27,698 bases of DNA from a virus. The DNA is taken from positions 1-27,698 of the IMG/VR virus record IMGVR_UViG_3300048126_000041; one strand, given 5' to 3'. The translations under genes were made by a program, and so were the position numbers. Below the pieces are notes generated by a model, which ran no database searches, was not told the DNA's origin, and saw nothing but the letters and a program-made list of their open reading frames with translations. Positions 1 to 27,698 of the stretch are shown one piece after another (positions within the stretch are counted from its first letter, which is position 1; every line of letters starts with the position of its first letter).

Positions 1-3000
1 GTTAGTTAAGTTCTGCACACGTACACCAAAGTTCTTAGTAGACTGTTGAGCACCTTCATTACCGTATGCACTTATCTTAGTAGGCATAGCATCAGACCCT
101 GTGAGACCCATTAAGAGTTCAGCAGTTGTGTCTAAGTACTTGAGTGAATCCCCAACAAACTTATTACCCTGTGATGTATCCTTAGGTGACTGGTCTTTAC
201 CTAACGCCATACCTAATGCTGTATCAACAGGCTCTAAAGGTCTCAAGAAACCAGATAAAGCTTGAGCACCAATCTCTGATACTATCTGACCTGCTTCACC
301 ACCTGCCTTAACAAACTCTGCTTCAAGTAATGCAGTACCGAAGTCTGCAAACTCACCTACAGTTTTAGTAAGGTTACGTGTTAGACCTCCACCACCAAAG
401 TCTTTACCTACTTGTGCTAATAACTCAGGTGGTACTTCTTCACCTGCTCTGTTATAAGATAACAATCTAGAAGCTGCTTTGAATAATGAGATAGGATAAT
501 CGTATTGTTGTGATACAACTTGTCCATCTACTACTTCATCGTATAAACCTAGACCCATCTTACGGTTCTCATTCTCGTCTAATGACATTGTATAGATGAT
601 ACCTGTAGTTACAGAACCTCTTACTGCTAAGTCTGCATAAGAGTTGTTGTTATACTTACCAGATGCTTTAGCCATCCAGTTAAGACCTGGTGTGTTCTTA
701 ACACCGAAGTCTATAGTGTTGTTAAAAAACTTACCAAACGGTATCATAAAGCCTAGACCTGGGATGTTACGTGCATCCTCGATCATACCTGCTAATTGAC
801 CTAGTTTAGTTTTGTTCTTATATGATTGAGAGAAGGTGTTTTCGTGTACCTTAGTAACAGCGTCCATCTCCATTTGTTTATACTGTTTTGTAGCCATGAT
901 CTGAGTAATATCAGACCTGTTATAAAATTCATTCCAAGACTGATTGAATGTAGTTCTTACCTGTTTGTTCATCTGAGCTACATACTCTTGTGACTTAGTG
1001 AAAGCATCTTGAGCATTAACAAATGTCAAAGATTGCACAGTATCAATATACTTGTCTGCACCACCTTGTAGCTTACTACCCATACCACCTAGCTTAGCCA
1101 TCTGCTCAGTAGTGTTAGCAACGTCAACACCACCTGATAGTGTACGTGTTAGTTTGTCCATAGCACCAGTGTTCTTTAATAGAGCACTCTGGTAAGCAGC
1201 GTATGTCATATCAGGGTCTAGTAAGAACCTAGCACGATCAACAGTAGATGATAGTATTAGCTGCCTACCTATTGCTCTTGACTTAGCACCGTCTTTTGCC
1301 ATACCTGCTATTTGTTGGAACATACCTTTACCACCATACAGTAAACCTTTTACTATATCTACAGATGTGTCTAACCCTGCGGCGGCTCCATAACCTACTA
1401 CGTTTAATGCAGAAGTTGATGGGTGAGATACTAGCGATCTAATAAACTTGTTCTGTATCTCAGATACGTTAGCTAGTACTTTACCCTTACCTTTATATCT
1501 ATCTTTAGCAAGTGTAATATCTCTAAGCATAGTCAAACCTAATGCATCTTCTACAAAGTCATTGAAGTCTAAGTCATCAATACTCTTGTCCATACGCTTA
1601 GCTACTTGCATAACACTGTTCATACTACGAGCACTCTCATTCATCTTGTTAGCAAATGAATCACCAAATGTCTCAGGTGTAATCTTAGTATTCTTACGCT
1701 TAGCTTTACCACCAAACACAGACATAATATCATTAATGTCGTCTTGGTCTAGTTTTGTTTTCATAAAGTCAGCAATGTAGTTTGACATCTTGTCATCTTC
1801 ATCACGTTTAACGAAGTAGTAACCACCCTCTTGCATGATCTCTGCTAGACCTTTAAGTTGAGTCTTACCATCAGCATCATTAACACCTAATAATAGATCA
1901 ATGAAGAAGTTAGTGTCACCCTTAGTGATGTCCTCACCCTTCTTTACCTTAGTTACCCAAGCGTCTGCTTCTCCTGGTGCACTCTTTATATAGTCTTCTA
2001 ATGACTTCTTTAATTCCTTAACCATGTCTTTAGGGTTAGCTTCTTTAACTACCTGATTAACAAGAGCTTGGTTAGATGTACCACGTTTAAGTATTACACC
2101 TGCTTGTATACCGCCCATAGCCATTGATGACAAAGCGGCTAAGCCTACTGCACCCTTACTTATTTCACCTTGTACGTTAGTCTCTACCAAACTTCTTTGA
2201 TATAGATACTCCATACCTGCATTAGCTACGGCATCGACTGCTGTGGCTGTGCCTATTTCTTTTAGAGCTGATGTATTCATTACCTTTTGAATACCTTTGT
2301 TAGCTGCTAGATTAGCAGAGAACTTAGCTATCTCTTCAGTACCTTCTTTAGCAACTTGCCTAGAAGTCTTTAATATAACATTAGTACCTGCTTTAGCAGC
2401 TACTTTTTCGGAAGCACCCTTTAATAACTGCTTAGTTATTTCTTTCTGTGCTGCTTTCTGAGCTGTCTGTACGCCTACCTTAACAGTACCACCACCTATA
2501 AACTTACCTAGAAAACCCCCTACTAAGTTGATTGGGTCTAATAGTACTGATGCTGTGTAGTCTTTGACACCCTCACCAAACTCTCTCCAAGTAACACCAT
2601 CTCCAGTAAGGCTTTCCATGCCCTCGAAGATAGCATAGGCTTTACCTGCTTTAAGCAGTCTTTCTGGATCGTCTTTTACATCCATTAAGAAGTCTATCTC
2701 AGATACACCTCTGATAGTATTACCCCCTGCAACACCACGTCTGCTGTTTAGGAATGTATCAACAATGTCTGCTTTACTTTTGTTTTCTACTGCTTGTAAA
2801 CCAAATCTGTCTTCAACATAATCGAAGATAGGATTGTATAACTCATCACGTTCAGACATATCATTTTGTGAATATGAATAAGCATCAACACCTATCGGTA
2901 AACCAACTAAACCATCATCACCTATAAACTGAGACATTTGTGTGTCCATTGACATCTCAATAGGGTCTTCACCCCTAGCAGTGTAACCTGCTAAGAAGTC

Positions 3001-3240
3001 TTCTTCATCATCTACATCAGAACGTGCAGTATATCCCTCTAGAAAGCTTGGAGGAAGCTCGTCAGTAGTGTCACTTGAAATATCATCTACAGGCTCTACA
3101 GAGGCTTCTATGGGCTCCTGAGAGCGTTCTGTGTACCCTTCTGGTATGTCTAAGTCTATACTAGGTGAAAATACTGGTTTATTTAATCTTTCAAGACGTT
3201 CTTGTGCTGTCTCTAGTCCAATAGGTGCTCTTGCTGGCAT
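1..3240 (-). CDS. Giant internal/ejection-type virion protein, 5' part (runs off left edge)
   Basis: An open frame reads from ATG at 3240 to the left edge without a stop: 1080 codons seen, the C-terminus missing. An AAAGGGG ribosome site lies just before the ATG, and the upstream gene stops 12 bases earlier. The acidic N-terminal 100 residues carry three copies of a GYT(A/E)R motif (residues 35-39, 69-73, 85-89). The rest is Ala/Lys/Gly-rich and mostly helical in appearance. Stretches rich in small and hydrophobic residues (for example around residues 325-360) could be amphipathic or membrane-active. Size and place, last in a cluster of large proteins after the tail genes, match the internal virion/DNA-ejection proteins of podoviruses (T7 gp16-like role). 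That role is inferred from position; no catalytic motif was recognised. Confidence 0.75.
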   Translation of the reverse strand, partial: MPARAPIGLETAQERLERLNKPVFSPSIDLDIPEGYTERSQEPIEASVEPVDDISSDTTDELPPSFLEGYTARSDVDDEEDFLAGYTARGEDPIEMSMDTQMSQFIGDDGLVGLPIGVDAYSYSQNDMSERDELYNPIFDYVEDRFGLQAVENKSKADIVDTFLNSRRGVAGGNTIRGVSEIDFLMDVKDDPERLLKAGKAYAIFEGMESLTGDGVTWREFGEGVKDYTASVLLDPINLVGGFLGKFIGGGTVKVGVQTAQKAAQKEITKQLLKGASEKVAAKAGTNVILKTSRQVAKEGTEEIAKFSANLAANKGIQKVMNTSALKEIGTATAVDAVANAGMEYLYQRSLVETNVQGEISKGAVGLAALSSMAMGGIQAGVILKRGTSNQALVNQVVKEANPKDMVKELKKSLEDYIKSAPGEADAWVTKVKKGEDITKGDTNFFIDLLLGVNDADGKTQLKGLAEIMQEGGYYFVKRDEDDKMSNYIADFMKTKLDQDDINDIMSVFGGKAKRKNTKITPETFGDSFANKMNESARSMNSVMQVAKRMDKSIDDLDFNDFVEDALGLTMLRDITLAKDRYKGKGKVLANVSEIQNKFIRSLVSHPSTSALNVVGYGAAAGLDTSVDIVKGLLYGGKGMFQQIAGMAKDGAKSRAIGRQLILSSTVDRARFLLDPDMTYAAYQSALLKNTGAMDKLTRTLSGGVDVANTTEQMAKLGGMGSKLQGGADKYIDTVQSLTFVNAQDAFTKSQEYVAQMNKQVRTTFNQSWNEFYNRSDITQIMATKQYKQMEMDAVTKVHENTFSQSYKNKTKLGQLAGMIEDARNIPGLGFMIPFGKFFNNTIDFGVKNTPGLNWMAKASGKYNNNSYADLAVRGSVTTGIIYTMSLDENENRKMGLGLYDEVVDGQVVSQQYDYPISLFKAASRLLSYNRAGEEVPPELLAQVGKDFGGGGLTRNLTKTVGEFADFGTALLEAEFVKAGGEAGQIVSEIGAQALSGFLRPLEPVDTALGMALGKDQSPKDTSQGNKFVGDSLKYLDTTAELLMGLTGSDAMPTKISAYGNEGAQQSTKNFGVRVQNLTN

Positions 3241-3251
3241 GTTTTACCCCT

Positions 3252-5300
3252 TTATTGGTTTACTGAGTTAACTAGTGACGTTATCCGTACTTCTATCTCT
3301 TCGTCACTCATGTGAACACTTGCATTCTTATACTTCTTATTGAACTCTTTTATAGCCCACTCAACTCTTTTATTCTTAGGTGTTCGAGGTGGTATAGAGT
3401 CTACTACATCATTAACTTTATCTGTTACTATTGCAACATTTGCTTCTGTTAAGTCCATAGGTTTCTTTGCAGTAGGTTTATCTTGGAATGATCTATCTAC
3501 AAACGTGTCTGTATCTATTTCTCTCTCACCAGGTCTACTACCTTCTACTTGTTCTTTAGTAGTTGCTGAACCTGGTCTAAATATACCTTCAGCTTGTTGA
3601 GCAAAATACTTATCTACAGCACCTTCTTCTTTAAGATTACCACCTTCCTCAAATTCAGCAGCGATAGCATCTTCTACACTAAGTTGCTCACCTTTATCAT
3701 TAGTTAGCATAGCCTCTTGACCAGAATCTCCTGATTCATTACGATCATATATTTTACCTTTGTATCTAATTGGGCCTGTATAACCACTGTCTTTAGCTTT
3801 CATAAACTCTTGTGGTGACTTAGCTTCGTATATTGAATCATCAGTTGCGTTAGAAGAACTAGGTAACTCAGGGTTAACAAGAGGTACAATAGGGTCTTCT
3901 ACTTCGTCTACTTTGTCTATTTTTACCTCTACAGGTTTATCTAGTTGATTACCATAGTAAGACTTAATAACACCTATATCTGCCATGTTATTCTCTGTTA
4001 CAGCATCCATACCTAAACCATAAGAAGCTAGTACGTCTAGTGACTCTGTACGTCTTTCTTTACGTTGTAGTCCTGTTAGAGCATTGTCTATCTTACGACG
4101 ATCTTCTGGTGGGAAGCTATCAAGTTTTCTATAAGCATCTGTTTCAATAGCAGTTTCCCAATACTTAATCTTCTCAGACTTAGTTTTAAGGTCATCAGGT
4201 GCACTTGTTTGTATGAATAACTCTTCAGCAGGTTTATAGTTCTTAAGAGATAAAAGACCTTTAATAAAAGAATCTTTATCGTTTAAATCCATCTCACCAC
4301 TCATAAGAGCATCAATAGTTTCTTTAGCTTCAGCTCCACCTCTACCATCAACAGAACCTGCATGTCTAAAGTACTTAGGTAACTCATCTAGTTTTACTGT
4401 GTTACCCTTCTTAGCTTGTAGTTCCACAAAAGCCATAAGAGTTGCTTGAGTAGCAGGGCTATTAGCTGCTGCTTTAAAGAAATCAGACTCTTTAGCTTCA
4501 TCACTTAGGTTTTTATACTCAGCGTTAAATAACTTAGAACCTGAAGTCATAGCTTCTACAGACATAGCATGTCCTTTAGAACCTGCAGAACCTCCACCTT
4601 CTCCTGCAATGATACTAGCTAAGCTAGCAGGTATCATAGACATCATTTCTTTAGCTTTCTTAATTTCTAACTCATCTTTTTTAAGTTGGAATCCTTGCTG
4701 TGCTAACTCTTCAGAAACACCTGCTGCTCTAGTCTGTTCTACAAACTGCTTTTCACGAAATGCATAGTTCTCATCAGCAATTTTTTGATTAAACTTAGTT
4801 ATCTCTATTTGACGAAGTGTTTCGGCTATTGCTCTAGCTTCTGCTCTATTCTTTCGTAAATCTTCTGCACGATCTCTTAGTTTACCATACTGTTGCATCT
4901 CAAGTGTATTATCAAACAGAGCATCTGCTCTCTCTTTAGTTTGTTCAGCAGTAAGTTTAGTTAAATCCCACTTCTCAACTTTCATACCCCATTCTGATTT
5001 TTTCCACTTTTGATCAGCAAAGAAACCACGATCAAGATTCTTTTGAGCTAGTTCTTCTCTTGCTAATCTATCTGTACGATCTTGTTCATAAATCAGTGCA
5101 GCTCTATCGTTAGTGATATTCCATTGACGTAAATCCTCAATCCTCTTAGCTTCAGCACGTTGATCAAGTATCTCGTCCCTTTTTACATTATACTCAAAGG
5201 CCTCTTTACGTTCTGCTCTACGTGCCTCTAGCTCTTCTTGCTCTGCCTTCGCTTCTTTAGCGTCCTTAAACCCTTTTGCTACACCTGACCAGAAACTCAT
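3252..5300 (-). CDS. Coiled-coil internal virion protein (682 aa)
   Basis: The N-terminal 230 residues are extremely rich in Glu, Lys, Arg, Ala and Gln with few helix breakers and look like long coiled coil. A Gly/Ser break (around residues 231-240) leads into a mixed-charge C-terminal half with an acidic Pro/Ser linker near residues 460-485. The ATG at 5300 overlaps the previous stop as ATGA and has an AAGGAG ribosome site 7 bases upstream, so translation is probably coupled. It lies between a conserved hypothetical and the giant internal protein, so a structural or ejection role is inferred from context. I recognise no enzyme motif. The frame is certainly coding; the function is unproven. 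Confidence 0.75.
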   Translation of the reverse strand: MSFWSGVAKGFKDAKEAKAEQEELEARRAERKEAFEYNVKRDEILDQRAEAKRIEDLRQWNITNDRAALIYEQDRTDRLAREELAQKNLDRGFFADQKWKKSEWGMKVEKWDLTKLTAEQTKERADALFDNTLEMQQYGKLRDRAEDLRKNRAEARAIAETLRQIEITKFNQKIADENYAFREKQFVEQTRAAGVSEELAQQGFQLKKDELEIKKAKEMMSMIPASLASIIAGEGGGSAGSKGHAMSVEAMTSGSKLFNAEYKNLSDEAKESDFFKAAANSPATQATLMAFVELQAKKGNTVKLDELPKYFRHAGSVDGRGGAEAKETIDALMSGEMDLNDKDSFIKGLLSLKNYKPAEELFIQTSAPDDLKTKSEKIKYWETAIETDAYRKLDSFPPEDRRKIDNALTGLQRKERRTESLDVLASYGLGMDAVTENNMADIGVIKSYYGNQLDKPVEVKIDKVDEVEDPIVPLVNPELPSSSNATDDSIYEAKSPQEFMKAKDSGYTGPIRYKGKIYDRNESGDSGQEAMLTNDKGEQLSVEDAIAAEFEEGGNLKEEGAVDKYFAQQAEGIFRPGSATTKEQVEGSRPGEREIDTDTFVDRSFQDKPTAKKPMDLTEANVAIVTDKVNDVVDSIPPRTPKNKRVEWAIKEFNKKYKNASVHMSDEEIEVRITSLVNSVNQ

Positions 5301-5800
5301 AACTCTTCTCCTTTTCTAGCCATTAAACCTTTAGGTTCTTCCATAGGCGTATCTATTGATAACTCTTCTTGCATAGGCTCTTCAACTTCTTCGTCCTCAA
5401 CCTCCATATCAAGATCAGCAAGCATGTCTTTAGCTTTCTTTTCGTTGATTTGGTATTCGATTGCGTCATCTAGCTCACTGTTATCAGGTAAACCTTCATC
5501 GTACTCAATGCCTAGTTTATCGGCAGTAGATGTGATGTACTCGTGTATAACTGGTGCTATAAGTAACGATACATCTATGCTATGCCTCCCATTAAGCACT
5601 GCACCTCGTAGCAGACCCTCAGTGATTGTTACAACGTCAAGACCTAATTCTAAAGTATCTGCTAGTGCTTTAAACTTATCTTCATCTTGAAGACGTGTTA
5701 AATGCCACATAAGAGCATCTTCTGGAGTATTATACTCAGGTGGGTTTTCGTATGGTGCGTTCTTTGGCTCTGCAGTCAGCGACTGTCCAGGTATAATCAT
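5297..5800 (-). CDS. Conserved phage hypothetical protein (167 aa)
   Basis: The start at 5800 has AAGGA 8 bases upstream. The N-terminal two thirds is a compact, probably globular domain containing the segment RGAVLNGRHSIDVSLLIAP (about residues 65-83). I recall similar segments in hypothetical proteins of marine phages, but know no function. The C-terminal third is strongly acidic (runs of Glu/Asp from about residue 130) and likely disordered. It lies between the lysozyme-like gene and the coiled-coil protein and overlaps the latter by 4 bases. A virion or assembly-chaperone role is possible from context only. Confidence 0.7.
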   Translation of the reverse strand: MIIPGQSLTAEPKNAPYENPPEYNTPEDALMWHLTRLQDEDKFKALADTLELGLDVVTITEGLLRGAVLNGRHSIDVSLLIAPVIHEYITSTADKLGIEYDEGLPDNSELDDAIEYQINEKKAKDMLADLDMEVEDEEVEEPMQEELSIDTPMEEPKGLMARKGEEL

Positions 5801-5812
5801 TTACATATTCCT

Positions 5813-6466
5813 TTATTTGAATTTGTTGTAGTAGTCAGATAGCTTAGTTCCGAACTTATCAGCAGGGTCATACTTGCCGTTAGTTTTAAAGAACTTCTTC
5901 ATACCTGTCTTACCGCCTAAGTGAGCTACTGCTCTTAAACCATCTCTTGACATTTTACCAGACTTATCTAATTTGTCAATAGTAGAATCAATATCTTTCA
6001 TATGCCATTCAAATACTTTTTCTTGTAACTTAGGCTTACGTTTGAATGTTTCTGTAGAAAACTCCATACCTTCTGATTTCATAAAGTCTTTTAGTCTAGC
6101 GTCTGAAAACTGATAAGAACCAGTCATCTTACGACCATCATCTAATTTTATCTGTGCATCTGACTTACCACTACTCTCTGAGTCTTTGAGTTTCATAGCA
6201 AATGATTTCATTCCAAGACCCTCTGGCCTAGCTTTTGGTCTCTGAAAGGCCCTCATCATAGATAACCCCATACCTTCTTCTGGCATTGACTGTTTTTCTA
6301 CACTCTGAGGACGTAGACGTGGGCGCATCAAACCTGATTCACTTGACTCCTCTTCTACTGTATCTTCTGGAGCTTCTTCACCTATGTCTGACTGTAGGTT
6401 TTCTATTAGAGCCTTACGGGCCATTTCTAAGTTCTTAAGGTATACACCTTTATTCATTGGAACCAT
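5813..6466 (-). CDS. Lysozyme/lytic-transglycosylase-like virion protein (217 aa)
   Basis: Residues about 88-217 resemble a lytic-transglycosylase-type fold. An ESSG motif (Glu97) fits the catalytic Glu-Ser of that family, followed by GSYQF (116-120) and a conserved-looking HLGG (182-185). The first 85 residues are acidic and Arg/Pro-rich, likely a linker or virion-targeting tail. There is no signal peptide, and the gene sits among internal virion proteins rather than beside the holin. This suggests a virion-carried peptidoglycan hydrolase that helps the ejection channel cross the cell wall, rather than the lysis endolysin. An AGGAGG ribosome site precedes the chosen ATG at 6466; the in-frame ATG at 6457 is too far. 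The enzyme assignment is by motif and is moderately sure. Confidence 0.6.
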   Translation of the reverse strand: MVPMNKGVYLKNLEMARKALIENLQSDIGEEAPEDTVEEESSESGLMRPRLRPQSVEKQSMPEEGMGLSMMRAFQRPKARPEGLGMKSFAMKLKDSESSGKSDAQIKLDDGRKMTGSYQFSDARLKDFMKSEGMEFSTETFKRKPKLQEKVFEWHMKDIDSTIDKLDKSGKMSRDGLRAVAHLGGKTGMKKFFKTNGKYDPADKFGTKLSDYYNKFK

Positions 6467-6468
6467 TA

Positions 6469-8550
6469 CTACATCCCTCCTAGCATTTGACCGAATAGGT
6501 ATCCAATACCTTCTTTGTCTTTTTGTTTATTAGCTTGCTCAGTTTCCCACATAGATAACGTCTTAGACTCATTAGCCAAGAAAACACTAAGTGCCCTATC
6601 AGTAGCACTTTCAGATTGTTTAAATGCGTAGTCCATTATGTCACGCTCACGTTGCCATACTGTATCTAATATCTGCTGTGTAAACAGATTAGCTGCTTTA
6701 GCTGACTCTAGATTAGCTACGTTTTGAGCTTGTGAGTTAATTGTAGTAGTGTTCTGTCTCCATTGAGCATTAGCTTGAGCTATTACTAATGCGTTTTGTG
6801 AGTTAAACTGATCACGTTGAACTTCCATACCTGCATTAAACTGCTGTACTTGTGTAGCCATATTAGCAAAGAACTGGTTAGTTTGGTTTTCACTAGATGC
6901 ATTAAACTGCTTAGCTGCATTAGTAGCAGCTTGGTCACTAAAGATAGCTTGTATGTTAGACTGTACTTTAAATAGATCAGTTTGTTGTTGAAGGTCTAAG
7001 TTCTTCATATCCATTTGCATGAAAGCCTGAGCATTCATAACAGCCGCTTGTTGACGATTATTTAAGTTTTGCATATCCATCTGTGACATAGCAGCTGCAT
7101 CAGCCATCATCTTAGCATTTACAGCGTTAAGATTGGTTATGTCTACTGTCTGAGCCATACGAGCGTTCTCAAGAGCTATCTGCTGTTCAGCAGTAAAGTT
7201 CATATTAGCTACATCAGCTATTCTAGATGCATTAGCTACTCTTGCTTGAAACTCTTGTGAGAACTCTAGGTTCAAGAACTGAGCACGTTGTTCTGCCGCA
7301 AACATAGCTGTTTGTTGTCTATTAGATAAATTCTGTGATTCAAACTTAGCAAACGTCTGTGAGTCTGCCATTGCTATTGGTAGGGCTGATTCCATAGCTG
7401 CTTGCACAAGTGCTTGACCTGCCATAGAAGAAGCACCTAAACCTCTTTGTGCCATCTGTGCCGATGCATTACGCAATGCACCTGCTGCCCATGCAGGAGG
7501 ATTAGTGCTATCAAAGTCTAACATCAACTGGCTTAGTTGACCTTTTACTGTAGCTTGTTCTGAAGGGTTTGCTTGAGCTGCTTGTATATCAAGAGCTGCG
7601 TTAACTTCTGCCATGTCTACCGCAGAACCTGAGATCAGTTCTCCAGACTCTATAATACGTTTAGCGGTAGGTGATACTTTCTGTGCATTTGCAATTTGTT
7701 GTGCTTCTAACTCTCTAGCCGATAAAGTAGCAGGGTCTTTAGTTTCAGCGTCTACTAAAGCATTAGGGTCAACAGTGCCTTGTACAGCTGTTACACTATC
7801 TGTCTCTGCCTTTACACTGTCCGCTGCTTTAACAGGGTCTACAGAGGCTGCGTTGAACGTGTCAGGTGTTGTTATCTGAGGAGCATTAGGGTCTAGTGCA
7901 CCAGTACCTGCTGCAATGGTAGTTCCTTCAGCATTCGGGTCTATTTTATCGACTGCGGCGGTAGTAGCCATAGTCCCAGGGGCTGTAACAGAAGCTTCCA
8001 TCATATTACCTGATGCAGTCTTAATCTTATCTGACTGTTGTTTAGCTAACTCCTCTTTAGTTGGAGGTGTTGGGCCTTTTGCTATAGCTGCGTCTACTGC
8101 TGCTTGTTTAGCAGGGTTCAGTACATCTCTGCTTTTTCTGTCTCTGATTGCTACAGCTTCTTCATATGTGTAGTTGTATGACTCAGGCTCTGCCATTAGT
8201 ATAGCATTTGCAGTAGTAGGGTTATTCTCTGGCCCTTGAGTACCGTACAATGGCATACTAATATCCTGGATAGGGCTTACTTGATTTCCAGGAGTATTTA
8301 TCTGATTGTTTTGATCATCACCACTTCTATCTAGATAAGCTGAACGCTCTTGAAGGGTAGCAGGGTCACTACCCATTACAGCATTACCTTGACTATCTTT
8401 TATAACAGCACCTGTGTTAGTATTAGTAATAGGTTGTGCAGTAGTAGGTCTATTAGCCGCTTGCTCCTTACCTTCATCTGTACCACCATAAGTAATCATA
8501 CCAGAACCAACTGGATTAAGTATTCTTTGCATTGAAAATGGATTATACAT
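6469..8550 (-). CDS. Ejection-type internal protein with exact 22-residue repeats (693 aa)
   Basis: The N-terminal half (about 1-330) is low-complexity, rich in Asn, Thr, Pro, Ala and Asp, and probably disordered. A segment around residues 352-390, containing AQRGLGASSMAGQA, looks like a conserved domain of internal proteins in marine podoviruses. From about residue 387 to 628 the chain is Ala/Gln/Asn/Met-rich and repeats with a strict 22-residue period, each unit ending in Asn-Leu/Phe-like positions. This suggests a long helical rod built on an 11-residue (hendecad) pattern. The ATG at 8550 has AGGA 10 bases upstream, inside the end of the preceding gene. Position after the tail fibres and before other giant proteins supports an ejection or internal-core role; that is inference. 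Confidence 0.75.
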   Translation of the reverse strand: MYNPFSMQRILNPVGSGMITYGGTDEGKEQAANRPTTAQPITNTNTGAVIKDSQGNAVMGSDPATLQERSAYLDRSGDDQNNQINTPGNQVSPIQDISMPLYGTQGPENNPTTANAILMAEPESYNYTYEEAVAIRDRKSRDVLNPAKQAAVDAAIAKGPTPPTKEELAKQQSDKIKTASGNMMEASVTAPGTMATTAAVDKIDPNAEGTTIAAGTGALDPNAPQITTPDTFNAASVDPVKAADSVKAETDSVTAVQGTVDPNALVDAETKDPATLSARELEAQQIANAQKVSPTAKRIIESGELISGSAVDMAEVNAALDIQAAQANPSEQATVKGQLSQLMLDFDSTNPPAWAAGALRNASAQMAQRGLGASSMAGQALVQAAMESALPIAMADSQTFAKFESQNLSNRQQTAMFAAEQRAQFLNLEFSQEFQARVANASRIADVANMNFTAEQQIALENARMAQTVDITNLNAVNAKMMADAAAMSQMDMQNLNNRQQAAVMNAQAFMQMDMKNLDLQQQTDLFKVQSNIQAIFSDQAATNAAKQFNASSENQTNQFFANMATQVQQFNAGMEVQRDQFNSQNALVIAQANAQWRQNTTTINSQAQNVANLESAKAANLFTQQILDTVWQRERDIMDYAFKQSESATDRALSVFLANESKTLSMWETEQANKQKDKEGIGYLFGQMLGGM
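6667..7392 (-). repeat. Coding region of eleven 22-residue repeats
   Basis: Residues 387-628 of the 693-residue protein split without gaps into 22-residue units (66 bases each). For example, units start at residues 409, 431, 453, 475, 497, 519, 541, 563, 585 and 607. Shared features are Gln near position 5, Ala near 7 and 11, Gln near 16 and Asn-Leu/Phe at 21-22. The DNA copies have diverged, so constraint is at the protein level. Confidence 0.75.
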
Positions 8551-8552
8551 TC

Positions 8553-8969
8553 TTAGAACATCCTCTTGTGTAACTTGTTCCTATTATAGAATCTTCGGAA
8601 GTGGACTTGATTAGCGGTTCCGTATAGTTCTGTAGTCGTGTTCCTTATGGCTCTCATCATCTTACGTGTATGACCAAAAGGAGCTATGAATTCTATACCC
8701 CATAAATCATCTGAGGTATTTTGTTTGTAATCTTCTGCAGTAGGTTGATATTTATCGTTTAAGAAGAGATTAGACTTAGTAGTTGATAACCAACACCAAG
8801 TTATTAGTCCTACAGGCTTATCGTCTTCATAATAGATTCTTATCTTATCATGTTCTATAGGAAGAAGGAGAAAGGTATTAACATGACTTGGAGTATAATA
8901 AGAGTGTATATCTCCTAACTCCAATAAGCTAATACCATCTACTACAGCTTTGTACTTGTCTATAACCAT
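8553..8969 (-). CDS. HlyC/RTX toxin-activating lysine-acyltransferase-like protein (138 aa)
   Basis: The sequence resembles the HlyC family, which moves fatty acyl groups from acyl-ACP to lysines of RTX toxins. The resemblance runs through His29 in TPSHV (aligned with catalytic His23 of HlyC), the LLPIEHDKIRIYY strand, GLITWCWLS (54-62), AEDY, and WGIEFIAPFGH (90-100), aligned with the HlyC WFIDWIAPFG segment. The catalytic Asp92 of HlyC is Glu93 here. The protein is shorter than HlyC (about 170 residues), mainly at the C-terminus. No RTX toxin is present in the window, so the substrate is unknown; a virion or host protein is possible. It is the first gene after a consensus promoter, and its start lies in a small hairpin. 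The family call is from motif memory; activity is uncertain because of the Asp-to-Glu change. Confidence 0.7.
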   Translation of the reverse strand: MVIDKYKAVVDGISLLELGDIHSYYTPSHVNTFLLLPIEHDKIRIYYEDDKPVGLITWCWLSTTKSNLFLNDKYQPTAEDYKQNTSDDLWGIEFIAPFGHTRKMMRAIRNTTTELYGTANQVHFRRFYNRNKLHKRMF

Positions 8970-8984
8970 ATAGTATACCTATAT
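8968..8984 (-). promoter_or_regulatory. Small hairpin covering the ribosome site and start of the acyltransferase-like gene
   Basis: ATATAG and CTATAT form a 6-bp stem with a 5-base loop. The 3' arm takes in the first two bases of the ATG at 8969, and the AGG ribosome site lies at the 5' arm/loop. It could limit translation, more so at low temperature, but the stem is AT-rich and weak. Confidence 0.35.
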
Positions 8985-9007
8985 ACATCGGGGGCAACCT
9001 TAAGTTA

Positions 9008-9036
9008 ATTATACACATGTTTTACACATCTGTCAA
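9008..9036 (-). promoter_or_regulatory. Consensus sigma-70 promoter, internal-protein unit
   Basis: On the minus strand, TTGACA (9036-9031) and TATAAT (9013-9008) are separated by exactly 17 bases, a full match to the sigma-70 consensus. An A/T-rich UP-like tract lies just upstream (9040-9062). The expected start is near 9001, giving a leader of about 32 bases before the ATG at 8969. It lies in the only gap between the Cys-rich gene and the acyltransferase-like gene. Confidence 0.85.
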
Positions 9037-9067
9037 GTACTATTTTATATTTATTTAGATTTACTTG

Positions 9068-9373
9068 CTACCATTTATTATCTGGACAAGCGGAGCTTGC
9101 AATCATGGTTTTTGCGGGCATAAAACACTTACAAACACTACAAATATTTAAAGTTTTCTTATCACAACTATTACATATGTCTAATCTAGCTTGAGAAAGT
9201 TCTGTACTTGCAAAAAACCCTTCTGGCTCATCTACTTTAATAACTTCAGCAGTTGATACAAAACCAATAACACACTCTTCTTCTATATGAAACACTGGAG
9301 AGTATTCTCCATCACTTGTTCTAATTTTGTAAAAACCAACTTCAAGGTTATGCGGTATAACTTCTTGCGTCAT
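9068..9373 (-). CDS. Cysteine-rich putative zinc-binding protein (101 aa)
   Basis: The C-terminal third carries six cysteines (Cys67, 70, 78, 81, 83, 96) in a CxxC-x7-CxxCxC-x12-C layout around CKCFMPAK and ends in CPDNKW. This is a compact metal-binding signature of a kind I recall in small proteins of cyanophages and other marine phages. Function is unknown. The N-terminal 60 residues look like a small beta domain without recognised motifs. The ATG at 9373 overlaps the adhesin stop as ATGA and is preceded by GGAG 7 bases upstream, so it is probably coupled to the adhesin. An adhesin-associated or assembly role is possible but unsupported beyond position. Confidence 0.7.
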   Translation of the reverse strand: MTQEVIPHNLEVGFYKIRTSDGEYSPVFHIEEECVIGFVSTAEVIKVDEPEGFFASTELSQARLDICNSCDKKTLNICSVCKCFMPAKTMIASSACPDNKW

Positions 9374-10302
9374 GTTGTAGCTCCATATATCGTACCATTA
9401 TTAGTTAAAGTGTATGTATTACCAGAATCCTCAACAGCTTTACCACCAGCACCACCATTACTACCACGACCAGAGCGACCCCAACCGCCGCCGCCTCCGC
9501 CGCCCATAGAGTCTGACCCATCATTATTTTGAGTTGCACTTAACACAGAGCCCCCTGCCGATATCCTAGAAGCGAAATAGTTAAACCCATGACCACCAGT
9601 ATGGCAAGATTGCTGATGATAAACCCAAGTACCAGTACCACCAGTACCTTGATCTCCACCTGCCCCTGCGTTTACGTTACCATATGAGTAACCATAACAG
9701 TTAGCATTTATGTAACCAAATCCAGGGCTATTTGAAGCCGCAGGAGCTGTTTCACCAGGAGTTCTTTGCCCTGCCCCAGCACCGCCAAAAGGATTATAGC
9801 TAGGATAACCTGCACCGTTACCATGACCGCCACCGCCGCCTCCTGCAAGGAAAGCACCAGAGTTATTTTGCAGTGTAATACCAGTCACGTTTATTTTTAC
9901 AGCGTGACCACCATCTGCCTCTCTATTAGCTCCATAACCTGTTATAGCTCCGTTGTTAACTATAGTTGAATCAGCAACATCTATTATTAATCCAAAATTA
10001 CTAGTGTTAGAAATTGCATGTAAAACAGAACCACTAGGTATAGTCATAACTACAGGAGTAGAACCATCCCACCCTGCGGCTGTTGCCAATGTACTTAATG
10101 TTGCGTTTGAAGTATTACCTGAAGGAGCATTAAAAGCAAATGCGTTAGCCGCACCGTACCATTCACTCATAGACATCTGAGCACCAGAAGCCTTATCAAT
10201 AAGACCCCTGACGTCAGCGTCATTCATAGCAGTTTGACCTGAGATACCCAACTCGGTCATAATATCACTCATGGCTATTTGGCCACTATTCTGTATCGCC
10301 AT
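9370..10302 (-). CDS. Glycine-rich tail adhesin (gp38-like polyglycine receptor-binding protein, 310 aa)
   Basis: The N-terminus has the motif pair SGQIAMSDI ... GAQMSMSEWYGAA (residues 6-51), widely seen at the start of phage tail-tip adhesins. The middle has short repeats of Asn/Ala/Gly typical of beta-structured fibres. Residues about 150-290 contain at least five glycine clusters (GGGGGGHG, GGAGAG, GAGG, GGTG, MGGGGGGGWG). T4-type gp38 adhesins use such polyglycine runs to build a polyglycine-II sandwich displaying receptor-binding loops. The gene directly follows the S74 tail fibre, the usual place for a receptor-binding protein. Homology to gp38 is a motif-level inference. The glycine runs give a local GC-rich DNA patch near 9480-9510. 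Confidence 0.7.
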   Translation of the reverse strand: MAIQNSGQIAMSDIMTELGISGQTAMNDADVRGLIDKASGAQMSMSEWYGAANAFAFNAPSGNTSNATLSTLATAAGWDGSTPVVMTIPSGSVLHAISNTSNFGLIIDVADSTIVNNGAITGYGANREADGGHAVKINVTGITLQNNSGAFLAGGGGGGHGNGAGYPSYNPFGGAGAGQRTPGETAPAASNSPGFGYINANCYGYSYGNVNAGAGGDQGTGGTGTWVYHQQSCHTGGHGFNYFASRISAGGSVLSATQNNDGSDSMGGGGGGGWGRSGRGSNGGAGGKAVEDSGNTYTLTNNGTIYGATT

Positions 10303-10305
10303 AAC

Positions 10306-11958
10306 TTAACCTTTCAGTGTTTCGATTTCAGCTTTCAATTCTTTGATTGCTTCAATTAGTAGGCCATGTAATTGGTCATACTGAACAACTTTGTACTCTT
10401 GGTCATCATCTGACTTAAGTGGTAGTTTCATTTCTGAAACCGCACTTGGCATTACTGCTTCAACTTCTTGAGCGATAACACCTGCAGACTTCTTACCATC
10501 GTTCAAGTACTCAAATGTGTAACCGTTTAACTGAGATACTTTATCCAAAGCATTGTCAATCTTCACGATGTCTTTCTTAAGACGCTCATCTGAAGTAGTT
10601 GTAGAGTAAGCAACAACGTTACCATCAACGTGTAAGTCACCATCGTTTTCTAACTTCATATCTACGTTGCCATCAAGTACAAAGTTAATTGCGGTAGTTT
10701 CAACGCCAATATAGTCGTTAGTGTCACGACCCATATAAGTAATGTTACCACGTTGGTCGCCATTTACATTGAAAGTTGTACCTGACAATCCAAGACCATT
10801 ACCTGCACTGTAAGTAGTGTTAGTGTTTGTAACTGTTTCTGTAGCAGATGTTATTCCAGTAATGTGACCATAAGTATCAAGAGTTATATCTTGAATATAT
10901 GTTCGACCAGAGTTATTAACAGATGATTGTGAAGATGTATCAGCGTGTGATATAGTTCTGTCAGCGCTTAAATCACCACCACCACTAAGACCACTACCTG
11001 CAGATATTGATGTAGTTTTAGCTGCTTTAGTACCTAATGCAGTTGTAAGTGTAGAGTTATAGTTAGCATCATCATTAATAGCTGCTGCTAATTCGTTAAG
11101 ATCATTGAGTGTGCTTGGTGCACCACCTATAAGTGTTGTAATCTTATCTGAAACATAAGCAGTCGTAGCAATCTTTGTACTATCATCGGTTTCAGCTTGA
11201 GTGACTGCTGTGGATAAACGAGCCGCTGGAATTGTTCCTGTAAGATTAGTTGCTGGAACATCAATGCCTAGACCTTCAATGTCAGATTTAGTTTGATCAG
11301 CTGTTGCACCTGATTCTATTCCATCTAATTTTGAATGGTCAGCAGTTGTAAAGTTCTCGTCTGATATTTGAGAATCATTTGCTAGTTTAACCCATGAACC
11401 ACCGTGAGCAAAGTAACCTGCACCTGTAGCGTGTACGTGAGCAAACATACCATGATAAGTAGAGGCACTAGGTAAATCACCCTCTGTTGCATACATATTA
11501 GCAAATAACATTTTACCTGTTGTAGTAATGTTATTAGACCCCATATTTATAGCACCAGTCATTGTTCCACCTGCTAACGGTAGTTTAGTGCCTAGTTGTG
11601 TTTGTATGTTAGAAGTAACACCGTCTGTGTAGTTAAGTTCAGTACCAGTAGCAGTGATACCTGTACCACCTAAGTTAATTGACTCAACATATGCTACATC
11701 AAATGAAGCAGTTGACTTACCTAAATCGTAAGTAGCGTCTGACTTAGGGTAGAATGAACTTCCGTCTCCTAAGAATTCTTGTGTAGGGCCGACTACTGTA
11801 ATAGCTCCACCCTCTGCAGTCGTTCCATCATGGGAATGCCCAGATGTTCCAAATGCTGTTGCTATAGCATCAAACTCACCATCCAAGTCAGCAGCGTCAA
11901 TCACGTTACCGTTGGCTATGTTGTTAGATGTATCGTTACGTGTATAACCTGTTCCCAT
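10306..11958 (-). CDS. Tail fibre with C-terminal S74 intramolecular chaperone (550 aa)
   Basis: The N-terminal 60 residues include GHSHDGTTAEGG, common in phage fibres. Residues about 60-440 are Thr/Ser/Asn/Gly-rich beta-structured shaft, with short fibre motifs such as LAGGTMTGAI and DHSKLDGIESGATADQT. The C-terminus from Ser456 (SDERLKKDI, then AGVIAQEVEAVMP) is a peptidase S74/endosialidase-type chaperone domain. This domain trimerises the fibre and usually cuts itself off just before the conserved Ser. It ends in a predicted coiled coil. AGGAAA precedes the ATG at 11958. The fibre probably mediates host attachment together with the next gene, the polyglycine adhesin. Confidence 0.9.
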   Translation of the reverse strand: MGTGYTRNDTSNNIANGNVIDAADLDGEFDAIATAFGTSGHSHDGTTAEGGAITVVGPTQEFLGDGSSFYPKSDATYDLGKSTASFDVAYVESINLGGTGITATGTELNYTDGVTSNIQTQLGTKLPLAGGTMTGAINMGSNNITTTGKMLFANMYATEGDLPSASTYHGMFAHVHATGAGYFAHGGSWVKLANDSQISDENFTTADHSKLDGIESGATADQTKSDIEGLGIDVPATNLTGTIPAARLSTAVTQAETDDSTKIATTAYVSDKITTLIGGAPSTLNDLNELAAAINDDANYNSTLTTALGTKAAKTTSISAGSGLSGGGDLSADRTISHADTSSQSSVNNSGRTYIQDITLDTYGHITGITSATETVTNTNTTYSAGNGLGLSGTTFNVNGDQRGNITYMGRDTNDYIGVETTAINFVLDGNVDMKLENDGDLHVDGNVVAYSTTTSDERLKKDIVKIDNALDKVSQLNGYTFEYLNDGKKSAGVIAQEVEAVMPSAVSEMKLPLKSDDDQEYKVVQYDQLHGLLIEAIKELKAEIETLKG

Positions 11959-11960
11959 GT

Positions 11961-13952
11961 CTATTTCCTATCGTTGTTTGAGTATTCAAGTAGAACTGTG
12001 TCTACTATAAATGGTGGGTTAATTGCATTAAATTCGTATTGTAATGATATTGTAAAAAATGAGCCAGTTGTATTTGTTTCTATAACTGTCTCAGGGTTGC
12101 CTCCGTACCCGTCTGTACCTAGTACAGCCTCGCCAAATACAGAGAATGATCCACCACCATTTAATGATGAAGCAGAAGGTTGTATAACCCCAGGTCTCTG
12201 GAAGTCATACTTAAATGTTAAGCTACCGTCCACAGAACCTTCTGGGTCGTAGAATGAAGTAGCTTTGTACATAGTTTTTCTTACTCTAGGGTCATTGATT
12301 GCCATGAAAGGCGTAAATAGAGAAGAAGCTATAGCACTACCATCAAAAGTAGAACCTATGTCTAGTTTATAAACGTATCCTGTCTCACCAACAATTAATG
12401 ATACATCGTTTTGTCCTGTGTTAACTGATGTAGCTCGGTATGCTTTTATACCTTTAGTCTCAGACCACGCAAAGCTATTAGCATCTTGATCAGCAAACTG
12501 TGTACCTATAAATCCTTTGGCATTAGTCTCCGTCTGACCTGATACAAAGCCCATAATACGGTATTGTGATTTACCTCTAATAGTTAAAGAAACTATATCT
12601 GTATAGTCTGTACGAAATTGAGTAACTTGATCTTGTATGTTACGAGAAGCTAAAGATAAGTTAAAGTCACCAATACGGGTAGTAGCACCTAAGAACCTTA
12701 GACCGTCAGGCCCCATGAACATAATATCACCACCAACTTCTTGAATAGTGTCTGGCTCTGAGCAACCAATATCTTCCACTATTTCTGCTAATTGAAATGT
12801 AGACACACTAGTACCTGTTAATTGGTGTATACTAGAGTTAGTAAAGATAATAAGTTTATCACGGAATGTTACTAGACCTGTAATACGGGAAGGCAACCTT
12901 AAAGTTCCTGCCCCGTTTGATGTACTAAAATCATTCTGAGCAAATGGAGCTGTAAAACTTAATAAAGAGCCTTTAGCAAAGAAAAGGTGATCATGGAATT
13001 GAGATACAACTTCCGCACCTAGTACATCTGTAGTACCGTCTATTATATTTACAGGTTCATTAGTGTTCCAAGTAATAGGGTAGTTAGCTCCGTCAACCAT
13101 TACAAGACGTTCTGTACCATCAAAGTTAAAGTTCTGGAATCTAGCTTTAGAACCACCTGTTTGATTACGTCCCATAAATGTTATAAGAGCATTATCAGCA
13201 GGTGCACTGGCCAAAGCAGGGTATATAGATATAACACAGTGTCCTGATGAAATTGTTGGAGTTGCTAAAACTGTATATACTTTTTCTACACCTGCAATAC
13301 TAAATGTATCACCTATTCTTGGGCCGTTATCATCATCTGTAATACCGTCTATATCCATTGTAGAGCCAGTATGTCCTGAGTGTTTAACCCTTACAGTACC
13401 ATAACCAGGAGCACTTATATCTGTAAAACCACCACCTGATGTAGTAAACAAACTACCATCTCTTAAAACAAGTGCTACGTTTGAATTAGTCTCTGTATCA
13501 GAAAACCAGTATAAACCTTCTGCTTTACCTACTCTATTAGCAAAGGTAACTTCTGCTTTATCTTGAGGGCTTGACGATAGTGAAGGAGTTATAGTTAATA
13601 CAGATTCTTTATTAGAAAATGACCAAGTACTTGATATTACGGTATAAACACCTGAGACACCGCCTACAGACAATTTAGACCCATCTTCTGCTTTTAAAAA
13701 CATATTAGCAATGGTTAGGGTAGTGCCTGTTTGTGAACTTCCTTGAACAACTGGAGTACCATAAGAAGGTATTACATTACTATCATACTTAGCATAACCA
13801 TTAATACGACGATAACCACCCTTAACAGATGGTTCAAAGTTAACTAACCGTCTAGCAGAACCAGGAGCTTTAACACCTTGTTGTAGCCTAGACATATTGC
13901 TGATTAATCCACCTTTAAGCTCTAGTGGAAATGATTCCCAACCTGTAGCCAT
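11961..13952 (-). CDS. Tail nozzle/tubular-B-like protein (663 aa)
   Basis: The N-terminus (ELKGGLISNMSRLQQG, APGSARRLVNFEPS, GGYRRINGYAKYD, residues 11-56) matches a pattern I recognise in marine podovirus tail proteins that fill the T7 gp12/nozzle slot. The rest is beta-rich with repeated short strands (LVMVDGANY, FFAKGSLLSFTAP, GYVYKLDIG), compatible with a propeller-like tube tip. The ATG at 13952 overlaps the adaptor stop (TAATG), and a GAGGG ribosome site lies upstream. Order adaptor-nozzle-fibre supports a role at the distal end of a short tail. The name is inferred from gene order and N-terminal pattern. Confidence 0.65.
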   Translation of the reverse strand: MATGWESFPLELKGGLISNMSRLQQGVKAPGSARRLVNFEPSVKGGYRRINGYAKYDSNVIPSYGTPVVQGSSQTGTTLTIANMFLKAEDGSKLSVGGVSGVYTVISSTWSFSNKESVLTITPSLSSSPQDKAEVTFANRVGKAEGLYWFSDTETNSNVALVLRDGSLFTTSGGGFTDISAPGYGTVRVKHSGHTGSTMDIDGITDDDNGPRIGDTFSIAGVEKVYTVLATPTISSGHCVISIYPALASAPADNALITFMGRNQTGGSKARFQNFNFDGTERLVMVDGANYPITWNTNEPVNIIDGTTDVLGAEVVSQFHDHLFFAKGSLLSFTAPFAQNDFSTSNGAGTLRLPSRITGLVTFRDKLIIFTNSSIHQLTGTSVSTFQLAEIVEDIGCSEPDTIQEVGGDIMFMGPDGLRFLGATTRIGDFNLSLASRNIQDQVTQFRTDYTDIVSLTIRGKSQYRIMGFVSGQTETNAKGFIGTQFADQDANSFAWSETKGIKAYRATSVNTGQNDVSLIVGETGYVYKLDIGSTFDGSAIASSLFTPFMAINDPRVRKTMYKATSFYDPEGSVDGSLTFKYDFQRPGVIQPSASSLNGGGSFSVFGEAVLGTDGYGGNPETVIETNTTGSFFTISLQYEFNAINPPFIVDTVLLEYSNNDRK

Positions 13953-14641
13953 TAAAAGTGCACCCTCTTATCGTAGATATATTCAAATCTATTAATCCAA
14001 ATACTTCTCATGTTCTTAACACCTTCATTAAACTTACCTAAAGACATTTGAGCTGATTGGTTGTCATTACGGAATATCTGAACGTAGTACATAGCCCCAT
14101 CAATCACTATATGTCTATAAGCTTCTGGAACAGAAGGTACGTCTGAGTGTAAGATAAGGTCTACTGGAAGTGAATACATTTCAAATATAATTTCGTATTC
14201 TTTGTCAGGAGAAGGGTAAAGTATAAACTGATTTCCTGGAGCTTTAATTACATGGGTTGGCATGGCTCTTATTGAAGTACTATCATTGTACTCGTCATCA
14301 ACATGCTTAGCTAAGTACTCTTCGTAGTCCATCCTTTTTAACAGCGAAGTAGAGTTGCCTAAAGAATCATTACGTTTAATACGAAATGTATTGTAGTCTA
14401 TTGTTTTAGAGTTATATGGGTTGTCATACCTCATTGTACCAGGGCTTAAGTCTTCTTCATGTTCAATAAAGTTAAAAGGCCATTGAAAAGTTTCTTGATT
14501 TAGTAGTCTAATCGAAGCATTTATAGCATCTTTAGCTGTGTTGTAGTAACCAGTAGAGCTTCCAAAGTTATCACTATTTAACTCTGTTTCATTTACCCTA
14601 CGGTTTAAATCATTTACTAATTCTAGGTAGTTGTAAGCCAT
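13952..14641 (-). CDS. Head-tail adaptor protein (gp4/SU10-type, 229 aa)
   Basis: Helical N-terminus (YLELVNDLNRRVNE; NTAKDAINASIRLLNQE) followed by a beta-containing middle (PTHVIKAPGNQFILYPSPDKEYEI split by turns) and a helical C-terminus (VIDGAMYYVQIFRND; KFNEGVKNMRSIWINR). This matches the podovirus adaptor family that forms a dodecameric ring between portal and tail nozzle (T7 gp11 and P22 gp4 roles; the SU10 adaptor is the closest pattern I know). Length of about 200-230 residues fits. It directly precedes the nozzle-like gene with a one-base overlap. Confidence 0.7.
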   Translation of the reverse strand: MAYNYLELVNDLNRRVNETELNSDNFGSSTGYYNTAKDAINASIRLLNQETFQWPFNFIEHEEDLSPGTMRYDNPYNSKTIDYNTFRIKRNDSLGNSTSLLKRMDYEEYLAKHVDDEYNDSTSIRAMPTHVIKAPGNQFILYPSPDKEYEIIFEMYSLPVDLILHSDVPSVPEAYRHIVIDGAMYYVQIFRNDNQSAQMSLGKFNEGVKNMRSIWINRFEYIYDKRVHF

Positions 14642-14642
14642 A

Positions 14643-14954
14643 TTATCTATCCTTTACTGGTAGTTGTACGACTCTTTCAGCTACTAAATGAGTATCATAT
14701 GTTATAGCACAAGTTATTCTGTACTTTATATTATTTAAACCTGCACCAAAACGAGCTGTAGCTACTGTATTAGTGCTTACTTGAGAAAAAAGTGTTAGAC
14801 CATTTACGGTGTCTGATTGAGATACTTGTGTCTTAACTCCGTTTGCGTCTTTTATAAACCACTGTACTGACTGTATTACTGACCCTTCCAGGAATCTTGA
14901 CCAATCTATTGAGTAGTCTAGTATTTCACTTGGGTCTTTGATAGGCCATTTCAT
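14643..14954 (-). CDS. Small phage fibre/tail-completion-like protein (103 aa)
   Basis: The N-terminal motif KDPSEILDYSIDWSRFLEG (about residues 6-24) matches a widespread family of small phage structural proteins with a 'KDP..-LDY-IDW' opening and an Ig-like beta fold. The C-terminal part (NIKYRITCAITYDTHLVAERVVQL) alternates hydrophobic and polar residues as a beta sandwich would. The ATG overlaps the stop of the repeat-protein gene by one base (TAATG), so the two are probably translated together. It may decorate or anchor the repeat fibre, but its exact virion position is unknown. Confidence 0.65.
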   Translation of the reverse strand: MKWPIKDPSEILDYSIDWSRFLEGSVIQSVQWFIKDANGVKTQVSQSDTVNGLTLFSQVSTNTVATARFGAGLNNIKYRITCAITYDTHLVAERVVQLPVKDR

Positions 14955-16360
14955 TATGCGGCTCTCCCTACTATTGTTATTCTTGATTCAGAAGGTACTA
15001 ACAATGTTCTAGTTGTGTCTTGTTCAATAGGTTTTAAATCTATTACAACAGGTCTTGGTGCAAGAGAAACTACAGAGCTTGTGTCTACAGCTTCAAGAGT
15101 CTGTGATTGATTAATATTATTTGTTGTTACTTCTGGTGTAGATTCTGTGCTTACTACTAGTATTTCTTGAGCTTGTCTTATAATAGGGGCTGAGACCTCT
15201 GGGTCAGACTTAGTTTCTACCGATATAAAGTTAACTTTAATTACGGCTGTTACTGTTTGTGCATCTGTATCAGACTCTACACTAGAAGAAGATAAAACTT
15301 CTAACTGTTTTATAACTGGTTCAGTAATTAAGCTAGGTGCTTCAGTACTGTTAGCTAAGAATATGTTATGCTCAGATACCCCTGCTACAGTTAAAGTAGT
15401 AGAGGAGCTAAGATCAGTAGCATCAAGTATATTTAATTCATCTACATCTGGGGATGACACTACAGACGTAGGGGTGTTTACAGGTGTTGCACCTAGTGCA
15501 TTACTTTCTGAAACTCCTACAGTTGGTGCTTCTGATACTGTTTCGATGTCATCTGGTGTAAATTGGTAGTCTATCCGAGTAAATACTGGATTAGTTACTT
15601 CTGTTACTGAGTTTAAATCAGGAGCTTCTAAAGTTTCTACTTGTGCAAAACCAGGAACTGTCACTTCTGTAGTAGAAATGTGTTGATTAGGTATATTAGT
15701 AAATATGTTTAATTCACTAAAGACAGGTACTGTTATTTCTGTATCTGATACCAAACTAACTGAGTTGAATGGATGAAGTTGTGTTATTACAGGCTCTGTT
15801 ATTTCTGTTACAGAGCTTAAATCGTCTGCAAGTATAGTATGGTACTGTCTAATAACTGGTACAGTTAAAGTAGTAGAAGACATAGCCCCTGCAGGGTCTA
15901 GTATATTATTCTCATCTACTGATGGAATATTTACTTCAGATGTAGAAGTCTCTACACTTACAGCTGTGAATATATTCAATTCACTGAATGCAGCTGTTGT
16001 AACTTCAGATGGTTGCTGTGTTATTGTGTCGTCAGCTAGTATAGTCTGATATTGAGCTATAACTGGTGATGAAAACTCTGATTGAGATATCGCATCGTCT
16101 GCTAGAAGAACTTGACCTATTGCAGGTGATGATACTTCAGTACGTGTAAATATACGGCGAGATTCACCGTAGACATCGTCATTATAACGGGCACTACCAT
16201 ATAAGTTGGTATTAGATGCTTGAAGGTTTTTATGAAAAGCAGGTTGGCTGACCTCAGACGTTGTAACAATACCAGGGGTATCATATGTTCCAGAACCATA
16301 AGTATCTGTACCATAGAGTGCCTGATTAGGAGCACTTGCTTGTAAGTTGTGATCAGCCAT
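14954..16360 (-). CDS. Fibre-like structural protein with about 18 tandem 22-24-residue repeats (468 aa)
   Basis: Almost the whole protein is a degenerate tandem repeat with unit pattern L-x-A-x-D-x-x-S-x-T-E-V-T-x-P-V-I-x-Q-x-x-x-I (for example LADDLSSVTEITEPVITQ and LEAPDLNSVTEVTNPVF). The first two units carry YG-rich insertions (ALYGTDTYGSGTYD; LYGSARYNDDVYG). After residue 445 a non-repeat tail, TRTLLVPSESRITIVGR, resembles the C-terminus of small head-associated phage proteins. Ser/Thr/Val-rich repeats with few charges suggest an elongated beta fibre or solenoid. Its place after the capsid and decoration-like genes suggests a head or head-tail fibre. No known family name could be attached. 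Confidence 0.75.
   Translation of the reverse strand: MADHNLQASAPNQALYGTDTYGSGTYDTPGIVTTSEVSQPAFHKNLQASNTNLYGSARYNDDVYGESRRIFTRTEVSSPAIGQVLLADDAISQSEFSSPVIAQYQTILADDTITQQPSEVTTAAFSELNIFTAVSVETSTSEVNIPSVDENNILDPAGAMSSTTLTVPVIRQYHTILADDLSSVTEITEPVITQLHPFNSVSLVSDTEITVPVFSELNIFTNIPNQHISTTEVTVPGFAQVETLEAPDLNSVTEVTNPVFTRIDYQFTPDDIETVSEAPTVGVSESNALGATPVNTPTSVVSSPDVDELNILDATDLSSSTTLTVAGVSEHNIFLANSTEAPSLITEPVIKQLEVLSSSSVESDTDAQTVTAVIKVNFISVETKSDPEVSAPIIRQAQEILVVSTESTPEVTTNNINQSQTLEAVDTSSVVSLAPRPVVIDLKPIEQDTTRTLLVPSESRITIVGRAA
15026..16345 (-). repeat. Coding region of about 18 degenerate beta-type repeats
   Basis: Residues 6-445 of the 468-residue protein break into about 18 units, mostly 21-24 residues, with a conserved T-E-V-T/S-x-P-V-I/F core and a hydrophobic Leu/Phe-Ala boundary. 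DNA copies differ strongly, so this is an old protein repeat and not a recent DNA expansion. Confidence 0.7.
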
Positions 16361-16375
16361 ATCTACTAACGCCTA

Positions 16376-16738
16376 CTAAGCGTCACGGATAGTGATAGAA
16401 ACTGCGTCTAATGAGAAAGTGTTACCAGTAGTAACAGCTTGAGAAGCACTCAAAGAACCAGTTGCGTATAGTGTGTTTGAGCCGTTAGTCAATGCCCAGA
16501 AAGCTGCAGTACCTGTACCTGTTACAGTACCTGCAGTAATAGCAGGAACGATTACACGTCGACCATCAGTTGCACCATTTTCAGGAGCACCTGTGTTAAC
16601 TGTATCGTTACCAAGTGTTAAAGTTGAAGTTGCTTGTGCGTAAGTAGTTGGCTCAGCTGAACAGATATCTAAACGAGTACCGTTAGTATCTACTACTGTA
16701 AGCCCATTATCAAACACGGTATCAGCGATAAAAGCCAT
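16376..16738 (-). CDS. Capsid decoration-like small structural protein (120 aa)
   Basis: A Thr/Ala/Gly-rich beta-type protein opening with IADTVFDNGLTVVDTNG and LDICSAEPTTYAQAT, then WALTNGSNTLYATGSL and a closing ITIRDA. I recall similar proteins encoded directly behind major capsid genes of marine phages. The position one gene after the major capsid suggests a decoration, head-fibre or cement protein; that is inference. A GAGGAA ribosome site precedes the ATG. A strong hairpin separates it from the capsid gene, so its expression may be lower than capsid. Confidence 0.65.
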   Translation of the reverse strand: MAFIADTVFDNGLTVVDTNGTRLDICSAEPTTYAQATSTLTLGNDTVNTGAPENGATDGRRVIVPAITAGTVTGTGTAAFWALTNGSNTLYATGSLSASQAVTTGNTFSLDAVSITIRDA

Positions 16739-16775
16739 AATGTATTTCCTCTTTTAATGGTATTAGAAAGTAAAT

Positions 16776-16801
16776 AGAGAGCCCCAGAATTGGGACTCCC
16801 T
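16776..16801 (-). terminator. Strong hairpin after the major capsid gene, probable (partial) terminator
   Basis: An 11-bp stem (two G-U pairs) with a 4-base loop ATTC, in the 76-base gap after the capsid stop. The downstream sequence ATTTACTTTCT is T-rich but lacks a clean U-run. It could be a leaky terminator or an RNA 3'-end stabiliser for abundant capsid mRNA. The stem is also possible on the plus strand. Confidence 0.6.
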
Positions 16802-16814
16802 GTATTCGTTTAGT

Positions 16815-17888
16815 TTATGCTAAGTTGTATTTAGCTGTTACCAACGCTTCTGGGCGTAAAATCTTACGTCCGTATAAGTGCATACCACGGCAGATGTCAG
16901 CGAATGAATCTGGGTCACGGTAAGTCTCTGTTTTGTTGATTTGCTCTGCAGTTGCTACTGCTGAGTCATGTCCAGCTACGATAACACCGTAGTTAGCATT
17001 TTGGTTAGCTGTACCTGTTGTACCTGCGCCAGTACCTACTGCTGGTAAGTTACTTGAAGTATATACACGGAAACCGTGGAAGTTGTTCAAGACTAGACCG
17101 TTTCGTAATCCACCTGACTCACCGAAGTCTGCGTTAAACAAACGTGAATCTTCATCACGAAGGATTTCCATCATGATAGGGTCGAGTACAAGCCATCTAC
17201 CTGCAGTGTCTACTTGTTTTTGATCTAACAAACGGCCCATACGTGAAATCAACATTGCTGGTGATACATAGGCTGTTGGTAGAGCAGTTGCTCCTGGTAA
17301 ACGAGCTGCAACTGGAATCGCATGATCACCTGCTGAAGTTGTAGTAATGTTACCGAAGTCACCCTTTTTCAACTTGTTACCTGCAAGTAGTTCGTCTGAA
17401 CCAGCTGCTGAGTCAGCTTTAGTACCATTCACTTGGTCGTTAACTGCAGCTGCGTTAGCATGTAAAGCAGCTTGCTTGTAACCACTTAAGTAACCCAATA
17501 CTTCTTGGTCATGCTGATCAGCCAAGCGGAAAGCCGCACGGTTTGTAGCCATGTCCATGAAATTAACGTGAGAGTGTGCTTCTTCGATATCGTCGATTTT
17601 AAATGCAAAGTAGTTTGCTTTATCTACAACTAATGAGAAGTCTGTATCTGCTAAATCTTGTGCAGCAATAGTTGTGCCACGCTTGTACGCTGAAACGCTT
17701 ACCTCAGGTTCTTTGATAATTTTAACTGTATCACCTTGAGAAGCTATTTCACCGAAATAGTCAGAGTTAGTAATGTCGCCACAAACTGTGGACTTACGGA
17801 AAGCAAGTTGTACTTTCTTGGAATAGATAACTGAAGAAAAGTTACCATTCGGTAGGTTTGTGTAACCTGATGCTGATGCAAAAGCCAT
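16815..17888 (-). CDS. Major capsid protein (HK97-fold, 357 aa)
   Basis: The protein begins AFASASGYTNLPNGNFSSV, followed by a strand-rich N-terminal region (KKVQLAFRKSTVC; GDTVKIIKEPEVSVSAYKRG). A helix-containing spine-type segment follows (about residues 95-145), then an A-domain-like part (RWLVLDPIMMEILRDED, GFRVYTSSNLP) and a C-terminus ending GRKILRPEALVTAKYNLA. This matches the layout of P22-type/HK97-fold coat proteins of podoviruses in length and composition. It follows the scaffold gene, has its own consensus promoter with a leader of about 243 bases, an AAAGGA ribosome site, and a hairpin after the stop, all fitting a highly expressed product. Confidence 0.9.
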   Translation of the reverse strand: MAFASASGYTNLPNGNFSSVIYSKKVQLAFRKSTVCGDITNSDYFGEIASQGDTVKIIKEPEVSVSAYKRGTTIAAQDLADTDFSLVVDKANYFAFKIDDIEEAHSHVNFMDMATNRAAFRLADQHDQEVLGYLSGYKQAALHANAAAVNDQVNGTKADSAAGSDELLAGNKLKKGDFGNITTTSAGDHAIPVAARLPGATALPTAYVSPAMLISRMGRLLDQKQVDTAGRWLVLDPIMMEILRDEDSRLFNADFGESGGLRNGLVLNNFHGFRVYTSSNLPAVGTGAGTTGTANQNANYGVIVAGHDSAVATAEQINKTETYRDPDSFADICRGMHLYGRKILRPEALVTAKYNLA

Positions 17889-18189
17889 GATTAATATCCT
17901 TTATGATGATTGGCTTAATAAATAAGATACTTAAATGTATCTCGGTTAAATGAACCTAAAACAATCTGGATAAGGGGCTGAGTTTTCAAGGGTGCTCTTA
18001 GGTCAACTTGCCAGTCTTACTAATCGGGCCTTTATTGTCAGGTAATTCTTAAAGATTTATTAGTGTTCTATGACTCAATATGAGCCTATGAAGATGCCCT
18101 GACTAACCTTACATATAGGTCTAGCAGGACATCAACAGTTATACCATACTTGTACTTGTCTGTCAAGCACTTAATTAAGTATGTAGGTA
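17889..18189 (-). other. 301-base non-coding gap: capsid promoter and leader
   Basis: Between the scaffold and capsid genes. It holds the promoter at 18138-18166 and a leader of about 243 bases with no ORF of note. Near its 3' end is a 6-bp hairpin (17925-17942, AGATAC/GTATCT) followed on the transcript by TTATTTATT, then the AAAGGA ribosome site. No tRNA or known riboswitch was recognised. Confidence 0.7.
18138..18166 (-). promoter_or_regulatory. Near-consensus sigma-70 promoter for capsid/tail unit
   Basis: On the minus strand, TTGACA (18166-18161), a 17-base spacer and TATAAC (18143-18138), with TGG just before the -10 box (extended -10 type). The expected start is near 18131, upstream of the major capsid gene. 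Confidence 0.8.
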
Positions 18190-19104
18190 TTAACGAGCTT
18201 TGCCTGTTACGTCATAGACGAACTTACCAGAGGCCATAGCTGCTTGTATTTTATCGTAGTTATCCTCAAACTGTTTATCAGTCATTTTAGATACCTGAGA
18301 TTCTTTAATCATTTGGTTAGCACCATCACTATCTACAGCAGGTGTACCACGTTTAGTTACAGTCTTAGCTGCATCTTTGTTGGCTTTCTTTTTAGCTGAA
18401 GGGGTCATGTTGTTGTCTACTTTATACAAGTCAATAACTCTTACAACACTAGCTGCATCATCTGAGTTCTCATATAAGGCATCACGTACCCATTTAGGTT
18501 GGTCTTCTACCCAATCGTGAAACTTATCTGAGTCTCTTAACTCGTCAAAGTCTGAATGTGATTTACGAATAGTTGTTTCTGCTTTAGTTCTTTCTACTTC
18601 ATAAGCTGCTTCATCGTACTCACGTAGTCTTTCTTCTGCTACAGCAAACTTCTCATCTGCTTTCTTAGATGCAATAGTTTCTACTATAGCTGCTACGTCT
18701 GGGTACTTCTCTGCCCATGCTTCAATGTCTTCATCTGAACTAGGAGCTCTGAGGGGAGCTGATGTTTGTAATTCCATCTGCTCTTTCCATTCCTTCTCTT
18801 TGTCAGCCATATGTCGACGGAGATCACCATAACGCTTCTTGAAGGACTTCTCTTCTCTACTTAAGTTCTCATCAGACTCTTCTTCTTCTTCTGACTCTAC
18901 TGGTTTTTCTACTGGTGTTTCTGTCACTTCTTCAGAAGACTCTTCTTCTGCTTCTATTTCTACTTCTTCACCTTTATGCTCTGCTAACAAAGCTTCCAAT
19001 TCTTCCTCGTCTTTGTTCATACGAGACTGTTTAAGTGCGTAGTTAGTACCTCTTGACATCATTGCCTTGTTGGTGTCTACTTTTTTTACCATTTCTTGAG
19101 CCAT
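18190..19104 (-). CDS. Capsid scaffold protein (304 aa)
   Basis: Strongly charged: an acidic Glu-rich first third (about residues 28-80), then a helical Lys/Glu/Arg/Asp region, and a basic C-terminal half (SAKKKANKDAAKTVTKRG) ending FVYDVTGKAR. This is the classic make-up of phage scaffolds, which bind coat protein through the basic C-terminus and leave or are degraded during maturation. It lies directly upstream of the major capsid gene. I prefer the ATG at 19104 (AAGGA 8 bases upstream) over the in-frame ATG at 19113, which overlaps the ribosome site. No protease motif was seen. Confidence 0.8.
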   Translation of the reverse strand: MAQEMVKKVDTNKAMMSRGTNYALKQSRMNKDEEELEALLAEHKGEEVEIEAEEESSEEVTETPVEKPVESEEEEESDENLSREEKSFKKRYGDLRRHMADKEKEWKEQMELQTSAPLRAPSSDEDIEAWAEKYPDVAAIVETIASKKADEKFAVAEERLREYDEAAYEVERTKAETTIRKSHSDFDELRDSDKFHDWVEDQPKWVRDALYENSDDAASVVRVIDLYKVDNNMTPSAKKKANKDAAKTVTKRGTPAVDSDGANQMIKESQVSKMTDKQFEDNYDKIQAAMASGKFVYDVTGKAR

Positions 19105-19132
19105 ATTATACATCCTTTTGTTTATGTTGGGG

Positions 19133-19146
19133 TCAGCCGTAGCTGA
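19133..19146 (-). promoter_or_regulatory. UACG-tetraloop hairpin before the scaffold gene
   Basis: On the transcript, TCAGC-TACG-GCTGA forms a 5-bp stem closed by C(UACG)G, one of the unusually stable UNCG loops, about 30 bases before the scaffold ATG. It may protect or punctuate the mRNA. No U-run follows. Confidence 0.45.
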
Positions 19147-19169
19147 GTGGCCTTAGTTATTTAGGAGTT

Positions 19170-19192
19170 GATAAGGGCTGCTCGCCCCTACC
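19170..19192 (-). promoter_or_regulatory. GC-rich hairpin between the portal-side genes and scaffold
   Basis: A 9-bp stem (two G-U pairs), GGTAGGGGC/GCCCTTATC with loop GAGCA, lies 10 bases after the TAA at 19203. No U-tract follows, so it is a weak terminator at best. Processing or mRNA stability are alternatives. Confidence 0.45.
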
Positions 19193-19202
19193 TTTAGTGT
19201 TG

Positions 19203-20789
19203 TTATTTTTTAGTTGGTTTAGAAGCTAAACCTTTTTTATTTAGTTTAGTCTTTTTATCTACTAACCCACCAGTAGCTCTACCTCCAGTAGCTAAACCAC
19301 CGTACTTTTTGGCTGCTGATTCCTTACGCTGAGCTACAGACTTAGGTGCAGAAGATGAAGGCATACCTTGACCTGCAGGGCCGGATGTGTTCTTAGAAGT
19401 TATTCCTGGTTTAGATTGATTAGTAACTACAGAACCGCCCTTCCAAGATGTTCCTCTAGCATCACCGCTATCTATTTTAGACTGAAGAGCAGCTTGGGTA
19501 CTAGGGCTGTAGTCCTTTATTTTACGAGCTAGAGCTAAACCTGCATCTCGGTATTCCTTACCAGATGACTTGAGAAAACGAGTGTTTGTGTCAGGCGACT
19601 CATCAGCTTTTTTAGTTTTAGTGTTAGTCGCCATACGGTCTCCTCCACCCTTCATCATTTCAGTCATACCATAAGCACCCATTGCCATTTTAGTTAAAGT
19701 TGTAGTTGAGTCAAAGAACCCACCTAACTTTAACTTGTTAGACTCAGCATAACCACCTGCAGCTTCACGTAATTTAGCAGCTTCGTCTGTATAACCATGT
19801 GATTCTAGTACAGACGCATTAGCTAATACTTCAGCATGTTTCTGTGTTTTAAATATTTTACCAAAGATACCATTGTCAAAGAATCCAGATACTACACCTG
19901 CAGCTTTTTCTAAGAAACCTTGCTCTTCTTCTGTCTCACCCATGTTGAGTGTATCTAGTGACTGTTCCATAAGTACAGCAGGGTCTGTGTAGTCATACTT
20001 TTTCATCCAAGCTTCTGGGTCTACTTGTGGTGGTTTACTGTCACTCTTACCTGTAATAGGTACACAAGAGTTAGTAACTGGGTCTAGTGTGTAACCACTT
20101 GGGCACTGTACAGGCGCAGGTGTTGAACTCACTGCAGTTGTAGGAACTTCAGGAACTGCAGGAGCACCAACGACTGTAGGGGCTGTACCTGTGGTTCCTG
20201 ACTCAACAGAAAACCCTGGAGTGTATGTATAAGGATTAAAGTTACCTGTTGTACCTGTTGCGTTTAAATCAGTAGTGCCACCTTCATTATATTTACGAGG
20301 CCCTGCTTGTCCCGATACTTTTGGCCCTACATTATCGTCTTGCATGTAGATACCTTTTGCTTTTAATAGATTAGATACTGAAGGGTCAGACTTAGCAGCT
20401 GCCTTCACTCTATCTATAATGTTATTTACGTCTGAGTCTTTCATTGCCATCCCACCTGTTGCATAACCATCTAGGTTCATTAAATCTTCATCTGACACAC
20501 CTTGAGGAGTTTCTTCTATAGGTTCACCACCCATACGACCTTCCTCTTCCATGCTCTCTAATCCTTCTTTAGCTTTAGCTCTTAGTTTTTCAAAGTGAGC
20601 TACACCAAAGTATTTAACTACGTCAGCAGGTACAACGTACTCACCAGACGATAGTTGTGCAGGGATATCATCCCTTACATCTTCTGCGTTAGAACCAGGA
20701 GGAACATCATTACCTGACACTGGGTCTACATCTACACCGTCAGTAGCTAAACCACCTTCTTCGTAGAGCTTATTGTTCTTATCCATCAT
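19203..20789 (-). CDS. Conserved phage protein with SSGEYVVPADVV motif (528 aa)
   Basis: Residues 40-70 (DIPAQLSSGEYVVPADVVKY, then FGVAHFEKLR) form a motif I recognise from uncharacterised virion-cluster proteins of marine phages, usually beside portal or scaffold genes. A Thr/Pro-rich linker (about 175-255) with a CPSGYTLDPVTNSCV cysteine loop follows, then an Ala/Gly/Lys-rich region. The C-terminal 80 residues are strongly basic and carry GGLATGG. Short Gly-Gly motifs also occur at residues 12-13, 112-113 and near 175. It sits between portal and scaffold; a portal- or prohead-associated role is likely, but the function is unknown. The basic tail could bind nucleic acid. Confidence 0.7.
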   Translation of the reverse strand: MMDKNNKLYEEGGLATDGVDVDPVSGNDVPPGSNAEDVRDDIPAQLSSGEYVVPADVVKYFGVAHFEKLRAKAKEGLESMEEEGRMGGEPIEETPQGVSDEDLMNLDGYATGGMAMKDSDVNNIIDRVKAAAKSDPSVSNLLKAKGIYMQDDNVGPKVSGQAGPRKYNEGGTTDLNATGTTGNFNPYTYTPGFSVESGTTGTAPTVVGAPAVPEVPTTAVSSTPAPVQCPSGYTLDPVTNSCVPITGKSDSKPPQVDPEAWMKKYDYTDPAVLMEQSLDTLNMGETEEEQGFLEKAAGVVSGFFDNGIFGKIFKTQKHAEVLANASVLESHGYTDEAAKLREAAGGYAESNKLKLGGFFDSTTTLTKMAMGAYGMTEMMKGGGDRMATNTKTKKADESPDTNTRFLKSSGKEYRDAGLALARKIKDYSPSTQAALQSKIDSGDARGTSWKGGSVVTNQSKPGITSKNTSGPAGQGMPSSSAPKSVAQRKESAAKKYGGLATGGRATGGLVDKKTKLNKKGLASKPTKK

Positions 20790-20791
20790 TG

Positions 20792-20998
20792 TTAAAATGT
20801 CTCCGTTCTCTCTCCGTTGATTTTATCACGTAATTGTTTCAAGCTACGCAATGCTTTTATTTCACCTTGTAGTCGGTGTAGTTCCAAGGGTTCATTCCTT
20901 TGTTCTAACTGTTTATATGCGAAGTTAATCCGTATATCCAACTCTTCTACAAAAGCATCGTACAGTGTTTTATCATTTACTAATTGTTTGAGAATCAT
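20792..20998 (-). CDS. Small helical protein after portal (68 aa)
   Basis: A single helical, charged protein (FVEELDIRINFAYKQLEQ; LHRLQGEIKALRSLKQLRDK) that probably forms a coiled coil or helical hairpin. An AAGG ribosome site precedes the ATG, 13 bases after the portal stop. Small helical proteins are common directly after portal genes in podoviruses and in some cases assist portal or head assembly; no specific function can be assigned. Confidence 0.7.
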   Translation of the reverse strand: MILKQLVNDKTLYDAFVEELDIRINFAYKQLEQRNEPLELHRLQGEIKALRSLKQLRDKINGERTETF

Positions 20999-21011
20999 TT
21001 AAGTACCTTAA

Positions 21012-23129
21012 TTAAATTGGTGTTTGACCAGTGTTTCCTGAAAAACCTTGTTCTCCTGGCACTGGAGCACCACCTACATTTATTGCACCTGCATCAGGGG
21101 CTCCGCCGCTAGCACCCATAGCTGCTTGCATTGCTGCTGCCTCTGCATTAGGGTCTACTTCTGGTGGGTTAGCCTCTTGGAACTTTCTTAGTATCTCTGC
21201 TTGTACTGCTGCTTCAGATAAACTGTTAGCAACCTTATCAGCGTCTAAGTCCATTGACTCAGCAATCTCACGTATAACATAATCCATTTTAGCAAAAGGT
21301 GCTAAAGCAGGATTTTGTACAACTTGTAAGAACTGCATTAGTCTTTGACTACGAACTTCGTTAGCCATCAGAGATGATGTACCCTGTGCTTTAACTTCTA
21401 AGTCGCCCTTTATGTCTTCATCAAAATCAAATTGCATGTTGAATGAGAAGAAGGCTTTACCTAGAGGGCCAAGTAAGTAGTCATCTACGTTCTTTATTAC
21501 TGTACGAACAGAGCCGTTAGCTGCTGACATAAGCATAGAAATACCAGATGCTGTACGTCCAACACCAGATACACCCGTCTGACCGTGAGCAAAACTAGGT
21601 AGACCAGTTGATTCATCAGATAACTGACGTGCCTTGTCAAACATTTGCATATTTTCATTAGATACGTTAGGAAACTTAGTACCGAAGATGGCTTGACCTG
21701 GAGCACCTCCGTTTCTACGGAAGACTTTTCCAGGGTAGATATCTAGATTCTGACCTGGAGTTAGATTGTTTTCATCAACTTCAATTAGTAAGTTACCTGA
21801 TAGTGCAGCATTGTCTACCGCCATTCTCATAAAACCATTCATTAAAGACTGTGTATCATCCATGTTTTCAGCTAGTCCAACACCGAAGAATGAATAAGGG
21901 TTTACTTCGTATGGTACAGCATAATATGGAATTATCTGAGGGCTAAATGGATTCATAACTAAACGTATTACTTGTCCATTGCAAATCCAGATGTTACAGT
22001 TAAGTTGATCTACATCTTTTAATTCTGATGGGATATCAACATCATGGTCTTCCAATACTTCTGAGTCTACATAACCCCAAAACTCAAGTACCTCATAACG
22101 CTCTGAAGTTGTTTCTTGCCCATCGTCCTCCATAGCCTGTTCCCACCATTCTTTAGTGTAAGACTTACCAAAAGACATAGCAAGATCAACTGCATTCTTA
22201 CGGAAGAATGGACGTTTCTTAAGTGCACGTAGTTGTGACTTAGACATCTTGTGACGTTCTACAACATACTCCGCTTCATCCATTGAATTAGCGTCTGGGT
22301 CTGGGTAGAAGTTCCATACTGAAACAGCATCACACTGAGGCATTGTTCTAACACGAGGTTTATAATTACCTTCGTCATCCCAATTAGGATATTCTTTATC
22401 TACAGCAAAAGGGCCCTTCATAACACCTGTACCAAACAAAGCACATTCAAATGCAGCTGTTCTAAGCTTCTTAGATGCACCTGATTCTTCTAATTGGTCA
22501 TGTATCTTCTTTTCCATCTTCTTAGCAGCTACCATCGCAGGATGTACGGTAACTTCAGTAGCAGTTCTACCTTCACCTTCCTCCATAATATCGGATACTG
22601 GGGCCATTATATCGGCTAAACCACCTAATCGTTCCATAAGTTCTGGTATAGTCTCTCCTGGTCGTAATTTGGAGTCCTCAGGGCTAATCTCAGGGGCTTT
22701 ATCAGCCTTGGCTTTCTGCATCTCTGGATTGGACTCAAAATGCATAGCTTCTGCTATACCCTCTGGTAGCGTTGTAGGGTCTATAGAGATAGGAAACTTG
22801 TTATTACCAAATAATACTTCTACTAACTGCCCATAAGCAGCTAATACTTTAGTTTTAGTTACTTTAACAAATATTCTAGACTTTTCAGTACTGGTGAACT
22901 GCACATCAGGGCCATATATTCCCCTGTAATTACGATAAGACTTAACCCAACGCTCTTCATCTGTGTATCTAGCTGTCTCAGCTCTCTTAAAACGATCAGT
23001 AACGTAACCAACGACCTTACCTACAGGCTCATCTGTTGTTTCACCTTCTGATATATCGTCAACAAAGGAAGATTCTGCATCATCCATCATTGTTTCCATT
23101 ACTTGTTCGTCTATTTCATACTCATCCAT
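21012..23129 (-). CDS. Portal protein (705 aa)
   Basis: Placed right after the large terminase and of the size usual for podovirus portals (about 600-730 residues). The layout fits: an acidic N-terminus, a central body with WNFYPDPDANSMDEAEYVVE and VNPYSFFGVGLAENMDDTQ, a long helical segment (LMNGFMRMAVDNAALSGN), the GRTASGISMLMSAANGSV segment typical of phage portals near the tunnel-loop helix, and an Ala/Met/Gly-rich C-terminal tail (from about residue 665). It forms the dodecameric ring at one capsid vertex through which DNA is packaged and ejected. AAGGA lies 7 bases before the ATG. Confidence 0.9.
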   Translation of the reverse strand: MDEYEIDEQVMETMMDDAESSFVDDISEGETTDEPVGKVVGYVTDRFKRAETARYTDEERWVKSYRNYRGIYGPDVQFTSTEKSRIFVKVTKTKVLAAYGQLVEVLFGNNKFPISIDPTTLPEGIAEAMHFESNPEMQKAKADKAPEISPEDSKLRPGETIPELMERLGGLADIMAPVSDIMEEGEGRTATEVTVHPAMVAAKKMEKKIHDQLEESGASKKLRTAAFECALFGTGVMKGPFAVDKEYPNWDDEGNYKPRVRTMPQCDAVSVWNFYPDPDANSMDEAEYVVERHKMSKSQLRALKKRPFFRKNAVDLAMSFGKSYTKEWWEQAMEDDGQETTSERYEVLEFWGYVDSEVLEDHDVDIPSELKDVDQLNCNIWICNGQVIRLVMNPFSPQIIPYYAVPYEVNPYSFFGVGLAENMDDTQSLMNGFMRMAVDNAALSGNLLIEVDENNLTPGQNLDIYPGKVFRRNGGAPGQAIFGTKFPNVSNENMQMFDKARQLSDESTGLPSFAHGQTGVSGVGRTASGISMLMSAANGSVRTVIKNVDDYLLGPLGKAFFSFNMQFDFDEDIKGDLEVKAQGTSSLMANEVRSQRLMQFLQVVQNPALAPFAKMDYVIREIAESMDLDADKVANSLSEAAVQAEILRKFQEANPPEVDPNAEAAAMQAAMGASGGAPDAGAINVGGAPVPGEQGFSGNTGQTPI

Positions 23130-23139
23130 GTTTTATTCC

Positions 23140-24735
23140 TTAGTAGCCAAATGTGGGGTCAGACATCTGAAAGCCTGATCGTTGTGTAGCAGGGTCATAA
23201 TCCCAAAGTGATGATCGAGGTCTAGTCATTAAACCGTATCTTAGAGCATCGTAACCGTGATCAATGGGGCTCTTTGTATCTACGTCTTCTAGATTATTCT
23301 TATCAAGAGGAAGAGAAGGTAGTTCTGATATTATGTTACGACAAGTCTCAAAGAATACTAGTCTGGGTTGCTCTGTAAACTCGTCTACTTGTAATCTTCT
23401 GTGTATTTCGTTTTTACCTGCTATACGAGAGCCTTTTGATCTATCAGATGGCCTCCAACGACAACCTTTTTGTATCATTTGCTCTGCTAAACTAGGCCCA
23501 GTATCTCCTCGATTGTGCCACAAAGAACTATCTAGCACTCCATACCTTATTCTTTCACCAGACTCTATCTCTATAATCATGTCTGCTAAATCAGAGGCAG
23601 TAGTCTTATTAACATACAACTCTCTGTATATAACTATCTGTTCATCAGGAGCTACAGCAAACCACAACACCGCTGTCATTGAACCATAACCATAGTCACA
23701 AGCCCTAAACTTAGCCCAACTGTCTGGTATATCATATGGTTTAACTACATGCTTCTTAACACTAAACTCAGAAAAAGCTGAACCTTCTGATATACTCCAG
23801 TCACCGTCCAATAACTGTCGACGTTGATGCTCTGGCATTGATAGTAGATTAGCCTCGTACATACCATCTTCTGCTAGGTACGGATTATTAAATAAATTAG
23901 CAGGTATAAACCTACGTTTAAATAAAGGCTCACCTTCTCGTCTATGCCCTTTAGGCCAAGCTATTACTTCACCGTTTTCGTCAGTAGCGTGAAAAGCTGT
24001 ATTAGATGGTGCAGGGTCTATAAAAGTCTTCTTAACCCAAAAGTGGCCAGGGCCGCCAGGGTTTGTTGTTGCCCTCATGTAAAGAGGTAATTTGGAAGCA
24101 CTAGTAGCACGAAGACGTGATCTCATGTAGTTCCATGCAAAAGGAGAAGGCCACTGAGTAAGTTCGTCGAGCCCTATCCAATTAAAGGCCTGTCCCTGAT
24201 ATCTCATAACGTCATCATCTCTATCAAGGTATGACATCCATAGAGTAGCACCACTAGGGGCTACCCAAGTCTTATCTCTTTCCATAAACTTAATACCTGG
24301 GATAGCCCTTGGGTATAGCTGCTTAGATACTGAAATAAGTTCTCTTAATTCTTCTGTACTTCGTCTAACTAGTAAAGCTCTTGACTGTCCATTATTAAAG
24401 TAACGAACAGGGTCTGCAACCATTGCATACGATTTACCACCACCTGCTGCTCCACCATATAAAACTTCCTGCTCACTAGAAGCTAGGAAGTCTTCCTGAG
24501 GGCCAGGATTAGGTGCAAAGATAATATCTTGTGCTTTTTCAACATCTATAGGCTCTGGTTTAGGCTGTGCGTAGGTGGTAGTCGATTCAGTCTTCTCTAT
24601 CGAGTTTTCTTGTACTTCTACCACCGAGTCTTTCTTCTTCGATGACCCTTGCTTTTTCACTGGCTTCTTGGTAACGCCTTGCATAGTCTCTATGGGCTGA
24701 GGCCGTATACCTTCGTTTTTCTTCGATGCTGACAC
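23140..24735 (-). CDS. terL: Terminase large subunit (531 aa)
   Basis: The packaging motor ATPase-nuclease. Walker A GGAAGGGKS (residues 94-102), Walker B FNWIGLDE (184-191) and the coupling motif RATTNPGG (221-228) mark the ATPase. The nuclease acidic residues are Asp347 in RACDYGYG, Asp402 in GVLDSS and Asp492/496 in SPIDHGYDALRYG. The frame starts at GTG (24735) with AGGA 10 bases upstream; the next ATG (24684) lacks a ribosome site. The first 49 residues, Lys/Gln-rich and probably disordered, are encoded in a 149-base overlap with the preceding gene in another frame. It acts with the small subunit and portal to cut and pump DNA. Confidence 0.93.
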   Translation of the reverse strand: MSASKKNEGIRPQPIETMQGVTKKPVKKQGSSKKKDSVVEVQENSIEKTESTTTYAQPKPEPIDVEKAQDIIFAPNPGPQEDFLASSEQEVLYGGAAGGGKSYAMVADPVRYFNNGQSRALLVRRSTEELRELISVSKQLYPRAIPGIKFMERDKTWVAPSGATLWMSYLDRDDDVMRYQGQAFNWIGLDELTQWPSPFAWNYMRSRLRATSASKLPLYMRATTNPGGPGHFWVKKTFIDPAPSNTAFHATDENGEVIAWPKGHRREGEPLFKRRFIPANLFNNPYLAEDGMYEANLLSMPEHQRRQLLDGDWSISEGSAFSEFSVKKHVVKPYDIPDSWAKFRACDYGYGSMTAVLWFAVAPDEQIVIYRELYVNKTTASDLADMIIEIESGERIRYGVLDSSLWHNRGDTGPSLAEQMIQKGCRWRPSDRSKGSRIAGKNEIHRRLQVDEFTEQPRLVFFETCRNIISELPSLPLDKNNLEDVDTKSPIDHGYDALRYGLMTRPRSSLWDYDPATQRSGFQMSDPTFGY

Positions 24736-25027
24736 GTTTGTTTAATCCTACATGTGAAATATATCTACCCGATTGCTCTGATAACCATCTAGCGACTAGG
24801 CGTAAACTATACTCTTTTAAGTATTTCTTAGCCATTTCTAGCATCTCTAGTTGGGCGGGTATAGGTTGAAGTATATCCTTATCACCCTCATCTTGTTCAT
24901 ATCCAAAAGGAATATGCCTACCTACCCTTACTATTGGGTAGTACTCCCCGTCTAAACCTCTTTTAGGAATCTTCCATGCTTGATCTATGGGAATAGCAGT
25001 TAATGTCGGGGCTTGTTTTCTAGCCAT
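24587..25027 (-). CDS. HTH-containing packaging-region protein (146 aa)
   Basis: The segment YSLRLVARWLSEQSGRYISH (residues about 73-92) followed by VGLNKRV looks like a helix-turn-helix of the resolvase/small-terminase type. The N-terminal half has the pattern IPIDQAWKIPKRGLDGEYYP. The C-terminal 50 residues are a charged helix encoded in the overlap with the large terminase. Position directly before terL suggests a DNA-recognition role in packaging, possibly a second small-terminase-like factor; the better small-subunit match is the gene at 26035-26403. The ATG at 25027 has no ribosome site and lies 6 bases upstream of the start point predicted for the promoter at 25028-25056, so its start or its use is uncertain. 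Confidence 0.65.
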   Translation of the reverse strand: MARKQAPTLTAIPIDQAWKIPKRGLDGEYYPIVRVGRHIPFGYEQDEGDKDILQPIPAQLEMLEMAKKYLKEYSLRLVARWLSEQSGRYISHVGLNKRVSIEEKRRYTASAHRDYARRYQEASEKARVIEEERLGGRSTRKLDRED

Positions 25028-25056
25028 CTTATATCACACACACATTAGTTTGTCAA
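25028..25056 (-). promoter_or_regulatory. Near-consensus sigma-70 promoter before terminase/portal unit
   Basis: On the minus strand, TTGACA (25056-25051), a 17-base spacer and TATAAG (25033-25028), with TGA before the -10 box. The expected start is near 25021, inside the following ORF. It therefore cannot supply a full-length message for the ATG at 25027, but can serve terL, portal, scaffold and neighbours. Confidence 0.7.
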
Positions 25057-25064
25057 GTTGTTAT

Positions 25065-25553
25065 TTAGTACTTCTTTTTCTGAGTACCTGGGTTTGACGC
25101 TCCACAAGCAACGTAACCACCTTTTCCATAACCCATTCTCTTAGCTACTGCAGGTGCAGCTTTCTTAAGAGCCTTAATACCTTTATTCATTTTCTTTTTA
25201 GCCACACCACCATGATTATAACCAGACTTCTTCATGTCTGAGTCTTTCATCATCTTGCCGTCTGGCATCCTATGATAACCCTTCTTCATAACTACTCCTC
25301 CTTCGTTAGCTCTAAACTTAGCAGTCTTTTCTGCTATCTTACTTGGTTGTTTAACGAACTGTTTACCAGACGCTTTACCTTTACGTTTAGCAGCAGATGT
25401 TGCTGCGTATTCTTGACTTGTTAAGGCATCTCTGGCTGCTTTAGGTAAGTACCTTTCACCAGTAGCTTTCTTGCCTTGAGTAGATGGTTTACCTGACTTA
25501 GTACCCCACTTTTCTTTAGTCCATTTATTAAGTGATTTCTGAGGAGCCTTCAT
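25065..25553 (-). CDS. DUF5872-like basic protein with C-terminal CGASNPGT tag (162 aa)
   Basis: Residues 7-81 (KSLNKWTKEKWGTKSGKPS, then KKATGERYLPKAARDAL, EYAATSAAKRKGKASGKQF) match the pattern I know as DUF5872, a small Lys-rich domain of unknown function seen in phages and giant viruses. A Gly/Lys/Met-rich linker follows, containing MMKDSDM. The C-terminus KGGYVACGASNPGT (144-157) is identical to the end of the HNH protein at 26681-27007. The pI must be very high. A GGAGG ribosome site precedes the ATG, which overlaps the upstream stop (ATGA). A nucleic-acid-binding or DNA-condensing role is plausible but unproven. Confidence 0.7.
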   Translation of the reverse strand: MKAPQKSLNKWTKEKWGTKSGKPSTQGKKATGERYLPKAARDALTSQEYAATSAAKRKGKASGKQFVKQPSKIAEKTAKFRANEGGVVMKKGYHRMPDGKMMKDSDMKKSGYNHGGVAKKKMNKGIKALKKAAPAVAKRMGYGKGGYVACGASNPGTQKKKY

Positions 25554-25741
25554 TTCTTATAACCTCCACCTGCAGCTTTATATTGCTTAGCAAGCATTTG
25601 TGCTTTACGAGCTGACCATTGACCTGCTGCTCCACCTTTGCTTCCTGCTTTGATTTTAGCAAACAGTCTTTTGCGCATTGTAGGTTTTGTATAGTTACCA
25701 GACGCATTAACTTTACTTTTAGTTTTCTTTTTAGCTGGCAT
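25550..25741 (-). CDS. Small Lys-rich conserved protein (63 aa)
   Basis: A basic protein with a patterned sequence (KSKVNASGNYTKPTMRKRLF; GQWSARKAQMLAKQYKAAGGGYKK). The GNYTKP...GQWSARKAQ pattern recurs, to my recollection, in small proteins of marine phages and large eukaryotic viruses, without known function. It is coupled to the next gene by ATGA overlap and starts 2 bases from the previous stop. The charge suggests DNA binding. Confidence 0.7.
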   Translation of the reverse strand: MPAKKKTKSKVNASGNYTKPTMRKRLFAKIKAGSKGGAAGQWSARKAQMLAKQYKAAGGGYKK

Positions 25742-25742
25742 A

Positions 25743-26033
25743 TTACCACTTTACCTTATCAGCCCAGTAGGCAGCACTCATCTTACCTTTAGCAATGTTT
25801 TTTCTATGTCTAGCTTTGAATGATGCTCTTTTCTTTTTCATCTTTTCAGATTCACCTGCTTTAGGTTTACCTGCGGTACTAGCCCCTTGTTCCCCAAAAC
25901 GTATAGTCTTAATTTTGTCACCTTCTTTAGCAACAACAATATGGGACTTAGTAGGGTGGTTAGGGGTTCTCTTAGGTTTATTAAAGCCCGATACACCTGC
26001 TCTAGCTAGTCTAGGGTCTTTCTTAACTGGCAT
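25743..26033 (-). CDS. Small basic conserved protein (96 aa)
   Basis: Contains SGFNKPKRTPNHPTKSHIVV, a short beta segment with KTIRFGEQG, and SFKARHRKNIAKGKMSAAYW ahead of the final ADKVKW. This FKARH...NIAKGKMSAAYW pattern is a small conserved domain found in many unrelated phages, function unknown. Strong positive charge and the cluster of three such genes before the terminase suggest DNA-binding virion or packaging-associated proteins. An AAGGAAG ribosome site lies upstream; the start is one base after the previous stop. Confidence 0.75.
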   Translation of the reverse strand: MPVKKDPRLARAGVSGFNKPKRTPNHPTKSHIVVAKEGDKIKTIRFGEQGASTAGKPKAGESEKMKKKRASFKARHRKNIAKGKMSAAYWADKVKW

Positions 26034-26034
26034 A

Positions 26035-26403
26035 CTACTCTTCTTCCTTCTTTGCAGGTAAAATAAACACTGGTTCTACAGTAGATACTTCTACCTTCTC
26101 TGTCTTAACAAACCCTGCCCTGTCCATAAGGTCTTTAGCAGCGGTCATCTTTTCTTTAGCACCTAGCATGTCTACATCACCCATTACCTTGAACATTGTA
26201 TATGCAGCTTTAGTGGATGACTGTGCTATAAACTTACGAGTAAGGTCTGATATTTCGTCTACTAAGGAGGCTGTAACTGATGAAGTAGGGACATTGTCTG
26301 AGTACCCTGCTAGTTTCTTAGCTTTCAAAGGATCACCCTCTGCTTGTTCAAATAGAACAGCTAAGAATAACTCTTGCTTTTCTGTGAGGGCTCTTTTTGT
26401 CAT
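26035..26403 (-). CDS. terS: Terminase small subunit candidate (122 aa)
   Basis: The opening RALTEKQELFLAVLFEQAEG, then DPLKAKKLAGYSD, follows the classical small-terminase pattern (LT-x-KQ-x2-F ... A-x3-AGYS), where the N-terminal helix-turn-helix binds the packaging site. The middle helices (TRKFIAQSSTKAAYTMFKVM; KEKMTAAKDLMDRAGF) fit the oligomerisation core, and the C-terminus ends in PVFILPAKKEEE. I chose ATG 26403, which overlaps the upstream stop as TAATG and is preceded by GGAAAG, over an in-frame TTG at 26421. It would form a ring that recognises phage DNA and regulates the large terminase. Confidence 0.75.
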   Translation of the reverse strand: MTKRALTEKQELFLAVLFEQAEGDPLKAKKLAGYSDNVPTSSVTASLVDEISDLTRKFIAQSSTKAAYTMFKVMGDVDMLGAKEKMTAAKDLMDRAGFVKTEKVEVSTVEPVFILPAKKEEE

Positions 26404-26681
26404 TATTTTACTTCTTTCCAAGCTTCATTGATGTCTAATGTTTCTGGGTCATCGGCAATAAAGTGACCATTATCATCTCTAGCTCTTACATACTTCTTTT
26501 TATTTGGTTTTGTAACCTTTTTAGTAACAGAAACAATATCCATTATTTCTTTAATGCCACATATAAAAGAGCCGTAGGGGTCACACTGACCGACAACGTC
26601 TCCTCTTGAATTAACTACTTGATCTGCTGAGATATCGTATCCGATACTGTTCAAATCATCTTTATACTTACTTAAATCCAT
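26403..26681 (-). CDS. Hypothetical protein (92 aa)
   Basis: A small protein with an N-terminal segment reading like a compact domain (YDISADQVVNSRGDVVGQCD, then PYGSFICGI) and a basic middle (KKVTKPNKKKYVRARDDNG). No family recognised. The start overlaps the HNH stop by one base (TAATG) with AGAGG upstream, and its own stop overlaps the small terminase start in the same way, so it is locked into the packaging-region operon. Confidence 0.65.
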   Translation of the reverse strand: MDLSKYKDDLNSIGYDISADQVVNSRGDVVGQCDPYGSFICGIKEIMDIVSVTKKVTKPNKKKYVRARDDNGHFIADDPETLDINEAWKEVK

Positions 26682-27007
26682 TATTTACCTCTTTTGTGGG
26701 TTCCAGGGTTAGACGCACCACAAGCGACATAGCCGCCTTTGTTATACTTATGAGCCTGTGCCTTACGTGAAAAGCTACGATTAGCCCCTTTAGGCTGCAC
26801 TCTCAAATTCTTAACAGAATTATCGTTAGGGTTACGATTCTTATGGTCAACATCTTTACCATCCCCTTTTTTAACTAGTCCACCTTTTTCTAGCATACGC
26901 CTAGCTCTTTTACGAGAAGCATTAGCAGCTAAGTTAGACTTAGGTGATTTAAGTTGAAGAGCACGTTCTCTTTTATAATCTCTTTTATATCCTGGTGAAC
27001 TTGGCAT
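26681..27007 (-). CDS. HNH endonuclease-like protein with C-terminal CGASNPGT tag (108 aa)
   Basis: The segment DVDHKNRNPNDNSVKNLRVQ followed by PKGANRSF (about residues 53-80) carries the D-H ... N ... N-L-R-V pattern of HNH nucleases. The N-terminal half is basic (YKRDYKRERALQLKSPKSNL, RKRARRMLEKGG). HNH proteins next to terminase genes take part in DNA cleavage during packaging in HK97-type phages, so a packaging role is likely; a homing nuclease is less likely because the gene sits neatly in the operon. The C-terminus KGGYVACGASNPGT (90-103) is identical to that of the DUF5872-like protein. The start overlaps the upstream stop (TGATG) and lacks its own ribosome site. Confidence 0.75.
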   Translation of the reverse strand: MPSSPGYKRDYKRERALQLKSPKSNLAANASRKRARRMLEKGGLVKKGDGKDVDHKNRNPNDNSVKNLRVQPKGANRSFSRKAQAHKYNKGGYVACGASNPGTHKRGK

Positions 27008-27150
27008 CAGTAATCAAACACACATATAGAAGTTAACATTGTACCACTTTTTAATTGAACAGTTGCTGATATAGACGCAGGGTCTAAATTCCAACATCCA
27101 AAGCATTTACCGCAAGGCTTATCCTTGTCATTCCAACAGTAACCTAACAT
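27007..27150 (-). CDS. 47-residue cysteine-rich peptide
   Basis: A short ORF starting at ATG 27150, one base after the holin stop, with AAAGGA 6 bases upstream, and ending in TGA that overlaps the HNH start as TGATG. The N-terminal half has four cysteines in a tight pattern (Cys5, 13, 16, 19; CWNDKDKPCGKCFGCW), suggesting a metal-binding knuckle; a fifth Cys is near the end. CGKCxxC resembles the zinc-binding turn of QueC-type and other zinc proteins, but no homology can be claimed. Ribosome site, exact fit between two genes and motif argue that it is real. Confidence 0.65.
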   Translation of the reverse strand: MLGYCWNDKDKPCGKCFGCWNLDPASISATVQLKSGTMLTSICVFDY

Positions 27151-27567
27151 CTATTTTCCTTTACTTGGGTTTGTCCACTTGTCTACCATCTTCTCACCAG
27201 AACGGCCAACAACGTAGCCTCCAACACCAAGAGTTAGTAGATTCCAGAGTTGATCAGGTAATTCCAGTACGTTATTCATGATCTCTGGGTAAGCGATTGC
27301 TATTATAGGGAATACTAAATAGTTAACAGCTATAATAGCTATAACGATTAACATTAAAAGAGGTCTCCAAGAAGCAGTCAACCAGTTGCCTGACGAAGCT
27401 TCTGCTAGTATTATTTCACCACGAACCTTCTCTATTGAGTCAGCGTGTTCCAATAAGGCTAGCTTTGTTTCTCTCTCTATCTCAGCTCTTTTATCTGAAT
27501 CAGGTATAATTCGTTTTAACACGTCACCCATGATAGGGGTTAAAAGAGGTAATAAAGTACTTATCAT
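27151..27567 (-). CDS. Holin, 3-TM (GTA-type) family (138 aa)
   Basis: An N-terminal hydrophobic segment (STLLPLLTPIMGDVL), a charged helical stretch, then the family-typical WLTASWRPLLMLIVIAIIAV (about residues 62-81). The hydrophobic run continues to about residue 92, and a last segment lies at about 106-121. The C-terminus is basic. The pattern E-x-x-S-G-N-WLTASWRP matches the 3-TM holin family (Pfam GTA_holin_3TM), which opens the inner membrane at lysis. The lysozyme partner is not seen next to it. The weak ribosome site (CGGAAA) and position at the head of the packaging cluster suggest co-expression with late genes. Confidence 0.8.
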   Translation of the reverse strand: MISTLLPLLTPIMGDVLKRIIPDSDKRAEIERETKLALLEHADSIEKVRGEIILAEASSGNWLTASWRPLLMLIVIAIIAVNYLVFPIIAIAYPEIMNNVLELPDQLWNLLTLGVGGYVVGRSGEKMVDKWTNPSKGK

Positions 27568-27579
27568 TTTATTTCCGAA

Positions 27580-27698
27580 CTATAGTTCACAAACATCTTC
27601 GGTTCTTCGATGTTCATAAAATCTATCGTTAGACCTTTTAGTTTCTATTTCATTTAATTTAGTTATCTTTTCAGCATATACTTCTGAAGAGAGTCTTA
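27580..27698 (-). CDS. C-terminal end of an unidentified gene (runs in from right edge)
   Basis: One frame stays open from the right edge to TAG at 27582-27580, giving 38 residues rich in Glu, Lys, Arg and Thr (AEKITKLNEIETKRSNDRFY), probably helical. The other two minus-strand frames stop within 30 bases. It ends 12 bases before the holin start, fitting the same operon. Too little is visible to name it. Confidence 0.5.
   Translation of the reverse strand, partial: RLSSEVYAEKITKLNEIETKRSNDRFYEHRRTEDVCEL

What the first reader, a model, noticed from the sequence alone, without database searches (positions are those of the whole stretch)
8553..8984. Phage-encoded HlyC-like lysine acyltransferase with no toxin nearby
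Seen: His29 in TPSHV, WCWLS, AEDY and FIAPFG in HlyC order. Known: HlyC-family enzymes acylate lysines of RTX toxins using acyl-ACP. Odd: the catalytic Asp of HlyC is Glu93 here, the C-terminus is shortened, and no RTX protein is in the window. The gene heads a transcription unit of ejection proteins. Inference: it may lipidate a virion/ejection protein, giving membrane affinity, or modify a host protein; it could instead be a catalytically altered binding domain.
Basis: partly seen in the sequence, partly recalled or inferred. Interest (0 to 1): 0.78.

Follow-up and report, generated by a model that had tools for sequence, protein, structure and literature searches.

The report
Phage acyltransferase paired with virion protein
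A marine virus of bacteria carries a relative of the enzymes that attach fatty acids to bacterial toxins, but here it sits at the head of virus-particle genes, in a position that related viruses fill with other acyl-transferring enzymes, so it probably modifies a part of the virus rather than a toxin.

Summary
The 138-aa protein (8969-8553, minus strand) is a real HlyC-family protein: Pfam PF02794 E 5.1e-16; confident AlphaFold2 model (pLDDT 91.5) nearest to ApxC (Z 16.7, next 10.2). Position 93 is Glu (54) or Asp (38), so catalysis is probably kept. The gene follows an exact sigma-70 promoter consensus and opens a late-type gene block of an HMO-2011-type podophage. No RTX protein was found.

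Two results go further. In sister phages the same slot holds HlyC, a GNAT-fold protein (type A) or a Pfam-GNAT (type B): 8, 12 and 12, with none in 12, of 44 readable loci. The protein encoded next door carries an N-terminal peptide (YNPFMP...FGGGG) shared across unrelated bodies. Counting near-identical loci once, 36 of 36 693-family proteins beside HlyC have it and 0 of 68 without an acyltransferase upstream.

Best reading: an acyltransferase for the adjoining virion protein, in the position of T7 gp13. Donor, acceptor and activity are untested.

The parts
8553..8969 (-). HlyC-family (PF02794) acyltransferase-like gene, 138 aa
8904..8906 (-). codon of His22, aligned with the catalytic His of ApxC
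   Evidence: alignment; H in 89 of 92, Y in 3
8691..8693 (-). codon of Glu93, aligned with the catalytic Asp of ApxC
   Evidence: E 54, D 38 of 92
   Evidence: H in 1 of 92
9008..9036 (-). exact sigma-70 promoter consensus TTGACA-N17-TATAAT before the gene
   Evidence: the same two hexamers stand upstream in 15 of the 16 contigs L001-L016 (L011 is cut short); score 10 or more of 12 in 35 of 78 distinct upstream regions against 2.2% of random 120-mers
6469..8550 (-). 693-aa protein, first gene after the acyltransferase; HMO-2011 gp25 family, virion role inferred
8476..8550 (-). N-terminal peptide of the 693-aa protein (about residues 1-25), the acyltransferase-linked tag
5813..6466 (-). 217-aa protein, C-terminal endolysin-like PHROG match
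   Evidence: phrog_26675, E 1.7e-10
5297..5800 (-). 167-aa protein of the same block, family shared with phages lacking HlyC
3252..5300 (-). 682-aa protein of the same block, no family match
1..3240 (-). large protein (1080 aa or more, runs off the contig), end of the block as held

Best explanation
It is an HlyC-fold protein acyltransferase that serves virion assembly, not a toxin. SHOWN: family and fold; His and carboxylate at the two catalytic positions; promoter consensus plus gene order at the head of the block; exchange with two other acyltransferase families in the same slot of sister phages; and an N-terminal peptide on the adjoining protein that goes with the enzyme. INFERRED: during late infection it takes an acyl chain (from host acyl-ACP, as HlyC relatives do) and puts it on the protein encoded next to it, recognising or modifying that protein's N-terminal peptide, and the acyl group helps that protein assemble into, or act from, the particle at the host envelope. 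It would be the counterpart of the small protein next to the internal virion genes of T7 (gp13) and of the Cobavirus GNAT there. Rough confidence by step: HlyC fold and family 0.97; acts in the virion module 0.75; active acyltransferase 0.7; acyl-ACP donor 0.55; the adjoining tagged protein is the substrate or docking partner 0.5.
For: Family and fold: (73 of 73 aligned sequences hit PF02794). Catalytic positions. Position: promoter; among ORFs starting -15 to +60 bp from the HlyC stop, the longest starts -11 to +3 bp from it in 115 of 115 loci. Slot exchange: CRP-235 has HlyC; CRP-3, CRP-212 and CRP-738 have GNAT type A, all before the same gene family and lysozyme; type A models as GNAT, type B hits PF00583 in 10 of 10 tested, 7 above the curated cut-off; lysozyme-anchored sample: HlyC 8, A 12, B 12, none 12 of 44 readable (80 fetched), or 7, 8, 8 and 8 when loci sharing a 200-mer count once; no fetched locus shows two types on the strand read. 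Tag: by regular expression in 70 of 73 693-family proteins beside HlyC and 1 of 83 with none upstream; by a profile trained on HlyC-linked N-termini only, loci sharing a 200-mer counted once, 36 of 36 against 0 of 68, and 12 further clusters beside GNAT-A, mostly on other protein bodies. Other lineages: HTVC115P HlyC follows a 693-family gene; three pelagiphage siphoviruses carry it between tail genes. T7 gp13: 138 aa, behind promoter phi13, before genes 14-16; Cobavirus authors liken a GNAT there to gp13 (PMC6775973, passages). HlyC kin can act on a non-RTX protein: CdiC on the CdiA receptor-binding domain (PMC8510554, abstract and passages).
Against: No activity, donor or acylated virion protein is known. 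No lysine kept beside HlyC and lost elsewhere in the 693-, 167- or 1080-aa families (strongest: a 1080-family lysine in 0.88 of HlyC-bearing against 0.58 of the others); the 682-aa and gp29 families were not tested so. 31 of 46 tag stretches have no lysine in the first 32 residues. HlyC is dispensable for the family: 47 of 80 best 693-family loci lack it with over 2 kb of upstream held, 7 have it. 12 of 44 readable lysozyme-anchored loci have no acyltransferase found. The CRP-235 group mostly has MGGGGG in place of the full tag, and type B neighbours have neither. The slot exchange was seen in the CRP-235 group; the window's own group has HlyC directly before the 693-aa gene and no GNAT form was found there. 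Tag and enzyme could have been inherited together rather than working together. Tyr stands at the His position in 3 of 92, in four pelagiphage homologues and 2 of 6 bacterial ones, Ala in another (alignment).
Confidence: 0.5

Rival explanations
1. Host-directed enzyme: it acylates a host protein during infection, and its place in the block is only convenient expression.
For: A phage N-acetyltransferase of a phiKMV-like phage is reported to act on host RNA polymerase; the authors of pelagiphage Skadi-1 cite it for their acetyltransferase downstream of the internal core genes and suggest host reprogramming, though they judge polymerase cleavage unlikely there (PMC10504331, passages).
Against: The N-terminus of the adjoining protein changes with the enzyme type; tail or ejection-type neighbourhood in several phage lineages; late position (inferred).
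Confidence: 0.17
2. Assembly chaperone or scaffold: an acyltransferase fold used for binding the tagged protein, with no catalysis, as Pfam's name for T7 gp13 (probable scaffold) suggests.
For: Pfam calls T7 gp13 'probable scaffold protein'; Tyr for His in 3 of 92 and in four pelagiphage homologues; no acceptor lysine found.
Against: Strict carboxylate at 93 and His in 89 of 92; replacement by two GNAT families, whose known common feature is acyl transfer.
Confidence: 0.18
3. Small-molecule N-acyltransferase (acylating an amine or a lipid head group), for example to alter the host membrane.
For: GNAT-fold enzymes that use acyl-ACP on small amines exist (recalled, no call).
Against: PF02794 and ApxC are the nearest relatives by a wide margin; tag co-variation.
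Confidence: 0.05
4. It modifies another gene product of the same block, such as the 217-aa endolysin-like protein, rather than the adjoining one.
For: Lys18 of that family is kept in 22 of 23 distinct HlyC-bearing members.
Against: Other HlyC-bearing phages have a different second gene without that lysine, so it cannot be the general substrate.
Confidence: 0.1

Closest known systems
HlyC / ApxC toxin-activating acyltransferases (PF02794; ApxC structure 4whn)
   Same: Sequence family, fold (Z 16.7 over 129 residues), catalytic His position, carboxylate at the catalytic Asp position
   Different: 138 aa, shorter at the C-terminus; Glu for Asp here; no RTX protein found; head of a virion-type gene block instead of a toxin operon
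CdiC of class IV CDI systems (PMC8510554, abstract and passages)
   Same: HlyC-type enzyme working on a non-RTX protein
   Different: Substrate is the CdiA receptor-binding domain; a CdiA-like gene was not searched for here
T7 gp13 (PF11090) and Cobavirus GNAT next to the internal virion genes (PMC6775973, passages)
   Same: Small gene beside internal virion genes; in T7 directly behind a promoter and before genes 14-16
   Different: No sequence match to PF11090
CRP-235 gp30 and pelagiphage HTVC115P, HTVC026P, HTVC111P, HTVC112P proteins, already annotated as lysine or RTX toxin acyltransferases
   Same: Same Pfam family, tail or ejection-type neighbourhood
   Different: CRP-235 gp30 is 34% identical and has Asp; the others have Tyr at the His position
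'hlyC (hemolysin C, a toxin)' listed among abundant virulence genes of marine phages (PMC7003362, two passages)
   Same: hlyC reported from marine phages before
   Different: Read there as a virulence gene; whether those sequences are this family was not checked

Membership tests
HlyC sequence family (PF02794) | score over the curated Pfam cut-off | tested here: met
   59.2 bits against 25
HlyC sequence family (PF02794) | TAAT fold | tested here: met
   model pLDDT 91.5; 4whn E 1.6e-8, next entry 2.9e-3; Z 16.7 against 10.2
HlyC sequence family (PF02794) | catalytic His | tested here: met
   His22 aligns with ApxC His; 89 of 92
HlyC sequence family (PF02794) | carboxylate at the catalytic Asp position | tested here: met
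   Glu93; E or D in 92 of 92. Asp itself is not present in the window protein
HlyC sequence family (PF02794) | acyl transfer from acyl-ACP to a protein lysine | not testable with these tools
   needs biochemistry
Toxin-activating system (acyltransferase with RTX protoxin) | RTX protoxin encoded in the same genome | tested here: not met
   PF00353 in 0 of 8 records; PF02382 over cut-off in 0 of 8, one sub-threshold match (13.6 bits) in the record of L010; the window record is a fragment, so limited to what is held
T7 gp13 family (PF11090) | sequence match to PF11090 | tested here: not met
   only PF02794 at E up to 1
T7 gp13 family (PF11090) | position: promoter, then small gene, then internal virion genes | tested here: inconclusive
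   promoter consensus and adjoining gene shown; virion role of the window genes is inferred
GNAT superfamily | GNAT-like fold | tested here: met
   Z 8 to 10 with GNAT entries
GNAT superfamily | acyl-CoA as donor | not testable with these tools
   the review says the RtxC structure lacks elements that bind CoA (PMC8339906, passages)

The most novel reading that the evidence does not exclude
Podophages carry a two-part virion acylation module: an exchangeable acyltransferase (HlyC type, probably using acyl-ACP, or GNAT type, probably using acyl-CoA) and a portable N-terminal peptide with a glycine linker on the adjoining ejection or tail protein, which the enzyme recognises and acylates at or near its N-terminus, giving a lipid-anchored or acetyl-capped particle protein. 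Swapping the enzyme swaps the acyl group.
Probability: 0.3. Interest if true: 0.87.

Novelty: new variant of a known kind. Interest (0 to 1): 0.7.

Why it matters
HlyC enzymes are known from toxins and, in CdiC, from an LPS-binding effector. Here the family appears at a position that related phages fill with GNAT-type enzymes, beside a protein whose N-terminus goes with the enzyme. That turns the open question of what the small gp13-type protein ahead of podophage internal virion genes does into a concrete test: look for an acyl group on one named protein of CRP-235 (HlyC) and CRP-3 (GNAT) particles. HMO-2011-type phages are described as among the most abundant known marine viral groups (PMC6918029, passages), so the answer would apply widely. 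It also cautions against reading phage hlyC as a toxin or virulence gene, as one survey of marine phages does (PMC7003362, passages).

Tried and rejected
Lysine hunt after the CdiC logic (a lysine present only where the enzyme is present): none in the 693-, 167- or 1080-aa families. The 217-aa family's Lys18 looked good (22 of 23) but is absent from the second genes of other HlyC-bearing phages, so it is clade-specific at best.

One common neighbour as substrate: the two downstream families (78 and 37 of 115 loci) show no homology (hhalign probability 0.1%), which is why the shared N-terminal peptide matters.

N-terminal glycine acylation: the CRP-235 group mostly starts MGGGGG, but the window group's proteins start MS 19, MI 13, MY 6, ML 6, MR 1, MN 1 of 46, so it is not general. 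Poly-glycine alone is not specific either: 9 of 83 untagged 693-family proteins have it near a start by the loose pattern.

A first count of the slot (37 HlyC, 24 GNAT, 2 unreadable of 63 gp29-family loci) came from loci fetched by HlyC or GNAT queries and is biased; the lysozyme-anchored sample was made to check it. There 36 of 80 loci were too short upstream; all 8 HlyC loci and 9 of 12 GNAT-A loci share sequence with loci fetched earlier, none of the 12 GNAT-B loci does. The 12 without an enzyme include some where the lysozyme follows a tail-fibre-like gene with no gp29-type gene between (for example L376, L384, L404).

The Fisher value for tag against HlyC (1.7e-39) ignores relatedness and is no probability; the cluster counts are the better measure and still treat related phages as separate. 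In one search L038 and L039 were scored as 'HlyC elsewhere' though HlyC is 2 bp upstream, and L353 and L410 are chance regex matches. In one search the 115 hits are 76 beside HlyC (the training stretches among them), 35 beside GNAT-A (some being the same contig fetched twice), 2 at contig edges and 2 weak ones (E 0.022, identical tag stretches) with no acyltransferase.

Bacterial relatives (6 loci) are longer, 156-202 aa; not followed further. One search failed (search term too short). Paper searches on phage HlyC (one search listed 20 of 112) showed none that studies a phage copy; PMC7003362 only names hlyC among listed genes in the passages seen.

Full report
WHAT IS THERE. The ORF is on the minus strand, 8969 to 8553, 138 aa. 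Pfam finds HlyC (PF02794) at E 5.1e-16 over residues 18-112. A profile of 73 phage sequences finds ApxC (4whn) at E 7.5e-9. The window is a 27,698-base IMG/VR virus record. Its packaging, head and tail genes match SU10, GP4 and P22-type podophage families, and the gene after HlyC has homologues in HMO-2011, CRP and HTVC phages among others (27 records).

RELATIVES. A first scan gave 16 viral contigs, an alignment scan 123 relatives of which 80 were kept, and a CRP-235 query 35. Ninety-two distinct sequences, the window's included, were aligned: position 22 is H in 89 and Y in 3; position 93 is E in 54 and D in 38; position 29 is H in 1. HMMER aligns His22 with the ApxC histidine in the place known as catalytic, and Glu93 with its aspartate (roles from PMC8510554, passages). 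In a 55-row tree the HMO-2011-type proteins form one group of 45 rows (97/95), and Asp and Glu change at least five times.

FOLD. The AlphaFold2 model (72 rows, pLDDT 91.5, pTM 0.86) is nearest to ApxC (Foldseek E 1.6e-8; Z 16.7, rmsd 2.4 over 129 residues); GNAT-like entries follow at Z about 10. Among predicted viral proteins the best match is an 'HlyC' of an uncultured phage, so phage copies were already in databases.

POSITION. An exact sigma-70 consensus lies at 9036-9008. Of 78 distinct upstream regions of HlyC genes, 35 score 10 or more of 12, against 2.2% of random 120-mers. Among ORFs starting -15 to +60 bp from the HlyC stop, the longest starts -11 to +3 bp from it in 115 of 115 loci: it belongs to the 693-aa family in 78 and to the CRP-235 gp29 family in 37. 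These two show no homology. RTX families are absent from eight records searched, apart from one sub-threshold match in another record. T7 gene 13 has a similar layout: promoter phi13, a 138-aa protein, then genes 14, 15 and 16.

HLYC IS AN OPTION, NOT A CORE GENE. Among the 80 best 693-family loci, 7 have HlyC next door and 47 with more than 2 kb of upstream DNA lack it; the rest have less upstream DNA and none was seen in them.

THE SLOT IS SHARED WITH OTHER ACYLTRANSFERASES. CRP-3, CRP-212 and CRP-738 have the CRP-235 arrangement (slot gene, gp29-family gene, lysozyme), but their slot holds another family, annotated 'putative acyltransferase' in CRP-738. Its model (29 rows, pLDDT 84.7) is a GNAT fold (113 PDB matches at E 0.001 or better; best Z 13.6). 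To count without choosing by the slot gene, I fetched 80 loci by the lysozyme. Of 44 with a readable slot, 8 hold HlyC, 12 this GNAT type A, 12 a further type B, and 12 none; with loci that share a 200-mer counted once, 7, 8, 8 and 8. Type B hits Pfam PF00583 in 10 of 10 tested proteins, 7 of them above the curated cut-off. No locus fetched up to then shows two types on the strand read. Profile comparison finds no detectable sequence kinship between HlyC and either GNAT type.

THE NEIGHBOUR'S N-TERMINUS GOES WITH THE ENZYME. The protein after HlyC in the window's group typically begins M..YNPFMP...VFGGGG; after GNAT type A, on a different protein body, it begins like M..YNPFMP.R.LNPRASGLIVF.GGG or a variant of it; the window protein begins MYNPFSMQRILNPVGSGMITYGG. 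By a regular expression, 70 of 73 693-family proteins beside HlyC have it and 1 of 83 without an acyltransferase upstream does, that one by chance. A profile trained only on 46 HlyC-linked N-termini, run on 3,691 ORFs, hits 115: 76 beside HlyC (training members included), 35 beside GNAT type A, 2 at contig edges where the slot is not held, and 2 weak ones (E 0.022) with no acyltransferase. With loci that share a 200-mer counted once, these are 37, 12, 2 and 1 clusters; and among 693-family genes 36 of 36 clusters beside HlyC are tagged against 0 of 68 with none in at least 2 kb upstream. After HlyC in the CRP-235 group the peptide is mostly reduced to MGGGGG; after GNAT type B it is different again.

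OTHER PHAGES. HTVC115P carries an HlyC homologue 6 bp after its 693-family gene. Siphoviral pelagiphages HTVC026P, HTVC111P and HTVC112P (siphoviral by their annotated tape measure genes) carry one between tail genes, overlapping the next tail gene; all four hit PF02794 over the cut-off and have Tyr at the His position.

READING. An acyltransferase, of whichever family, seems to be wanted at this point of the block in many of these phages, and what it is paired with is the N-terminus of the adjoining protein. The most likely mechanism is acylation of that protein, with the peptide as recognition site or acceptor. HlyC relatives use acyl-ACP (PMC8953716 and PMC8339906, passages), so the HlyC version would add a fatty chain. 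What does not fit: no conserved lysine in the peptide (15 of 46 have any in 32 residues) and no HlyC-specific lysine in the three families compared. Either the N-terminal amine or another group is the acceptor, or the peptide is only a docking site, or it has a separate job in the particle. CdiC shows that the family can work on a non-RTX protein, and that its target lysine is lost where cdiC is absent (PMC8510554, passages).

VERDICT. Real, a member of the HlyC sequence and fold family, with no sign of a toxin system, probably the gp13-position acyltransferase of this phage. New are the three-way exchange and the linked peptide; I found neither described in the papers searched (listings; passages only of the twelve papers opened).

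Noticed in passing
window 5813-6466 and relatives: The 217-aa protein has a conserved N-terminal stretch (YLKNLE.ARKAL ... GLMRP.ARP) joined to C-terminal halves that differ in relatives (overall identity down to about 0.2), like a packaging or docking signal on exchangeable lytic domains.
   Followed up: partly
L019:10300-10590, L017:25300-25572, L022:10300-10524: C-termini of the 693-family differ: HMO-2011 gp25 has an added domain, and CRP-235 gp25 and CRP-3 gp24 end in a stretch that in CRP-235 matches a 'DNA ejection protein' and a tail-fibre PHROG.
   Followed up: partly
L024:6394-8508 (Pelagibacter phage HTVC033P): Two 2OG-Fe(II) oxygenases and a putative ferrochelatase are annotated just before its 693-family gene: other enzymes at the same spot.
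   Followed up: no
L336, L337, L338 (HTVC026P, HTVC112P, HTVC111P): HlyC homologues with Tyr instead of the catalytic His, lying between tail genes just before a large tail protein that starts MGG or MAMGG.
   Followed up: partly
L350:589-1002: An ORF that reads like the start of a cellular gyrase B (recalled, not tested) lies next to a phage lysozyme block: possible chimeric contig; it was counted as 'none'.
   Followed up: no
window 9068-9373: The small gene before the promoter matches DUF6171 (PF19668, E 1.7e-6, just over its cut-off).
   Followed up: no

Follow-up and report, generated by a model that had tools for sequence, protein, structure and literature searches.

A recurrent C-terminal peptide tag on unrelated small basic proteins of HMO-2011-type podoviruses

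Why should two proteins with unrelated bodies end in the same peptide? The question is raised by the window analysed here, the whole 27.7 kb stretch of DNA of one virus record, which is a fragment of an HMO-2011-type podovirus. Descriptions of this phage type portray it as dominant and widespread in the sea. The terminase large subunit (TerL) of the window is 76% identical to that of Roseobacter phage CRP-13 and 67% identical to that of HMO-2011, which gives a range of 67-76% against HMO-2011 and the CRP phages, and its coat (phrog_267) and portal (phrog_332/1216) proteins both fit this assignment. The coat gene lies at 16815-17888 and the putative scaffold gene at 18190-19113.

Two window proteins with one ending

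The two carriers are an HNH protein of 108 aa (ORF 26681-27007, minus strand) and a 162-aa protein of the family phrog_14910 (ORF 25065-25553, minus strand), with the tag KGGYVACGASNPGT at residues 90-103 and 144-157, respectively (Table 1). Translation bore out the initial annotation, which had reported an identical 14-residue peptide near both C-termini, followed by basic residues. It had also called the bodies unrelated, and they are: one matches HNH_3 (E 3.6e-6) and phrog_4590, whereas the other matches phrog_14910 (E 5.4e-31) over residues 1-81 only, a region covered by a profile of 80 positions. The label 'DUF5872-like' given to the second protein has to be replaced by phrog_14910, as no such Pfam match appeared even at E<=1. 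The silent DNA differences described between the tags affect 9 of the 14 codons, all of them synonymously. A degenerate DNA pattern for GGYxxCGA gave two matches in the window and none in 100 shuffles.

Table 1. Location of the tags, their carriers and the terminase genes in the window
Feature	Position	Strand	Basis
Tag KGGYVACGASNPGT of the HNH protein, then HKRGK and stop	26699..26740	-	Translation and codon comparison
Tag KGGYVACGASNPGT of the phrog_14910 protein, then QKKKY and stop	25083..25124	-	Translation and codon comparison
HNH nuclease body (HNH_3, phrog_4590)	26741..27007	-	Profile matches
phrog_14910 body, residues 1-81, function unknown	25311..25553	-	PHROGs profile match
Lys/Gly/Met/Tyr-rich module (KKGYHRMPDG..KALKKAAPAVAKRMGY), spacer between body and tag	25125..25310	-	Comparison with CRP-603
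Terminase small subunit (TerS)	26035..26421	-	phrog_2538, E 2.4e-5
Terminase large subunit (TerL), used as lineage marker	23140..24735	-	phrog_979, E 7.6e-59; CRP-13 76%

In AlphaFold, residues 141-162 of the 162-aa protein have a pLDDT below 50, within two models of low confidence built on shallow alignments (mean pLDDT 63.6 and 61.8). Such a low-confidence tail is consistent with a flexible, exposed peptide that is predicted to be disordered. A fold search with the 162-aa model found no relative (best E 2.6). Between the HNH and holin genes the window also holds a 47-aa cysteine-rich ORF (MLGYCWNDKDKPCGKCFGCWNLDP...; 27007-27150, minus strand).

Occurrence and conservation of the tag

A search for C-termini of the form GGY-x-x-CGAS found the tag on many phage proteins beyond the window pair. 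With DNA scans blind to reading frame, the core GG[YMV]..CGAS was recovered in hundreds of IMG/VR contigs, and the consensus reads GG[YMV](x0-3)[AV]xCGAS, after which come NPGT, xKP or YKG and then a short basic end. The exact-type pattern GGYVxCGASNPGT occurs in 43 IMG/VR contigs among the matches listed. The pattern KGGMxxCGA, which is blind to both frame and gene ends, had at least 120 IMG/VR matches, and 119 of the 120 listed reach a stop 13-21 codons on. Nothing upstream is required by CGASMKP; 106 of the 111 matches listed for it end their ORF 11-23 codons later, against a chance level of 17% of six-frame ORF codons, and most are preceded by GG[MYV], 0-3 residues and [AV]N. Some short ORFs are six-frame calls and not annotated genes. 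Exact CGAS is present in 174 of the 175 near-match tails listed, the remaining one ending in CGAD. The observation is real: this is a general C-terminal tag, borne by many phages of the group.

Internal NCGASVK or CGASMKP, with further lysine-rich modules after it, was seen at three loci (L051 5359-5520, which is phage CRP-212 gp49; L273; L297), so the C-terminal position is not absolute.

As judged from the sequences searched, the tag is restricted to HMO-2011-type podoviruses. Reading the C-termini of phage proteins identified the cultured isolates CRP-1 (gp65), CRP-2 (gp68), CRP-13 (gp65) and CRP-207 (gp67) as carriers, while HMO-2011, CRP-212, CRP-3 and CRP-738 have no CGAS tag at a C-terminus. 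A homologue of the window TerL, portal, TerS, coat or scaffold-position gene is carried by 242 of the 261 tag loci listed, the other 19 being mostly short fragments, and where the TerL match covers at least 200 residues identity to the window is 57-100%. KGGMAxCGAS had no match in 84,980 prokaryote (bacterial and archaeal) genomes; the looser KGGMxxCGAS had six in bacterial and archaeal genomes, chance-like and not resembling tagged genes. Five tag strings did not occur in the literature text searched, and tblastn of tag peptides against phage records returned one weak match or none, probably because of low-complexity filtering and the short length of the peptides.

Could the tag be functionless, either a repeat produced by recent copying or gene conversion or a chance product of low-complexity sequence? 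The neighbouring sequence is rich in Lys and Gly and is shuffled in modules, which would suit such an origin, but silent sites are randomised while the amino acids are kept. HNH/phrog_14910 tag pairs differ on average at 6.3 of 12 invariant codons within genomes and at 6.1 between genomes, and independent codon choice predicts 5.85; the silent-site likeness expected of a duplicated or converted repeat is therefore not seen, and the codon comparison rules out recent gene conversion. In the two families the tag has an amino-acid identity of 0.97 and 0.96, and the 40 columns preceding it have 0.89 and 0.42. The residue between V and C of the tag varies independently within one genome (A/M, V/M, A/P). 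Because codons are as random as independent choice predicts and amino acids are 96-97% kept, the codon comparison shows a tag under selection as a protein, not one recently copied. The original proposal of identity kept at the protein level thus holds across genomes; far from being confined to two genes with matching silent sites, the tag occurs in hundreds of contigs with scrambled codons. With the motif also limited to C-termini on one strand in one gene block, a copied or chance origin is highly improbable.

Carriers, gene block and tag exchange

The loci listed yielded 225 non-redundant tagged proteins. Sixty are near-bare tag peptides with a Lys/Gly/Met/Tyr-rich lead-in, and the other 165 form 38 body clusters, 14 with several members and some of the singletons possibly artefacts of ORF-start choice. 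Tagged proteins have a median length of 112 aa and a median net charge of +18, and the cysteine of the tag is the sole cysteine in 198 of the 225. Their ends contain hardly any acidic residue and have repeated KGGM/KK units. One tagged gene was found in 40 of 45 records and two in some, and a reversed-pattern control gave none. A PHROGs search with two near-bare peptides (L104 and L184) matched no family.

Bodies also occur with other tails or with none. The phrog_14910 protein ends in CGAS in the window, in NTG in CRP-9 and L284 and in RKTGMF in L330, and it is untagged in HMO-2011, CRP-603, CRP-1 and L120; an HNH orthologue without the tag is found in L284 (2332-2574). CRP-603 encodes the body and the tag-type module separately, in neighbouring genes, and in the window they are fused. 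Across these alignments and clusters the tag behaves as a modular C-terminal short linear motif carried by unrelated bodies.

Several lead-in modules are shuffled before the tag (GMKALKKxAPxVAKKMGY, KGLxKLPxxVRNKMGYM, HKMPDGTMMKDSD, CPKCKGKGCSHCGGKGYH and GKKVPAFAADGxGKM), and standalone tag peptides include L071 116-289, L080 4321-4560, L184 9344-9511 and L172 1712-1903. In L131 (2688-3287) the phrog_14910 protein has an extra N-terminal segment (GGKHSARAMQLAGKLYKAAGGKY) like the adjoining phrog_17747 gene (window 25550-25741), a fusion which suggests that small genes of the block fuse repeatedly. Related basic proteins without CGAS have a cysteine at the very end, in KGGMAKKGC or KGGMTKKGKC (L188 3845-4171, L393 1540-2454).

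The suggestion that tag carriers always lie near terminase genes holds wherever TerL is present, in that all 226 tagged genes lie upstream of it on the same strand (205 tag loci listed with a TerL match) at 0.3-5.6 kb (median 2.2 kb), but a few are placed shortly behind the coat gene. These few are in L271, L283 and L292, at about 0.5 kb, and a relative of their tagged body lies near TerL in L144. Among loci selected by TerL (the best-scoring 80 of about 600), CGA[SD] ends were found on 22 of 1155 upstream ORFs, on none of 1197 downstream and on 2 of 3203 on the opposite strand. The CGAS tag is present in 17 of the 42 of these best 80 that have at least 3 kb upstream (~40%). By their gene order, tagged genes sit in late structural/packaging blocks.

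Many TerL-selected loci without CGAS have NTG or RKTGLF endings at the tag position. The second motif, S[TS]GxxNTG[IV], sometimes ending GIKGCE, is borne in the HMO-2011-type group by phrog_14910 and further bodies encoded some 2-3 kb upstream of TerL (L048 3566-4048, L284 3336-3794, L328, L360, L364), and the same gene block encodes further small basic proteins with a third motif, D[MY]R[KT]TGLF[KR] (L048 4048-4743, L334 507-1058, L336, L385, L104, L145). Strict exclusivity of CGAS and NTG, which at first seemed indicated (Fisher p 4e-4), is not claimed because L284 has both, on adjacent genes.

On a 114-row TerL tree, about 21 changes are needed to account for the presence and absence of CGAS. 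L284 and L334 share 97% DNA identity over 2.6 kb from TerS to TerL, with TerS 100% identical. The gene that lies about 2 kb upstream nevertheless differs in its ending, CGASMKP in one and RTTGLFR in the other. Comparisons of this kind show that tags are exchanged between close relatives, and a swap beside near-identical terminase genes makes a partner that co-evolves tightly with terminase unlikely.

Possible role of the tag and comparison with known systems

The tag may be a modular C-terminal docking or sorting peptide, and our leading though tentative reading, in line with the prohead sorting first proposed, is that it loads variable basic cargo into the head. It would dock its carriers to a partner common to the lineage, most probably scaffold or coat on the inside of the procapsid. 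Variable basic carriers, the HNH nuclease and the phrog_14910 protein among them, would thereby be packed into the head and might also be injected, in the manner of T4 internal proteins with their capsid targeting sequence. Head loading is favoured for its likeness to that sequence and to encapsulin cargo-loading peptides. The tag is not essential to the lineage, because only about 40% of the TerL-selected loci carry CGAS and some isolates, HMO-2011 itself among them, lack it. A single tagged gene in most records is weak for a general cargo system, and fast switching of tag class is awkward for a conserved head protein as partner unless several tags can be read. It is more doubtful, if conceivable, that HMO-2011-type phages own a C-terminal head-cargo code, in which CGAS, and perhaps NTG and RKTGLF, would mark exchangeable small basic proteins, a nuclease among them, for loading into the capsid and transfer to the host.

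Other partners would account for parts of these data. The tail might instead dock to a host factor and so recruit small late proteins to RNA polymerase, the nucleoid, a membrane, a protease or a defence protein; rapid switching of tag class would then mirror host change or an arms race. Basic carriers with predicted disorder suit such docking, as do the roughly 20 switches of tag class along the TerL tree, which occur even between phages that are nearly identical, and the ability of CGAS, NTG and RKTGLF to occupy the same gene position; but one core recurs across numerous contigs from separate samples and in phages cultured on different host strains, and the carriers are encoded in a late structural/packaging block, which leaves a host partner an unlikely though serious candidate. 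A tail with no specific protein partner, whose basic residues bind phage DNA and whose single cysteine links or caps by disulfide or metal, would make the carriers DNA condensers or phase-separating proteins. The charge of +18, the KGGM/KK repeats, the frequently sole cysteine and the scarcity of acidic residues near the end speak for such a tail. Unspecific binding needs no invariant CGAS, however, and RKTGLF and most NTG relatives have no cysteine, so that this explanation is rather improbable.

Other phages (HK97 gp74 type) also have small HNH genes next to terminase, and together with the constant place upstream of TerL these would fit docking to terminase or portal. The swap between L284 and L334, on identical TerS and nearly identical DNA, and the 21 CGAS changes on the TerL tree both speak against it; docking of the tag to terminase, one of the roles first proposed, is disfavoured and a terminase or portal partner very unlikely.

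Whatever its partner, the tag predicts a common destination and names the proteins that would share it. Most genes of HMO-2011-type marine phages have no known function, and the tag is a direct handle on dozens of orphan proteins.

Among known systems, bacterial sorting signals (LPXTG, PEP-CTERM, GlyGly-CTERM) were rejected by inspection, since the hydrophobic stretch before a basic end is absent from all tails listed. The HK97 gp74-type HNH is alike as a small HNH gene in a terminase block, but here the constant element is the tag and not the HNH fold, as the untagged orthologue in L284 illustrates. Encapsulin cargo-loading peptides are C-terminal, of about 10 residues, and common to unrelated cargo encoded near an HK97-fold shell (PMC7355545). 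The CGAS tag is likewise a C-terminal peptide common to unrelated proteins. Encapsulins, however, are cellular compartments and not virions, and their peptide sits in a hydrophobic pocket, whereas the tag is basic and hydrophilic; its genes are coat-adjacent in L271, L283 and L292, and mostly lie about 2 kb upstream of TerL.

The capsid targeting sequence of T4 is a short conserved terminal peptide on diverse small basic proteins made with the head genes (PMC3012670). It is N-terminal and cleaved, while the CGAS tag is C-terminal, has an invariant CGAS and no shared proteolytic site. A look for virion proteomics of the group turned up none, and the texts of PMC9038755 and PMC6918029 do not mention proteomics. 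In both, the peptide is found on otherwise unrelated proteins (here the 38 body clusters and 60 near-bare peptides), and the CGAS carriers are similarly small, basic, lysine-rich, variable and swapped, as between L284 and L334. If the tag truly directs head loading, the concept of exchangeable injected proteins known from T4 would reach a dominant group of ocean phages, and P22-like capsids could be loaded with proteins by means of a small tag.
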